NCBI RefSeq assembly: GCF_000802205.1
Contig: NZ_CP012850.1
Span: 2,542,001-2,606,000 of the forward strand
DNA from: Candidatus Nitrosocosmicus oleophilus
Lineage (GTDB): Archaea > Thermoproteota > Nitrososphaeria > Nitrososphaerales > Nitrososphaeraceae
Reading direction: 5' to 3'
Length of the DNA: 64,000 nt
The stretch's first letter is position 1. Every line of letters starts with the position of its first letter. This document shows positions 1 to 64,000 of the stretch, one piece after another. A program made the position numbers and the translations under genes. The notes under the pieces are model-generated. The model saw only the letters and a program-made list of their open reading frames with translations, was not told the DNA's origin and did no database searches.

Positions 1-2
1 TA

Positions 3-527
3 ACCAAAATGGAAGGATACGCCTTAAACCTAAATATGGAAAAATTTAGAATTAGAGATATCATACTCGAAGATATTCACAATTGTGAAGCAAATTTTGA
101 AAAAAGTAAGATAGAAATCAAGTATGATGAAATAGACGACTTACAGATTTTTGCAGACAAGGAGGGCATTAGTCGAGTTATCTCTAATTTGATTAACAAT
201 TCAACAAAGTTCTTGCCCAGCACGGGAGGTATTATCTTAATCACGGTTAAACTGATAAAGTTCCAAAATGATGACAAATCCCTTGATATGGTGCAAATAA
301 GCATAACTGACAACGGAAGTGGTATAGATAATGAAATGTTACCAAAGCTGTTCACAAAATTTGCAACTAAATCATTTCACGGAATTGGCCTTGGATTGTT
401 TATTTCAAAGAGCATAATAGAGGCGCATGGCGGGAAGATATGGGCCGAGAATAATCAGAAAGGACAAGGGGCAACATTTTCATTTGTATTACCATTTGAC
501 AATTCTGAACAGGGTAACAGCAAATAA
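3..527 (+). CDS. Sensor histidine kinase, C-terminal ATPase part (5' end outside window)
   Basis: The reading frame is open to the left edge, so this is the tail of a larger kinase. What remains is a HATPase_c domain. The N box reads RVISNLINNSTKF, the G1 box DNGSGID, the F region PKLFTKF and the G2 box GIGLGLFISKSIIEAHGG. These bind ATP for autophosphorylation of a histidine that must lie upstream of the window. The sensor and dimerisation parts are not visible. A response regulator follows 19 bases after the stop codon, which suggests one transcript and a cognate pair. The stimulus cannot be inferred. The family call is secure; the full length and true start are unknown. Confidence 0.93.
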   Translation, partial: TKMEGYALNLNMEKFRIRDIILEDIHNCEANFEKSKIEIKYDEIDDLQIFADKEGISRVISNLINNSTKFLPSTGGIILITVKLIKFQNDDKSLDMVQISITDNGSGIDNEMLPKLFTKFATKSFHGIGLGLFISKSIIEAHGGKIWAENNQKGQGATFSFVLPFDNSEQGNSK

Positions 528-546
528 GCGTAGTTGGGTTTGCGTA

Positions 547-921
547 TTGACCAAAAGAAAAATATTAATAGTTGATGACGAATTTGACATCACTTTTGTC
601 TTTAAAATTATACTCGAAGAAAGAGGCTTTGCTACTGATATTTACAATGACCCAACCATTGCTTTATCGACGTATAAGCCATACTATTATGATTTAGTAA
701 TGGTTGATCTAAAGTTACCTGGAATGACGGGTTTTGAGTTATATAATCAAATCAGGATGATTGATAATAAGACCAAAATATGCTTTTTGACTTCTAGTGA
801 GCAGTTTCACCAGCAATATCGTAGCAATGAATTTCAAGATTTCGACCCAGATCTTTTCATTCAAAAGCCAGTTGAGAATGAAGTATTGATCAATAAAATC
901 AACAGAATTATTGAAATGTGA
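547..921 (+). CDS. Single-domain response regulator (REC only)
   Basis: A receiver domain of about 124 residues with no output domain. The acidic pocket is the VDDE stretch near the N-terminus, the phospho-acceptor Asp is in MVDLKLPGMTG, the conserved Thr/Ser is in LTSSE, and the switch Lys is in QKPV. The chosen start is TTG at 547, just downstream of the kinase stop; the open frame extends further upstream only inside the kinase gene. CheY-like stand-alone receivers are common in Thaumarchaeota and pass phosphate to partner proteins rather than binding DNA. It is probably phosphorylated by the upstream kinase (inference from adjacency). Confidence 0.9.
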   Translation: MTKRKILIVDDEFDITFVFKIILEERGFATDIYNDPTIALSTYKPYYYDLVMVDLKLPGMTGFELYNQIRMIDNKTKICFLTSSEQFHQQYRSNEFQDFDPDLFIQKPVENEVLINKINRIIEM

Positions 922-1186
922 TCTACTGAAAGGATATTCACTTAAATTCTACGATTAAGCCGCAATCTTTTATTCCTAATAATATGCATAGAATCAGACA
1001 TAATTCCTATATTTTGATAACTGTTTATCATTCCCCCAAGTCAGCAAGCAATGGTTGTATAGTATCGACTCTTACTGACTTGATTACTCCGCTATTTGGT
1101 TCTAACAAATACAATAGATTTTAACCAATGACACCCCTCAGGTAATGAAATTTTATGAAATACAGGATCTAAAGGGGTGATTATGT

Positions 1187-1642
1187 TTAAATAACAATCA
1201 CTTTTCCCACCATGCCCGGATGTAATATACAATAATATGGATATTCACCTGCTATTTCAAATTTGTATTCGTAACTTTTACCGGTACTAGATAGTGCTGT
1301 TGGACCTGCCAACCCGGAATCGAATATCTGAGATGCATCAGCGTTTCCCAAGCCCCCTGAAGTAACAGTATGAAATGAAAAATCGTCATTTGTCCACAGA
1401 ACAGTCTGGCCAACGTTTACCATTATAGGATTTGGATTATAAGCAGTGTCTGTTAGAAATGTCGCTCCAGGTACAATTGATACTAATGTTTTATCTGTAT
1501 TGGGTATTGTGACATTCCTGGGCACCGGGGATATCATATCACCTACTTTTTGAGCATTTACATATTGAAAATGTACTTGAAGGGAAACTAGAACTGCAGC
1601 CAGGGTTAACACAACCATAAAAGTAAGTGGGATTATTTTCAT
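1187..1642 (-). CDS. Secreted/anchored cupredoxin (plastocyanin-like blue copper protein)
   Basis: 151 residues. An N-terminal signal peptide or anchor of about 30 residues is followed by one cupredoxin fold. Likely type 1 copper ligands are His91 (FSFHTV), Cys138, His141 and Met144 (YYCILHPGM). Ammonia-oxidising archaea carry many such proteins, thought to replace cytochrome c as electron carriers outside the membrane. It stands alone, convergent with the response regulator and divergent from the transporter gene. A partner oxidase is not visible here. The family assignment is strong; the specific electron donor and acceptor are unknown. Confidence 0.92.
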   Translation of the reverse strand: MKIIPLTFMVVLTLAAVLVSLQVHFQYVNAQKVGDMISPVPRNVTIPNTDKTLVSIVPGATFLTDTAYNPNPIMVNVGQTVLWTNDDFSFHTVTSGGLGNADASQIFDSGLAGPTALSSTGKSYEYKFEIAGEYPYYCILHPGMVGKVIVI

Positions 1643-1927
1643 CAGTGGATATAAGTAAATTGATCCTTAATATTTCATATTAAATCATATTTGAGTCAAG
1701 TGCATTTTCGTAACATTCACTCACAATGTTCAGATTATTTTGATTTAGGGATTCTCGGACTAATCGAGGCACTTGCGCTCATTATTTCTTCCATAAAATC
1801 AAGCATGATTCGCAGATCTTTAGGTACGAGGCTGATTGAATATCTGTTTCGGTTTATAATTATTATACAATTATTTAAATAAACATTTATTTCCTCACCT
1901 CTAGCTTTCAGTAAATATCAAAAGAAA

Positions 1928-2962
1928 ATGAATTTGAATCACCAAACCAAAATATGGTTAATTTTGATTTCCCTTTGGGTAATTAATGGTTCCAGCTTCC
2001 TTGCAATTAAAGTGGCCATCGATACGATCCCTCCTCTTTTGAGTGCCGGTTTGCGTTTTAGTATAGCTGGCGCAATATTATTCACAATTTATTTCCTTCA
2101 AGTAAATAGACGTAGATTGTGGGAACACCACGACCTAGATCATTCACAGAAAATACCTGAAGTAGGACAAAATATACGAGCTCAGGTAAAGGTGCCTAGA
2201 GAGAAGATTACACTCCAACAATGGAAGGACAGTCTTATTTTAGGTGTTACCTTATTTTTAGGGGGACAAGGATTGTTAACCTGGGGAGCCCAATACTTAT
2301 CTTCAGGCATGACAGGATTGCTGAACTCTACTATTCCTTTATGGGTAGCGATTATAGGCTATTTGTTGTATAGATGGTTTAAGAAAGACACCCTTGGCAA
2401 CAAAATGAATAAAGGAACTATGTTAGGTTTAGTCGCTGGTTTTGGGGGATTGATGCTCCTAGTGGGCCCTTCAATTGGTTCAGGAGACCTTGATCCTATT
2501 GGAACAGTAGCGTTAATAATTAGTTCAATCTCATGGGCCATTGGATCTATTTATTCAACCAGAGCCCAACTCCCAGTGAGCATATTGGCTTCTGCAGGTA
2601 TGATAATGATCACTGGAGGCTTGATGCTTACTGGTGTGAGTTTCATATTTGGGGAGTATAGAGATTTGGATCTGACGCAGATCTCAATCCAGTCTATAGT
2701 AGCGCAAATATACTTGATAGGAATAATTACGGTTGTAGGGTTTACTGATTTTTACTGGCTCCTAAGGGTGACATCTGCCTCCCTCGCAAATACATTTGCC
2801 TACGTTAGTCCGGTGATAGCAGTGCTTCTAGGGGTGGTAGTATTGCATGAAAACATAACTCTAATTACCGTAATAGCTATGGTTATAATTCTGGCAGGAG
2901 TCGCATTGATGGTGACAAAAAAGAAGGCACCAAGCAAATCAAAACAGATCGAGTCTAGTTGA
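1928..2962 (+). CDS. EamA/DMT-family transporter
   Basis: 344 residues with about ten hydrophobic segments in two EamA halves. The first starts IWLILISLWVINGSSFLAIK, the second lies around residues 190-330 and ends in a Lys/Ser-rich tail. A hydrophilic insert at about residues 57-95 separates helices 2 and 3, which is longer than usual. DMT carriers export or import amino acids, nucleobases or other small metabolites; the substrate is not readable from sequence. The gene is monocistronic. The start ATG is close behind an AT-rich promoter-like stretch. Confidence 0.9.
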   Translation: MNLNHQTKIWLILISLWVINGSSFLAIKVAIDTIPPLLSAGLRFSIAGAILFTIYFLQVNRRRLWEHHDLDHSQKIPEVGQNIRAQVKVPREKITLQQWKDSLILGVTLFLGGQGLLTWGAQYLSSGMTGLLNSTIPLWVAIIGYLLYRWFKKDTLGNKMNKGTMLGLVAGFGGLMLLVGPSIGSGDLDPIGTVALIISSISWAIGSIYSTRAQLPVSILASAGMIMITGGLMLTGVSFIFGEYRDLDLTQISIQSIVAQIYLIGIITVVGFTDFYWLLRVTSASLANTFAYVSPVIAVLLGVVVLHENITLITVIAMVIILAGVALMVTKKKAPSKSKQIESS

Positions 2963-3559
2963 CAAGGATATCAAAGATCCTCTGTTTTGAAAGTATTACG
3001 CTGGGGTTAAATTTAGTCGACCCACTTAGTGTGAGTCAAATTTTATACACCTATAATAAATTACTATTACCTTGTCTCTTGTTTTTTCATACTGAGATAA
3101 GACACTATCCCATCTAGACAAACCAGTTCTTATCACCTTCATCCAATTTATTCCACCTTCTTATCTCTATGGAATAATTTGACACTTTTAACAAAGAGGT
3201 GGACAATTTTGTGATATTCCATAAACGTTATATACATTGGGGTTCCTATTAATGGTAAGAAAATTCAAGTTGATCTAGCAAGAAATTACAGATTTGAAAG
3301 AATAATACATCAACAATAAATTATCAAGACAAGTAGGATTTCTTAGTGTTCAATTAGAGTTAGATTTGTTATTAGGGTTAATTAGAGTAGAAATTGAAGA
3401 TCGAATAAATATCAAAATTCATGAAGGTATATTTCAATCCATTTTGCAATCGTATGCATCAAATCATGCTGTTAAATCATTATCATATTTCTGTTAGAAT
3501 AATGGTTCGTCTAAAGGTAAGAAAGAATAGTTAAAAAGAACACATCCAATTAACTTCTA
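2963..3559. other. Intergenic region, no gene seen
   Basis: AT-rich. A GTTATATAC TATA-like sequence near 3228 precedes only very short frames. No conserved protein or RNA was recognised. Confidence 0.5.
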
Positions 3560-3991
3560 TTGGCTGTGTATATAGACTTGGAAAATATTGATGCCGATAC
3601 GAGGTCCGTCTTATTGAGAGACATGGAATTAGAGTTTTTCCCAAACGACAATAATCTTACACATTATTACAGTATCATAAATTTAGAAGACACTAATAAT
3701 GGAGAAATTGGAGGTAGGGTTAGCTATGACCCAGCCACTGTTAAAGGGGTAGAGCTAGCCGAGAATCTAGACCACATAAATGATATCAAACATAAAATTA
3801 GAGATATAATGCTAAGAAATTCAATTACTGAATATGTCGCAACTAGAGATAGGCAATCTACCAATACGATACTCGTAATGAAACGAACTAGTGGAGAATC
3901 TATAGGGATCTTTCATTGTAGGCATTGTGCCATGGAATTTGATGACGAAATCCAGCTCAGTAGTCATCTGCGCATGCACTATCTCATTTAA
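3560..3991 (+). CDS. C2H2 zinc-finger protein with novel N-terminal domain
   Basis: 143 residues. The C-terminus is a single C2H2 finger: Cys120, Cys123, His136 and His140 (C-x2-C-x12-H-x3-H). The first 110 residues are not a family I recognise, but they match the protein at 17469-17825: both contain an I(T/L)(E/D)YV(A/V)TRD stretch, then NT..L, then G.(I/L)GI(F/Y) running into the finger. The frame starts with TTG at 3560; a GTG at 3566 is also possible. One finger is too little for sequence-specific DNA binding, so a role in protein contact or as part of a multimer is as likely as regulation. Confidence 0.78.
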   Translation: MAVYIDLENIDADTRSVLLRDMELEFFPNDNNLTHYYSIINLEDTNNGEIGGRVSYDPATVKGVELAENLDHINDIKHKIRDIMLRNSITEYVATRDRQSTNTILVMKRTSGESIGIFHCRHCAMEFDDEIQLSSHLRMHYLI

Positions 3992-4113
3992 TATCCTAAA
4001 TCAACTTATTACATCATAAAGTGACACGAACAGTGACTCTCTATTTCGGAAATAAGAGGCCTTTAGAGAAAACTTGAGATAATTGTTCATAAACTTTGTA
4101 CGATCTTGATATC

Positions 4114-4288
4114 AATAAAAAAGAATGAATGAATAACAAATATTGCATGATTCAGTACTATACATCATGATGGTACGAGGACATTCATTCTGTTCCTTCT
4201 AGCAGACAATATCTGAATTACATTTTATTATAGGATAATAGAATATACGGGTTAATAAAAAAAATACTACCACTATATTCTGTAAGAT
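4114..4288. repeat. 175-bp perfect direct repeat, copy 1
   Basis: Identical over 175 bases to 6113-6287, with 1999 bases between copy starts. It holds a 10-bp inverted repeat, AGAATGAATG at 4122-4131 and CATTCATTCT at 4192-4201, that could fold into a long-loop hairpin. It contains a smaller internal CATGAT/ATCATG pair. No coding frame fits it. It may be a non-autonomous mobile element, a duplicated regulatory or RNA element, or a simple duplication. Confidence 0.9.
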
Positions 4289-4610
4289 ATTGTTATAATA
4301 ACGAAATCAAAAAATTGAGAATTGTGCAATTTGATCCCAAATCAAATACAAAATTAGTTTCCCATTGGCAGTTCACCAGGGTTGTGACCAAAAAGATTGT
4401 TTTGCTTGATTTGTTAAATCGCAAGAGTCACTGAAATAAACCGAGATAAACCGTGACCATCCAGATTGAAAAATTGTAATACAAACCCACTAATCTTTAG
4501 TGCCAATCAAAGAATTACATATAGTAACGAAGACATAGAAAGGCTCAACGAACAAACCTTCCTAAATAGTAGTATAATTCTTAATACCGTAAATTTAATT
4601 AATTTTGGTA

Positions 4611-5096
4611 TTACTTATCCCTTTTTGGAAATAGATCTCCTATGAATTCATAAAATGTAAGTTCAATTAAATACATCGCATTTGACATTTCAATTACGCT
4701 ATCCCATAGATATTGTTTACATTCTATGGAATTTACATCTACAAATAAATACTTCTCTACACTAATCACTGAATTTTCAATCTTGCAAAGCAATCTTATT
4801 GGCGATAGTATCTTGTGTATCCGGATAAAAAGATTGTTTTGAACCTCTTCCTTCAGATGTTCAAAGTCGCTTCTATCTTTTGGGTTAAATGCTACGCTCA
4901 TTCGCAGTAGAAACCCATCCTTAAGATCAGCGTCTGAGACAATTTCAAAAAATTTAATATCCTGGTTTGGTGGAAATACCTTGGCATAGTACTCTGAAGA
5001 ACTAGTTCTCATGTTCTCGTCCTTTATGGTATAACTATAATCCCTCAACCATTGAAGAATCGTGTTATAAACTAGATCCTTGTTACTATCAGTCAA
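4611..5096 (-). CDS. Conserved archaeal protein, DUF2299-like
   Basis: 161 residues, cytoplasmic, no membrane segment. The N-terminal half matches the protein at 12104-12574: D.NK....N.I..WLRD, then S.(Y/F)YAK, then EI.S, then F.LR. This resembles the archaeal DUF2299 group of small alpha/beta proteins with a secretion-chaperone-like fold (family name from memory). No catalytic motif is visible. The gene is isolated between two gene-poor regions. That it is a real gene is well supported by the paralogue; the function is unknown. Confidence 0.75.
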   Translation of the reverse strand: MTDSNKDLVYNTILQWLRDYSYTIKDENMRTSSSEYYAKVFPPNQDIKFFEIVSDADLKDGFLLRMSVAFNPKDRSDFEHLKEEVQNNLFIRIHKILSPIRLLCKIENSVISVEKYLFVDVNSIECKQYLWDSVIEMSNAMYLIELTFYEFIGDLFPKRDK

Positions 5097-6112
5097 TATG
5101 TTGTGTTGCTAGATCAAATATTTAAAGAGATTGAATCTATATTGCCACCCAGTAATATGATCATACCAGCTAAATTCCATTTTGAGTAAATAACAGAGTA
5201 TTAGGAGTAATTGTTTTAAGAAAGAAAACAAGACATGAATCCAAAATCGGTATTAACCCTATATAGAACCCTCATTTACGAATTGCAATCAAGAGTCATT
5301 GATCAATGATCAATGATCAAAGAATCCCAATCTGTTAGTAGGCCCATTAAAGTACTGGAATCATATGATAATCCTATATTAAAGTTTAAAAGTAAAATTT
5401 CTGAAATGAATCAATAATTGAAACGAATTCAAATACCCGGGATGATTGTTTTACTATTCCCTGTTTGGTATTAACCATACGATATCTACCCTTCGTCACT
5501 TTTTCTTTAGATTATCATACTGGCTATCAAGATTCCGGGATTTAAGAAAATCTGCAATAAAGAAAATTCACATCCTCACATGTATATGAAAAGTCAATGG
5601 TTGATTGCCCCGGTCTCTATTTGAATTATTGTTATCAATAGTTAGCAACTAGTTTCAATTGTGACGAATGTTTTACCACATTGATTATGTTCATTTCATT
5701 TTTCCAATTCGTAAATAAAACGAAGGACCTATTAGACTTGAATATAATTTTGTTAGATATTTTTTTTACTACATATTTTGGATCAGATCACCTTTTGATT
5801 ATCCGGTAAATGATGCTAATTAGAACAATATAATTTAGGCAGAGTATCCGGCCTAGATTAGATGTTCGGGTGACGAAACTTGAATTTCCGTAGTAGGAAT
5901 GCGCATATGAACGTTTATTCATTCGCGTAGTAACCATAATGAAATAACACAGTATGCAGATTTCATCCAGAGCTCGCCGGCAGTTACTCTAATTTTTAGG
6001 TTATCCTTTTCCCATCTACATTAAAACTAATATTGATCTTGCAGTATACAAATTACAAAATTAGGCACATGTGAGAACCAACAAATCAAATATCCATAAA
6101 CGGGACTTTTAA
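5097..6112. other. Gene-poor region with a short broken frame and 7-bp tandem repeat
   Basis: A frame at 5235-5417 would give a 24-residue peptide beginning MNPKSVLTLYRTLIYELQ, then a TGA at 5307-5309, then a further open 35 codons. At the break the heptamer TGATCAA occurs three times in tandem (about 5299-5320). Nothing else was recognised up to the second 175-bp repeat. Confidence 0.4.
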
Positions 6113-6287
6113 AATAAAAAAGAATGAATGAATAACAAATATTGCATGATTCAGTACTATACATCATGATGGTACGAGGACATTCATTCTGTTCCTTCTA
6201 GCAGACAATATCTGAATTACATTTTATTATAGGATAATAGAATATACGGGTTAATAAAAAAAATACTACCACTATATTCTGTAAGAT
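6113..6287. repeat. 175-bp perfect direct repeat, copy 2
   Basis: Second copy of 4114-4288, same orientation and no difference seen. Flanks diverge immediately on both sides (CAATA versus AAATA on the left, GATAT versus GATTC on the right), so the boundaries are sharp. No target-site duplication is obvious. Confidence 0.9.
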
Positions 6288-6463
6288 TCCTAAATGAAAA
6301 CAAAATGAGGTACAGCTTATTCCAAATCCAAAAAACAAGCATTGAAATTCTAGACCACTGCTTCTAGATTCGATCAGAATCACACTCATTGGTAGACAAT
6401 TTTGTTGTTTGATACAGCGATCTTAGTTTATACTTACCTTAGAATTTACCATTCATACTAGAT

Positions 6464-6694
6464 ATGACAAAATTTAGTCGCAAATCAGGTAGATGGTGGT
6501 TTGTTTTCGGATCTATATTGATTATTATGGGAATCATATTTCAGTTACAGAGCATTTCATTGATTGGCCCCTCTTCCTCATTTATGTACTCGAATCATGA
6601 CTGGACACTTAATGGCTATATAATTATAGGGACTGGAATCATTGTCCTAGTAATCGGAATCTATGTAAAGACAGTAAGGTATAAAAAACTTTAA
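6464..6694 (+). CDS. Small two-helix membrane protein
   Basis: 76 residues. A basic N-terminus (MTKFSRKSGR) leads into a hydrophobic helix at about residues 12-34, then a polar extracytoplasmic loop (SSSFMYSNHDW), a second helix at about 50-68 and a basic tail. This is the typical form of small archaeal membrane proteins of unknown role. No motif or family was recognised and there is no operon partner. Confidence 0.6.
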   Translation: MTKFSRKSGRWWFVFGSILIIMGIIFQLQSISLIGPSSSFMYSNHDWTLNGYIIIGTGIIVLVIGIYVKTVRYKKL

Positions 6695-6771
6695 AATTCT
6701 TGAATATCGTAAATATCATTCTGGCTCGAATTCTACTTCTTACAACTAGTAAAAAGCTCTTCGGGCTAATT

Positions 6772-7398
6772 TCAATTGTTGGTCAAAAATAATGTAAGAA
6801 TTTTGATTCTCTCTTGATCGTTACTAAATAAATCTATATACGTAGAAGTATAATTGGGAGGTACTCCTTCAACTATGTTATTTACACAAAACCCTAAATC
6901 GGTAAAAGTGGCAATAATCCACTCTTTCCAATTCATGTATTCATCACATATGACCGGTGAAAAGAGCTCATCGGTGTACTCAGTTATTAATAGCAGATGA
7001 CCATTTTTCTTAATTTTATGTAATAAAGTTTTGTATAATGGTTTCCAGAATATCTCATTTTCACGATCAATATATTTTGGATGCGGTAGCACAGACAAGA
7101 TTTCATCTACTGAATAATCTGGTAATTCGTCAATTACCTTTTCAAACGGACTATTTACAAATAACAAATTATCCTTCCTATTCGAGAATAGTAGGCAAGA
7201 TTTCCTATGCTGAGAAGGATCTATCTCTATTCCAAGATGAAAGGTATTCCGGTTCTCATCCTTGTTCGATAATTGATATAGAAATTTCCCATCGCCACAG
7301 CCCAGTTCAACTATCAGTTTATCATAATTGGTCAAAAATGACACGTTAATAGTATGGTCCATCTGATCAAGAAATATACTAGATTTAAATAAATTCAT
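6772..7398 (-). CDS. Class I SAM-dependent methyltransferase, TrmB-like
   Basis: 208 residues with a Rossmann methyltransferase core. The SAM-binding loop is VELGCGDGKFL at about residues 30-40 and the acidic end of beta 2 is LGIEID. The later stretch LSVLPHPKYIDRENEIFWKP followed by GHLLLITEYTDE is arranged as in tRNA (guanine-N7) methyltransferases (PDPWPKKRH..., G...L.TD). It could be a tRNA m7G46-type enzyme or a relative with another target. It is divergently oriented from the SDR gene downstream. The methyltransferase call is firm; the substrate is inferred. Confidence 0.72.
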   Translation of the reverse strand: MNLFKSSIFLDQMDHTINVSFLTNYDKLIVELGCGDGKFLYQLSNKDENRNTFHLGIEIDPSQHRKSCLLFSNRKDNLLFVNSPFEKVIDELPDYSVDEILSVLPHPKYIDRENEIFWKPLYKTLLHKIKKNGHLLLITEYTDELFSPVICDEYMNWKEWIIATFTDLGFCVNNIVEGVPPNYTSTYIDLFSNDQERIKILTLFLTNN

Positions 7399-7559
7399 TC
7401 ACATTATTTGCAATTTTGTAGTTCATGACCAGTTAGTTGATTCAGATATTATGGCTGAGAAGACTATATTGATTCTATCAAAATTTGGTGTATAGGCAGA
7501 GCATTCATTTTAAAAGAGGAATGGAAAAGTAAATTCATAACTAGGTATAATGTAAACCA

Positions 7560-8318
7560 ATGGATCGTGATTTTTATGATCAAGTGATATTGGTTACTGG
7601 TGGCACAGGTGCATTAGGTTCTAAAGTATCAGAATCGTTTATGAACTTTTCTCCAAAAGCTATCATCATAACTTATAGATCTGAAACCGAAATGCAAGAA
7701 TCGAAGACAAAAATCCTTGATGGAAGTAGTAAGAAACAAAAAGAGAATCACCATACACAAGTGGAATTCGTGAAGGCTGATATTACTCATGAAGACGAAG
7801 TCAAAACACTAATCTCAGGTATACTTGAAAAATTTGGACAAGTCCACGTTTTAGCAAATGTAGTTGGAGGGTATATTGGTGGTAAAAGTGTAAGTGAAAC
7901 AAGTGAAGAAGAATGGGATAAGATGATGTTGATTAATTTGAAATCTGCGTTCCTCATAAGTAAACATGTTATGAATTCTATGAAGACGAAAAAGTTTGGA
8001 AAGATTGTTCATATATCTTCAGCAACCGGTGCAAAAGCCAGTGGTAATGATTCAGCGTACGCAGCTTCAAAGGCGGGATTAATAAGACTTGTTGAATCAA
8101 TGGCTGAGGAGACAAATGGTCTAAATATAACCATTAATTGCATTCTTCCAACCATAATAGATACGGAATCAAATAGAAAAGCCATGCCTAAGTCCAATTT
8201 CTCAACATGGATAGCACCCGCGGACTTGGCTAAGGTAATTTGCTTTTTAGCTTCAGAAGATTCCAAAATAATTAATGGGGTCGCACTCCCAACGCGCGGA
8301 AACTCTTATGGTTCATAA
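7560..8318 (+). CDS. Short-chain dehydrogenase/reductase (SDR)
   Basis: 252 residues, classical SDR length. The nucleotide-binding turn is TGGTGALG at about residues 13-20. The catalytic Ser is in HISSATG and the YxxxK pair is Tyr167 and Lys171 (YAASK). The usual NNAG after beta 4 is replaced by ANVVGG. It reduces or oxidises a carbonyl or hydroxyl with NAD(P)H; the substrate is unknown. It is monocistronic, with a hemerythrin-like gene 330 bases downstream. The second SDR at 34197 is a different subgroup. Confidence 0.9.
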   Translation: MDRDFYDQVILVTGGTGALGSKVSESFMNFSPKAIIITYRSETEMQESKTKILDGSSKKQKENHHTQVEFVKADITHEDEVKTLISGILEKFGQVHVLANVVGGYIGGKSVSETSEEEWDKMMLINLKSAFLISKHVMNSMKTKKFGKIVHISSATGAKASGNDSAYAASKAGLIRLVESMAEETNGLNITINCILPTIIDTESNRKAMPKSNFSTWIAPADLAKVICFLASEDSKIINGVALPTRGNSYGS

Positions 8319-8644
8319 TTCTCTGTACGGATTAGCCATACAAGACAAATCACAGATTATTCCAAAATTATTCGACTGAATCGACATGGGTTCAACCATA
8401 TTTGATAAAACTGAGATGATTATTATGAAAATCCATCTAATAATATTGGTTTTGGTTGTACTTTATTGATCGATGACGAGATTGAATAATTTTCAAAATA
8501 TTATTAAGATTTACTTTTATAGGTTGACCTATAACCCAATGGACACTACAAGAATAAGAAGCGACCAATCATATGTGAATAATTGCCATCCTATCCGGGC
8601 ACTTGAATTAGAGGATTTATTTATTAACAAATTACTATACTTAA

Positions 8645-9241
8645 TTGTCAAAATTGAAATCAACTCAAGATCTTAAGCATGATCACATTACCATAAGAAG
8701 AATTAAAGATGTCGCTTTGACATGCTCAAAGAAACTATACGAGGCTAAATATGTTCCTATAGAAGATATAGAAATTATTTCAGTAGTAATTGAGGAATTT
8801 GTTGATCATTTTCACCATGGGAAAGAAGAAACTGCCTACTTTCCTGAAACTAAAGTAAATAGTGAATTTTCAGAAGAAATACGCAAATTTCTGATTGAGC
8901 ATGAGTTTGGAAGAAGAATAGCCATCATGCTCAGGAGAGCAGTAAATGAATGGAAATCGAAAATCAAAGAGGTCGATAATAATGAAGAACAAAGGATACT
9001 TCTCGTAGAACCTATTGCAAGATTCTTGAAAGCATACGCCATTTTTATCGATGACCATACTGGAAAAGAAGATAACTTCTTTGATAGTGTTGAAGAAGGT
9101 AAGATTATATCCGAGAGTGAAGACGAATGGCTGTTAAAGCATTACGAATCATGCATGAATCAAGTAGGCGGGAAAATAAGGATTGAACAAATGATTAAGT
9201 TAATAAATTATCTTGAGACTAGAGAATGGATGAAGGATTGA
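8645..9241 (+). CDS. Hemerythrin-like (HHE) domain protein
   Basis: 198 residues, all-helical. Candidate diiron ligands follow the HHE pattern: KHDH near residue 12, HFHHGKEE around 57-63, EHEFGRR around 86 and DDHTGKEDNFF around 137-146. Such proteins bind O2 or NO or buffer iron. The start is TTG at 8645 because the HDH motif needs the N-terminal helix and no ATG precedes it in frame. A link to NO or oxygen sensing in an ammonia oxidiser is plausible but only inferred. Confidence 0.85.
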   Translation: MSKLKSTQDLKHDHITIRRIKDVALTCSKKLYEAKYVPIEDIEIISVVIEEFVDHFHHGKEETAYFPETKVNSEFSEEIRKFLIEHEFGRRIAIMLRRAVNEWKSKIKEVDNNEEQRILLVEPIARFLKAYAIFIDDHTGKEDNFFDSVEEGKIISESEDEWLLKHYESCMNQVGGKIRIEQMIKLINYLETREWMKD

Positions 9242-9480
9242 TGCTGTTTACTCGAGAACTCTAGTTTAGGAAGAAAGCAGAAATCAAGATTTCGTAGCTA
9301 GGGATCAACTTTGAGACCCTAAAATTGATTTCAATATAAAAGGATGACAATTCCAGTCACTCTTATCCGGGATTTCGTTTTTTCTAATTTAATCCCATAT
9401 AAAAGCAGGGCTAAGATCTTCCCACCTCATAAAGTATAAAAAGAAGGAATAGTTTTGTCTGAATTCATAAAAAATGATTA

Positions 9481-10983
9481 TCAGTTAAAACTAAAATCAA
9501 TTCCCACAGATCTCATCGTATCTTCGACGTCGTCAAATATTCCGCCCAAACCTGAGCTGGATGATCCTGAACCTTCGTTGTCGTTGTCGTATCCGTTTTC
9601 GTTGTCGTATCCGTTTTCGTTGTCGTATCCAAAGTCAGAGTCATCTATACTGTTTGAGAAGCTGAATCGATCCATAAAACTGTCGTCGTCATTGCTGCTG
9701 CTACTGCTACTGCTTGAATCGCCGTCGTCGTCATTGCTACTGCTACTGCTACTGCTTGAATCGCCGTCGTCGTCATTGCTACTGCTACTGCTACTGCTTG
9801 AATCGCCGTCGTCGTCATTGCTACTGCTACTGCTTGAATCGCCGTCGTCGTCATTGCTACTGCTACTGCTTGAATCGCCGTCGTCGTCATTGCTACTGCT
9901 ACTGCTACTGCTTGAATCGCCGTCGTCGTCATTGCTACTGCTACTGCTACTGCTACTGCTACTGCTTGAATCGCCGTCGTCGTCATTGCTACTGCTACTG
10001 CTACTGCTTGAATCGCCGTCGTCGTCATTGCTACTGCTTGAATCGCCGTCGTCGTCATTGCTACTGCTTGAATCGCCGTCGTCGTCATTGCTACTGCTAC
10101 TGCTACTGCTACTGCTTGAATCGCCGTCGTCGTCATTGCTACTGCTACTGCTACTGCTTGAATCGCCGTCGTCGTCATTGCTACTGCTACTGCTTGAATC
10201 GCCGTCGTCGTCATTGCTACTGCTACTGCTACTGCTTGAATCGCCGTCGTCGTCATTGCTACTGCTACTGCTTGAGCTGCCAATTCCCGATCCTGGAGAA
10301 CTACTTGCAGTTGTCTTACAACAGATTGGGCCATTTCCTGTATCTTGATTGAATTGTTGGATTTGTGCAAAAGGCTGTAATCCGCCTGATACCTGACTCA
10401 TATTACCAGTATTTGTTGAATTTGAAGACTCTAACATCGTGTTGTAGCTAGATAACTGTGCTTGTGTAAAGTTAGAAGCTGTAACATTTACAGAGTAATA
10501 GGCTTGTAATGTTTGAGGACCTTCTAAACAAAGAATCTTTGATGTTATTTTGTTGCTTCCTTCATTGATGTTTGTATAATTACTTGATACTGTGTATTGC
10601 CAGTTAGAATAATCGCTATCTCCTTGACTGCCTGTAGGTTTAACTTTCTGATATGGTTTTACATTATTTATGATAACAGAAACATCACAATCTGATGTTA
10701 CATTATCCTTTGAGACTCCTTTAATTACTAGCGAATTGTTTGAATTTAATGGGACTAGATCTCCTTTATCTGGAGAAATTATCTTTACTCCGCCAGTAAG
10801 CTTTGTAATATTTGATACTGTGTCAGAAGCAATGGGAACAGAAGTAATAGGAACAGATGTGTTTGTAGTACTTGCAGTAGTATTTTGCTGTGCTAATACT
10901 TGGATGTTTGCATTATGATTGATGTTTGATAATAATAATACTATCAATAGTCCTGCAAAAATAATACCAAGTCTTTTTACCAT
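9481..10983 (-). CDS. Secreted Ser/Asp repeat protein
   Basis: 500 residues. A signal peptide (basic MVKR then a hydrophobic stretch ending near LAQQ, about residue 33) is followed by a Ser/Thr/Asn-rich domain of about 200 residues with one cysteine pair (SDCDV, ILCLEG). Then come fourteen NDDDGD motifs plus a final NDDDSF, separated by serine runs of 4-12, then three YDNENG-like repeats and a Gly/Ser tail. NDDDGD resembles the DxDxDG calcium loop, so calcium-dependent stiffening of a surface stalk is possible (inference). The start is supported by a TATA box about 25 bases upstream. Confidence 0.85.
   Translation of the reverse strand: MVKRLGIIFAGLLIVLLLSNINHNANIQVLAQQNTTASTTNTSVPITSVPIASDTVSNITKLTGGVKIISPDKGDLVPLNSNNSLVIKGVSKDNVTSDCDVSVIINNVKPYQKVKPTGSQGDSDYSNWQYTVSSNYTNINEGSNKITSKILCLEGPQTLQAYYSVNVTASNFTQAQLSSYNTMLESSNSTNTGNMSQVSGGLQPFAQIQQFNQDTGNGPICCKTTASSSPGSGIGSSSSSSSNDDDGDSSSSSSSSNDDDGDSSSSSSNDDDGDSSSSSSSSNDDDGDSSSSSSSSSSNDDDGDSSSSNDDDGDSSSSNDDDGDSSSSSSSSNDDDGDSSSSSSSSSSSSNDDDGDSSSSSSSSNDDDGDSSSSSSNDDDGDSSSSSSNDDDGDSSSSSSSSNDDDGDSSSSSSSSNDDDGDSSSSSSSSNDDDSFMDRFSFSNSIDDSDFGYDNENGYDNENGYDNDNEGSGSSSSGLGGIFDDVEDTMRSVGIDFSFN
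9681..10272. repeat. Two-level tandem repeat coding for (Ser-Ser)n-NDDDGD
   Basis: A higher-order unit of variable length is built from a constant part coding NDDDGDSS and a hexanucleotide AGTAGC (minus strand) in 1-5 copies. Serine runs, in protein order, are 7, 8, 6, 8, 10, 4, 4, 8, 12, 8, 6, 6, 8, 8, 8. Each step is one hexamer (two Ser), so changes in length keep frame. Long antisense frames across this block are side effects of the repeat. Confidence 0.93.
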
Positions 10984-10997
10984 AATTGATTTTGCTA

Positions 10998-11014
10998 TTT
11001 ATATATATATTAAA
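10998..11014 (-). promoter_or_regulatory. TATA box for the Ser/Asp repeat protein
   Basis: On the minus strand TTTAATATATATATAAAT lies about 20-30 bases before the ATG at 10983, implying a leaderless or nearly leaderless transcript. Confidence 0.6.
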
Positions 11015-12103
11015 GTTTGAATAGATTTTTCTATATGATAAAACCAGTTATATGTTCCTGCCTGACTTGATTGTTACGATGCACCCACAAACGTAGGGTT
11101 TTGGATCTGGTAAGATATCCCACAACACGACAGATTCAAAAATCGAAAGATTATTTTAGCCTAATTCTGCCACGTTCCCATATATTGGATTATTCCCCTG
11201 AGTGATGTTTGAGGCCAAAATTTGAAACCAAAATGCCATTTTCGAATATTTCAAATAATAGCTTCTATAACCATGGGGTTTTTTGTGGTATTTTTTATTT
11301 ATATCAGCACATGTTTGGATATGATTTCAAATGAAATCAAAAATTAAAACATAACGAACTCTTATCCTGAATAAGTTGGCTAAAATTCTATCATCCAATC
11401 TATAGGATTCAAGAAAAATGATGCCCGACGATTTATCTTGAAAGGAAGAAACAGAGTACTTATCAAGGAAATTGATAAGGAAATATGAATAAATCTAATT
11501 ATAGTCTTCAATATGCATTGGTAATTCTAAGTTAATGCTACATCTTCTAAATGCACAGTTAAGGTAGCGTATCATATGGGTATTCTACCCATTATCTTCA
11601 TTAAATTCACCTATGAGATATGAGAATTGTATGCCTCAATGTGGATCTATGAGGCTATTAACAGAAGTTGCTCACCCCAGGTAGTTGACATTGACAAGTG
11701 TCTTGCTATACTAGAGGACCAATAACTGATCTGATTTCCGTTTGATGTCTTGATGAAGATGTCCAGATGAAGATCGTTATGTTCCCGTAGCGCCAATATT
11801 GTACCATACACTGTTTTCCGATGATGGAAAACCAGTAATTCCTACTACTAGGATATCCACGGAAAGAGTTTGTTAAGCGCTATAAAACCGTACAATTTGA
11901 GGTATCGCTTCCTTATGAATTAGTTATAGTGATTAATAAAATGTAAGAATAATATTTTTGTAGCATAAATTACTTCACGATACTTATGTAACATGTTAAG
12001 GTATAAGCATACCATTTCCTTTGCATATTAGAATCAGTTTAACATGTCACAATAATATTATTTTACTAAAACAATTAGGTTAAATAATTCCAGAAATATA
12101 TTT
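11015..12103. other. Gene-poor region with a possible decayed coding relic
   Basis: From about 11748 the plus strand reads DEDRYVPVAPILYHTLFSDD, then GKPVIPTTRISTERV, and after a one-base frame change VKRYKTVQFEVSLPYELVIV, ending at about 11946. This has protein-like composition but is broken. The family was not recognised. The rest shows nothing. Confidence 0.35.
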
Positions 12104-12574
12104 ATGAAAATGACTGACGATAATAAGGAGATTATCTTTAACAATATTACTAAATGGTTAAGAGACTCTAATTTTGTGATGAGCGAGGAAAAGATAACAG
12201 TCGTCACGTCAGAATTTTATGCCAAAGCGTATCTCCAGTCAGATCATGAATATATTCTTGAAATAATGTCCGCCACTGGTATTGAGACACGGTTCGCACT
12301 GCGGATCAGATTACCAGTATCTGAACAACAACTAGAAAATTATGAGAACCTCGAGCCGAAGGAAAAGCTAATCTTCGATGATAAAATGAATGCCGTGATT
12401 TTTCCACAACGCCAATCAATCAATATCAAGGAAAAATCAGCTTTCTTGGAGAAAACAATCTCGATTGATCCAAAATCAATTGATGCTAAGCAAGAAGTCA
12501 TGCAAAATATTTCAAACCTATTGGGATCAGCAAAAAAATTGGAGATCAGTTTTGATGAACTTTTGTCAAACTAA
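12104..12574 (+). CDS. Conserved archaeal protein, DUF2299-like (paralogue of 4611-5096)
   Basis: 156 residues. The N-terminal half aligns with the protein at 4611-5096 (DDNKEIIFNNITKWLRD, TSEFYAKAY, EIMSATG, FALRIRL). The C-terminal third is more diverged. It is cytoplasmic and acidic, without cysteines or recognisable catalytic residues. A TATA-like AAATATATTTATG runs directly into the start codon region; ATG at 12104 or the second Met at residue 3 could be used. The existence of two divergent copies 7.5 kb apart supports both as real genes. Confidence 0.75.
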   Translation: MKMTDDNKEIIFNNITKWLRDSNFVMSEEKITVVTSEFYAKAYLQSDHEYILEIMSATGIETRFALRIRLPVSEQQLENYENLEPKEKLIFDDKMNAVIFPQRQSINIKEKSAFLEKTISIDPKSIDAKQEVMQNISNLLGSAKKLEISFDELLSN

Positions 12575-12795
12575 AGGAGATAAGAACTAAACAAAAGGTG
12601 GCTTGCATAAAGCGCATAGTATCTAAGTACCACAAAGATAAATTACTATTCTTGATCTCTTTCTAAATCAGTTCATTGTGCTTTGATTGTGTTACTATTT
12701 CCCTACCATTGAATAGATCAAAGGAAAAGATAGGATTTTCAATAATTTTTTCTTGAACGTCCTTGCCCATCTATGACCGCTTTAGTGAGGTATTA

Positions 12796-13095
12796 TTAAT
12801 CCAATAGATCTAACGGGTCATCCATTACATCAGTTTCTGGATCTAATAAATATTCTTCTCCCAAATTACATTTCAAGTCTGAACAAAGCAAAGAATCTGA
12901 TTCATCCTCATTCGTAGTTGAGGTAGTGGAAGTTGCGGTATTGGAGTGAGTATTATACTGTTCATGACAAGATATATTTGGATCATCTATTTCACTACAA
13001 ATTGCGAATGCTGCTCCATTATTGTTCAGCGTCGTAAATAATGCAGTCACGCTCAAAACTGAAAATATAACAACTATCTTTAATAATGTTCTCAT
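12796..13095 (-). CDS. Small secreted cysteine-containing protein
   Basis: 99 residues. A signal peptide (MRTLLKIVVIFSVLSVTALF, cleavage near AAFA) leads to a short mature part with four cysteines (ICSEI, SCHEQ, LLCSD, KCNLG), a Thr/Ser linker (TATSTTSTT) and an acidic C-terminus. Two disulphides are possible. No family was recognised. It is probably an envelope protein. Confidence 0.6.
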   Translation of the reverse strand: MRTLLKIVVIFSVLSVTALFTTLNNNGAAFAICSEIDDPNISCHEQYNTHSNTATSTTSTTNEDESDSLLCSDLKCNLGEEYLLDPETDVMDDPLDLLD

Positions 13096-13450
13096 ATTGA
13101 AGTATATTACTGCAAATAATATTAGAATTTTTCATCTATATACTGTAAGAATTTTTGGTATTTTTCTACTGCTATCCTTAAGAATACTTCTCCATTTCAA
13201 GCATTGTGAGCTTTAAAGAGACTTGTGAAGACCACTATCACCAATGATCGAATATTATACGATAATCTGTGTAGTGTAGCCGATTAAAGTATTGTCATTG
13301 AAACAAGGAGTATGGAATTGTTTTATTAGCTGTTCTTTACCTAAGATCAAAAAAAATGGTCTTACCAGATTGCTTAGTTTCATGGATGAAAGTAAAGGTA
13401 TCGGAAAAATTGGGACTAAAATGTCAAATGATAATTGAGCAGAACCATTT

Positions 13451-14018
13451 CTAATATGGTACACCTATTTTTCGTTGGTTCTCAAGAATTTCAATAAACC
13501 ACTTAAATTCCTCAAAGAATCTGACTACTCTTCTATCATAAGATTCATCGAGTAAAATCCGATCATTACCATATACTGTGTGCACACGAGGAATTGTAAA
13601 GGAAGATGGAATGGACGGCGCTCCTAACTCGGCAAACTCAAGTCGAAGTTGTTGGGTTGCATTGATCCCGCCAAAAGATCCTGGTGGATATGAAACAATT
13701 GTTGACGGTTTGAAATAATATTCTTCTAAAAAATAGTCCAGTGTATTTTTCATTGCACTTGACGTACTTCTATTATATTCCGGAGGGATTGGAAGATAAC
13801 CGTCGGCATCTTTAATTTGATTTCTAAAAGCTTGGATCATTTCTGATGGATGAGACATTTCCTTTTACATTAGATCCGACAAGGGCAATTTTAATTCTAA
13901 AGGACCGATAAAAAATATGGTGTGATTTCAGCTTAAAAATTTTTTCTATCCATCTTGCCACCCTTATTCCCAGTCTTTCACTTCTAACTGATCCCAAGAT
14001 TACAGCGATCTTTGCCAT
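13451..14018 (-). pseudogene. NADPH-dependent FMN reductase, frameshifted and stopped
   Basis: Two fragments of one flavodoxin-like reductase. The first (from 14018) has the FMN-binding start MAKIAVILGSVRSERLGIRV. The second holds the PEYNRSTSSAMKNTLDYF flavin loop, PPGSFGG, and the C-terminal helices. Between them the expected strand reads LELKLPLSDLM in another frame, so at least one frameshift lies near 13900-13930, and an in-frame TAA sits at 13865-13867. The intact family uses NAD(P)H to reduce FMN, quinones or azo compounds. The gene is probably dead, although a shorter product from ATG 13858 cannot be excluded. Confidence 0.82.
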
Positions 14019-14161
14019 TGAGACTGTTATATTTGATCACATAAATGCATAGATCTATTGTGAAATTGACTATCAAAGTCTTCAGTCGACAACGGTAACA
14101 GAATATTGTTCGTCAACAAATGGACTATATGACCTTAACGCTGAATTGGAGTCGCGCAGGA

Positions 14162-14170
14162 GATTAGAAC
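14162..14170. repeat. 9-bp target-site duplication, left (IS copy 1)
   Basis: GATTAGAAC flanks the IS on the left and is repeated at 15168-15176 on the right, marking the insertion. Confidence 0.93.
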
Positions 14171-15167
14171 TGCTTTGTTGCATAATTCCTTATTCTCCGG
14201 TTATCATCATGATCATCATGTTATATTCTTCTAAAAATGTTATACAATGATACTTTTATCATGATCTCCTTTACCATGTTTTGAAACCTGTTTGCTGATG
14301 TGTATTCACCAAACATTCTCTTTATAGCTGAGAACACAGTTTCAGATATCCATCTCTGTCCGTATTTTCTTTTTGTCTTCCATTTCAACAGATCCTTTGC
14401 TTGTAACTTTACTTCGTTGTTCCTTAACCTATTGTTTTTAGGAGAAACAATAGAGTTCCTTCTTACCTTTATACCTGGATTGATCTTTTTGTCCTCAAGA
14501 TACACAAAGTTTGGATTTGAATCATAGGCTCCATCAGCTAGTACCGATTTTATCTTTACAGTGTTTGGTTCTCTCGAATCCAAAACATGATTGACTAGTT
14601 TCTTTAGCATTTTCCCATCATGTACCTTCTCATCTGTCACTTCCAAAGCAATGATTTTCCTGGTCTTTATGTCTACAGCAACGTGGATCTTGAGATATCC
14701 TTTTCTATTTTGTGTATTCCATTTCTCATCCATCCACTGACCTCTGTTAGTAATCTTGATACCTGTACTGTCTATTGATATTATTAGGTCATCATCGTCA
14801 TCCATCTTGTCTCTTTTAATATCGATGTTTAGCTTGTTGATTCGTTTACAGATGTGACCATAACTTGGTGGATTAGCAGGTAACCTTTTTCCTGTGGCCT
14901 TAATTATACCTTGGGTTTGTCTGTATGGTAGGTGAAATAAATAGCGAATGTAACCAATGGCCAAGATGAAAGAATCTGGAAATACAAATGGTTTACCCTT
15001 TTTGTTTATATTCATATTCTCTATCTCTGAACCCCAACCATCAAGGAAATCATACGAGAAGAGGATCTCACCGCGTTGAACTAATGAGCGATTGTAAGAG
15101 GGCCAGTCTATCACAAATAATCAATCTGTTCATTCCAGCTAAATATGTTGAGTTAGGCGACAAAGCA
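14171..15167. mobile_element. IS5-family (IS903-like) insertion sequence, copy 1, intact
   Basis: 997 bp with imperfect terminal inverted repeats: TGCTTTGTTGCATAA at the left and, read inward, TGCTTTGTCGCCTAA at the right. A 9-bp GATTAGAAC duplication surrounds it. Nine-base duplications and the transposase type fit the IS903 group of IS5. Copy 2 at 44207-45203 has the same ends at a constant offset of 30036 bases. Copy 1 has an uninterrupted transposase and is presumably active. Confidence 0.93.
14221..15114 (-). CDS. IS5-family transposase (DDE), intact
   Basis: 297 residues. The N-terminus (IDWPSYNRSLVQRGEILF) is typical of IS903-type transposases. The RNase H-like core has the catalytic triad Asp in IISIDSTGIKI, Asp in VLADGAYDS and Glu in RWISETVFSAIKRMFGEY (the Y(2)R(3)E(6)K-like region). 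It cuts and pastes the element. It occupies almost the whole IS, with about 50 bases to each end. Confidence 0.95.
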   Translation of the reverse strand: MIDWPSYNRSLVQRGEILFSYDFLDGWGSEIENMNINKKGKPFVFPDSFILAIGYIRYLFHLPYRQTQGIIKATGKRLPANPPSYGHICKRINKLNIDIKRDKMDDDDDLIISIDSTGIKITNRGQWMDEKWNTQNRKGYLKIHVAVDIKTRKIIALEVTDEKVHDGKMLKKLVNHVLDSREPNTVKIKSVLADGAYDSNPNFVYLEDKKINPGIKVRRNSIVSPKNNRLRNNEVKLQAKDLLKWKTKRKYGQRWISETVFSAIKRMFGEYTSANRFQNMVKEIMIKVSLYNIFRRI

Positions 15168-15176
15168 GATTAGAAC
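15168..15176. repeat. 9-bp target-site duplication, right (IS copy 1)
   Basis: GATTAGAAC, the partner of 14162-14170. Confidence 0.93.
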
Positions 15177-15390
15177 ATAAAAATCAAGAGAAGAAGGAAA
15201 ATAGATAACATTTTAACGTGTATGTAGACATATCCTAAATTAAGTAACAACAAAATTACTTTAGTGCTGACTGTATCATATGAAAGAGAGGCTTTGGGAG
15301 GTCATATTTTTCAGATATTCAGTAATCTTTTTAGCCTGCCAAAATCCTTGATCTTATATTTATAAATAGTTTTAATTAAATAATAAGCTA

Positions 15391-15654
15391 ATGAGCTTAA
15401 GATGTCCTAATTGCGAATCGGAAATGAGGTTAAGCAGCAAATATGGAGTTGAGATTGACTACTGTCCACGATGTCGCGGAGTTTGGCTTGATAGAGGAGA
15501 GTTGGAAAAAGTTGCCAATATGCAGAATCAATATGAAGATGACCATTATCAAAAATATCATTATGGGAAAGATCATGATGATGATGATGATTATTATAAT
15601 AAAAGAAAGCACAAGAAAAAAGGTTTTTTCGGTGACATGTTTGATTTTGACTAG
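15391..15654 (+). CDS. Zinc-ribbon protein (zf-TFIIB type)
   Basis: 87 residues. A four-cysteine ribbon, CPNC near residue 5 and CPRCRGVWLDRGELEK near residues 25-40, is the zf-TFIIB pattern (C..C, then C..C.G.W.D.GEL). The C-terminal half is an Asp/His/Tyr-rich stretch (DHDDDDDYYN) and a basic segment ending GFFGDMFDFD. The His/Asp-rich tail could bind metal. Proteins of this form are widespread and uncharacterised; several are membrane- or stress-linked, but nothing here defines the role. The promoter region TTATATTTATAAATAG lies just upstream. Confidence 0.85.
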   Translation: MSLRCPNCESEMRLSSKYGVEIDYCPRCRGVWLDRGELEKVANMQNQYEDDHYQKYHYGKDHDDDDDYYNKRKHKKKGFFGDMFDFD

Positions 15655-16601
15655 ATAATTATCGGTTATTTGGTAAAGCAAATGAGTATCATTTTTCTTT
15701 ATTTTTTATCTGTTGTTTCTGAATGTACCTCAACTTGGAATTTAATCGGCTAACCGTTTTAGTGTTATAACCATTCTTAACTGTTTAGTCTATTTCCATA
15801 TGTTGATTTTATTGGTACTTACCGAATCATATTTCCCTTCAATTAGATTATCCCAGAAATTTTGTGAATGTATGATTTTCTTTGATTAGTCCAAAATGCA
15901 GATCGGCAAATCTTTCTTATTAGAATGAACGAAATACAAATACTTAATCTTTGTCGTAGCCGAGGAATTTTGTACATGAACATAGGTAACAATGATGGTC
16001 TTTTGATTGTTTTGAAATGTATTTGTGAGAAATCCTCAGGTGACCGCAGTCTCTGCAAATATGATATTTACGAGAATCCATCTTGCAATAGTATTCATGA
16101 TTTTGCTATATAAGAATCATATCGTAAAACATTTGATCTTTTGACCTTCAAAATACTCTAAATCCTTTGCTAGCGACCAGTAGTGATAGTTGAAAGTCGG
16201 AGGTGAATAAATCGAATTTCATGTTACAGTTTACACAGATGTTGGAAATAAAAAAAATTTCATAAACCTAATAGGTCTTAAGACAGGTAATTTGAGAGGA
16301 AATTCCCTATACAAACTCCTAATATTGTATAAACTAACGGGCTTAGGAAAGGACCCTCAGATTTTTTCTCAGGAAATCTAATCATAATTGAATTTTAATA
16401 AACCCATCCAAAAGTTTTTGCCTATATCCTCCAGTTCTTAAAGAAGGAAATCTCAGTGTGGATTTAACGAAGTAGTTTTTGGAACTAGTTACATTCTTTT
16501 CTCATATCAGAGCACAAGGTCATTGGTTTGGTCAATACTCCAGATTTCGAAAGGGATGGATCAAAACGTTGGAAAGAAATAATTTTTAGTGTTCATATTA
16601 T
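15655..16601. other. Intergenic region, no gene seen
   Basis: AT-rich on both strands. Short frames lack conserved features. Confidence 0.45.
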
Positions 16602-16611
16602 TATTAAATAC
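16602..16611 (+). promoter_or_regulatory. TATA box for the 31-residue zinc finger gene
   Basis: TATTAAATAC centred about 26 bases before the ATG at 16633. This spacing supports that downstream start and a leaderless transcript. Confidence 0.5.
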
Positions 16612-16632
16612 TTTGTTATATACTCAGTTCTA

Positions 16633-16728
16633 ATGTCAGAAGAAAATAAAAAGAAATTCGACTGCAGATGCGGTGCTGCTTTTGATACCGTTGAAGAACT
16701 AGATAAGCATAATCATGAGGCACATTAG
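16633..16728 (+). CDS. Mini zinc-finger protein (31 residues)
   Basis: Begins MSEENKKKFDCRCGAAF and ends LDKHNHEAH. Cys11 and Cys13 with His26 and His31 form a C2H2-like finger with a shortened C-x-C knuckle. A longer frame reaches upstream, but the TATA box position and the loss of protein character favour this ATG. Such one-finger mini-proteins are typical of Thaumarchaeota. It may act by protein contact; DNA binding alone is unlikely. Similar fingers end the proteins at 3560 and 17469. Confidence 0.7.
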   Translation: MSEENKKKFDCRCGAAFDTVEELDKHNHEAH

Positions 16729-17468
16729 ACAAACAGTGGGTCATAGCACTAAACAAGCCCTTAATTGACCCGGCAGCAATAAATCATTTTTCTTTAATAT
16801 CTTGCTTGATCCTGTTCAATTAACATAATTATCATGGAACTCAGCCTATCTACCACGTCTGTAATCCTTCACTACCCTACATTCATTCGTCTGGGTGATT
16901 TACATTTATAAACTCTGAATGTATAGTTATTTTTCTTCCCAAGCGGGCCATGAACATGCAACCTTATTTTTAGTAACTACTAGACTTCTGCCTTAGATAT
17001 ACTGTATAGTTTTATTTTTAGGATTATTTCTTCCAATTAAACTTCGTAAAAGGAATATCAAAAAAAGAAAAACGTAATAACAGATGATGTCAAACTATGT
17101 AATATATTGTTGATATTGAATACAGTTAAGATATTAAATCATATGATGACAGAAGGAAAAATGAGATCCGTCAATCTCGGTTCCGAAATATTTCCACAAA
17201 TTATTCAAAACGGAAAATGATCCTTTTTCTTGGAATTAAAATTAAGAATTTAATTTATTGAGTAGAACCTTACCATAATTTTCATTTTGTTCATATTCTA
17301 ATATCATAGTGTCATAATAAATATAATTACCCAGCATACGTGTATTAGTTGGATAGTTAATAACATAGTAGATAATAGTGTATTCGTGAACCTACTAAAT
17401 AACATCTTCAAAGTCCAAACCCACTTTGCTCTACCGTCTAGTGACAATTTATGATCGACTTATCCATG
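16729..17468. other. Intergenic region, no gene seen
   Basis: Contains only very short frames (for example 25 codons starting near 17143). No recognised element. Confidence 0.45.
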
Positions 17469-17825
17469 CTAATAAAAATAATGGGCCCTCTCGTGTATGT
17501 ACTTCCCTTCTTCACTGTTGAAAAATGCTTCACAAAAATCGCAAAAATAAATACCCAATTGTCCTAAATCCCCAGTTTTTAACAAGGTGAATGTGTTTTC
17601 CTTTAGAGAGTCTCGTGTTACTACATAATCTAGAATAGAGTTCTTTTCCAACGACGAGTGCAAAGCATCTTCAAAATCATTTATGGAGCCAGAAAATTCA
17701 AACTCGACATATTGTGGAAGTGCTACTGAGTTAATTTCTTGAGAACCAATCAGACGGTGAGGTATCTGATTTATCGCATTAAAGATTTCGTTCATCTGTA
17801 GAACAGGGACAAACGATAAATCCAT
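17469..17825 (-). CDS. C2H2 zinc-finger protein, paralogue of 3560-3991
   Basis: 118 residues. The finger is Cys95, Cys98, His111 and His115, exactly the C-x2-C-x12-H-x3-H spacing of the 3560 protein and at the same distance from the C-terminus. The preceding domain shares ILDYVVTRD, then NTFTLLK, then GLGIYF-like residues with it. The N-terminal part is shorter (about 25 residues fewer). The two proteins define a small family: a domain of about 90-110 residues plus one terminal finger. The function is unknown. Confidence 0.78.
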   Translation of the reverse strand: MDLSFVPVLQMNEIFNAINQIPHRLIGSQEINSVALPQYVEFEFSGSINDFEDALHSSLEKNSILDYVVTRDSLKENTFTLLKTGDLGQLGIYFCDFCEAFFNSEEGKYIHERAHYFY

Positions 17826-18192
17826 GTAAAATCTCTTGATTTACATAAGATCACACAAAGTAGATTTAATAGTGTATCACAAATTATTAATATCTAGTGG
17901 ATCAAAGATTTGATTTGTTTTCAAGGATTTGGTCACTTGTAGATTACCATCCCATTTCAATTAATAATAATAACGACAATCATCTAGATTCAACAACAAG
18001 AGGGTTCTAACTGTTATCGATTCAACAGAAATATCAAGTACAGAAATCACATTAGGAAGATCATGAGATGGATTTAAAAGTCGTAATAGTGATGTTTAGT
18101 GTGTTGAATCAACCTTTTGAACAAATAAAGGTAGATATATTTAGAATTTTGCATTCAATTAAATATTTCCACTTTCCTTCATATTTAGGAAA
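17826..18192. other. Intergenic region, no gene seen
   Basis: AT-rich, no conserved feature noticed. Confidence 0.45.
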
Positions 18193-18471
18193 TTGGTTGG
18201 AATATTTTTATCACATATAATTGCAGAACTTTCTTTAAAGAGAATTGGTTTTAAACGTTTGAAAATAGGGTGGTTTTGGCTTATTGAAATCCTACTATCC
18301 GTGATAATAATAAAATACATTGAAAATATTATAGAATCGATCGTCCATTTAACTACTGGGACTTGGTCACCCGGTCAAGCACTTGAAGGAATTACTGGGA
18401 TCCTCGCCATTGTTAGCGCAGTCATAGTAGGATTGATTCTTTTTTTTATACGCTGGCAAGATAAAAGTTGA
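18193..18471 (+). CDS. Small membrane protein
   Basis: 92 residues with three hydrophobic stretches: about 1-13, 26-45 and 65-85. Between the second and third is a polar loop with IESIVHLTTGTWSPGQ. It starts with TTG at 18193, with AGGA just upstream as a possible ribosome site. No family was recognised. Confidence 0.6.
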   Translation: MVGIFLSHIIAELSLKRIGFKRLKIGWFWLIEILLSVIIIKYIENIIESIVHLTTGTWSPGQALEGITGILAIVSAVIVGLILFFIRWQDKS

Positions 18472-18502
18472 TGATAAGAATTCAAGCCTTAATTTTTTTG
18501 AA

Positions 18503-18661
18503 ATGGTTACTATGAAGGATTCACAAATAGAATCACTACTAGAGGGCTTCAGAAAAGAAATAATAATAATTTGTGGACCTTCGACTAATTTCATCACTAC
18601 GATTATGGAATGCATCTCTAAATCTAAAGAGATATCGCTATTGAAAAGCTTTGTATTTTAG
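18503..18661 (+). CDS. Possible 52-residue protein
   Basis: An uninterrupted small frame MVTMKDSQIESLLEGFRKEI followed by a hydrophobic strand (IIIICGPSTNF) and a helical tail. It lies 31 bases behind the membrane protein gene in the same direction, so it could be co-transcribed. No homologue is known to me. Short length makes it uncertain. Confidence 0.35.
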   Translation: MVTMKDSQIESLLEGFRKEIIIICGPSTNFITTIMECISKSKEISLLKSFVF

Positions 18662-18731
18662 GCCAAGACTTTGAATTCACAACTCATTTCGATGGCCCAA
18701 TGAAGCCAAAGAGCAAGAAGCCAAAGGAACG

Positions 18732-19217
18732 TTGACACCGCTTTTAAAGAAATCCGAGGAGAAATCTACTAGAAGTGATCCCTTTTCGAATCATTACTCC
18801 AAGTTGCTCTCCTATGTGGATGAAACATTCAGGCAAAAATATTCAGGAGTCATAGATTTCCGAATAAGTAAGGAACCGATTTACAACTCAGTAGTTCTTA
18901 TTGTCTCTTATGATTCCAATAAACAGAATCGATATACAGAATTATACACTGGACCTTTTATCTTGATGGGGATGGATCACCAACAAATAGTTTACAAATT
19001 TAGATCCACCTCAAAATCAAAAAAAATTGACGAAAAGACAAAGTACGATCTTGTTAAACTAGAGTATTCAAATTTTCTTAAATTTTGGGAATCAACCGCT
19101 GATATCCAAAAAGTCACGATGGAAAAAAAGCTAAAATCTGACAGATCATTCAATCAAAATCTGCCTGATAGTTCGGACAAACAATGCTTATTCAGTTTGA
19201 AACTAAATGCATCTTAG
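18732..19217 (+). CDS. Hypothetical protein upstream of Coq4-like gene
   Basis: 161 residues from a TTG start; soluble, with mixed alpha/beta character and basic overall. No recognised domain. The stop codon at 19215-19217 touches the start region of the Coq4-like gene (ATG 19219), so the two are probably one transcript and translationally coupled. The start is uncertain because no ATG is available near the beginning of the frame. Confidence 0.6.
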   Translation: MTPLLKKSEEKSTRSDPFSNHYSKLLSYVDETFRQKYSGVIDFRISKEPIYNSVVLIVSYDSNKQNRYTELYTGPFILMGMDHQQIVYKFRSTSKSKKIDEKTKYDLVKLEYSNFLKFWESTADIQKVTMEKKLKSDRSFNQNLPDSSDKQCLFSLKLNAS

Positions 19218-19218
19218 G

Positions 19219-19986
19219 ATGCAGATGTTTCCAGTGTTCAATATGGGATATATGGACTTAATGAGTAAGGTGGATAATATAGAACTGCTTGGAGGTATGA
19301 TAAGACACTTGGTTACAAATCGTGGTAAATTGGATACAGTCTTTGATCTTAAGGACGGGTTCCGGGATACGATTTGGATGAAGAATTGTATAGAAAGATT
19401 AAGAGAAGATCCTGAATCTACAAAGATGTTTGAAGAAAGATACATGGGGCCAGAATATGAACTGGATGAAATGTTGAAATCACCAAAGGGTTCTCTGGGT
19501 TATACTTACGCATTTTTGATGAAAACGATGGGTTTTGAGCCTCATTTTTATCAATCAAGAGACAGGCCGTCTTTGGATAACGATACAGATCATGTAACAA
19601 TGAGAGTTAGAAAGACGCATGACATGTATCACATAGTTAGCGGGTTTAATATGGCCATAGGAGAAATTGGAGTAATACCACTAAATGTGACTCAATATTC
19701 TTATCCTGCTTTTATGCTAATTGACCTAGTTGCGGTAGGATCAGCATGTTTTCCAGGATTAGCAAGCATTCCTAATTCTGAAAAAATTCATTCATCTACA
19801 ATTTTTGGGAATTTATCAAAAGGAATCTAAATGGCACAAGAATGCAAACCACTGTTTCCAGTAAAATTTGAAGAGATGCTTGAAAAGCCACTTGATGAAG
19901 TTAGAAAGGAGTTGAATATCACGCCTCTCAAAGAAGGTCCAAGTTGGTATCAATATCCAAAGATAAAAGAGGCGGGTATCTACTAG
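19219..19986 (+). pseudogene. Coq4-family protein gene interrupted by one in-frame TAA
   Basis: The frame codes a Coq4-like protein: PKGSLGYTYAFLMKTMGFEP, then VRKTHDMYHIVSGF and AIGEIGV. Coq4 has a conserved HDxxH...E metal motif; here it is HDMYH with Glu after ten residues. A TAA at 19828-19830 ends the first part, yet the same frame continues directly from ATG 19831 with the family's C-terminal end (ECKPLFPVKFEEMLEKPLDE...LNI) to TAG 19984-19986. Coq4 organises or catalyses a ring modification step in ubiquinone synthesis in eukaryotes and bacteria; the archaeal role is unknown. The gene is either a fresh pseudogene, split in two, or read through. Confidence 0.82.
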
Positions 19987-20729
19987 TTTTTCGGTACAAC
20001 CACTTAATTTTTTAGTGTCTCCAAATATTGATCATTTTAAATTCAATAACGTTTGTTTGTTTGTCAACCTCAAATAATTTGTTACTACATGACAGTGAAA
20101 TCCAATTTGACTCCGGCTCCGCCTTTTGTGTTGATAATCGATGTAATCTATCTAACCCTTGATAAGATGTCATTGACTTCCAAACTCGTTGGTATGATAT
20201 CCACTTATAATCCAAGGATGATATTGACAGTAAATTAAGGCGAAAACTTTACTATATTTGCTACATGCTCAATTCAGGAGACTCGAAGGGCTTTCCTTAA
20301 AGAATTTGTTAGAAACATTTTGATCAAGCAAATTGTACGAAAATAAAAAGAATATTATGGCTCAATAATTTCAATGTCTTTCCAACATCTCATGAACGAG
20401 GGAAATACATAATAATTACTTAAAGAGTCTGCTTGCAGACAGTACTATTATGTTTTATAATCGGTTAGTAGCTCTCAGCAACATATCCAAGCTAAAGGTT
20501 CAAAGTCTAAGCGATGTATTTGAGTAGTATCATCAAGAAAATTTTCGTTATCTACTGATCCCAATTTCCAAAGTAGGTGGCCAGGTTAATCTGAAGATAA
20601 AGGTCAAATATATCAATGAAACTATCGTCTCAAAATCAATGCAAGGCTATAATCAAAGTAGATTTAGTTTTTAGACAATTTTGATTCAAGATCTTATTTG
20701 TTTTTATATCTTATTAGAATGTAACTCTC
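19987..20729. other. Intergenic region, no gene seen
   Basis: Only short frames without conservation signs. AT-rich. Confidence 0.45.
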
Positions 20730-21281
20730 ATGAATAGGGAAGAGATAGCTCTTAACATAATTTCTAAAGCTATAAAGCATGTCCAAAGCAATCCTCAAGT
20801 TGTAAGAGAAAATGGATGTGCGGCTTGCCATGTTTTGTTTGTACTTGCTGAAGAAATGAATGTAAGCGAGCAAGACGCTTCAGATTTGCTCTCAGAAGTT
20901 TTGAGCAAATCATCAAATCTAGACGATGAGTTTATCGCAATGGTAGAAAACATACATATGAAAAAAAGAATGATGGGAAATGTATTTGCGATTAAGACCA
21001 GAGAATCTAAGGACAAATACATAGATTCTAATTTTAAGAATACTATCGCTGAAATACATTCTGATTTGATAAATTACGGTCCAGATGTTACGCTCCGAAA
21101 ATTATTAATTTCATTGATATCATTGGAAATAGCAAAGAATATTGGAACAGACTATCACGCATCAACTGAAGAACTCTATCATTATATGAGAAGAAATCAT
21201 CAAGATACAAATAAAGAATTGATGGTATTTATCAATCAACTCTATCAAATAATTATTAGGGTGAAAATCAATTACGATTAA
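20730..21281 (+). CDS. Hypothetical helical protein
   Basis: 183 residues, mostly predicted helix, no signal peptide. It contains a CAACH sequence near residue 31 within GCAACHVLFVLAEEMNVSEQ; because the protein lacks an export signal, this is unlikely to be a heme c site and may bind metal or be incidental. Both cysteines lie in the N-terminal helix pair. A TTATATCTTATTAG promoter-like stretch lies about 25 bases upstream of the ATG. The family was not recognised. Confidence 0.7.
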   Translation: MNREEIALNIISKAIKHVQSNPQVVRENGCAACHVLFVLAEEMNVSEQDASDLLSEVLSKSSNLDDEFIAMVENIHMKKRMMGNVFAIKTRESKDKYIDSNFKNTIAEIHSDLINYGPDVTLRKLLISLISLEIAKNIGTDYHASTEELYHYMRRNHQDTNKELMVFINQLYQIIIRVKINYD

Positions 21282-21859
21282 GAACCTTTTTGGTCTACAT
21301 TGCTATTAAACTAGTTAAATCGGGTCATAAAGAGAATGTCTCTAAATCATATTCTCAACTCATTTAAATGTAGACATTACCACTACAAAACTACCATAAA
21401 TAGTAGAATGTCAATTTTTTCGAAAAAGATCGTAAGTACATGAGACCATGAGATTCATAATAGAAATAATTTGGTTTCAAATTAGACAAAAGCTAATTAG
21501 AGTTTTGAATTTTATCAAGAAAGTTGCAAATATTTTAGATAAATATTTTATTTACAACTTGGTATCTTGGAGGTATGGGGGAATGAAATCGAAAGGTGTC
21601 AGATCATCTAGATGATGATTGCCTCAAACCGAAGTCAGCAGACTCATATTAATATTGCATTTAATAAACGATTCTAAATTAGCACCTTATTTTAGACTAA
21701 TAACAAATTTTCAGCTCGTATCTAGTTCATACTAAAAATGTTAACCTGATATGATGAGATGCTCTCATTTTATCCTATTCATATAGAATATTACTCAAAT
21801 ACGTCTGGGCAAGGCATCTTATTACCCCGCTTATCGCTCCTTAAGTCAGGGATATTTAT
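21282..21859. other. Intergenic region, no gene seen
   Basis: AT-rich between two convergent genes. No hairpin terminator stands out. Confidence 0.45.
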
Positions 21860-22147
21860 CTAATAGAGTACGCCTTCACCAGTTCGTCTTATATGTTCAT
21901 CAATTCCATTCATTGTAATTTTATATTCGGTATCCCCTATTCGGGAAACAAACCCTCCTACTATCAGATTTTCAAGGGCAATTTCAAAATTTGAAGAACC
22001 CATTGTGTCTGTCAATATTTCCCGCAATTCACTATCATTTGTCACAGGAGTTTGTTGGTTTGATTGCGTAAATAATTTTTCTAATATTTTATCCTCAAAA
22101 TTAGGAATAGATGAATCGTTATTCACAGGATTTTCCGCCTTATCCAT
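21860..22147 (-). CDS. Small winged-helix-like protein
   Basis: 95 residues. The C-terminal half has wing-like features: ALENLIVGGFVSRIGDTEYK followed by ITMNGIDEHI, the pattern in which a recognition helix precedes a beta hairpin and an ITxxG turn. The N-terminal 30 residues are polar and acidic. It could be a small regulator or a domain-only adaptor. No partner gene is adjacent. Confidence 0.55.
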   Translation of the reverse strand: MDKAENPVNNDSSIPNFEDKILEKLFTQSNQQTPVTNDSELREILTDTMGSSNFEIALENLIVGGFVSRIGDTEYKITMNGIDEHIRRTGEGVLY

Positions 22148-23272
22148 ATGAATGGAAATATCCTATCTATTCATATAATTGCTTTTAACTACCAAAACGA
22201 TTTTCATTTTTCATTTACAATGACACTTTCAAACATTCAAAAATTACACTTTTTTGAAAGTATCAAGGTAATAGTGTGAGGTAGTAGGATGTAGAGTGGA
22301 TTACAGATACAGTATCAATGAATGTCGAATTAAACATAAGATATATTATTTAAAATGTTTATGGGAAGAGATTATCTGGCCCTCGTATTGGATTTGTAAA
22401 ATAGAGATTCCTGTACTTATCAACATGTCTAAAGATAAATAAACAAACACAAACAAAAAAAGAAAAAGGATTATAAATTCATTCAACAGATAATAATCAG
22501 ATATTTTAGAGTAGAGATATTACCTTCTTTTATGCACTATAAAAGGCCCCCTCTAGATCAACCTGCGCTGGTATTCAATCGTTTTCTATAGATAGTTCTA
22601 TTTATGATAGTAGTAAAATTTGGAGTCAAAAGATTTTACTTTACCTTTAGTCTATTTTTTTATTCATTGATACCTAAATCTAAATTTCCGACTAATAATT
22701 CGAAAGTAAAACTTTTATACTAGAATCACGATAATGTTAATATGTGTATAAAATGTGAATTATTGGATACTATTTACAATATGACAAAAAATCAAAATAA
22801 AGAGTCTCCCGCATCGGTGAAGATACCATACGATCGGCCAAAATCAAATAGACCCAAAAGTATTTGAGTACAATCTCATAAATTGAACAGCATATGGGGA
22901 AAGACAACCAAATAAGTTAGAAAAAATTCTGATAATACGAAAACCTTTGTAGACAAATCTAAAAAAAATTAGTTTTACCATATGATTTACAATTCCTGGA
23001 ATGATAGCATAACTTATAACATTTAGCAACGGTATACTTTGGATCATTTCCAAATTTTATATAAGTAAGAAAGCAATCTGTCCAGCAATTACTATTAATA
23101 ACATGATCTTTTCACATTCTTGTCTCTTTACCTGTCTTGATTAAATGTGCATCAGGACTAAAGATTTAACCATTTCAAAGGGTTTAACCAGGAGACTTTG
23201 CTGATTGAAATTTCATCTTAAAGATACCTAACTTTGCTTATCAACCATGCACTTTAATTTGATTAATGTAAT
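22148..23272. other. Long gene-poor region
   Basis: A 28-codon frame starting ATGACAAAAAATCAAAATAA at 22781 (basic peptide) is the only one with a plausible upstream AT-rich promoter. I cannot support it as a gene. Otherwise nothing recognised. Confidence 0.4.
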
Positions 23273-23746
23273 TTGAACCGTGTGAACGTAGGAAAACAAA
23301 TGCATAAAAATCCAACCCCTACTGTGGATACCATAATTCAAAAAGGTTCCAAAGTCCTTTTGGTCGAAAGAAAAAAGGATCCATTTAAACAAACGATGGT
23401 ATTGCCTGGTGGTTTTATAAATGAGGGCGAATTTGCAGAAGAGGCAGCAATACGTGAAGTAAAAGAAGAGACTTCTCTAGATATAGAACTCGAAAATATA
23501 CTGGGAGTATATTCTGATCCCTCCAGAGACCCAAGGGGTCACATAATGTCTACGGTATTTATTGGAAAAATATCTGATAAGAGTGATAATAAAGAGCCGA
23601 TCGCAGGAGATGACGCAGCCACAACAAAGTGGGTAGATCTTGAATCTATAGAAGAAGAAACCTTGGGGTTTGATCATCAGAAAATTTTGATGGATTTCAA
23701 GGAATGGAAACAGTCTAGGCAAACTTATTGGTCATCAAAAAAATAA
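23273..23746 (+). CDS. Nudix hydrolase (ADP-ribose pyrophosphatase-like)
   Basis: 157 residues. The Nudix box is G-FINEG-E-FAEEAAI-REVKEETS, fitting Gx5Ex7REUxEExGU with Ser in place of the last Gly. The flanks TVDTIIQKGSKVLLVERKKD and WVDLESIEEETLGFDHQ match the ADP-ribose or nucleoside-diphosphate subgroup. It hydrolyses a nucleoside diphosphate linked to another group using Mg2+. The start is TTG 23273; the first ATG in frame (residue 10) is also possible. Monocistronic. Confidence 0.9.
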   Translation: MNRVNVGKQMHKNPTPTVDTIIQKGSKVLLVERKKDPFKQTMVLPGGFINEGEFAEEAAIREVKEETSLDIELENILGVYSDPSRDPRGHIMSTVFIGKISDKSDNKEPIAGDDAATTKWVDLESIEEETLGFDHQKILMDFKEWKQSRQTYWSSKK

Positions 23747-24157
23747 AATAAAGATTAATTTCATAGAGGAACTTAATAAATATGTCATCATCTAGTTCTA
23801 TAACCAAGATTATAGAGCCATTTGGAAATTCTAAATAAGGAAGTTTAGTCGTCTTGCAAACGCCTTATGTTTTTGATTCATTATAACCTTTATTTTTCAA
23901 TTTGAAGTATCCATAAAAAACCTGGATGAATGAGGAATATCCTTTTTTAGATATAGATGAAAACTTTGTAATAATATTTAGGTGCTAATATTACCAACTA
24001 ATCGAATTGATATAAACAAATGACTTTTGTGATATATTAGCCATTTCTTAATAAAATTGTAAGTATTCTAAAAAAGATTGTGGATAAAATCAAACCTGGT
24101 AACAGGTTGATGATAAGATTTTGCACATCTATTTTATGAATGAATTCAGTGAGTCCA
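23747..24157. other. Intergenic region between convergent genes
   Basis: AT-rich; no gene or clear terminator recognised. Confidence 0.4.
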
Positions 24158-26563
24158 TCAATCAAATTTAGGAATTTGAGAATAGAAAAATTTAGTTACG
24201 GAATCATAAGTTTCTTTCAATAATTCTAAATATCTTTTCGTATCGTATTTGATATCGTTTTCATCAATTAGTTCAATTGGTATAGCCCTTTCCAGAAAAT
24301 TCTCATGATAAAAATTCGTAATTATGTATTTAATTTCTTCTCCAGCATTCAAGGATTTCCCATTGTTAGTTAGTTGTTTTAAAACGCAGTTTTCAATTGT
24401 ATCTCTATCTGCATACTCATTACTTGCTTTTGACATCCTTTTGGTAAATATCAGATCGGTGTATGAAATTTTTTTAGTGCATATTAAATTTATATATTTT
24501 TTATATATACTCTCTAAAATCGGCAAACATTTAGTGATTTCATGAATGTTGCTGTAGGCAGACATTATTTTCATTAACTCCTCTTGAAAATAGACAAAGA
24601 GTTCAGGAGTATCATGTCTTCTCGTTTCAATTCCCCTCATCTTTATGGTCCCATCTTCAAAAACGCCAAAGTATCTATTTAAGGCTGGTAAGTCAGGATT
24701 GATCTTAGATGAATCGAAAACGATCCATTTGTACACTCCTTCAAAAGATATGGAAAAACCTGTTTGTTCCTCTATATCTTTTTTTAAATTAATATATCGG
24801 TGAGCAGAATCGGCTACCGATAATGAATATTCTATATTATCTATTTTGCTTATCCAGATGGAGTCCACAATACCATGAATTACATCAAATCCGTGTTTCT
24901 CTGCTATTTTAGACGTTTTCATCAGTATATCTCTAGCAAAGGCACATACAGTGATGTGAGCATCTATCCTACCAAACTTTGAGTTACTGAATCCAAGATA
25001 TCCAAAGGAAGTAACTAGGATCCATTTTAAAGCAGTTTGTCTGTTGTCATAACAGTTTTTTAAATACTCATCATTCTTAGATATACACAGATTTTTTCTT
25101 TTTTTGTATTCTAATCGTCTATCTAGAACTGTTTTAAGAGATAAAGGTACTATTCCTATCCTTTTTTTGCACAAGTGATAAAGATGTTCAAGCTCTGGTA
25201 CTTTGTTATCCGTTGCCGATTTACAGCATGCACAATTGATTGTGTCTGAAGAAATATTTTTCCTTAGCATGATATTTGGATAAAGAGATATAAAATCAAA
25301 TTCTGCTACATTGTCATATGCTCCAGGTTTGGACTCAAAGACAAAGCCCCCTTTATCTACCTTTAATAAATCAGAAAATGACTTGAAGATTTCCGAAGTT
25401 ATAGGCTTCCAGGGTATCAATATATCCTTTTTATGAGCATTATAAAAATACAAACTGCTTAGACATTTTCCTATAGTAGATCTTGATGCTAGTTGCAATG
25501 GAATTCTGCAAACTCGGGATAATTCTGCTAATCCTTCCAATCCATTGTCCCTATAAATAAATGAATTGTTAATGTCGATGTGAATTCGGCCGTATAAAAA
25601 AAACGGTTGTGGTTTGAAATACACTTTTCCGTAAGAGATGTACGATGTTGAGGACAGGTCATTAGATCCGATACTTTTATTTGAAAACAATTTATTTTTC
25701 TTTAGTAAATATTCTATGTTCGATTCGCGATTCAAATTTATCAATAACTGATTCTCAATCTTGTTGGCTTTGGCTCTGTGAAATAAATGTGGAAACAAAA
25801 ATTGGTCTCCACCTTTAGTTATAATAATATCAGGATCTATTCTATTAATTTCATAAGCGAATTCCAATATTGTTTCAAGTTCATTTTCTTCAGATATCGA
25901 AAAGTCTTCCTTGATCACATTATCCTTTTCAAAAGAGATAATCTTTATCTTTAGAATCCTGTCTTCTAAATCATTTCTTATTGATTTTCTCTCCGAAATT
26001 AATTCAAATGATAGAAATTTAAAATTTGGAACAATATATTCAAATGAGTCAATATCGTCGTTCTTATCGTTAACTACTTGATATATGTTAGTTTGTACTG
26101 ATTCCGTGGATCTTATTTCTTCTATGTTGTATAATCCCAGTGGATAGAGATCCTTTTCGTACAAGAAAGACTGTTCAGGTGATATATCTACGTTGTATAG
26201 TCGATAGTGTCCAAATCTAATAGAAAGTCTTTCAATTCGTTTTGCTAAATTTAATATATGTATTGAATCGGACAAAGTTAGTCTCAGAGTTACATTCCTT
26301 TTACACTTATCAACAATAACGGAAGAAGGATGTTCAAATTTGTATTCAAATTGATATTCCTTAATTGAGGAAGAAATTTTGCTATTCCCTACCAAGTCTA
26401 CTAACTCAGATTTTAGATCTGACGTTACATATATTGAAGGGGACCATAAATACTCTAGTCTTTTTACATTACCCTTTCTTTCTTTTATCCATAAAATCAT
26501 TCTATCCTTTTGATAATATATGTCAAATAGCCAACCATTCATGGTTATCAGCAAGTCAACCAT
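24158..26563 (-). CDS. Family-B DNA polymerase, divergent PolB2/Dpo2-like
   Basis: 801 residues. Motif A is EFDFISLYPNIM at about residue 420 with the catalytic Asp; motif B is KWILVTSFGYLGF at about 510 in place of KxxxNSxYG; motif C is HGIVDSIWI at about 563, keeping the second Asp of DTD but not the first. A CACC pair near 446 and KKRIGIVPL just after it fit this lineage. The exonuclease I site reads FLSFELI, so the DIE residues are not conserved and proofreading is doubtful. PolB2 was long thought inactive, but the crenarchaeal member Dpo2 has been reported as a damage-induced polymerase. ATG at 26563 is used; Met8 (MNGWLFDIY) may be the real start. Confidence 0.85.
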   Translation of the reverse strand: MVDLLITMNGWLFDIYYQKDRMILWIKERKGNVKRLEYLWSPSIYVTSDLKSELVDLVGNSKISSSIKEYQFEYKFEHPSSVIVDKCKRNVTLRLTLSDSIHILNLAKRIERLSIRFGHYRLYNVDISPEQSFLYEKDLYPLGLYNIEEIRSTESVQTNIYQVVNDKNDDIDSFEYIVPNFKFLSFELISERKSIRNDLEDRILKIKIISFEKDNVIKEDFSISEENELETILEFAYEINRIDPDIIITKGGDQFLFPHLFHRAKANKIENQLLINLNRESNIEYLLKKNKLFSNKSIGSNDLSSTSYISYGKVYFKPQPFFLYGRIHIDINNSFIYRDNGLEGLAELSRVCRIPLQLASRSTIGKCLSSLYFYNAHKKDILIPWKPITSEIFKSFSDLLKVDKGGFVFESKPGAYDNVAEFDFISLYPNIMLRKNISSDTINCACCKSATDNKVPELEHLYHLCKKRIGIVPLSLKTVLDRRLEYKKRKNLCISKNDEYLKNCYDNRQTALKWILVTSFGYLGFSNSKFGRIDAHITVCAFARDILMKTSKIAEKHGFDVIHGIVDSIWISKIDNIEYSLSVADSAHRYINLKKDIEEQTGFSISFEGVYKWIVFDSSKINPDLPALNRYFGVFEDGTIKMRGIETRRHDTPELFVYFQEELMKIMSAYSNIHEITKCLPILESIYKKYINLICTKKISYTDLIFTKRMSKASNEYADRDTIENCVLKQLTNNGKSLNAGEEIKYIITNFYHENFLERAIPIELIDENDIKYDTKRYLELLKETYDSVTKFFYSQIPKFD

Positions 26564-26959
26564 AAATCGATGAGGCTAATAGAAAAATTTGAATATACTT
26601 AATCAAATTAGTTTGTATTTGGTGATGTAAGTATTGATCCATACTTAACGAAATAATCTTACCCAAATAGGAATAGAATTCTATTTTGCTATTAGGATGA
26701 TTATACAAATGAGAAGATATGGTTGAGATTATCGCCATATTGATAAATGTTAGAACATGTTTATATCTATTACGCTGTGTATACTATAATTACGCTATGT
26801 AATATTAATTACCAGTAGTAAGTAATTATATCCGATCAAACACTAACGCATTCTTAATTCGATGAATTGGATTTAATTGACACCCACCAAGTTAATATTG
26901 TGTGTTAAATGAACCCAAATTCATCATTTCTAGGAATTGGGTAATAGAATTAAGATATT
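26564..26959. other. Intergenic region upstream of the polymerase gene
   Basis: Holds TATTACGCTGTGTATACTATAATTA-like AT-rich direct repeats (ATTACGCT(G/A)TGTA near 26768 and 26791) that could be regulatory. No gene. Confidence 0.4.
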
Positions 26960-27135
26960 CTATGCTATCTCAGGATCATTGTCAGCTTGAACAATCTTAT
27001 AATCTTCCATAAAAGAAACGGCTTCAAGTGTTAATCTGGCAGAAACTAATTTCAAGAAGATATTTTATTGTAATTTTCTCATTATTGGAATTCCATCTTA
27101 CAATCAGGACAAATTAAAGGTTTATATTTCTTCAG
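26960..27135 (-). pseudogene. Decayed small zinc-protein gene, copy C
   Basis: Minus strand reads KKYKPLICPDCKMEFQ, then frame breaks, then VSARLTLEAVSFMEDYKIVQ and ADNDPEIA before a TAG at 26960-26962. Sequence in the same order and orientation, more diverged, occurs at 33730-33915 and 39644-39860, sharing the TGCTATCTCA end block. It appears to be a degenerate copy of a CPxC protein of about 60 residues. Confidence 0.45.
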
Positions 27136-27448
27136 TATGAAAGGTTACCAACGATTTAACCAGGAGCCATTACATATACCTACATATGGAACTTAAGAAT
27201 TGGAAGTTGTCATAAAAAATTCATAGATAGCTTCGACAAGAGGTTTCAGTCATTCATGTAAGTTATCTTGAATGTTTTATCGTATGAAAAGATAAATGAT
27301 ATTAGTTGCAGCGAAGCTAAATAAAGGAACACCTTTTAATATTATAATATTAAATATTCTACTTCATGATTTATGTTTTGTATTTAAAAGAAATTGTATG
27401 AAGATGATTTCAAAAAAGGTCATAGATTCAATAAAGGTATAGGTGTAT

Positions 27449-27790
27449 TTATTTTCCAAAATACGCCTTTACATTTGGTTGGAATAGATAGTATATGATA
27501 ATACCATTGATTATTACGGGGATAACTGCGCCAACATTTCCCACGATGATTGATCCAAGCCCTGAGATAAATGCTATTACAGTAACTATTAACGTTATGA
27601 TCCAAGCCCATTTTAGTCCTTTCCACAATCCATAAGCAACACCAAAATATGCTAAGCCGATTATAATGAGAACTGCACCAAGGATTGGTATTATGGCAAC
27701 CAGAGCAATCCCGCCTACTAAGGAACCTATACCTCCAAGAATAGCAAGTATAGCAATTATTGTAACACCTAAAGGTCTATTGTTTTGCAT
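27449..27790 (-). CDS. Small polytopic membrane protein
   Basis: 113 residues with four hydrophobic segments: about 8-30, 32-52, 60-80 and 84-104. Glycine-rich helices (ILAILGGIGSLVGGIALVAI) and the WKGLKWAWIITLIV segment resemble small DUF2127-like membrane proteins seen in many archaeal genomes. No function is known. Monocistronic. Confidence 0.7.
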   Translation of the reverse strand: MQNNRPLGVTIIAILAILGGIGSLVGGIALVAIIPILGAVLIIIGLAYFGVAYGLWKGLKWAWIITLIVTVIAFISGLGSIIVGNVGAVIPVIINGIIIYYLFQPNVKAYFGK

Positions 27791-28583
27791 TTACTTTGTT
27801 AAATGACATTAACTTATTAAACTTACATCAAAATAGAATAATTTCTTTTAATACTAGTATTTTATTTAATGAATGATATATTTCAATTGCGGATTTTGAG
27901 ATATATTCCAGATAAAATGTTTCATGGTTTCCATCATTTTTCAATCAATTTAATAAACTGATTGAAGTGGCAGTGCTTAAATAATGTAAACCCTTGGGTA
28001 AACAAGCGAGCAAACATAATATTGTGAATGGGATCCATAAAACAACCATTGCTTTTAAATTTATCGATATTGATATTAGTATCTGTTCTTAGTTTAAAGA
28101 AAAGTTTAGAACGCTGGCGCAGAGAATTGCATAGAAGATATTTTATTCGGGTAAATGACATGCACAGTATTTTCATAAAAAGGTACTAATTCTGAGATTT
28201 TCGACGATAAATATCACTATTGTTGAATATCAAAACCATTCATTCTGAGACTTACAGCATGCTACTACCCATATAATCTTTAGAAGAGTGGGTTTTATTT
28301 TCTTAGAAAATGGTGACCAGCTAATTTAACATCGATAAAATGTAAGTTCGGTAACCACAAATACCACATCTTATGAACTCAGAATTTTGCCATTAGACAT
28401 TAAGTATTTACTGCCAGGACTCTGCTTTACTTGATGTACAGCGCTGGACAAGTTGTTGACATCGATGACAACTTGGGATGGATAATATTTCAGTAGGTCA
28501 AAACAAAACCCAGAATTAAGATCTTGATGACCATTTCTATAGTATTGTTGAATTGACCAAGACTGAAAACTTATTGAGTTGAT
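27791..28583. other. Gene-poor region
   Basis: Minus-strand frames at 27934-28176 and 28371-28625 are open but have no recognised motif, promoter or family. I treat both as unsupported. Confidence 0.35.
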
Positions 28584-28817
28584 ATGGTCTTGTCTACCAT
28601 GATATTTGGTGAGCGAAGAGTTCATAAGAAAATTGATTCTTCAAATGTGATCAAATTTCATGAGCGTTCGCGGACAGGAAATACAATTACTGTAATTGCA
28701 GACAGTGAATTCAAGTATGGACAAAGTCTTGAATCAAAAAACATTGATTCCCAAGACAAGTATCCTAATACGCATAAAAGCAATGAAGCAAAGATAAATC
28801 CTTCATTGTCACCATGA
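28584..28817 (+). CDS. Doubtful small protein
   Basis: 77 residues, polar and charged (KKIDSSNVIKFHERSRTGNT), no recognised domain. Its stop overlaps the next frame by ATGA (28814-28817), an arrangement often seen in real operons. Neither frame shows a family. It could equally be a remnant. Confidence 0.3.
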   Translation: MVLSTMIFGERRVHKKIDSSNVIKFHERSRTGNTITVIADSEFKYGQSLESKNIDSQDKYPNTHKSNEAKINPSLSP

Positions 28818-29029
28818 AAATTAGAATCTTTGAGAAGACATCAGATGTTGATGAGATGTCAAATTCCTTTTCTAAAAAATGCATTTTTTCCTATGAGGAA
28901 TTCCAAATTTTTAAGGTCCTCTTACCTAAGGGACTCTTAGTCACAGAATTACATATTCAATTCAATGAACTATCGATTCACTTTCTTATTGCTTACAAAC
29001 TCTTATGGGCCGGTCCTGTTCGCTTTTGA
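28814..29029 (+). CDS. Doubtful small protein
   Basis: 71 residues overlapping the previous frame by four bases. It is polar first, hydrophobic in the second half. No family was recognised; low confidence. Confidence 0.28.
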   Translation: MKIRIFEKTSDVDEMSNSFSKKCIFSYEEFQIFKVLLPKGLLVTELHIQFNELSIHFLIAYKLLWAGPVRF

Positions 29030-29377
29030 AAAAATAGTTTGGTTCAGACAATGACGATGGATAAACCAGTAAGTAAACGGAAATTCTCATTCTTAAAACA
29101 AAAATTGTATTGTCATAAGGTTCAAACAGATCATTTGTCAGAGGAAAAAGAAAGCTATATCCTTAGAGGCATTAGGTAGGGATTCCATTGAGAGAGAAGC
29201 AATCTTAGAAATAGAGATGATTGAACTTTGATATATCAATCGGGTCCATTCTTGAGAGTTCTAGTTGTCACTCTTTACATTTACGAGAGTTCACACACTC
29301 GGCGAACTGGGATAAGAAACTGTAATTATTATTAGACTCATTAAAATATTATACGCCAATATTTTTGGATCCACACC

Positions 29378-29386
29378 CTTTTATAG
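29378..29386 (+). promoter_or_regulatory. TATA box
   Basis: CTTTTATAG about 25 bases before ATG 29407, supporting a leaderless transcript of the small secreted protein. Confidence 0.5.
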
Positions 29387-29406
29387 TTTGATATACATTT
29401 GACGCT

Positions 29407-29673
29407 ATGAACTTCGGCCTAATCTTATTGCCCGTACTCTTCATATCTGTCGTGCAAGTCGCTCATGCTCAGAGTCTTTCTGATTCAATAAATAATGCAG
29501 TAACTAATGACATAGAGAACACATTTGACTCGATAGATAGTAATTCCAATAGTACAAGTAATTCTCCTTCTGGAAATGATACAGGATCCCAATCTACTAC
29601 TACCACTACCACTACAAGCGGTCCTGGTAATTCCAATTCTACTACTACGACAATGAAAACTAACAGTCAGTAA
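29407..29673 (+). CDS. Small secreted Ser/Thr/Asn-rich protein
   Basis: 88 residues. The signal peptide is MNFGLILLPVLFISVVQVAHA with cleavage likely before QSLSD. The mature part is nearly all Ser, Thr, Asn and Asp (SNSNSTSNSPSGNDTG, then a TTTTTTT run). NxS/T sequons are frequent, so heavy N-glycosylation is expected (inference). It is likely an envelope-associated flexible peptide. No fold or family. Confidence 0.65.
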   Translation: MNFGLILLPVLFISVVQVAHAQSLSDSINNAVTNDIENTFDSIDSNSNSTSNSPSGNDTGSQSTTTTTTTSGPGNSNSTTTTMKTNSQ

Positions 29674-30405
29674 TAGATTGAAAATTATTTGTTATTATTG
29701 TTGTATTTTTGTATAGATGCTCTATTCATGATACTTCCAAATTTTTGGATAATAAGTTCCAATCTACAACTCAATATTCCTGTTAAAACCCAAACTTATA
29801 AGAATATGAATAAACACATTCAAAAGACATATCAGAATAACAATTCATATTCCAGATTGAGAGCGGTTTGATCTTAATGCTTGAGTTCAAGAACATATTT
29901 TGATATCTAGTACCCAAACATCATTCAAAAAGCTAATCGGTCTGATTTTCTTATTTTAGTCTTTTATCAAATAACAATGTTGGACAATATAACATTGAAT
30001 TAATGAATGTTGTATCGGATTTTACATGCTTACATTCATACTCTTCAACAAATATTTTCATTGTGAGGGCATGCAAAGTTATCATGACATTCCAGACATT
30101 TCATCATGGCTAATAAATGCAGAATTGATCGAATCAACCAAAATACGCTCTTAAGTTGATTAAAAGCCCCAGGATTTTATGAGATAGAAATATCCGTGAT
30201 TGAAGAGCATCCAATAGATCATGGTTCATTTTGCTCAACTTTCCAAGATGCTTGGTAAGAAATAACATACCACCCACCTTCATCTAAGCTGAAACAATTA
30301 AAGTGGCATTTAGATTTACTGTGTTTGATAAATTTGATTCTATAAAAGTATTATTATATGACCCGTATCGAGTTATCTTCAAGTAATAAAATAAGAAAAA
30401 GGCTA
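29674..30405. other. Intergenic region, no gene seen
   Basis: AT-rich; a 60-codon frame at 29689-29871 lacks any support. Confidence 0.4.
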
Positions 30406-30897
30406 TCAATTATTTGTAAACAATACTCCGTCATCGAGGTTGACAAATGGTTCTTCAGGATTATGTCCTTTTTGGTTAGTAAATTGTTCACAAGTTTCTG
30501 CGGTGGTAAAATCAACATTTTGTGATGATGGAGTAAACACAACGCAAACAGAATAGGGAGCACCATCCTTGAATAAGCCCTGTGGAGTTACTATTTGGTT
30601 CAACACATAAGTATCAACATCATCATTTTCAGCAGCCTGCATATTTTGAAAAGGTAAATCCGAAGTTGGAATCACACAGAATGCTTGAGGATCATTAGTT
30701 GAATCGAGCGTGACGGACCCTTCATATACACAATAACTGAAAGTGCCTGCTAAGTTTTCGGTCCATTGTACCGTAGGAGTAATCTCTAGTCCCCCTCCCG
30801 TTTGAGAATGTACAGGACTAATGGAGAGAGGAAACAAGCACAGTATGGAGGCCACAGATAAGAGAAATATCGAAAATGAGATATTTTTCATCATCAT
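30406..30897 (-). CDS. Secreted protein with four cysteines
   Basis: About 163 residues from ATG 30897 (MMMKNISFSIFLLSVASILC). The open frame extends 39 codons further, but a TATA box (CTTAAATATA) at 30913-30922 lies inside that extension and sets the start here. A signal peptide ends near VHSQ. The mature part has Cys in SYCVYEG, AFCVIPT, YSVCVVF and AETCEQF, so two disulphides are likely, in a beta-rich domain. The family was not recognised. Confidence 0.7.
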   Translation of the reverse strand: MMMKNISFSIFLLSVASILCLFPLSISPVHSQTGGGLEITPTVQWTENLAGTFSYCVYEGSVTLDSTNDPQAFCVIPTSDLPFQNMQAAENDDVDTYVLNQIVTPQGLFKDGAPYSVCVVFTPSSQNVDFTTAETCEQFTNQKGHNPEEPFVNLDDGVLFTNN

Positions 30898-30912
30898 TTT
30901 AGATGAATGCAT

Positions 30913-30922
30913 ATATTTAAGA
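30913..30922 (-). promoter_or_regulatory. TATA box for the 30406-30897 gene
   Basis: CTTAAATATA on the minus strand; about 25 bases to the ATG cluster ATGATGATGAAAAAT. Confidence 0.5.
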
Positions 30923-31522
30923 ATTTTAGATTCAACACCTATTATGTATTTGTCCAAAAATACGCCCGGTACAAGATTAGTCAGTCGTTTAACATATGTT
31001 ACTTCGAGGATCAAAGATGCATCAAGTTTCGTTTCATCCCAGGCTAATTTTTTTATACTTTCATGGTCGAGCTCAATAAATCATTTAAGATCCGGATTAC
31101 ATTGTCATTTTTAATCTATGATAAGATCATATCCTCTGTTAACAGGGCTTATTTCAAGCAAACTCCAAAGTCGACATAGTTTTTTAGGGGTTTCATCCAC
31201 AGAAGAAGAAAGATACTCACTACGACCGATTCTATAAAAGTCCCTGAATCTATTTATTAAGACTTTATTTGTGGTTAATTTATGGGTCAAGCCTATCAGT
31301 TTTTGATAGAAACATCATTAAAAAATATGTCCTAACAGCGTTAGGTAACATCTCTAGAATCGCTGAACTTTTTGGTTGTCATTCTTGCGGAACAATAGAA
31401 GTTTTTAGTCACCCATCCTTGGCTTCAACATTGGTTACTAGGATTATTCTCTTCAATGTAACTATCATACAAAATATCATAGATACTTCCCGTCTTACAA
31501 TTCGACTATCATCTCGTTTTGC
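30923..31522. other. Intergenic region, no gene seen
   Basis: Short plus-strand frames lack features; AT-rich. Confidence 0.4.
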
Positions 31523-31972
31523 TTAACTCGCAAATCCAAATAGCGAATTGAATCTTTCAATATCACTAGGTTCGGAATTCTCGGTGGAGGATTGCGCATC
31601 AGAATTATCGGTGGAGGATTGCGCATCAGAATTATCGGTGGAGGATTGCGCATCAGAATTATCGGTGGAGGATTGCGCATCAGAATTATGAATAAACACT
31701 TCGTTGTAGCATGTAGTTACCTCATGTTTAGTTGGTTCTTTTTCAAAATATGGATCTGCTTCAACACCTTTACTCTCGTCTATTTTTTCATCAATACAAT
31801 CATAAAATCCTGGAAGGCCCTTATCTAGAGTAGCATTTCCTGTTTGAATTGGTATCAAATCTACTGCCTGACCAAATGAAACATTTCCGTGGACAAAAGT
31901 CGTCGACAGCATTATGTTAAAAGTTACGTAAAGTAGTGAAAAGATTAACGAATTTTTCAACTCATTTTTCAT
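31523..31972 (-). CDS. Secreted protein with NSDAQSSTD repeats
   Basis: 149 residues. A signal peptide of about 30 residues (hydrophobic SLIFSLLYVTFNIMLSTTF) is followed by a domain with Cys in GFYDCIDEK and VTTCYNEVF, likely one disulphide, then four copies of the nine-residue unit NSDAQSST(D/E), then a short acidic tail. The design matches the other secreted repeat proteins in the window. The ligand and partner are unknown. Confidence 0.75.
   Translation of the reverse strand: MKNELKNSLIFSLLYVTFNIMLSTTFVHGNVSFGQAVDLIPIQTGNATLDKGLPGFYDCIDEKIDESKGVEADPYFEKEPTKHEVTTCYNEVFIHNSDAQSSTDNSDAQSSTDNSDAQSSTDNSDAQSSTENSEPSDIERFNSLFGFAS
31575..31682. repeat. 27-bp tandem repeat, four copies
   Basis: Four 27-base units GAATT(C/A)TCGGTGGAGG..., nearly identical, encode nine residues each on the minus strand. 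In-frame, so copy number can change without frameshift. Confidence 0.93.
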
Positions 31973-32943
31973 GCAGTTTTATCGTACAGAAATAATTTAA
32001 CCTATTCTACAGTTTCAACAACATATTTTTAACATAACAAACTAGAGGTACAAATTTAGTTTGCAATATTATTACGGCTTTAGCTATAGTAATGGTCTTT
32101 TATTTCATCGCAAATTATGGCTTTAAACCAGGGAAAAAACATTTCATGACATAGTTAGTAATACCTCTATATCCAAGAAAATCTGATTTCGTAATGTAGA
32201 TAAACATTCAACTGTTTTTTATTAGATTCCTATTCAGTCTGATAAAAGATCCTCAATTATGTCGCATTATTGGTAATAGACACAAAGTACTTTATCTGGA
32301 CAGCCGTTCCCTAAGATCGGATTAATATTTTAGCAACCAAATAAAAGCATGATAAGATCATTAAATAAGACTGGCAACAACTACTATTGAAGTGAAAAAT
32401 GGTTATTGATTTGATCTGGACAATAATGGGCTAGGTCTGAAAATCTACTGTCATTATTGGACGCAGGTGCTAATAAAAAGTTAAATAGTAGAATTAAATC
32501 CTTCAATATTTAAGAGAAAAAATTTGACTCCAGTGACTCCGGCATCAAAAACAATGCATCCGGTAATATATCTATTAGCTTTCTTTAAGTATTGATTATT
32601 TGTCATTTTTGTAAGTTTGTGTGTACCTTTGATAGTTTCGTTGAAGAATAGACTGTAATAATAGAATCAATGAGCTCACACAAAATCAATTTGTCATTCA
32701 CCCCACGCACATCACTTGTTTATTAGTGAATGCATCCGATAAAATTAAGCATCATGTATTCTGTTTGATATTGATAACAATGAGACCATGATCCTTTGTC
32801 AAGCGTATCATGAACTAAGCAGGATTGTATTGTTTCTATACCAAGCCCAACATGAGAGGATAAATAGTACAATAACACATAATATGTAAATTGAGAAGAA
32901 AGGAAGATATTCCAATTTTTCTTTTCTATAGGAGATTATCTTT
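31973..32943. other. Gene-poor region
   Basis: Only frames under 30 codons. No recognised RNA or repeat. A GGAG ribosome site at 32931-32934 belongs to the next gene. Confidence 0.45.
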
Positions 32944-33468
32944 ATGCTAGACTTCTTTGAAATGGAGCGCGTAATAGAAGAACTTGCAAAAGCTTATCCT
33001 GCTCAATGTGCAACTACATGGTTTAAGATAACAAGAAATCACAAACCATCTGAGGAGGAGTATCGCAACAAAGTAGCCGAGTACATGAAAATATTTGAAT
33101 ATTTACTGGCCACATATCCACCTGGTCCTGATACAGATAAACTCAAAGAATTAGTCAAAAAGATTTTGGCAAAAGAAATAGAAAAGGTCCTTAAAGGGGA
33201 CAATAAATATGTAGAAAAAAGACATAGACACTATGTGATCAATTCTCCTTCATCAGTTTATTCAAATGATACTTTAAAGGAAGTTTCTGAACAACAACAT
33301 TCAGAAAAATCAATTGATATTGCTACCAATCCTATGATAAAAAAGAGACAAAAAAATAATGAAGGTATCACAATAGTAGGTGAAGAACAAAATCAGGAAA
33401 ACCAAAATGAAAATAGCAACGAAATAATAGTTAATCGTCGGCGCAAGAAAAAGTTAATGATTTCATAA
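32944..33468 (+). CDS. Hypothetical charged protein
   Basis: 174 residues. The first 90 residues form a likely helical domain (FFEMERVIEELAKAYPAQCA, then EEEYRNKVAEYMKIFEYLLA). The last 80 are polar, low-complexity (NQENQNENSNE) and end in a basic patch (RRRKKKLMIS) that could contact nucleic acid. A ribosome site GGAG nine bases before the ATG is one of the clearer ones in the window. No family recognised. Confidence 0.7.
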   Translation: MLDFFEMERVIEELAKAYPAQCATTWFKITRNHKPSEEEYRNKVAEYMKIFEYLLATYPPGPDTDKLKELVKKILAKEIEKVLKGDNKYVEKRHRHYVINSPSSVYSNDTLKEVSEQQHSEKSIDIATNPMIKKRQKNNEGITIVGEEQNQENQNENSNEIIVNRRRKKKLMIS

Positions 33469-33729
33469 GATTAGTAATAACTATAACAATAACTATATCT
33501 TTACCTCCACTATCCACATTTTGAGATTCCCCGGTTTAGCATTTAGGCAACAAGAGTCAATAATACCACTTAATCTATTTCATCTAAGAAACTACTTAAT
33601 TGAGTCATGTCAAAAGTCATCAATTGATCATCAGATTATCAAAATAAGAAATAACCGGTTTAAAAATTATGTTTAAATCAAACCAAATATCAATTTCACG
33701 TAGGTATTGGGTCTTGGTATTGAGATCTG
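33469..33729. other. Intergenic, no gene seen
   Basis: AT-rich spacer before the decayed copy A. Confidence 0.35.
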
Positions 33730-33915
33730 TTATGCTATCTCAAGACCTTTATTGGCTTGCGCCAAAGCCTACAGGCTTTTATAAAAGCATACTATAATAC
33801 GTGAATTGAACATAAATTATTTGCTAAACGGGTATTATTTGCCTCGATTTTCACGCTATTTATAAGTCATCTTCTTATTCTACACAAATTAAGGACGTGT
33901 TTTTCTTAAGTTATG
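33730..33915 (-). pseudogene. Decayed small zinc-protein gene, copy A
   Basis: Minus strand ends ALAQANKGLEIA then TAA (33730-33732), parallel to copies C and B. Upstream it is full of stops but still aligns as DNA with 39644-39860 (shared GATTTTCACG..TATT.ATAAGTC and AAGGA(C/T)GTGTTTTTCT-like blocks). Confidence 0.4.
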
Positions 33916-34196
33916 ATTGATTCAGGTGCCAATTTTTATCTATGATAAGTTAACTTCGCTTTAAGAAAAAGAGCATATGAATGGATCAATAAATAAACAT
34001 AAACATGAGTGGGAAATACAGTTGAAAAACCCAATAATTATTGTTTGAAATCGCCTCCATTCATACACCTACCAGACCAACAAGTACATCATGAAAATAA
34101 CAAAAGTCAATATGTAGACGTCCATTTTAGTTGCACCTAGGTATTTTCTCCAATTAGTAGACTACCAATTTATACGAATGCATTCATAATCTAAAC

Positions 34197-35060
34197 ATGA
34201 AATTGAACGAGAAGAGAGTTGCAATTGTGACAGGAAGTTCAAGTGGAATAGGATTTCAAACTGCAATCACACTTGCTAGAAATGGATATTCCACATATGC
34301 TTCGATGCGAAATATTGAAAAATCCAAAATCATAACGGAAATAGCAAAGAAAGAAAGTCTACCATTACAAGTTATTATGATTGATGTCAATGATGATGTC
34401 AATGTTAAGAATGCAATAGACAAAATAGTTAAAGACGTTAAAAGAATCGACGTATTGGTAAACAATGCTGGATATGGCCAATTTGGGGCCCTGGAGGAAT
34501 TGTCCATTGAAGAGATAAAAGCACAATTTGAAACAAATTTTTTTGGGGTTGTACGGGTAACACAGGCAGTTCTTCCAATAATGAGAAATCAGAAAGGTGG
34601 CGGTACGATAGTAAACATAAGTTCAGTTGGAGGACAAGTAGGTGCACCTATTTTATCTGCGTATAATAGCACAAAGTTCGCTTTGGAAGGCCTCAGTGAA
34701 TCAATATCACATGAATTGAGACCATTCGGAATAAGGGTAATCATAATAGAACCAGGTTTTATAAAAACCAACATCATGAATTCCAGTGTTCTTGCCAAAA
34801 AGGCCTCAGGACATAAATCTCCATACTATCCCTATACTCAAAGCATACAAGGTTATTTTAGATCGATGATGGACAATCCAGAATCATCAAACCCTGAAGA
34901 AGTAGCCAAGGTAATACTACACGCAGTAACATCAGAAAATCCACAACTAAGATTTACAGTTGGTAATGATGCGTCAGCCATAATTCAAGCAAAAAGAAAA
35001 ATGTCAGAACTAGATTTTATCAATTTAATAAGACAACAACTATTGCCTGAATCACAATGA
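34197..35060 (+). CDS. Short-chain dehydrogenase/reductase (SDR)
   Basis: 287 residues. TGSSSGIG nucleotide-binding loop near residue 13, NNAGYG at about 90, catalytic Ser in NISSVGG and Tyr156/Lys160 in YNSTK. The length and the C-terminal region (REMEL-like SELDFINLIRQQ) resemble the oxidoreductase subgroup annotated as YusZ- or retinol dehydrogenase-like. The substrate is unknown. Unrelated in detail to the SDR at 7560. Confidence 0.9.
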   Translation: MKLNEKRVAIVTGSSSGIGFQTAITLARNGYSTYASMRNIEKSKIITEIAKKESLPLQVIMIDVNDDVNVKNAIDKIVKDVKRIDVLVNNAGYGQFGALEELSIEEIKAQFETNFFGVVRVTQAVLPIMRNQKGGGTIVNISSVGGQVGAPILSAYNSTKFALEGLSESISHELRPFGIRVIIIEPGFIKTNIMNSSVLAKKASGHKSPYYPYTQSIQGYFRSMMDNPESSNPEEVAKVILHAVTSENPQLRFTVGNDASAIIQAKRKMSELDFINLIRQQLLPESQ

Positions 35061-35631
35061 TTAGTATGATAGATTGTTATAATTCAGAATTCAACTCTAT
35101 TTCATGTGTGATCACTTTGATACTGCTGGCATGAATACGATTGGTCTTTAAAAAGTAATTAATATCTTAACTAATCCCTTAACCAATCTATCAGCCTAAA
35201 ACTGTTTGGGCTTACAATATATTTTTTTCATCTTTGCCGATTACTGATACTGATTAATGAAATATGTAAATTCGATCGATTTGAAGTATTGATCAAGGTA
35301 TTATGAGTACTAGTTTTCAGGATTTAAAGAAAAATTCCAAAAATGAATTCGTGATTTATTGGATCGATAAAAGGCATGAAAACAGTAACTAATATGGGTC
35401 TGGGGAGAAGAACGAGAGACTCTAAAAAATAAAATCTTATCGTGAGCAGGCCGTAGTATCTAAATATACATTCATGGATAGACTTTGCAAGTATATAATG
35501 AATAAACCCATTTAATTTGACGGTTTGATTCTTCACAACCCATAATTAAATCAATCAGCAAGATCGGTCATGAATAGCATATATGATGAAACTTTTAAAA
35601 GTAGCCATTTCCCTACTGCAATGTTGAAAGA
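35061..35631. other. Intergenic region, no gene seen
   Basis: AT-rich; no conserved frame. The patatin gene is entered through a TTG with no clear ribosome site. Confidence 0.4.
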
Positions 35632-37101
35632 TTGAATACATCTACTCACTTTCAAAGGGCATTGATATTCCAAGGAGGAGGTTCATTAGGAGCTTATGAG
35701 GCTGGCGTTTACAAGGCCACTTATGAGTTGCTATCTGAAAGGGATATAAAACTGGGTAGGCAAGGAATGCCGATTTTTCATATTGTGGCTGGGACTTCAA
35801 TAGGCGCAATGAATGCGGCCGTCTTAGTCAGTTATGTGAAAGAAAACAAGAGCTGGAAGGGATCTGCTGATAGACTGATTGAGTTCTGGGAGCATATGTC
35901 AACAGAATCTTTTATGGATTCAATTCCAAGTTTTAATGCATGGTGGAATTATTGGCACTATTTTAATAAAGACTTGGCGTCAAGCGAATCAGCAAGAAGA
36001 TACTATGACACAAAGCAGTTCATGTTTAGAGGAGTACCAAATGTATTTAGCCTTTCTAAAACATTAGAAGATAGGAGGTTTTTGGATCCTATTAATACAC
36101 AGTACCTCTATAGTAATGAACCATTAAAAAGGAGCCTCGAGAAATTTGCAAAGTTTCCAGTAGCAACAAGTTACCAGAATAATGAACCCAGGCTACTCCT
36201 GGTGAGCGTCGACGTCCAGGAGGGAAGCACGGTAGTATTTGACAGCTACGAAAAGGAGGATGGTACTCGGAAAACTGAATATGGTCGGTACGGTCCCGAA
36301 TACGCTAGAGGACCTAATTATCAAGAAGGATTTGAGTACATTATTAATCATAATGATGGGATAGAAGTTGACTTTGTTCTTGCAAGTGGTTCAGTACCTG
36401 TTAACTACGAATATACGAAGTTAAAAGTCGAAGATACTAATGGTAGTAATCGAACTAAAAGCGGTAATGAAAAACAAGAAGAAGAAGAAGAAGATGGAAA
36501 TAAGATAAATACTGCTAAGCAAGTCCGCTATTTCTGGGATGGTGGCATCATAGCAAATACACCTCTTAGGGAGGCCGTAATAGAACACCGCAGGTATTGG
36601 GATTTAGTAAGAAAATCTGAAGTGCCTCCACTCCGCGTTTTCATAGTAAACGTACATCCAATTAGACAAGATTCTCTGCCTGCAGATCATGATGCACTTG
36701 TGGATAGGAAAAATGACTTGACTTATCACGATAGGACATTATTTGATGAAAGGATGGCTTTAATGATGACTGATTACGTTAAAATCGCGAATAGTCTCAT
36801 CAAGCTTGCCGAAGATAACAATGTTAAAAGGTCTCTAATAGAGGGCATCCTAAAGAAGCAAGCCGATACGAGAAACTTTAGCACTGGGAAGCACTTAAAA
36901 TATGCCGATCTGATTGAACATATGGTATCGGTAGAACAGGTAATTAGAATAGAACGAAAAAATGACAAGCACACAATATCAAATAAAACTTTTGATTTCT
37001 CAAACACTACAGTAAAAAATCTAATACAAGATGGCTATGAAGAAACACTCGAACAGGAAGCCAATATACTTCAGGTATGGGACTCGGAGCACCCAAGATA
37101 A
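35632..37101 (+). CDS. Patatin-like phospholipase
   Basis: 489 residues. Oxyanion loop QGGGSLGAYEAG near residues 14-25, nucleophile elbow GTSIG with Ser56, and catalytic Asp303 in FWDGGIIANTPL, giving a Ser-Asp dyad. It is expected to be a soluble lipid acyl hydrolase. An acidic insert (KQEEEEEDG) at about residues 282-290 is not in the second copy at 58012-59487, with which it otherwise aligns end to end. For archaeal isoprenoid ether lipids the acyl substrate is unclear; targets could be storage, dietary or signalling esters. The start is TTG 35632. Confidence 0.93.
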   Translation: MNTSTHFQRALIFQGGGSLGAYEAGVYKATYELLSERDIKLGRQGMPIFHIVAGTSIGAMNAAVLVSYVKENKSWKGSADRLIEFWEHMSTESFMDSIPSFNAWWNYWHYFNKDLASSESARRYYDTKQFMFRGVPNVFSLSKTLEDRRFLDPINTQYLYSNEPLKRSLEKFAKFPVATSYQNNEPRLLLVSVDVQEGSTVVFDSYEKEDGTRKTEYGRYGPEYARGPNYQEGFEYIINHNDGIEVDFVLASGSVPVNYEYTKLKVEDTNGSNRTKSGNEKQEEEEEDGNKINTAKQVRYFWDGGIIANTPLREAVIEHRRYWDLVRKSEVPPLRVFIVNVHPIRQDSLPADHDALVDRKNDLTYHDRTLFDERMALMMTDYVKIANSLIKLAEDNNVKRSLIEGILKKQADTRNFSTGKHLKYADLIEHMVSVEQVIRIERKNDKHTISNKTFDFSNTTVKNLIQDGYEETLEQEANILQVWDSEHPR

Positions 37102-37596
37102 GTTAACGTTAATGGTTATGAGCACAGATCATCCATAACTTGGAAATTTCTCCATGCTGTAAAACCCTTTTAGGCTACTGAACATTCAAGCATACTAATA
37201 TTTTCTAACAACAATATACTGAAATCATAGGCATATTCTTGCAGATCACAAAATGACTCCTCTTATTTACCCTGTTGCGTTGCCTAAAATGGGTTTGATA
37301 TAATTTTGGAGTGCTCAAATGAACTAATAGAAAAAAATAGCGTTACTGTATGTATCAGGCGACAATAAATAGATATAGTCTGAAGAATTTCCATGGTACT
37401 TCTGAACCGAACCTAATTTTAGATTTGGCTTCATTAACCATTTCATTGATGCGGCATTAGTGTCGATCAACCTAATATTGGTAGCTTGCACAGTGAAAAC
37501 GCATGGCTTTTGTTTTTTTGATTTTTCGAGTAGTCAATATGTAAGTGGAACCTATTGCCGTATGTTACTAAACCATAACAAATTTTATCTACGTTC
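37102..37596. other. Intergenic region, no gene seen
   Basis: Spacer between convergent genes; AT-rich. Confidence 0.4.
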
Positions 37597-38202
37597 CTAG
37601 TGAGTGTTCTTACTCCTTATTATTACTGGAGATGTCAATAATGATGAACTGGGTGCTCTCATAATATCGCCGTTTGACATCAATAGCTCACAGTTTAACA
37701 GACCTATGTCAAGGACCTTTCCACTATTTCCAAATACGGTAATAACATCGTCTATCTTAAAGGGTCTCGTCAATGATAGATACATGTCTGCTATCATATT
37801 TCCCAAAAGATTCTGCGAAGCAAAGCCGATTACAAGTGCAGATAAGGTGCCGATAGATGCTGCTACTGCAGCGTTTTGACTTAGAAATGATAACACGATG
37901 GCAGCAACCACGATTCCTCCGAGAATCCTTATGAGGCTCCTCAATGAATTGGCTGTCTGGTCAGATTGCTGAGCCGTAATCACTAGTCGAAACGCCGTAT
38001 TGGCTATTATTTCTATAACAAGGTATCCTGCAATACCCACCTGCAAACTTTGAAAATAGATCAAGTATTCTACAGGTAACAACCATATGCTTAGACTCAA
38101 AGTTACTGCCAAAATTGCTCCTAAAACGACCAACCTCTTCATAACCGATCGTTTGGCGTTGTTAACTATTCGACTATTTCCTGTTCTATCGGATTCAGAC
38201 AT
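37597..38202 (-). CDS. MscS-family mechanosensitive channel
   Basis: 201 residues. Three hydrophobic segments at about 23-45, 50-70 and 92-112 are followed by the pore helix and upper beta domain: GTLSALVIGFASQNLLGNMIADMY, then RPFKIDDVITV. This matches MscS TM3 and the start of its beta domain, but the large cytoplasmic cage is mostly absent, ending soon after MSNGDIMRAPSSSL. Short MscS proteins of this kind are common in archaea. It opens under osmotic down-shock to release solutes. Confidence 0.88.
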   Translation of the reverse strand: MSESDRTGNSRIVNNAKRSVMKRLVVLGAILAVTLSLSIWLLPVEYLIYFQSLQVGIAGYLVIEIIANTAFRLVITAQQSDQTANSLRSLIRILGGIVVAAIVLSFLSQNAAVAASIGTLSALVIGFASQNLLGNMIADMYLSLTRPFKIDDVITVFGNSGKVLDIGLLNCELLMSNGDIMRAPSSSLLTSPVIIRSKNTH

Positions 38203-38664
38203 GTTTATATTCTATCGCGACAGGTTTATACATCAGTTGCTATAGTTTTGAACAGCAGTAAAATATTGAATCATGATAGCAAATTATAATAGAAGAATCC
38301 AACTTATGAAAGAAGGATAGTGTTGTTCAAGATATGATTATTTAGAACTAAACAATCGAACCCTCTGAAACATTATTAACAAACAAGTAAGAGCTGCTGC
38401 CCATTTTGTTTTCTTTGGTCATAGTAGAATCGAAATGAGATCCATCTACAAAAAACGACTTTTGAGAATGAAAAGATAGTTAAACGTTAAAACAACAAAA
38501 ATTTGGTAGATTTGATTGCTAGAAAATAAGGATGTGAGCTAGTGTTTTGGTATAGGGCAAATGATCAAGGATATTTTTTATTGGACCTTTATCAACAATT
38601 TCTCAAAGACACAATCATTGCCAAAAAAAAATTAGTTGTAAGGTAGAAGACCATTCTCTCAGGT
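38203..38664. other. Intergenic region, no gene seen
   Basis: AT-rich; nothing recognised. Confidence 0.4.
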
Positions 38665-38760
38665 TCATCCGCTGTTCAAGCCTATCATAACAAAGAATCC
38701 AATAAATGCAATTAATGATGCAGTTCCTATTATCGATATTGCCCAATCTAACTTAGACAA
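38665..38760 (-). CDS. Possible 31-residue transmembrane peptide
   Basis: From TTG 38760: LSKLDWAISIIGTASLIAFI followed by GFFVMIGLNSG and a stop. One transmembrane helix with a Lys-Asp-Trp interface, a form often seen in archaeal mini membrane proteins. No ATG is available, so the start and the gene itself are uncertain. Confidence 0.38.
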   Translation of the reverse strand: MSKLDWAISIIGTASLIAFIGFFVMIGLNSG

Positions 38761-39212
38761 TACTTGTATACCTCTCTTTTTACTAAATCCATCATTACTT
38801 TTGTGCGATATACTCTAACCTCATACCGCTTTAAAGCCCTTCTCCTCCTTTCGACTTTCTCTTTTATAGCCACCAATCTAAAGAATATCTCATCAATTCC
38901 TTATTAATATTGATTCTGAACTTGAGGAAACCATTTCTAGATTTTCTTCTTCTCTATTATCACATTTAATTTATTATTTTTGGGAATCGTATGTCAAAAA
39001 TCTAAAATGTACTAAGTTTGAAAATCATTTCTATTTGCATGCTTGACCAACCAAAACCAAATCCTCTATTTAAGTATGTTCAAAGTAGGTGCTAGCTCTC
39101 ATCTATGATGATCAAGTTGCCTGTTGCAGTAAAGTTGTAATGCATTTCACAAAATCAAAGATATATCAAAAGTAAAATCATATAACCTGTTCTAACTCGA
39201 CATTTGAGAGGT

Positions 39213-39377
39213 TTAGTCAACACCCATATTTCCTCCACACGCACAAAAATAAAATTCATCTATACGAGAATTACAAAAAGGACATATTCCAACACTGTCA
39301 TAATCAACATCAATAGCATCCTTACCATAGAGCACAAAGTGATCGTTTATTTCATCTGCTATTTCTTTAATGCTCAT
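39213..39377 (-). CDS. Small zinc-ribbon protein (54 residues)
   Basis: ATG 39377 to TAA 39213. Starts MSIKEIADEINDHFVLYG and carries CPFC at residues 32-35 and CAC at 45-47, a compact four-cysteine zinc site, ending GGNMGVD. The helical N-terminus looks like a dimer or protein-contact segment. Absence of stops, a sensible start and the paired cysteines support it. No family name is known to me. Confidence 0.68.
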   Translation of the reverse strand: MSIKEIADEINDHFVLYGKDAIDVDYDSVGICPFCNSRIDEFYFCACGGNMGVD

Positions 39378-39429
39378 TATTAGACATAATATAGGTTTAG
39401 TCTTTCTTTAATATGTTTATATTATTACT

Positions 39430-39480
39430 TAATTAAATTTATATTTTCCTTAATTTAATTAAAAAATTACATATTTTAAT
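39430..39480. promoter_or_regulatory. AT-rich palindromic block
   Basis: CCTTAATT and AATTAAGG form an inverted repeat around TTAATTAAAAAATTACATATTT-like sequence, about 60-100 bases upstream of the 39377 start. It could be an operator or just AT-rich DNA. Confidence 0.3.
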
Positions 39481-39643
39481 TAAGGACAATATAAAATTAT
39501 TAATATAAAAACAATGAGTTGTAAAATTCCTGAGTAAGAACATTGAGTGGAACTAATGGAGGATTTCAATGAAAAAAGATACAATCATACTAGACATGAG
39601 AATGTAAACTAAGAATGTGATTACGATTTATCAATTGTAGGTG

Positions 39644-39860
39644 TTAAATCTTGGTATCGTTTAGTGATGCTATCTCAAGACATTTATTGGCTGTAACAAG
39701 CCTATATCCTCATGCAGAATGAGCACATATATCGCTAAAATATGATAAACTATTTGCCAAAGGGGAAATAATTACCTTGATTTTCACCGTATTGATAAGT
39801 CTAGATCATTGATCAAGACTATTTAAGGATGTTTTTCTAGTAAAATTAGAGAAGCTGCTG
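39644..39860 (-). pseudogene. Decayed small zinc-protein gene, copy B
   Basis: Minus strand ends GYRLVTANKCLEIASLNDTK and a stop (39644-39646). Upstream LANSLSYFSDI is separated by a TGA. DNA aligns with 33730-33915 and less well with 26960-27135. Confidence 0.42.
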
Positions 39861-40191
39861 TCAATCTTATTTGTTATCAAGTCGTTTCAAGGAACAAGGA
39901 GAGTGGTTGCTCTGCTTGCCAGACTATTCAGACCTAACGCTTGAAAATAAATAATATAGTCCCAGTTTTATAGGAACCGATTACTGAAGTATAGATACCA
40001 GTCAAAGGAATCCCATAAAGGTATCGAGAATGATCCCCATAAGGACGAAATGATCCTTGATTATTTTTTTTTCAAAGATAGATGACAAAATATACATCTA
40101 ATGGAAAATCTTCAACATTCCGTTGTGAAAAGACTTGATTTTTGAAGAACTTAATTCAAACAATATATTTATCAATACTCTAATTCCAGAA

Positions 40192-40800
40192 ATGGTCAAA
40201 ATTGATGACGATGACAATAATGCTGAAAAGCATCTAGATCCATTTACTGTAATCGTCCTACGTATTGCAAAAAAAAGATAAATTTGAAGAATTTGAGGAT
40301 GGCTTTCAGGAATTTCTAAGGAGTTAACTAGATAAGATGGAATTATGGGTATTGACATAATTGGACCAACTAATAATAAATCTAAATCTGAAAACGTCAC
40401 AATATTTAGGCGTAACAAGTATGATATTCTTGCAAATTGGAAAAAATCCTCAATTCGAAATGAGTGGTTACAAAAAGGTAGGAAATTCCCAGAACTCGAT
40501 TTTGAGGTACAAAAACTGACAGGGCTAGAGTTTTGGTTTACACCATATCTAAGAGAACCTCCACTTGGGATTCAGCTAAAAGCTCCACCTCGGTACAAGA
40601 TGGCACGCGTTACCATTTCAGTTATTTCTATTCTGCTCTAGACATTAGTTCCTCAAATTCATGTTTTAACAAAAATACTACTAATTCCTTATGCAATAAG
40701 ACTTGTTATCGCTATTGCGATAACAGTTCTGTTAATGACCTATTTATTAATGCCCCCTTCTAACGAAAGTATAAGTCTTGGTTATTCAATTCTGAGCAAA
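40192..40800 (+). pseudogene. Antibiotic-biosynthesis-monooxygenase-like membrane protein, decayed
   Basis: Fragments in order: DPFTVIVLRIAKK, DKFEEFEDGFQEFL in another frame, GIMGIDIIGPTNNKSKSENV to GLEFWFTP....PPRYKMARV in one frame up to a TAG at 40639-40641, then HVLTKILLIPYAIRLVIAIA and MTYLLMP in the same frame, then PLLTKV after another shift. The order (ABM half, GLE.WF, PPR.KMA, two membrane helices, MP) matches the COG3224 family of ABM-domain proteins with a C-terminal membrane anchor. At least three frame changes and one stop: clearly dead. Confidence 0.75.
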
Positions 40801-41210
40801 AATATTGATCTCAATGTAGCAAATTATTTTATTTATTAGAGAAGTAAAAGGATTTGTCTCCTTAAAATCATGGGATCCTAAACGGGTTTACTATGTTTTA
40901 GATTGCCAATATGGTATAAATATGAATAGCCGAAAAGATTTCAACTGCGGTTATATCTGCAATTCCAATAACTTAGCCATGGTATTGAATCTATTACTAA
41001 TAAAACTTCAACCTAACACCCAGTCTAGATTTGCGCGATTAAATTCCATGATTATGGCAGGTCACATGTATTATATCGTTTTTTATAAATTTTAGACTCT
41101 ACCCCCGTCCGAATATTAATACGATTTGAGTACAATTTATGACAAAAAGTGACAATTTCTGAACTAGCTACTGTTCAGAAACCTGAATTGCACAAAGAAA
41201 ATATCCATAT
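40801..41210. other. Intergenic region, no gene seen
   Basis: AT-rich, convergent gap. Confidence 0.35.
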
Positions 41211-42149
41211 TTATTTTGAAAAAATTGATAGAATATTTGGCGGAAGAGGTTCCATTCCCATGGAAGGAACAACCATCACCGTAACAAATTCATTTGGTGC
41301 CGTTGAGAATGAAGATGCTAAGCCGCCTGGTGTTTGTACGGTTATCTTTTGAGAATTATCCAAACTACTTAGACTCGTACTTGCAACTCCTGATTGCAAA
41401 TTCTTTATTAAATCTAATGAATTTAGTGCAAGATTAAGAGTATCAGGTGTTAATTTGGTCTTTTCAATTAAAGATTCCACGGATCCTGAACCACTTGATA
41501 ATGTTGACGCCATCTTTGAAGATTCCGCAGCAAAAATGACTAATTTAGTAAGATTTTCAACAGGCAGCTTGGTTACGATTACAGTTACGGGTAATGGACT
41601 TTTTCCTGTATCATTTTGAGTAGCCTGATAATTTAATGTAGCAGTCACATTATTTTCTCCTACCACTATATCATTTACTTTAATCCCGTTCACCATACTC
41701 ATTCCTACCGTATTGGTAAGAGAATAAATGTTCTCCAACTTTTTGATTGCAGCCTGATCGATTGCCCCCGTTGAGTTGTTACTGGCCTGCCCAGTTTTAT
41801 CCCTTAGTGCATTATTAGCTTGATCGATTATGTTCAAAGGAGAGTTTTTGAGTGCATTATTAGCTTGATCGATTATGTTCAAAGGAGAGTTTTTGAGTGC
41901 ATTATTAGCTTGATCGATTATGTTCAAAGGAGAGTTTTTGAGTGCATTATTAGCTTGATCGATTATGTTCATCGAGTTGTTACTGGCCTGACTAGTTTGA
42001 TTTTTGAGTGCATCTGTGAACCCGAATCCGGCCCCATCTTTACTCAAAGAAGGAAGTAACTGGGCAAAAACCTGATTAGAGAAAGATGTAAAAGCAATAC
42101 CAAAAGATAGTATTGATAATGTACAAAATAGGATAAACAATTGCTTATT
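41211..42149 (-). CDS. Secreted protein with NIIDQANNALKNSPL repeats
   Basis: About 312 residues from ATG 42149 (MNKQLFILFC). The frame opens earlier, but a TATATA box at 42181-42193 fits this start. A signal peptide ends near VFAQ. Three full and one partial copies of a 15-residue unit follow, flanked by two QASNNS stretches. The rest is a Ser/Val-rich beta-type domain (VNDIVVGENNVTATLNYQAT, LPVTVIVTKLPVENLTK) without cysteines. Probably a cell-surface protein whose repeats act as a spacer. No family recognised. Confidence 0.78.
   Translation of the reverse strand, partial: NKQLFILFCTLSILSFGIAFTSFSNQVFAQLLPSLSKDGAGFGFTDALKNQTSQASNNSMNIIDQANNALKNSPLNIIDQANNALKNSPLNIIDQANNALKNSPLNIIDQANNALRDKTGQASNNSTGAIDQAAIKKLENIYSLTNTVGMSMVNGIKVNDIVVGENNVTATLNYQATQNDTGKSPLPVTVIVTKLPVENLTKLVIFAAESSKMASTLSSGSGSVESLIEKTKLTPDTLNLALNSLDLIKNLQSGVASTSLSSLDNSQKITVQTPGGLASSFSTAPNEFVTVMVVPSMGMEPLPPNILSIFSK
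41806..41971. repeat. 45-bp tandem repeat, three full and one partial copy
   Basis: Units of 45 bases beginning AGTGCATTATTAGCTTGATC at 41806, 41851, 41896 and 41941 (the last diverges after about 31 bases). In frame, 15 residues each. Confidence 0.93.
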
Positions 42150-42180
42150 CATTAACCTTTTTACCAGGATGTTAGTTATT

Positions 42181-42193
42181 AACATATATAAAG
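42181..42193 (-). promoter_or_regulatory. TATA box for the 41211-42149 gene
   Basis: CTTTATATATGTT on the minus strand, about 35-40 bases before the ATG. Confidence 0.45.
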
Positions 42194-42533
42194 TAAAATA
42201 TATAAATTAAATATTTCTAAACATGGTCGGAGAGATAGAAATGCAGTGCATTTTCCCAAACGGACACTAATTTGATTTATTTAAGAGGTAATCATCCTAA
42301 CTTCTATTTTCGTATTGTAAAATTATATTCAATTTTTGTGTAGGAAGATTTTCACTATGATTTTCCCATGCTAAAGATTTCGTATTTTTTATTTGAAAAC
42401 ATAATCCTTACTGAAATGATTTTGAGAATCAACGGTTAGTATGGCAAAATATTAGAGCAAATTTGTCAATAGAGGGCCAAATCGATGAGTGAAGGCTTGA
42501 AATTTTTTGCAAATGTACTAGTCAATAAAAAAT
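42194..42533. other. Intergenic region between divergent genes
   Basis: AT-rich; nothing beyond promoter-like sequence. Confidence 0.35.
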
Positions 42534-42836
42534 ATGTTAAACATTGCAGGGTGGATGGTAGATACGCTATTAACTTTAATAGGACTTTTGGCCACTGCAT
42601 TTTCGGTTGCAAGTACTTTACCTCAGATCAGAAAGGCATTAAAAACAAGGGATACTGAGGATGTTTCTATTCGTTTTCTTGCTGTATTGATAGTTGGCCT
42701 TTTTCTGTGGGCCATATATGGACTCGGAAGAGCAGATAATGTCATCATTATTGGCAATACCATTGGTTTAATACTAAACATTTGTATGCTAGCACTTAAG
42801 ATAATGTATTCAAGAAAACCATTGGAGGAAGGTTGA
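42534..42836 (+). CDS. SemiSWEET-type sugar transporter
   Basis: 100 residues with three transmembrane helices, the single MtN3/PQ-loop unit. The proline-glutamine hinge is in STLPQIRKALKTRDTEDVS and the third helix begins GNTIGLILNICMLALK. SemiSWEETs dimerise to form a bidirectional sugar uniporter. The substrate is not determinable. Start ATG 42534, with the first helix beginning at about residue 10. Confidence 0.88.
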   Translation: MLNIAGWMVDTLLTLIGLLATAFSVASTLPQIRKALKTRDTEDVSIRFLAVLIVGLFLWAIYGLGRADNVIIIGNTIGLILNICMLALKIMYSRKPLEEG

Positions 42837-43575
42837 AATTTGTGTGTGAGAACTATTCGTAGTCATTTCTTCAATACTTTATTTCTCTTAATTCCTAATA
42901 ATAGATAGTAAAGATGAAAACCATGTTTTGGGTACGACGTCAAATATTGGGAAAGGTACATTGATTCGGTTTACATATTTATGTTCTACTAGTATAGTAC
43001 TTTAACACATTTATGTAATCCTGATTCTCTTCATTTCCATAGACTCTGATTCTAGTCTTCATATAGACCTCCTTTATCCCTTCATCTAGGAGATCCACCC
43101 TTCGCCTGAAATATGTAGAAATAAAATAATCATGTATGTTTGTTTTTCTTGATTGATGTGTTATCTGAATTTGTGGGCCATCGCTTAAATCATGTAAATG
43201 GAATGGTAGTACATTAGTCAGAACAGCTGTTTTGACGTAGCAAAATTTAAGAACATTTCGAACAGTACTAATACATTAGTAACTCATTTCAATATGGTCA
43301 TTTCAAACTAATGGATGTATGAGGATAATCAACCCTCATATAAGCGGATAAATTGATGAAAACAGTAACTTTCTATTTTGAGTGAAAGAGGTTTACCACC
43401 GATATTGATGTTTTAAAAGGATTCTATTGGTATAGGGCACGAAAAAAACATAAAGAATATAGTATATCCTGAAAGGAGGATAATTCAAAGAACATATTTA
43501 GAGACAGTCAGCGTATCTTAATTTACCAAAATTTGCTGTTGCACATCTAATGTCAAGAATACTAATCTGTAGTTA
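42837..43575. other. Gene-poor region
   Basis: No supported gene; AT-rich. Confidence 0.4.
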
Positions 43576-43665
43576 TTATTCTTCCTCTTCTAATTTGTCT
43601 CTTATTTCCTTCTCTTCTTTTTCATGTTCTTCTTTTAGTTCCTCTACATCCTGATCGCTTTCCAT
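43576..43665 (-). CDS. Possible 29-residue acidic coiled-coil peptide
   Basis: ATG 43665 to TAA 43576: MESDQDVEELKEEHEKEEKE and IRDKLEEEE. Almost entirely Glu, Lys and Asp, amphipathic helix or coiled coil. A clean start and stop but very short; it could be a mini-protein or chance. Confidence 0.35.
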   Translation of the reverse strand: MESDQDVEELKEEHEKEEKEIRDKLEEEE

Positions 43666-43675
43666 AATTATCTTT

Positions 43676-44197
43676 AGGTGATATGATCTTGTAAAGCTTT
43701 TTACTAATTGTTCTTAATTTAATAAAACAATATTGCAAATTGGATTCGGTAAATCTCTTGCTTAATTAGCGAAATCATATTTTTTATATTTGCGGTGTGA
43801 AAAAGTCATTTTTTTTGACCAAGGAGACTGTGCAGAAAAGTTTGCCAACTCATTTGAGATTTTATTTATTTTCCATTGGTTTACTCATCCTTAGACTTGA
43901 ATACTTAGTCTGTCTTTGGTCATTACATCAGTGTAGATAATTTTATAGGTTTGAGAGTTTTAGATCCCGCTATATTGGAATGTCTTTGCAATACCCGTTG
44001 GTAAATCAAAATATGTATGAGAATAATAAACGTGCAAGAAATACAAACAATAACAATGACTATTTTCAACCAACAATGGATAAAAAATTTCTTAGTAGAT
44101 TATACAAATTCATACTATCAGTGTAATCCGAATTGGATATGATGTTGACTTGGCTTGCGTCCTTGCAATTCTTGTCATATTACAAGGTAATTGATTA
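43676..44197. other. Gene-poor region
   Basis: No supported gene before the second IS copy. Confidence 0.4.
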
Positions 44198-44206
44198 TGT
44201 AATATC
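44198..44206. repeat. 9-bp target-site duplication, left (IS copy 2)
   Basis: TGTAATATC, repeated at 45204-45212. Confidence 0.92.
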
Positions 44207-45203
44207 TGCTTTGTTGCATAATTCCTTATTCTCCGGTTATCATCATGATCATCATGTTATATTCTTCTAAAAATGTTATACAATGATACTTTTATCATGA
44301 TCTCCTTTACCATGTTTTGAAACCTGTTTGCTGATGTGTATTCACCAAACATTCTCTTTATAGCTGAGAACACAGTTTCAGATATCCATCTCTGTCCGTA
44401 TTTTCTTTTTGTCTTCCATTTCAACAGATCCTTTGCTTGTAACTTTACTTCGTTGTTCCTTAACCTATTGTTTTTAGGAGAAACAATAGAGTTCCTTCTT
44501 ACCTTTATACCTGGATTGATCTTTTTGTCCTCAAGATACACAAAGTTTGGATTTGAATCATAGGCTCCATCAGCTAGTACCGATTTTATCTTTACAGTGT
44601 TTGGTTCTCTCGAATCCAAAACATGATTGACTAGTTTCTTTAGCATTTTCCCATCATGTACCTTCTCATCTGTCACTTCCAAAGCAATGATTTTCCTGGT
44701 CTTTATGTCTACAGCAACGTGGATCTTGAGATATCCTTTTCTATTTTGTGTATTCCATTTCTCATCCATCTACTGACCTCTGTTAGTAATCTTGATACCT
44801 GTACTGTCTATTGATATTATTAGGTCATCATCGTCATCCATCTTGTCTCTTTTAATATCGATGTTTAGCTTGTTGATTCGTTTACAGATGTGACCATAAC
44901 TTGGTGGATTAGCAGGTAACCTTTTTCCTGTGGCCTTAATTATACCTTGGGTTTGTCTGTATGGTAGGTGAAATAAATAGCGAATGTAACCAATGGCCAA
45001 GATGAAAGAATCTGGAAATACAAATGGTTTACCCTTTTTGTTTATATTCATATTCTCTATCTCTGAACCCCAACCATCAAGGAAATCATACGAGAAGAGG
45101 ATCTCACCGCGTTGAACTAATGAGCGATTGTAAGAGGGCCAGTCTATCACAAATAATCAATCTGTTCATTCCAGCTAAATATGTTGAGTTAGGCGACAAA
45201 GCA
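44207..45203. mobile_element. IS5-family (IS903-like) insertion sequence, copy 2
   Basis: Same 997-bp element as 14171-15167, same orientation, with its own 9-bp duplication TGTAATATC. The only difference noticed is C to T at 44770, which makes a stop codon in the transposase. Near identity means the transposition was recent. Confidence 0.93.
44257..45150 (-). pseudogene. IS5-family transposase with nonsense mutation
   Basis: Identical to the 14221-15114 transposase except that the Trp codon after NRGQ (residue 127) is TAG. All later sequence, including the DDE Asp and Glu, is intact. It should be inactive unless the copy 1 enzyme acts in trans on its ends. Confidence 0.93.
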
Positions 45204-45212
45204 TGTAATATC
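45204..45212. repeat. 9-bp target-site duplication, right (IS copy 2)
   Basis: TGTAATATC, partner of 44198-44206. Confidence 0.92.
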
Positions 45213-45633
45213 TAAAAAGTTGACCAAGTTTATCATTATCAGATTGCTATGCCCGTTCGACGAGGAGGCCACACGGTTTACTAAGCTATGAGTCCCTTTT
45301 ATTGGATACAGATCAATAAGACAATCATTACCCAAGTCCTCATCAAATTCCTTGGCTCTCATTAAAGACAAGCAGGATATTTTTTTCTTCTTCATTATTT
45401 GTGCAAAGCCAATCGCATTGACATACTAATCAAGATTACAATACCATTTATTCCCTTGGTAATTGGTCTTATTCTAAGGATATCTCCATAGTGAGAAATG
45501 CTGTTTACTGTTTTGATCTCATTTGGGAAAAAAAAGAAAACGCTGATAAAACTCTAAGAGATAAAATGCACTCTGAACTCTTGTTTGATTTACTCTCCCA
45601 TGATATTCTTTTCTGCCTCTAAATTGACGGTAC
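45213..45633. other. Intergenic region, no gene seen
   Basis: No supported frame. Confidence 0.35.
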
Positions 45634-45642
45634 GTATTTAAA
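45634..45642 (+). promoter_or_regulatory. TATA box for the K+ channel gene
   Basis: GTATTTAAA about 27 bases before ATG 45665. Confidence 0.5.
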
Positions 45643-45664
45643 CATCCTTAGAAAAGTGTTACTT

Positions 45665-46231
45665 ATGAGAAGTGACCGCCTTTATAGAATCCTAGAAAAG
45701 TACCCTGTTGTTGCACCTACCATTGTAGCATCATTTATCATATTTTTTGGAGGTATTGGGGTATATCTAGTCGAACACGATCATCCGGGCACTAATATAA
45801 CTAACTTAGGCGACGCCTTTTGGTGGGCCATAGTTACAATCACAACTGTAGGATATGGCGAATATTTTCCTCTCACCTTTGTTGGCCGAGTGATAGGTGT
45901 ATTAGTAATGCTCTCAGGAATCGGGACTGCAGTGATGATAGTAACTATTATTTCAGAAAGAAGACTAAAGCATTTAGAGGCAAGGTTAAAACCAAAGACT
46001 GATGGACATCTAGGATTATTTGGTACAGATACAAAGACAGATATAAAAATCAAAATTGACGGGATAGAAAAGTTATCCGAGGAGGATTTTAACAACCTGA
46101 TCACCATGATGAAAAGTCTGCGTCTTACCTTACTCGAAGAGTCCAAGAACTTATTCAAATGTTCCCGGTGTAGTAACATTTCTTATGACAAACCTAAATT
46201 TTGCAGTAACTGTGGCCTTGAGATTACTTAG
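45665..46231 (+). CDS. Two-helix potassium channel with C-terminal zinc ribbon
   Basis: 188 residues from ATG 45665 (a GTG three codons upstream is less likely given the TATA box). Two transmembrane helices, about 16-36 and 72-95, surround the pore loop with selectivity filter TTVGYGE. The cytoplasmic part has a linker, a helical segment (EKLSEEDFNNLITMMKSL) and a four-cysteine ribbon: CSRC then CSNC at the end. K+ channels usually carry RCK or cyclic-nucleotide domains; a zinc ribbon is unusual and could sense metal or redox state or hold a partner. Confidence 0.92.
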   Translation: MRSDRLYRILEKYPVVAPTIVASFIIFFGGIGVYLVEHDHPGTNITNLGDAFWWAIVTITTVGYGEYFPLTFVGRVIGVLVMLSGIGTAVMIVTIISERRLKHLEARLKPKTDGHLGLFGTDTKTDIKIKIDGIEKLSEEDFNNLITMMKSLRLTLLEESKNLFKCSRCSNISYDKPKFCSNCGLEIT

Positions 46232-46902
46232 AATAGCCTTTGTATGTTCGCCTCTTTGAAATGTATCCGCTTATTCTACATGTTAACTAATGAATCCCTT
46301 CATGTCTGTATCTTGGTTAGACCTACTAGATTATGTTCAGAACAATGCGTTCCTAGATCGAGGTCTATATGCCTTGTTGTATAAAACTTTGTTCTTCAAT
46401 CTGATGTTTTTGATACTTAATATCAAGCTAAAAAGTTTATGCCAGAAATCTATATCATATACTATATAAGTTCTTAATCTAGGTAGCTTAAGTATGCTCG
46501 ACAAACATTCAAAAAATGTGTAATCTAATCCTGTATTTGCCTTTATATACCAGTTAATTAAGAACAAAAGGATAAAGTTCCGGGATATTTATGACCTCAC
46601 CTTCATTCTAAATTCTATTAATTTCATCTTTTAATCCAAATTTCTGCAGGAACTACATTAAAAAGCCATTTTTGTAGTTATTCCATGGGATTTGGGATGT
46701 AAACGTAAGAGTTCAATAACCTTGTTAGAGCATCTGTGTCTATTAAAATCCAAATCAAAACTTTAAGCAAAAATTATGAAATGGCTAATCACAAGTAACG
46801 AATCTTGAGGTTGAGTATTACAATTTCGACTCTAGGTTTTTAGACAAATGAAGTCTTTTTTAATTATGCTTTTATTTTGCTATCATGACTTAAATCAAAA
46901 TA
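46232..46902. other. Intergenic region, no gene seen
   Basis: AT-rich between convergent genes. Confidence 0.4.
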
Positions 46903-47763
46903 TCAATGGTGACTTCCCCATTCACTAATGAAGTTGCCGTTGCTGTCAAACTTTTGGACACGATGATTTTCATCGTCAGTTACATACACAAAGGCTGAAG
47001 CATCCACGGCTACCCCTTTGGGAAACTTGAACTCCCCCTTGTCCGAGCCTTTGTTTCCCCATTCACTAATGAAGTTGCCGTTGCTGTCAAACTTTTGGAT
47101 ACGGCAGTTGCCATCATCAGCTACATATAAGTGGCCTGCAGCATCCACGGCTACCCCTTTGGGAAACTTGAACTCCCCCTTGTCCGAGCCTTTGTTTCCC
47201 CATTCACTAATGAAGTTGCCGTTGCTGTCAAACTTTTGGATGCGATGATTTGCATCGTCGGCTACGTATACATGGTCATTGGAGTCCACTGCAATACCAT
47301 AAGGGTGCTTCATTTGACCATCTCTCGAACCTTCTGAACCCCACGCTGTAATATAGTTGCCGTTGCTGTCAAACTTTTGGACACGATGATTTTCATCGTC
47401 AGTTACATACACAAAGGCTGAAGCATCCACGGCTACCCCTTTGGGAAACTTGAACTCCCCCTTGTCCGAGCCTTTGTTTCCCCATTCACTAATGAAGTTG
47501 CCGTTGCTGTCAAACTTTTGGATACGGCAGTTGCCATCATCAGCTACATATAAGTGGCCTGAAGCATCCACGGCTACCCCTTTGGGAAACTTGAACTCCC
47601 CCTTGTCCGAGCCTTCTTCTCCCCATTCCTTTCTAAAATTTCCAATACAATCAGATTTTTGAATGCGATGATTTGCATCGTCGGCTACATACACATAGCC
47701 TGAAACATCCACGGCTACCCCTTTGGGAAACTTGTACTGCATTGCCAACCTTGGAGACTTCAT
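46903..47763 (-). CDS. NHL-repeat six-blade beta-propeller
   Basis: 286 residues made of six NHL repeats of 47 residues, each with the pattern KFPKGVAVD....(V/L)YV(A/T)DD.N.R(I/V)QK. Blades 1 and 4, 2 and 5, and 3 and 6 pair, so a three-blade block (423 bp) was duplicated. No signal peptide or extra domain, so it looks like a free cytoplasmic propeller, although NHL proteins are often extracellular. Blade 2 and 5 carry an unpaired Cys (GNCRIQK). NHL propellers bind proteins, RNA or small ligands. Function unknown. Confidence 0.92.
   Translation of the reverse strand: MKSPRLAMQYKFPKGVAVDVSGYVYVADDANHRIQKSDCIGNFRKEWGEEGSDKGEFKFPKGVAVDASGHLYVADDGNCRIQKFDSNGNFISEWGNKGSDKGEFKFPKGVAVDASAFVYVTDDENHRVQKFDSNGNYITAWGSEGSRDGQMKHPYGIAVDSNDHVYVADDANHRIQKFDSNGNFISEWGNKGSDKGEFKFPKGVAVDAAGHLYVADDGNCRIQKFDSNGNFISEWGNKGSDKGEFKFPKGVAVDASAFVYVTDDENHRVQKFDSNGNFISEWGSHH
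46930..47613. repeat. 423-bp periodic duplication of three propeller blades
   Basis: 46930-47190 recurs almost base for base at 47353-47613 (offset 423 = 3 x 141). The high DNA identity inside a protein repeat points to a recent duplication or gene conversion. Confidence 0.88.
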
Positions 47764-48608
47764 TCAATAAAAAAATATCTATTGTTCATGTTTACAAACC
47801 AAATTATCCTTTAAGAATGGGAACTCATCACGTTTGATTAGACAGGTATTTGTCAAATTTAGCCTCGATTCAACTTTTAAACAGTACCGATATTGTGCAA
47901 GTATAATCACAGGTTATGTTCACTTTTGGTTCTTTATCCTTTGAAAATATAATTGTCTGTTTTTATCTGTCTCTGATCAGGGTCTTCTTCTGGACGTGTG
48001 AATATAGATTATAAAAATTCTAAATTATCATCTTTGGTGTTAATGGCTTCCAAATACGTTGGGAAATTGAAAAAGGATTAGACAAAAATCGACTTCCAGT
48101 TACCGAGTGGGTGTGATCTGGTGTACTACATACGTTCATATCTTCACGAAATTCAAGCATTATTTTGCTGTTTTCAGAATTCTTAATATTTTAATCTTAT
48201 CTGTCACGATCTATAGTTTCATTGAAAAACAATTTGAAGCCTTCTTAGTCTAAACCTTCTTACTTTTTCGAGTCAAAGTAATTGTTGGTGCTACAGGTAT
48301 ATGAGTCTAGATGGCTAATAAAGTCAAGGGGTTTAAGCATGATAGATGAAGAGGGTCAATAATACCGCAGATTTTAACTTTTATTGTATTCTTTTTAGTT
48401 CAAAATAATCATTTACCTGATAGAGGAATCTTATAGTCATGCTAATATAAAATTATGAAGTATTTTTGATAAAGTCTTAAAGTTAATTATTTCGAAAATT
48501 ATTTGTCAAACTTCGGCCATTTTTGGTTCACCTTTTCCTATAGGTAAAACGTTTTCAATTTCCTTCGTCCCTCTGCTTGAGCATACTTTTAAAACATTTT
48601 GCAATAAG
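47764..48608. other. Gene-poor region
   Basis: No supported gene between divergent genes; AT-rich. Confidence 0.4.
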
Positions 48609-49790
48609 TTGATTGTGAGATTAATAATTTATACCGGAAAGGGTGGTACAGGAAAGACAGTTAATTCATGCTCTACTGCTATAAAACTTGCAGATCTAAA
48701 CCATAAAACTTTGATAATATCTTCAGATCCTGCGCATACTTTAGAAGATGCATTTGTGGTAAGTGCTGTAGGAAATAAGCCCATTAAGGTATTGGATGGT
48801 CTGTACGCATTACAAGTAGACCCAGTCCTTGAATTGGCAGAAAATTATGGTGCTATTTTATCCTATGTTGCATCGATATTCTCTAGAAGAGGATTAGATG
48901 AAACCTTATCCTATGAGATAGCAATGCTTCCTGGAATGACACAACTATTTTCGTTGCTAAGAATTGAAGAATTCATACGTCATGATAAATTTGATTGTAT
49001 AGTTTTGGATATGCCTGCTTCTGGGGAAGCTTTGAGATATTTGTATTTTCCTAAACTTGTTGGAAATATTGGAGAAAAACTGTTAGGCTTTACTGGAGTC
49101 TTTAGTGGATTTGCAAAAATGTTCCAACCCTTCTCTTCTTTTGCGCAGATTCCTCCTGATGTGATTCAAGTGGAGATAAATTTACTTAAACGACTTGAAC
49201 TTTTATCAAAAATAATAATTGATCCTAAAATTACGAGCTTGAGACTAATAGTTAACCCAGATACATTTAGTATCGAAAATGCAAAGAGGGCTCTTATGTC
49301 TGCAAATCTGTATGGTATTAATGTTGATGTTGTAATAATTAATAAGATATTTCCTAGTGATGTTCCTAATAGCTATTTTACTAGGTGGATAGAATATCAA
49401 AGTAGAAAAATTCAAGAGGCAAAAACCAGTTTCTATCCATTGCATATCATAGAAGAAAGGTTTTATGAAAAAGAACTTAAAGGAATTGAGATGTTAAGGG
49501 AAAATGCAGAAGCAATTTTTGATAATGAAGATCCATCAAGAGTCTTTTACTCCGATAAGGTTTTTGAATTCGTAAAAAGTGGCTCGACTTTAATCTTGAG
49601 GTTAAAGGCCCCATTCACAAACAAAGACAATTTTGAGATAAATCGATATGGCGACAATCTTGCAATTAAAGTTCTAGGTGCCACAGGTTATATTGTCAAT
49701 GTTATCCCATTACCTGTAGCTACTATAACCATGAAACTTTTTGAAGTGAAGATCCATGATGGTATAATTGAAGTAACCTTTAAAGAATAA
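48609..49790 (+). CDS. ArsA/Get3-family ATPase with HSP20-like C-terminal domain
   Basis: 393 residues. Deviant Walker A GKGGTGKT at residues 10-17, switch-like SSDPAHTLEDAF around 39-50 and IVLDMPASGEALRYL at about 132-146 are those of the ArsA/TRC40 group. The last 75 residues match the ArsA HSP20-like domain (beta-rich, NRYGDNLAIKVLGATGYIVN, LPVATITMKLFEVKIHDGII). No CxxC or arsenite-binding cysteine cluster was seen, so membrane protein targeting is as likely as arsenite efflux. The start is TTG 48609; GTG at 48615 is possible. No ArsB is adjacent. Confidence 0.9.
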   Translation: MIVRLIIYTGKGGTGKTVNSCSTAIKLADLNHKTLIISSDPAHTLEDAFVVSAVGNKPIKVLDGLYALQVDPVLELAENYGAILSYVASIFSRRGLDETLSYEIAMLPGMTQLFSLLRIEEFIRHDKFDCIVLDMPASGEALRYLYFPKLVGNIGEKLLGFTGVFSGFAKMFQPFSSFAQIPPDVIQVEINLLKRLELLSKIIIDPKITSLRLIVNPDTFSIENAKRALMSANLYGINVDVVIINKIFPSDVPNSYFTRWIEYQSRKIQEAKTSFYPLHIIEERFYEKELKGIEMLRENAEAIFDNEDPSRVFYSDKVFEFVKSGSTLILRLKAPFTNKDNFEINRYGDNLAIKVLGATGYIVNVIPLPVATITMKLFEVKIHDGIIEVTFKE

Positions 49791-49854
49791 ATTCCGACCG
49801 TAAATATACATTAATCAACCTAACGTTAGTGGTTTGGAAAAACTGAGGAATAAC

Positions 49855-50112
49855 TTAATTACCTGATGTAGGAACAAAGATGAGTGGACTGTATTCACAA
49901 TCAAAAAACCAAAACGAGTAGTTCTGTTTAGAGCCCCTCCCAAAATTATCTTTCTGTGTAAGATTAAGTGAGATGAGAACAGAATCATTCCAAGATAGTT
50001 TTTTGATTTTTTTCTCATATCTTGTGAAAAGTTTTCTAGACCTGTAGTGCCAGAAGTTGACACGTTCTACAACCCATTTCTCGGGATGGTCTTTATTACG
50101 ATTTGATTTCAT
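49855..50112 (-). pseudogene. IS5-family transposase C-terminal remnant
   Basis: Minus strand reads EKWVVERVNFWHYRSRKLFT and RYEKKIK, then after a one-base shift NYLGMILFSSHLILHRKI. This is the end of an IS5 (IS427-like) transposase, including the catalytic Glu of VVER and the R..R.EK stretch. The N-terminal two thirds are missing. It is a different subgroup from the IS903-like copies. Confidence 0.75.
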
Positions 50113-50174
50113 TTTTGGTTTTAGTTCATTATCTTCCAGTTCTTCTCTTTTATTCTTGATTGGTATACCCAGTA

Positions 50175-50206
50175 TGCTTTGTAGCCAAACTCAACATATT
50201 TAGCTT
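50175..50206. mobile_element. Solo relic of an IS903-like end
   Basis: TGCTTTGTAGCCAAACTCAA and the following bases to about 50206 match the transposase-start end of the IS at 14171/44207 (inward read TGCTTTGTCGCCTAACTCAA...), with four mismatches over about 31 bases. No transposase follows, so an older copy has been deleted. Confidence 0.7.
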
Positions 50207-50580
50207 GGTTCGAAGCCTGCATTCTAAATAGATGTAGTGCATAAAGGATAAAATAAAATGGTTCGGTACATATTTTCCTTGTGGATTCGAGAACTATATG
50301 TTAAAGCATATAATAAACCGGTTGAACCTGGATATCGATTGTAGTAACAAGGAATTTTGACCTGTTTAACTTATTAGAGTAAAGTATAATTAAAGATGGA
50401 ATCTATTTGATGTTTCTAGTCACTTAAGATATGTGACAAATACTGCATAAACCAAGTGTGGACTTAAAAAATGGTCTGTACTGTAGTGTTAAGTCTCTTT
50501 CGAATAGTACAATGTTCAATAAGAATATATAGTAAGAGTTCTCTATTTTCTATTGATTGCAAAGCCATACAAAAACAGGG
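50207..50580. other. Intergenic region with IS debris
   Basis: No further recognisable IS coding sequence. A TATATA near 50525-50531 is a candidate promoter for the next gene. Confidence 0.35.
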
Positions 50581-50835
50581 ATGGTAGAACAAACCAGTAC
50601 CAATGGAGAAAAAGTAGATTTAGTATCAAGTACTCGAGAGCAGATTATGGATTGGTATTATCTCAAATACCAACATGATCATAGTTTTGTGATCGGAGAT
50701 AATAAGTTAAAGCGTAATGTTGAAGTTATGACTGGTAAGCATGCTCTATATTGTTCATTTCATGATACTCGCAATGTAGAACACGGCTGCGAACATATTA
50801 GATTTATCAAAATGTTAATTGAAAGACAAAATTAA
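50581..50835 (+). CDS. Small Cys/His (probable zinc) protein
   Basis: 84 residues from ATG 50581 (a TTG eight codons earlier is possible). The C-terminal half has a likely zinc site, CSFH then CEHIRF (C-x2-H...C-x2-H), spaced like SWIM-type fingers. The N-terminus is helical and polar. SWIM-like sites mediate protein or DNA contacts. Single gene. Confidence 0.65.
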   Translation: MVEQTSTNGEKVDLVSSTREQIMDWYYLKYQHDHSFVIGDNKLKRNVEVMTGKHALYCSFHDTRNVEHGCEHIRFIKMLIERQN

Positions 50836-50969
50836 GCTGTTGGGTTTTTTGCTACAACCTTGAATATTTTGAACCCTTGCACCTTTTTAATTTATTCATA
50901 AAATGAATTTTCCGACTTTTTGGATTTACAGAAATTCTCCGTGACAACTGGTTATTGGAAAACAAGTTA

Positions 50970-51402
50970 TATGTAGAACTGGTATAGAAATGGATTCAAG
51001 GTCTATATACCGCTTAACCTAGATCATTTAGAAAAAATCTTTGAGTTCAATAAGATTGTTGATTCCTTTAATTTTACTGGATTTACTCCTACCAATAACA
51101 CTCTAAATTCTGAATTTGGATCATCTTACTCTACATCTGATACCACTCAGTCAATGGATCCTTATACTCAAGTTTTTGGAATCTATATGGATTGTGCCAA
51201 GCTAATTAATACAAACTTGATGCAAATCTTGGATTATGTTTATGTAGATGGTAATTTTTTGATAATAATCTATGAATTCAATGAACATTTTGACCTGAAG
51301 TCGACCTTTTTGTGTCCACCATATCTAAAACTAGTATTTTACCTCAAGTACGTTGGTTTACGTGATGGAGCAATGAGCCTAATGTTGATTAGGCTTTATT
51401 AA
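50970..51402 (+). pseudogene. Unrecognised decayed or unstarted coding frame
   Basis: An open frame from about 50976 runs to TAA at 51402 with protein-like content (NGFKVYIPLNLDHLEKIFEF, then VFGIYMDCAKLINTNLMQIL, then CPPYLKLVFYLKYVGLRDGA). The first start codon comes only at 51154, after about 60 codons of coherent sequence. It may be a truncated gene that lost its beginning. No family recognised. Confidence 0.35.
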
Positions 51403-51423
51403 ATCTGCTTTGTAATTTGATTT

Positions 51424-51996
51424 ATGGATTTACCTTGGGGTGATCCCCGTTCAAATAAATTCGCTACATCAATAGGTTTGATAACATCGAATGGCCCTCA
51501 TGGTCATGATATCATGGCTTGTGAATGGACTCATCATCTTTCCTATAGACCTGGGCTTATAGCGGTTTCTTTAGGACCCACAAAGGCCACAGTCGAAAAC
51601 ATCAGAACCTTAAAAGAATTTGGAATTAACTTATGTGCGACTGATCAAACAATACTTGCTAGTGTGGCTGGAGGATATAGTGGAAGAGACTATGACAAAA
51701 TTAATGCTTTAAAGGATTTAGGGTTTCAGTTCTATCAAGCAGACACTATAGATGTATTGATGGTGAGGGGGGCTTCATTAAGTGTTGAATGCAAATTATT
51801 CAAAGAGGTCAAATTTGGCGATCATGTAATGTTAATAGGAGAGGTATCAGAGGCAATACATGATTCTGAAAAAGAATCATTAATCTACAATAATGGAAAA
51901 TATTGGTCTCTACAAGAAATAGATAAACCTCATAAAGACACACGTCAAAATATTAGAGATATTCTAAAAAAACATAGCAAACACTCTCAACAATAA
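51424..51996 (+). CDS. Flavin reductase-like FMN-binding protein
   Basis: 190 residues. It has the split-barrel flavin reductase fold of PF01613: GLITSNGPHGHDIMACEWTH near residues 18-37, then RPGLIAVSLGPTKATVENIR and the VEC.L.....GDH.MLIGEV strand-pair near residues 120-140. It binds FMN and uses NAD(P)H to reduce flavin or a bound substrate. The gene is single. Start ATG 51424, 21 bases after the previous frame ends. Confidence 0.88.
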   Translation: MDLPWGDPRSNKFATSIGLITSNGPHGHDIMACEWTHHLSYRPGLIAVSLGPTKATVENIRTLKEFGINLCATDQTILASVAGGYSGRDYDKINALKDLGFQFYQADTIDVLMVRGASLSVECKLFKEVKFGDHVMLIGEVSEAIHDSEKESLIYNNGKYWSLQEIDKPHKDTRQNIRDILKKHSKHSQQ

Positions 51997-52432
51997 TGAT
52001 GAAGTTTAGTAAATCAATTATTCAAGTTCTTAACTTTTGGAGATGATATAAAAATTGAATATATTTAGGAGTCGATTATAATTTTTTATGGGGAATGTAC
52101 CTTAATGACAAATTAAAATCTCCGAGAGATATTTTTGACCTACCAATGACTTTCCTGTATTCGACAATATAATGAGTGTTTATCCATCGTCATCAATTGG
52201 CCCAAGAGGCTTACCTCCGATATCGGTTCTAATAAATAGAATCCAGCATTATAGATATTTAGAAAAATATACAAAGTTCTCAGAGACTGTATGAATTGGG
52301 CCGAAAGTTGCGTAATACAAATTTGGTGCAAAGACTGGATCCTTCTTCCAGGATGTTTGTTGTAAAGTCACTGTCAGTGGTAATGTCACATATTGATAGT
52401 GGAGCACTTACAGTCGTTGGGAGGAGGCACTC
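51997..52432. other. Intergenic region, no gene seen
   Basis: AT-rich; convergent spacer. Confidence 0.35.
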
Positions 52433-53221
52433 CTAATACGGTGCTTTCCCAACGGAGTTGCCAGTGGGACTGTAATGGCATACTAAATAGTCATTGACAC
52501 TGGCTGACGCTACACCACAACCGACCTGTTTTGTGTCCTTCCATACCATCTGCGTGTAATGACCTACCATAGGTGCATTCTCCTCTGTCAATACGCCACC
52601 ATGCCAATTCTCCTTTTCGACGGCCCAACTCTCGACCATTTTGGTCAAAGTATCTAGGTTCCCTGGAGAATTCCCATGGCTCTGCCCAGCTATGTTCTCG
52701 CCATATGAAAAGTCGTCCGAGTGGACCATTTGATCGATCGTCGCCATATGTTCGGCCCAAGTCTGGGCGCTGGCGGCGAGGCTATCACTCCAGGTTAGTG
52801 GTGGAACTCCAACGTCAGCACGGTCGCGGTTATGGATCCCCAAGATAGTGTTGACGATATCCGCTGCATTTCCGGTATTGTTACTCAACGTAGATTCAGT
52901 GGGGATAGAGGGATTATTTTCCGAAATTGTCGTTGATAAATCAGCATTATTATCAGTAGACCCGCTATCTGATGCGTCACTATTATCAGTAGACCCGCTA
53001 TCTGATGCGTCACTATTATCAGTAGACCCGCTATCTGATGCGTCACTATTATCAGTAGACCCGCTATCTGATGCGTCACTATTATCAGTAGACCCGCTAT
53101 CTGATGCGTCACTATTATCATCGGGGTTAGTCCTGGCCCCACTAGCATACATGATTGCTGAAGTAGGTAAAACCATTGAAATCATGATTAAGAATATCAA
53201 TGAAATACTTATTTGATTCAT
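52433..53221 (-). CDS. Secreted CAP/SCP-domain protein with NSDASDSGSTD repeats
   Basis: About 262 residues from ATG 53221 (MNQISISLIFLIMISMVLPT), set by a TATA box about 25 bases upstream; the frame opens 18 codons earlier. A signal peptide is followed by five 11-residue repeats, a Thr/Ser linker, and a CAP domain of about 140 residues: HNRDRADVGVPPLTWSDSLA, WAEHMATIDQMVHS, YGENIAG, then GHYTQMVWKDTKQVGCG and YLVCHYSPTGN. The CAP His/Glu pocket residues are present. The domain DNA is clearly richer in G+C than its surroundings. CAP proteins bind lipids or peptides in the envelope. Confidence 0.93.
   Translation of the reverse strand: MNQISISLIFLIMISMVLPTSAIMYASGARTNPDDNSDASDSGSTDNSDASDSGSTDNSDASDSGSTDNSDASDSGSTDNSDASDSGSTDNNADLSTTISENNPSIPTESTLSNNTGNAADIVNTILGIHNRDRADVGVPPLTWSDSLAASAQTWAEHMATIDQMVHSDDFSYGENIAGQSHGNSPGNLDTLTKMVESWAVEKENWHGGVLTEENAPMVGHYTQMVWKDTKQVGCGVASASVNDYLVCHYSPTGNSVGKAPY
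52949..53113. repeat. 33-bp tandem repeat, five copies
   Basis: Five identical 33-base units beginning ATTATCAGTAGACCCGCTAT, each coding 11 residues on the minus strand. Confidence 0.95.
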
Positions 53222-53240
53222 TGTTGCCACTGCCTTGACA

Positions 53241-53252
53241 TTATATATAAAG
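53241..53252 (-). promoter_or_regulatory. TATA box for the CAP-domain gene
   Basis: CTTTATATATAA on the minus strand, about 20-30 bases before ATG 53221. Confidence 0.55.
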
Positions 53253-53599
53253 CCATTGTTACATGAAAAGGCCAAAGTATAAAATTCTAAATGTATGAAA
53301 ATTTGAGTTTTCTTATCAATACCTTATCAAGTAATTAATTCAATTGATTTTGACTATCTTGATAGTCCCATTTTAGAGATTTGGTCAAAGTGTTAGCTTA
53401 AGATGAGGCTATAGTTACTATGATGATGGAGGATGATCCACAAGAAAGTAATACAATTTTGGACCAAATATTTAGTTCATTAAAAATGTCTAGATTTAAA
53501 ATAAGGTTCAAGTAATAATGATCAAGATTTACTAATTTGTGACTTACTATTACAGGGGTTATTGTTTTTTTAAATGTAACAGCTTGTCTTCTTGAGTAA
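53253..53599. other. Region beyond the integrase relic
   Basis: The frame of the integrase relic continues open to 53398, but no longer matches integrase after the att-like site. AT-rich, otherwise empty. Confidence 0.35.
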
Positions 53600-53623
53600 G
53601 GCGCCGGTGGAGGGATTTGAACC
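53600..53623 (-). other. Candidate att scar: tRNA 3'-end-like sequence
   Basis: Read on the minus strand, the 24 bases give a T-loop (GGTTCAAATCC) followed by CTCCACCGGCGCC, the layout of a tRNA 3' end for a tRNA beginning GCCGGTG. The 5' part is absent. It sits exactly where the integrase coding similarity ends. It does not match the 3' end of the tRNA at 54654. Confidence 0.5.
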
Positions 53624-54575
53624 ATTGGTTTATAGTAATGCTGCACAATACCTGTATCGTGTGACACGAATATAGAAATATTTATGGATTTCATGACCTT
53701 TTGAGTTTCAGTTTCAAAGAACTTTCAGAAGCCATCTAACTCTTTGAAACAATATCTATTGCCGCACTTTGTATTTTCCCTTACCCCTTGAACCTTCCAG
53801 ATATCGTTTATCAACATTCTAATTCTATCAACCCCAGACTTCGTTGGATGTTTTGCGAGTCCCAAGTAATTACCGTATCTTTTGCTTTTTATTTGTCATA
53901 AATTACGCATAATCCAAGAATCGTATATTATATTTTCTCCAAATGATTGACGAAAATCCATCCAGTCTTTAATAGCAAGGTACGCTTCATTAGTAATGAA
54001 TGATGCATAATATTTACTGGTCTCGATATCGAGAACTTTAATTCTTACTGCAATGATAGAATCATTAAGAATAATAGGTATTATGTCGCCCCATTTAAGA
54101 TAACTCCAAGATCCGACTCGTCTTCTGGAAGAAATCATAGTTAAAACTATCGGCTCGATTCGTCGATCTGGATACTCTAATAATCTCCTAATTCCTTCTC
54201 GTGTAGGTAGACGGTCAATTGAGCATCGCTTTCTCGAAGTATCCCCTTTTTATATTATCTTCCAGTTGAATACCACTCCATTCATTTCGCAATAAAATTT
54301 TACAGGTTTTAAATAATTCCTAATCATCTCCACAGATATCTCTTCATCCTTGACTCTTTGGTTCTGGATTGTAAAGAATCTTAATAATCCGTTTTCAACA
54401 CAATGTCGCCTATTCTTTTGATTCATTTCATAAAGGGTAATGGATTGGGATTCAATCGAATCACCTTGTATATCAAGGGAATTGAGAAATACTTGTAGAG
54501 TTTTAGGCTATTGACGTTGCGATCCTTTGGCTCGTAGAGCATAAACAAATTTTTGATACGAATTAAATGTTAAAC
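53624..54575 (-). pseudogene. Archaeal tyrosine recombinase (integrase), four in-frame stops
   Basis: One continuous frame on the minus strand codes a thaumarchaeal-type integrase: KFVYALRAKGSQRQ, TAG at 54508-54510, PKTLQVFLNSLDIQ ... RNYLKPVKFYCEMNGVVFNW, TAA at 54250-54252, then RLPTREGIRRLLEYPDRRIE ... SSRRRVGSWSYLKWGDIIPI, TGA at 53896-53898, then LAKHPTKSGVDRI ... ELDGF, a TGA where Arg is expected, KFFETETQKVM, VSHDTGI and HYYKP. His and the nucleophile Tyr survive; the HxxR Arg is lost. No frameshift was seen. It lies beside a tRNA gene as integrases of mobile elements do. Confidence 0.82.
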
Positions 54576-54653
54576 TTGAATAGAAATATATCGAAGTTGA
54601 AATCATCCTTGCATCTACGATAGCCTGGGCCTTAAAAAAGAAGAGATCTCAAA

Positions 54654-54727
54654 TGGGCCCAAGGGGGTTTGAACCCCTGACCTACCGGTTATGAGCCGGT
54701 CGCTCTACCAGGCTAAGCTATGGGCCC
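54654..54727 (-). tRNA. tRNA with CAU anticodon (Met elongator or Ile2)
   Basis: 74 nt. Acceptor GGGCCCA pairs with TGGGCCC, discriminator A, no encoded CCA. D-arm TAGCTTAGCCTGGTAGAGC, anticodon arm ACCGG-CTCATAA-CCGGT, T-arm AGGGG-TTCAAAC-CCCCT. The anticodon stem lacks the three G-C pairs of initiator tRNA, so it is elongator Met or the lysidine/agmatidine-type Ile-CAU; sequence alone does not settle it. No intron. Its 3' end faces the integrase relic. Confidence 0.95.
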
Positions 54728-54781
54728 ATTCATTTTAGTTTAAAAATGAAATGAGTGTATAAAGGTTTTGTTTATAACTAA

Positions 54782-55462
54782 TTATGCCTCAAGATCTTGT
54801 CCTACATATTTGCTATAAACCGAATCTAATAGATTATTCTGGGCGGCCAAAGAAATTTTGACAGCATTTAGTATTGTTTGGTGTTTGTCTTCAGAGCAAT
54901 CGTTTAATATATTCTCCCAAACTTTGGCATGATAAATATCAACTTCCTTGTGAATAGTGAAGTAGCGATGAGAATCATCGTCAACTTTATTGTAAAATTC
55001 TATAAGCCCTTTGCTCTTAGTTTCACTGATCTTAGGTAATTCTTTTTCAAAAGCATAAAGACTTGCAACTCCCTCTTCGAAAGACGATTTAGAAATTTCT
55101 AGTAGACTATCTACAGCTTTTCTCGTCGAGGTTTCTCCAGGATACTCGTTCAATTCCTCTGATCTTACATTTAATGACGATGCAAACTCAATCCACGGTT
55201 CAATATGGTCTCTTTCTTCTTGTAAATTGCTCCTGATCAGATTATCATACTTTTCACTCTTGTTATTGATGAGTGTGTTCTCAACAAGTTGTGGCACATT
55301 TTTTACAAGTTGATAATATTCTTTTGAATAGCCAGCCAAATGATCTAAAGTAAGCTTACCTTCTTGCCACATCTGGTAAAACTTATGCTTCAACAAACTA
55401 CCTTTTTCAATCTCAGCATTAATTTGATCCATTAAAAGAGTCATACATTCTATTTTTGACAT
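54782..55462 (-). CDS. CADD-like heme-oxygenase-fold diiron protein
   Basis: 226 residues, all-helical TenA/PqqC-type fold. The start LLKHKFYQMWQEGKLTLDHL matches CADD proteins, with Tyr29 where the CADD sacrificial Tyr lies. Candidate diiron ligands are Glu and His in NLQEERDHIEPW, Glu in SSFEEGVASLYAFEKELP and Asp/His in DDDSHRYFTIHKEVDIYHAK. In Chlamydia and in Nitrosomonas, CADD-type proteins supply p-aminobenzoate for folate-like cofactors from a protein tyrosine. In an ammonia-oxidising archaeon it could feed tetrahydromethanopterin or folate synthesis (inference). Next to the tRNA. Confidence 0.78.
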   Translation of the reverse strand: MSKIECMTLLMDQINAEIEKGSLLKHKFYQMWQEGKLTLDHLAGYSKEYYQLVKNVPQLVENTLINNKSEKYDNLIRSNLQEERDHIEPWIEFASSLNVRSEELNEYPGETSTRKAVDSLLEISKSSFEEGVASLYAFEKELPKISETKSKGLIEFYNKVDDDSHRYFTIHKEVDIYHAKVWENILNDCSEDKHQTILNAVKISLAAQNNLLDSVYSKYVGQDLEA

Positions 55463-55586
55463 TTTCCAATAATAAACATTGTGCCTTTGCTATCGTGTGC
55501 ATAATTTTTAGTGCGGAATTATACATAAATCCATATATGTATAATCTATTCGCTAACTAGATAATAGCCTTAGTGTAATTATAGAG

Positions 55587-55850
55587 TTATTCAGTTTGTT
55601 CTATTATCTCCAGGATAATTTTCTTTCTCTCTATTTCAGCATGCATTTTAAACTCTTGCATTTTTAATCTGTAGTAGACCGCAAATTTCATGAGGTATAG
55701 AGAATATAAATGAGGATGTCTCTTCGCAATTCTTCTAACTTTTTTAGTAAATTGAAAGAGTTTAGTTCCCTTTGGAGAATTAATAAATAATTCATCCGAT
55801 TTTTCTTTTACCTTTGTTTTGGAAAGGTTAGTAGAGCCCTTTTTTGTCAT
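55587..55850 (-). CDS. Hypothetical basic helical protein
   Basis: 87 residues, strongly basic in the first two thirds (KKVRRIAKRHPHLYSLYLMK) then a charged amphipathic helix (EFKMHAEIERKKIILEIIEQ). It could bind nucleic acid or the membrane surface. It is upstream of the CADD-like gene in the same direction, with 124 bases between. No family recognised. Confidence 0.62.
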   Translation of the reverse strand: MTKKGSTNLSKTKVKEKSDELFINSPKGTKLFQFTKKVRRIAKRHPHLYSLYLMKFAVYYRLKMQEFKMHAEIERKKIILEIIEQTE

Positions 55851-55953
55851 TATCGTAAACGAACCATCAAATAATTACTTGATGTTTAATAACAAAGAAT
55901 CTAGCTATTTACAAAGTTAGTTCTCTATTTTGATTCTATAGCTTTTTGTCTTG

Positions 55954-56196
55954 ATGGCTAATTACGTAAAGAATTTTGATAATGCCACAGGCTCAAAAGA
56001 TGCTGGAAATATTCCAACAAATGCAATTGATGTTTATGAACAAACTAGATTCAGCTCTAATGAAGCTGTAGCATATTGGGAAGGAAGTTTCAAAACAGAA
56101 GTTATAGGAATTGCAGCAATTGATTTAGGATTATATAGGGCTAAGGAAAGAAAAACACCTATTAATTATACGAGCAACCAGGTCCTTAATCACTAA
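55954..56196 (+). CDS. Hypothetical small soluble protein
   Basis: 80 residues from ATG 55954 (a TTG lies immediately before). MANYVKNFDNATGSKDAG start, then YEQTRFSSNEAVAYWEGSFK and a hydrophobic strand GIAAIDLGLY. No cysteines, no membrane segment. Divergent from the 55587-55850 gene. Unknown. Confidence 0.6.
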   Translation: MANYVKNFDNATGSKDAGNIPTNAIDVYEQTRFSSNEAVAYWEGSFKTEVIGIAAIDLGLYRAKERKTPINYTSNQVLNH

Positions 56197-56318
56197 TGTA
56201 TTACTAATCATATATTAGAAATTTATGATAGTTTGGAGCACGAAAAATTAACTGTGTCTTCATTTTTTTCATTATAACATTTAAATCATAATTACATTTC
56301 CAGTTATCAGGTAAAGTT

Positions 56319-56576
56319 ATGGAAGTAATGAATCTCATTATATTAATCCATGTTATACTAGGATTCATTCTCGTTTATTTTGCCATTCGGGCTTATAAGA
56401 GGAGTAGGTATGTCCCAATGATCTATCTTGCAGCTGGTTTCTTACTAATAACAATAGGAGATACAATAATCGGTGACTCACTAGTTTTTGCGGATGAAAA
56501 AAGTAAAGAGATGATAGAAGAAATAGTAGAAATATTTGGGTTTGTATTAGTAATAATTGCCGTGTTAAAGAGTTGA
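56319..56576 (+). CDS. Three-helix membrane protein, DUF7521-like
   Basis: 85 residues: helices at about 4-22, 32-48 and 66-84, with the polar link AIRAYKRSRYVP after the first and DEKSKEMIEEIVE before the last. This resembles the small archaeal membrane proteins (DUF7521) found beside winged-helix regulators. Its stop codon overlaps the TTG start of the regulator, so the two are translationally coupled. It may be the sensing partner of the regulator (inference). Confidence 0.72.
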   Translation: MEVMNLIILIHVILGFILVYFAIRAYKRSRYVPMIYLAAGFLLITIGDTIIGDSLVFADEKSKEMIEEIVEIFGFVLVIIAVLKS

Positions 56577-56920
56577 GCGCTCCATCACCAGAAGATATCT
56601 TATCCTTTTTGACAGATAACACTAGTTTAACTATTTTGAAATTTCTTGATGGAAAAGAATACAGTACTCAACAAATTGCATCTAATTTAGAAATACCCTT
56701 ATCTTCAGCTTATAGAAAAGTAAACAAGTTAGAACAGCTAAAGATAATAAAAAAAACAAAAATTATCCGTAAAATGGATGGAACTGATGAATCATTCTAT
56801 ACATCTTGGATTGATGAAGTCCAAATAAACTTCAAAAACAATAGAATTACTTGCAAGATCAAAAATAAAGAGCACCAAGATAAAATAGTTCGGTTATGGC
56901 AGGGCTTCAGACACAATTAA
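56573..56920 (+). CDS. Winged-helix (ArsR/MarR-like) transcription regulator
   Basis: 115 residues. Helix-turn-helix at LTILKFLDGKEYSTQQIASN and LEIPLSSAYRKVNKLEQLKI, then a wing (IIKKTKIIRKMDGTDESFYT). The C-terminal part (VQINFKNNRITCKIKNKEHQ) is a short beta-rich effector or dimer region. TTG start overlapping the upstream stop. It likely controls its own small cluster with the membrane protein, the secreted protein at 57017 and the membrane protein at 57438. Confidence 0.85.
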   Translation: MSAPSPEDILSFLTDNTSLTILKFLDGKEYSTQQIASNLEIPLSSAYRKVNKLEQLKIIKKTKIIRKMDGTDESFYTSWIDEVQINFKNNRITCKIKNKEHQDKIVRLWQGFRHN

Positions 56921-57016
56921 AGCCTCCCAATCTACTTGTAAATATTCTTCTTGACCATTCTCAATAAATTGGAATGATAAGTAGTTTATTATTCCTAAAA
57001 TAATAGATGTCCCTAA

Positions 57017-57391
57017 ATGACTAACATATTACAAAACTATAGGAGGGTTGCCTTATTTTCAATTCTGGCCATTGTACCGCTGCTTTTAATTTCAAATAGC
57101 GTTATATCTTATGGACAAACCAACACAACAAATGCTACAAATCAAACAAGTACCTCTGGTGGTCCAAATAGCGGACTAATAAAATTGATTGATTCTGGTA
57201 TCTTAATGATAAAGAGTGGTGACAATGAGGGCGCAAAGAAATCATTGTTGCAAGCTGAATCAGGTTTAGAGGACAAACCAAATGTAAGCGGTGCAGAAAA
57301 ACACATCGAGGCTTCACTAAAAGCCTTAAAAGATAATGATACAAACGGAGCGTTAACTCATGCTGAAGATGCAAAGAAAGGTTTAGCCTAA
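57017..57391 (+). CDS. Small secreted helical protein
   Basis: 124 residues. A signal peptide (hydrophobic FSILAIVPLLLISNSVISYG) and a Thr/Asn-rich linker (TNTTNATNQTSTSGG) precede a helical domain with two similar halves: SGDNEGAKKSLLQAESGL and DNDTNGALTHAEDAKKGL. This looks like a TPR-like or SMR-type small helical bundle. N-glycosylation sites are dense in the linker. No family name. Confidence 0.7.
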   Translation: MTNILQNYRRVALFSILAIVPLLLISNSVISYGQTNTTNATNQTSTSGGPNSGLIKLIDSGILMIKSGDNEGAKKSLLQAESGLEDKPNVSGAEKHIEASLKALKDNDTNGALTHAEDAKKGLA

Positions 57392-57437
57392 TCTTATTTT
57401 TTTGTTTGGTACTAGCAAAAAATAATTTGTGATAAAA

Positions 57438-57875
57438 ATGAATAGAAATTTATTGATAGTTTATGCTTTATGTGGCATTCTTGTAGCCACAGGAATAGTT
57501 TATTTTCTTGTTGCATATGGTGAGTATACCGATTGGGTGGAATTACTAAACTTTGGTATCCATGATGAAACTACTGAAAAGCAGGTTGAAATTACGCTAT
57601 TCATTACTTCAGGTTTAATCTATTTGGGTCTTGTTTTATGGTTGATAAAAACAAGGTTTATGAAAAAATCGCCATACATAGCAGCTATAGTTGTTTCAGT
57701 TGCTTTGATAATAACGTATGCCGCTTCAAGAACAGTGGGTGTGCCAATTGTAGGTGTAGAACTCTATGTTGGAAAACTAGACGTGATTTCAAAAATCATG
57801 CAGGTTTTGGTGATTGCGCTATCCATTGTAGCTCTGTACAAGATTAAGAGACCGGTGTATAGTTTTACCAAATAG
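57438..57875 (+). CDS. Four-helix membrane protein
   Basis: 145 residues from ATG 57438 (GTG 57429 is an alternative). Helices at about 5-27, 53-71, 80-98 and 118-136. A conserved-looking loop TVGVPIVGVELYVGKLDVIS lies between helices 3 and 4. 46 bases downstream of the secreted protein and probably co-transcribed. Function unknown. Confidence 0.72.
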   Translation: MNRNLLIVYALCGILVATGIVYFLVAYGEYTDWVELLNFGIHDETTEKQVEITLFITSGLIYLGLVLWLIKTRFMKKSPYIAAIVVSVALIITYAASRTVGVPIVGVELYVGKLDVISKIMQVLVIALSIVALYKIKRPVYSFTK

Positions 57876-58011
57876 GCATTTAAACATCATGATGATAATT
57901 CATAAGAGTGAAGGTCCTGTCATAAATTGATGGATCCAAGCATTTGAAGATACTTTATTTTATCATCCACAATTTGTTGCCAAACACATTCTGTATTCTC
58001 AGTAAGAACTG

Positions 58012-59487
58012 CTATGTATTAGAGAATTCTCTTCTTACTCTAGCAATTACTTCTTTCATCTGCTCCTTGGTCTCTTTATATCCATCTTGTATTAGCTGTC
58101 GAATCGTACTTTCCGAAAAGTCAAATGTCTTATTTGAAATAGTATGAGTATCGTTCTTCCGTTCCAAACGAACAACGAAATCAACATCTACCCTACCCTT
58201 TAGTAAATCCTTATAACTTACTTGTTCGCCAGTACCAAGATATATAACCCTAGTTTTTTCCTCCAACATTCTTTTTAATACCTCTTTGCTTGCACCCATT
58301 TCTTCTGCTAAACTCATTAAAGACTTTGCGAACATAGCAAAATCGGATAAAAGAATTGCGACATTTTCATCAAACAGCGTTCTGTCATGATATATGATAT
58401 CATTCTTTCTGTCAACAACCCCATCATAGTCAGTAGGAAGATATTCTTGTTTTGCTGGATGAAGATTTATTATACCATATCTGAGTCTGGGAATTTCATG
58501 TTCTAATTTCCTAACTCTGATCCAGTAATCTCTGTGAGCCAAGATGGTTTGCCGTAATGGAGTATTAGCTAGTAGTCCACCATCCCAGAAATAACGCAAG
58601 TTGGTAGCGCCATTAGAAGTCGGTTGATTATTATCCTCCATGGTTCGGCTGCCATCTGGGCCTTCTTTTACTAACATACGAGTTTCCACATTCAGTTTGG
58701 TATAATCATAATTTACTGGGACGGAACAGCTGGCCAAAACGAAATCCGATTGGATACCATCGTCATATCTTATAACGTGTTCAAATGCCCTAATATCTGA
58801 ATTCTTTGATAAAGAACCATCGGATCTCACTCTACCATATTTTCCGTATTCTGATTTTCTTGTTCCATCTTCCTTCTCGTAACTATCGAAAACCACCGGA
58901 GTAGCCTCTTGTACGTCAACAGCAACTAACAAGAGCCTTGGTTCATTATTTTCAAAGCTTGTAGAGATAGGGAATTTGGCAAACTTTTCCAAGCTGTCTT
59001 TTAGTGGTTTACTATCATAAAGATACCAAGTATTTGATGGATCAAAAAACCTATTATCTAACGAAGGTGTTTGGGGTACAAATACGTTAGGGACTCCCTT
59101 CATAATAAATTCCTTAGTGCTGTAATATCTTCTTGCAGACTCTCCTGAAGCAATTCGTCTATCCAATCTATGCCAAAAATCCCAATAGTCTTTAAAGTGG
59201 GGCATATTATCAACCGTTGACTTAGTAGACAGGTATTCCCAAAATTCTATTAGCCTTTCACCAGATCCTTCCCATGTTTTGTTTTCTTTCACATAGCTTA
59301 CCAATAAAGCAGCGTTTATCGAACCTATCGAGGTCCCAGAAACTATATGAAATAAAGGCTCTTGGCCTCTCCCCTCTCTTTTTAAATATGCTGAAACATC
59401 CTCGTTCATAGCCTTGTATGCGCCTGCTTCATAAGCCCCAAGTGAACCTCCTCCTTGAAATATCAAGGCTCTATTTATACTAGACAA
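58012..59487 (-). CDS. Patatin-like phospholipase, second copy
   Basis: 491 residues. Oxyanion loop QGGGSLGAYEAG near residues 11-22, GTSIG with Ser53, and catalytic Asp in FWDGGLLANTPL. It aligns along its full length with the 35632-37101 protein, including shared stretches such as LDSYEKEDGTRK-like and ERKNDTHTISNKTFDFS, so the pair arose by duplication. Expected to hydrolyse acyl esters. It lacks the Glu-rich insert of the other copy. Confidence 0.93.
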   Translation of the reverse strand: MSSINRALIFQGGGSLGAYEAGAYKAMNEDVSAYLKREGRGQEPLFHIVSGTSIGSINAALLVSYVKENKTWEGSGERLIEFWEYLSTKSTVDNMPHFKDYWDFWHRLDRRIASGESARRYYSTKEFIMKGVPNVFVPQTPSLDNRFFDPSNTWYLYDSKPLKDSLEKFAKFPISTSFENNEPRLLLVAVDVQEATPVVFDSYEKEDGTRKSEYGKYGRVRSDGSLSKNSDIRAFEHVIRYDDGIQSDFVLASCSVPVNYDYTKLNVETRMLVKEGPDGSRTMEDNNQPTSNGATNLRYFWDGGLLANTPLRQTILAHRDYWIRVRKLEHEIPRLRYGIINLHPAKQEYLPTDYDGVVDRKNDIIYHDRTLFDENVAILLSDFAMFAKSLMSLAEEMGASKEVLKRMLEEKTRVIYLGTGEQVSYKDLLKGRVDVDFVVRLERKNDTHTISNKTFDFSESTIRQLIQDGYKETKEQMKEVIARVRREFSNT

Positions 59488-59754
59488 TAATGTTAGCGCA
59501 CTACAAGTATATTTATTACATTGCCATTACTATTACTTGAGACTGAACGTAGCTAGATTGCGAGCGAGTAGATATTACTTTCAGATTGATTGTAAATAAT
59601 GAATAAGGCACTCATAGTGAATCTGATTAAGAGTCTATATCCGTGATTCCAATTGTTACTCCACAGACGATAGATTTTTGATTCTTTATGTATTTATTAA
59701 ACATCAATTGGAGATGCAACTAAAATTTATATGATATCCGTCTGAAAAAATACC

Positions 59755-60273
59755 ATGGAATTGCTCAACAAAATTGTAACGCTGATCAAAGAGAAAGAAC
59801 ATGAGATGTTGATAAAAAGGACTGGTAGTGAAATCACATTGAATGGTGCAAAGATAGGAATTTCGGACTTAAATATGGGCCTGGCTAACTTCTCTAATAA
59901 ATTTATTGAATTTGTGAAAACAAATGAAATTGCAACAACTCTTGATAATTGCCAATATCATCTGAGCAAGATAATTTCAAATATGAAAGATAATGATAAT
60001 TTTAGGCTAGAATGTCAACGGATTAGACTAATGATAATTCTGGCATTTCATCAACTTGGTTCCATTATAGGGACCACGAAAATGACTTCGGATGAGAGTC
60101 TAAAAGAACAATTGACAGAGTGGATGAGACATATGAACGACCTAATCAACCATGCCATATCGGTACTGGAACCAGGACCGAAGTTAGTCACTAAAGGCCC
60201 GGTCTATGAGCAAATTATGAAGTATCAAGGTTTAACTGAAAAAGATATGCAAGAGGCAATCGATAATTCATGA
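59755..60273 (+). CDS. Hypothetical helical protein
   Basis: 172 residues, soluble, helix-rich (FRLECQRIRLMIILAFHQLG). C-terminus ends PVYEQIMKYQGLTEKDMQEA. No cysteine cluster except Cys in DNCQYH and LECQ. The family was not recognised. It is divergent from the second patatin. Confidence 0.65.
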   Translation: MELLNKIVTLIKEKEHEMLIKRTGSEITLNGAKIGISDLNMGLANFSNKFIEFVKTNEIATTLDNCQYHLSKIISNMKDNDNFRLECQRIRLMIILAFHQLGSIIGTTKMTSDESLKEQLTEWMRHMNDLINHAISVLEPGPKLVTKGPVYEQIMKYQGLTEKDMQEAIDNS

Positions 60274-60274
60274 A

Positions 60275-60511
60275 TTTTGACTTTGACTCAGTGATTCCAT
60301 TACCTTTCCCAATTAACTTTATTTGTCCCATATTTCCCCTTTCTTCCTGAATTCCATAAATATGGAAGAAGTAGTTACCCGGGTACTTCCACTTTGCTTC
60401 AACTATTGATGCATCCCCTGGTGCTACAGAAATGGTTTGGGAATGAATAGGAGGGTTATTCCATAATCCGAAGGGATAAGTGAGGAAATTCCTGAAAATA
60501 GTGCTTTCTTG
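60275..60511 (-). pseudogene. Multicopper oxidase/NirK-like C-terminal relic
   Basis: Minus strand reads FGLWNNPPIHSQTISVAPGD, then AKWKYPGNY, then GIQEERGNMGQIKLIGKG. This is the C-terminal cupredoxin domain of the two- or three-domain copper oxidases typical of ammonia-oxidising archaea, with ERGNM and the PPIH.QT strand. The usual FH.HG copper-ligand stretch has become YFHIYG, with a His lost. There is no start and no upstream domain. Confidence 0.68.
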
Positions 60512-60565
60512 CTAAATATCTTACCGACCCTAACATATTGGATCAAGATCACTAATGCCAAATAC

Positions 60566-61072
60566 CTATTGTTTCTCTGGACCAAAAACATGAATATATT
60601 TAATAATGAAATTTATGACGCCATATGACAATACTGAGGCGACTATAGAAGAGATAGTTGTCGCTTCTACTGGTGAATATTCTAATTCTAGGAGCTTAAC
60701 CATGAGAATGAAACTAGTCACGTTATTTACAATATCAAATACAGAACTAGCAAATAGCATTTTGAGCAAAACTTGCTTTAATTTTTGAAGATTTAATTTT
60801 CCCGTTAATCTTTCTGTATATTTTTGTTTGTTATCAAGGTGAAAGAGAACTGCAAAGACTGACTTGTAAGTTAGATAACCAGTTATTACTGTCAAAGCTG
60901 AGTTTAGCACAAAATCGACGGAATATTTAGCTGAAATTTGTGCAACGACTAGACTAATTAAGAAGCCCAAAATCCCTGAAATCAATAAGTTCTTATTTAG
61001 GGAAAGGGTATTGTAATATTTCAAATAAGTTTTGTGAAGGAACCTGTAAATTTTATCAACTCTCCATTTCAC
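60566..61072 (-). CDS. Four-helix membrane protein
   Basis: 168 residues. Helices at about 28-46, 55-75, 105-128 and 135-157, with a basic amphipathic link (LDNKQKYTERLTGKLNLQKL). It resembles small uncharacterised membrane proteins of archaea. No pore or transport motif seen. Monocistronic. Confidence 0.7.
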   Translation of the reverse strand: MKWRVDKIYRFLHKTYLKYYNTLSLNKNLLISGILGFLISLVVAQISAKYSVDFVLNSALTVITGYLTYKSVFAVLFHLDNKQKYTERLTGKLNLQKLKQVLLKMLFASSVFDIVNNVTSFILMVKLLELEYSPVEATTISSIVASVLSYGVINFIIKYIHVFGPEKQ

Positions 61073-61910
61073 TTATTATCAAGAATATGCAAAATAATAT
61101 AAAAGTACATGGAATAATTAATGAATTCAAGATATCTTTATCAAAACCATTTTGAACCATACTGCGGAAAAAGACAAGTTTTTTGTGTGACCGTTACTCT
61201 AATATTATGAATTAGGGTTTGACTCATAAGATCACGATATCACGGGCTATTGTGTGGCATCCAAGAGCAATAAATAAAATGATGATCATTTCTCTATTGT
61301 TTTGGCATTCCTGAGGAATCATACCAAGTAATTTCAAATATTTATTTTCCATGAGTTCTTCATTCTATTATTTGAATTGCAGTTCTAATAGATCAGGAGG
61401 ATACGTATCTTTTCAATAGTTGTTACATACTCGTCAAGACTTTTTTCACTTTGATAGTCACTATGACTGTAATGATTTATGATTGAATTATTTGCAGGAC
61501 CCTGTTTGTTGAAAATTCAAAGTTAATAAGATCATGTCAGACTCTTTCTATTCATTATCTATACTATATTAATCCCAAGTGGTAAGACTTCAATTACTTG
61601 TGAGGTGACATTTAACATAGTAGTTAGTGTTACCACAATTTATAATATTCTAGTTGTAACTTTATTTTACAAATACATGTAAGTGCACTTGGTGCTATTT
61701 AGGCCAGATCCAATCTATGGTGTATTTAGGTAATTGCAAGTGCGATCAGGAGTTCTGTTAGCCAGATGTTGTGAAGAATTAAAATTTTTAATGTGAATCA
61801 AAATGAATGCTAACTTTCTTTTTTAATGTATATTATCATTTATAAGATATTCTGGAAAGATTAACTATTATGAAATATTTTATGCGTCAAATGGATACAG
61901 TAATTAATTT
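61073..61910. other. Gene-poor region upstream of the MFS gene
   Basis: AT-rich; no supported frame or RNA. Confidence 0.4.
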
Positions 61911-63218
61911 ATGCATCTAAAGACGGGATTATCTAAGGAACAACAAACAATAGTTTTTGCTTCTTGGTTTGGATGGGCCCTTGATGGTTATGATCTAGTC
62001 TTAATGTTATTTGTAATATCCTCAGTCAATCAACTTTTTTTTTCGGACAATTCCGCGATGAGTCTATTAGCGACGTTTGCTACATATATTATAGCCCTAG
62101 TCATGCGACCTATCGGAGGCGCCCTATTTGGAAATTTTGGAGATAAATACGGTAGAAAAAAAACCATGATGGTAACAATAGTGGGATTCTCAATTGTAAC
62201 ATTTGCTACCGGTTTACTTCCAACTTGGCAAACTGTCGGGATAGTGGCACCGATTCTGCTTATTTTTTTGAGATTTGTCCAAGGATTATTCGCCGGTGGC
62301 GAATGGGCAAGTGGATCTGTAATTACCATGGAAATGGTTCCAAAAAAGACGCGAGGGTTGCTCTCAGGATTTGTTCAAAGTGGATATTCATTTGGATTTG
62401 TACTTGCGTCAGTCATGTACCTTTTAGTGCTAAATATTTTTCCAAACGATGAATTTGTTGAAATCGGATGGCGAATTTTATTTTTTACAGGATTAATTCC
62501 TGGATTATTAGCACTAATAATCAGAGTAAAGATGGTTGAATCAGAAGTTTGGCTGGAATCGAAAGAACAAAGAAAAGAGATACACAAGACACCATTGAAA
62601 AATATATTATCAGATAGGGTGCAACGAAAACGAATTTTTCTTGCGTTAATAATTATGACTGGTCTCATGTATTCTTATTATACATCCATCGGTTTCATGC
62701 CCGTATTTTTAGAAAATTATGTGGAAATTAACAAAAATGATGTTGCAATCATAATGATCGAGGTAACGGTTGCAGCACTATTGGGCACGGTATTTACGGG
62801 CCTCGTAAGTCAGATTATAGGAAGGATGAAAATAATAACTATTTTTGCTATTGCATCTATACTACTATCTGTACCATTACTTTATGGTCTGTTTATTTCC
62901 ACAAATATTCATGAAAAAATATTTTTTGCATCCTTATTGATTTTCTTATCCGCTACGGCATTTGGTCCAATGCCTGCATTCCTATCAGAAAGATTTCCAA
63001 CTGAGATAAGAAATACTGCCTCAGGTCTTGTTTACAATGGCGGCTTAATAATCGGTTCGTGGTCACCTATTGTTGCAATAAGTCTTTTGTCCAACACGAA
63101 ATCACTCTCACCGATCCTTATCCCACTGGTGCTTGCCCTGAATATTTCAATAGGTGCAATAATCCTTCTAATAGGATCCAGATTAAATCCAGATACTCGG
63201 GAAGTGAACCTTAATTGA
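61911..63218 (+). CDS. MFS transporter, metabolite:H+ symporter type
   Basis: 435 residues, twelve transmembrane helices. GDKYGRKK loop 2-3 motif, and RFVQGLFAGGEWASG in helix 4, are those of the metabolite-H+ symporter subgroup (ProP, ShiA, KgtP relatives). FGWALDGYDLVL in helix 1 contains the Asp often coupled to protons. It probably imports a carboxylate, aromatic acid or osmolyte; the exact substrate is unknown. Confidence 0.93.
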   Translation: MHLKTGLSKEQQTIVFASWFGWALDGYDLVLMLFVISSVNQLFFSDNSAMSLLATFATYIIALVMRPIGGALFGNFGDKYGRKKTMMVTIVGFSIVTFATGLLPTWQTVGIVAPILLIFLRFVQGLFAGGEWASGSVITMEMVPKKTRGLLSGFVQSGYSFGFVLASVMYLLVLNIFPNDEFVEIGWRILFFTGLIPGLLALIIRVKMVESEVWLESKEQRKEIHKTPLKNILSDRVQRKRIFLALIIMTGLMYSYYTSIGFMPVFLENYVEINKNDVAIIMIEVTVAALLGTVFTGLVSQIIGRMKIITIFAIASILLSVPLLYGLFISTNIHEKIFFASLLIFLSATAFGPMPAFLSERFPTEIRNTASGLVYNGGLIIGSWSPIVAISLLSNTKSLSPILIPLVLALNISIGAIILLIGSRLNPDTREVNLN

Positions 63219-63655
63219 CATGATTAACCTTAATGAATTCGGGACGTATTAATCATTTCAAAAGGAGTGATTTTATAGAAATTTAATCTCATTAAGATCA
63301 TTCTGGCTGGTGAAAGGAAGTCAATTACGGCAATAGATATATGTACAAGCCTATTTTTTACACTCATCCCAAGCATTTTGACTTTAAGCCTAGACGCCAA
63401 ATGCAATAATGTGGGAATAACACAAGAAATCCGAATCACCAGGGTTTCAAATTCGACGTATAAACCTGGAAGTTAAGTTTCATGCAAAACAACAACAAAA
63501 CTTATATAAAGACTATCAGAATTCTTTTTTTTAAATAATTGTTAAATTATCTTATTTCATCTGATTTTGCTCATCCTATAATGTTTTTGCAATTAAGTTA
63601 TAAGATACCAAAAGGATAACGAAAACTCTTTTTATTAAATTGCATAATTTGGATC
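63219..63655. other. Intergenic region, no gene seen
   Basis: AT-rich spacer with promoter-like TTTTATTAAA near 63630-63640 for the next gene. Confidence 0.4.
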
Positions 63656-64000
63656 ATGAATTTTTCTGATTTGGAAGCCAAGAGGATAACGCATCTTCTA
63701 GGTGGTGGAAAAGAGAAACTAGAAGAACAAAGAAAAAAGGGTCAATTGACAGCAACTGAAAGAATCAATGCATTATTTGATACAGGCAGTTTTGAGGAAA
63801 TAGATCCTTTTGTAATTCACAATTGTAATGATTTTGGAATGGAAAATAAAAAAATTCTAGGTGACGGTGTTATAACAGGCTATGGAAGAATAGATTCTCG
63901 CTTAGTGTACTCTTTTTGTCATGACTTTACAGTTCTAGGGGGTTCACTCGGTCTTAGTTTTGCGTCAAAGATATGTAAGATAATGGATCATGCATTAAAG
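63656..64000 (+). CDS. Acyl-CoA carboxylase beta subunit, N-terminal part (cut by right edge)
   Basis: 115 codons visible. MNFSDLEAKRITHLLGGGKE then GQLTATERINALFDTGSFEE, and DGVITGYGRIDSRLVYSFCH with DFTVLGGSLG, match the carboxyltransferase beta chain of propionyl-/acetyl-CoA carboxylase. It moves CO2 from biotin to acetyl- or propionyl-CoA. In ammonia-oxidising archaea this enzyme drives the 3-hydroxypropionate/4-hydroxybutyrate carbon-fixation cycle. The biotin carboxylase and carrier genes would be beyond the edge. Confidence 0.93.
   Translation, partial: MNFSDLEAKRITHLLGGGKEKLEEQRKKGQLTATERINALFDTGSFEEIDPFVIHNCNDFGMENKKILGDGVITGYGRIDSRLVYSFCHDFTVLGGSLGLSFASKICKIMDHALK

Follow-up and report, generated by a model that had tools for sequence, protein, structure and literature searches.

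The window, that is, the whole 64,000-nt stretch of DNA analysed here, covers positions 2542001-2606000 of the single 3.43-Mb contig of Candidatus Nitrosocosmicus oleophilus (G000); G001-G014 denote genomes of the same genus. Within it, a tRNA-Met(CAU) gene, a broken integrase gene and a short tRNA-like stretch follow one another on the minus strand, with the following features:

54653 to 54728, minus strand: intact tRNA-Met(CAU), supported by ARAGORN and Rfam, by orthologues in relatives and by an occupied site in G024; the putative reconstituted attL of an element A
54625 to 54652, minus strand: element-side spacer TTGAGATCTCTTCTTTTTTAA, then GGCCCAG (54625-54631), as at intact integrase loci and not as at empty tRNA-Met sites
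53626 to 54606, minus strand: tyrosine-recombinase (integrase) pseudogene, recognized by homology and stops, covering roughly residues 1-328 of 410-450
53620 to 53635, minus strand: junction TATAAACCAATGGTTC, at which the Tyr-Lys-Pro codons of the integrase run into the T-arm of a tRNA-Ser-like stretch, with short similarity to both sides
53600 to 53623, minus strand: copy of a tRNA-Ser(GGA) 3′ end, GGTTCAAATCCCTCCACCGGCGCC, with 2 mismatches to the genome's own tRNA-Ser (G000:C1:1841753-1841853), best read as a displaced att-type scar
53570 to 53599, minus strand: 20-30 bp of tRNA-Ser(GGA)-flank-like DNA, resembling the DNA 3′ of this tRNA in the sister species G014 and G012
32057 to 54652, no strand: island of ~22 kb between tRNA-Met and the gene that is found next to tRNA-Met in G005, G007 and G009

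An earlier note on this DNA had described a frame of ~950 bases with four in-frame stops and no frameshift, and this is indeed what we observed. In the minus-strand frame from 54606 downward, stop codons start at 54510, 54252, 53898 and 53727, and a tblastn search with an intact homologue returned a single match, all in one frame, over 326 residues (54% identity, 8e-125). The pseudogene shows extended homology to the tRNA-associated tyrosine-recombinase integrases of thaumarchaea, homologues being present in 62 of 101 genomes, its own included; identity to intact copies is 54-56%, with the best homologue matching at 56% across residues 10-329. Profile searches of Pfam and NCBIfam with the pseudogene itself gave no integrase match, and intact homologues scored below the cut-off against both Phage_integrase (E values of 0.003 and 0.0002) and recomb_XerA_Arch (1e-7).

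The note's further idea, loss by point stops alone, does not hold, since the gene has also lost its 3′ end and part of its catalytic site. Of the R...HxxR...Y set, the Tyr is retained; the HGFRK box reads DGF-stop-K, so that the catalytic His and Arg are missing. Just past the Tyr the frame breaks off, lacking some 75-110 C-terminal residues, which in the intact copies (~410-450 residues long) form a helical-looking tail; a search for this missing C-terminus elsewhere in the window found none. Readthrough or recoding of the stops was considered and rejected, given three stop types and a lost catalytic box. The pseudogene alters 6 of 36 invariant columns, compared with 0-1 in near relatives and up to 6 in distant ones, counts that lend weak support to decay. 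Judged from its sequence, the window integrase is a dead relative of the classical thaumarchaeal tyrosine-recombinase family and cannot work.

Intact related integrases are present elsewhere in the same genome, as is another fossil of the family (L070, G000:C1:2210000-2221500, ~8703-9267), which is frameshifted and truncated and adjoins tRNA-Arg(TCT). A further locus, L113 (G024:C12, 1879-3698), carries an intact integrase; directly after it comes the C-terminal third of another, different one, an arrangement that replacement of an element's left end might produce.

Where was this integrase targeted? The earlier note had correctly placed an intact tRNA-CAU just upstream but set it aside in favour of another tRNA; as regards the target of the integrase, our comparisons contradict this dismissal. 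At intact integrase loci, a tRNA lies 40-100 bp upstream (5′) of the integrase on the same strand, as tRNA-Met does here. The orthologous tRNA-Met of relatives adjoins the same PqqC/TenA-like gene, and at the orthologous site of G024 this pair is joined by an intact integrase and, ~16.5 kb on, by a second tRNA-Met 3′ end. As the DNA beyond that second end carries the same acceptor-end repeat, a tandem element in G024 is possible. In G010, the same tRNA-Met is accompanied by an integrase frame only ~40% identical to that of the window, compared with 85% identity for the neighbouring gene, which argues that the site was occupied more than once. One apparent tRNA-Met copy abutting a truncated integrase, in G013, was set aside because an N, marking an assembly join, lies at the junction.

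The spacer between tRNA and integrase tells the same story. TTTGAGATCTCTTCTTTTTTAAGGCCCAG, the spacer at tRNA-Met, is almost identical to those at tRNA-Arg(TCG), tRNA-Ser(TGA) and tRNA-Arg(TCT), where the nearest integrases are located, and it is absent from the empty tRNA-Met sites of relatives. Its GGCCCAG repeats the last nucleotides of tRNA-Met, and such a repeat of the last ~7 nt of the tRNA, ~29 nt downstream, is a hallmark of the family. In the window, then, the integrase comes immediately 3′ of a tRNA with which it shares the strand, and the acceptor end is repeated on the element side; by these sequence comparisons, the adjacent tRNA-Met(CAU) is the site of the window integrase. This, together with the homology and the stops, bears out the note's view of a fossil integration site. 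Across genus and family, intact, decayed and empty versions of this one tRNA-Met site exist, so that one can read from the locus how, at a single tRNA of a soil ammonia oxidiser, elements repeatedly integrated, were lost and were rearranged.

An element integrated here should have duplicated the tRNA-Met 3′ end. We found no such second end, or attR, at 28-54.8 kb of the window, and the next best place genome-wide (2 of 18 positions mismatched), at a distance of 125 kb on the other side, is not convincing. Element A is therefore a remnant rather than a complete element. Nothing was found in support of the note's suggestion of a defective element held by a helper, as no second end turned up.

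The acceptor-end repeat may be informative beyond this locus. Across 29 loci, the final 7 nt of the tRNA are found again on the element side; in 25 of these loci the offset is 20-24 nt. Shuffling tRNA ends among the loci reached the observed match in 0 of 2000 permutations, a figure that is not a strict probability because the 29 loci are related and not independent. The repeat covaries with the target tRNA (seen at window 54625-54660, L039, L041, L045, L048, L049, L053 and L068-L070, among others), and the Arg(TCG), Ser(TGA), Arg(TCT) and Met(CAU) tRNAs all end in GGGCCC[AG]. The constant-distance repeat is possibly a specificity module of this integrase family. As a bolder and rather doubtful proposal, integrases of the family would recognize the last ~7 nt of the acceptor plus an element-borne copy ~29 nt downstream; an altered copy would switch the target tRNA, and the same relaxed recognition would join unrelated att sites, including those of the window. 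In either form, this is a hypothesis, open to testing, of the way in which thaumarchaeal integrases choose and switch targets; the constant-distance repeat itself was not met with in a non-exhaustive reading of the literature.

The 24 bases at the other end of the pseudogene have a different source. Comparison with the tRNA genes of the genome, as the note had proposed, identified tRNA-Ser(GGA) as the closest by extended match; with its 2 mismatches, the agreement spans 25 of 27 nt and continues several nucleotides past the tRNA end. The note was right that the scar derives from a tRNA other than its neighbour; the start it had predicted for that tRNA, GCCGGTG, is in fact GCCGGGG. The tRNA-Ser(GGA) gene lies 754 kb from the scar, and its conserved 3′ end throughout the genus is CTCTCCCGGC. 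That the resemblance is chance or convergence we regard as hardly credible: GGTTCAAATCCC is indeed common to many tRNAs, but a match to one locus that extends beyond the tRNA is not expected by chance, and a reversed control pattern gave 0 matches at up to 3 mismatches. In addition, a search of the 3.43 Mb gave a single occurrence of the scar's 17-nt heart. The junction sequence also matched near 2416649 (L023), but that place lies upstream of a tRNA and the match was put down to chance.

Additional, partial copies of the tRNA-Ser(GGA) 3′ end in G004, G007, G010, G005 and G006 mark it as a favourite integration site. In the window's own genome, what comes after tRNA-Ser is the left end of an element from a different family (element B), together with a fragment of its integrase, and the DNA beyond the scar does not resemble this element end. 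Instead, the 20 nt beyond the scar match the tRNA-Ser flank of G014 at 15 of 20 positions, equalled by 0 of 2000 random stretches, and that of G012 at 11 of 20 (random fraction 0.0015). This flank may be host DNA or may belong to the end of a further element, and the genes to the right of the scar were not found beside tRNA-Ser in relatives. A similar displaced and partial tRNA-Ser(GGA) 3′ end exists in G005 (L173, G005:C1:1914000-1926500), 610 kb from its tRNA-Ser, where ~800 bp past the Ser copy a partial tRNA-Arg(TCG) 3′ end precedes an intact integrase of the window's family. Other integrase loci with only a partial tRNA 3′ end upstream are L190, L193, L195, L202, L204 and L205.

Could the scar nevertheless be the att of the integrase's own element, with tRNA-Met lying next to it by accident? 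We consider this very unlikely. As the note had observed, recognizable similarity to integrases stops right beside the tRNA-like bases, at 53626 and thus 2 nt short of them, and the att sites of thaumarchaeal elements are mostly <26 bp (PMC6563490). The gene does not naturally end there, however: intact relatives extend past 53600, continuing for 75-110 residues beyond 53626, without any tRNA-like end, an outcome that the note itself had listed as contradicting its reading. Moreover, in these relatives the tRNA is on the 5′ side of the integrase, the spacer with its repeat stands at tRNA-Met, and in G024 and G010 it is the orthologous tRNA-Met that harbours intact-frame integrases. The scar, then, is not the integrase's own att and is best read, on this sequence evidence, as a displaced piece of a tRNA-Ser(GGA) integration site. 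Combining a scar that consists of a tRNA-Ser(GGA) end and a sister-species flank with an integrase whose site is tRNA-Met, we conclude that the left edge of the ~22-kb island is a place where two integration sites have been joined.

We propose the following history, which as a whole we consider probable. Element A, whose integrase belongs to the common XerC/D-like family of thaumarchaea, integrated into the 3′ end of tRNA-Met(CAU) in a Nitrosocosmicus ancestor; comparison with other loci shows that the tRNA was restored at attL and that the integrase gene came to lie immediately after it, on the same strand. The integrase then died, with four nonsense codons, loss of the HxxR box and loss of the last 75-110 codons. 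At the sequence level, its 3′ truncation is the junction with DNA of the second site, tRNA-Ser(GGA), contributing the tRNA 3′ end and a little flank; that site was occupied in the window lineage as well, by element B. The joining itself may have been illegitimate recombination at a short shared CCAA.GG, between the Pro-Lys codons of the integrase and the right end or core of the Ser att.

Microhomology joining of the two sites is our best guess. A ACCAAAGG-like sequence is found near the junction both in the integrase codons past the catalytic Tyr and at the right ends of tRNA-Ser elements; before the core, right ends of element B read CCAAAGG in G004 and CCCAAAGG in G007. The stretch shared at the junction is short, at 6-9 bp, and ordinary integrase sequence accounts for it equally well, without any right end of B. 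Short too, at 20-30 bp, is the flank resemblance by which the scar is assigned to the Ser site. Also speaking against the proposed history are the missing attR of element A and the genes beyond the scar, which in relatives do not adjoin tRNA-Ser.

Two other routes to the same junction are improbable, and to a similar degree. In one, a second element, specific for tRNA-Ser, would have entered the integrase gene through a pseudo-att, and most of it would have been deleted afterwards. The CCAAAGG-like sequence of the integrase does resemble what precedes the core at B right ends; yet such an event should leave the left end of B after the core, which at the genome's own tRNA-Ser reads TTAAATGTGGGTTC, whereas the scar is followed by TTACTCAAGAAGACAA, as in G014 and G012, and no C-terminal integrase half exists elsewhere in the window. 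The other is a chromosomal inversion between integrated A and B, joining the left end of A to the right end of B with its attR, for which TKV2/TKV3 of Thermococcus kodakarensis offer a precedent (PMC8371274). The order tRNA-Met, integrase of A, short B-like end, Ser att, Ser flank is indeed the product predicted. A single inversion, however, does not predict that tRNA-Ser and tRNA-Met lie on the same strand, nor the gene order on the far side of the island. That is, in G005, G007 and G009, the orthologue of window 31523-31972 lies within 0.5-1.1 kb of tRNA-Met with further genes in the window's order; in the window, ~22 kb intervene (54652 to about 32057) and the same genes then still follow in order.

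In kind, the locus is ordinary: a decayed member of the known tRNA-targeting elements of thaumarchaea, mostly a fossil, though one that hints usefully at the way in which such elements choose their tRNA targets. Elements with tRNA 3′-end targets and short att sites have been described in these archaea (PMC6563490). It is likewise on record that related archaeal integrases switch targets and that integrated elements rearrange with one another (PMC8371274). With the elements of Krupovic et al. 2019 (PMC6563490; XerC/D-like integrases, arCOG01245/arCOG01242, labels that belong to the published elements) the window shares the tRNA 3′-end target, the short att, the position of the integrase at one end by the tRNA and a classical unsplit integrase; it differs in retaining only a broken integrase, in having lost the right end and in being joined to the site of a different tRNA. 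The in-frame tRNA-like stretch with which the integrase frame ends recalls the suicidal archaeal integrases of the SSV1 and pTN3 types (PMC8371274). In contrast to these, the window's intact relatives have att 5′ of a gene that integration leaves unsplit and no 3′ tRNA-like stretch, and the tRNA-like end in the window derives from another site. As in the TKV2/TKV3 rearrangement cited there, att halves of different integrated elements are joined; unlike in that case, no reciprocal junction was found for the window, and gene order speaks against a simple inversion.

The genes of the island, named by eye from their translations rather than by profile search, encode a CAP-domain protein, flavin reductase-like, ArsA-like, NHL-repeat, channel, SDR and patatin-like proteins and a broken transposase, and they are scattered among relatives. 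The CAP-domain protein (52433-53275) is secreted and carries tandem SDASDSGSTDN repeats; similar repeat-rich secreted proteins adjoin tRNA-Met in G007 and G010. The transposase, at 44257-45150, is IS5-like and lies in two frames.
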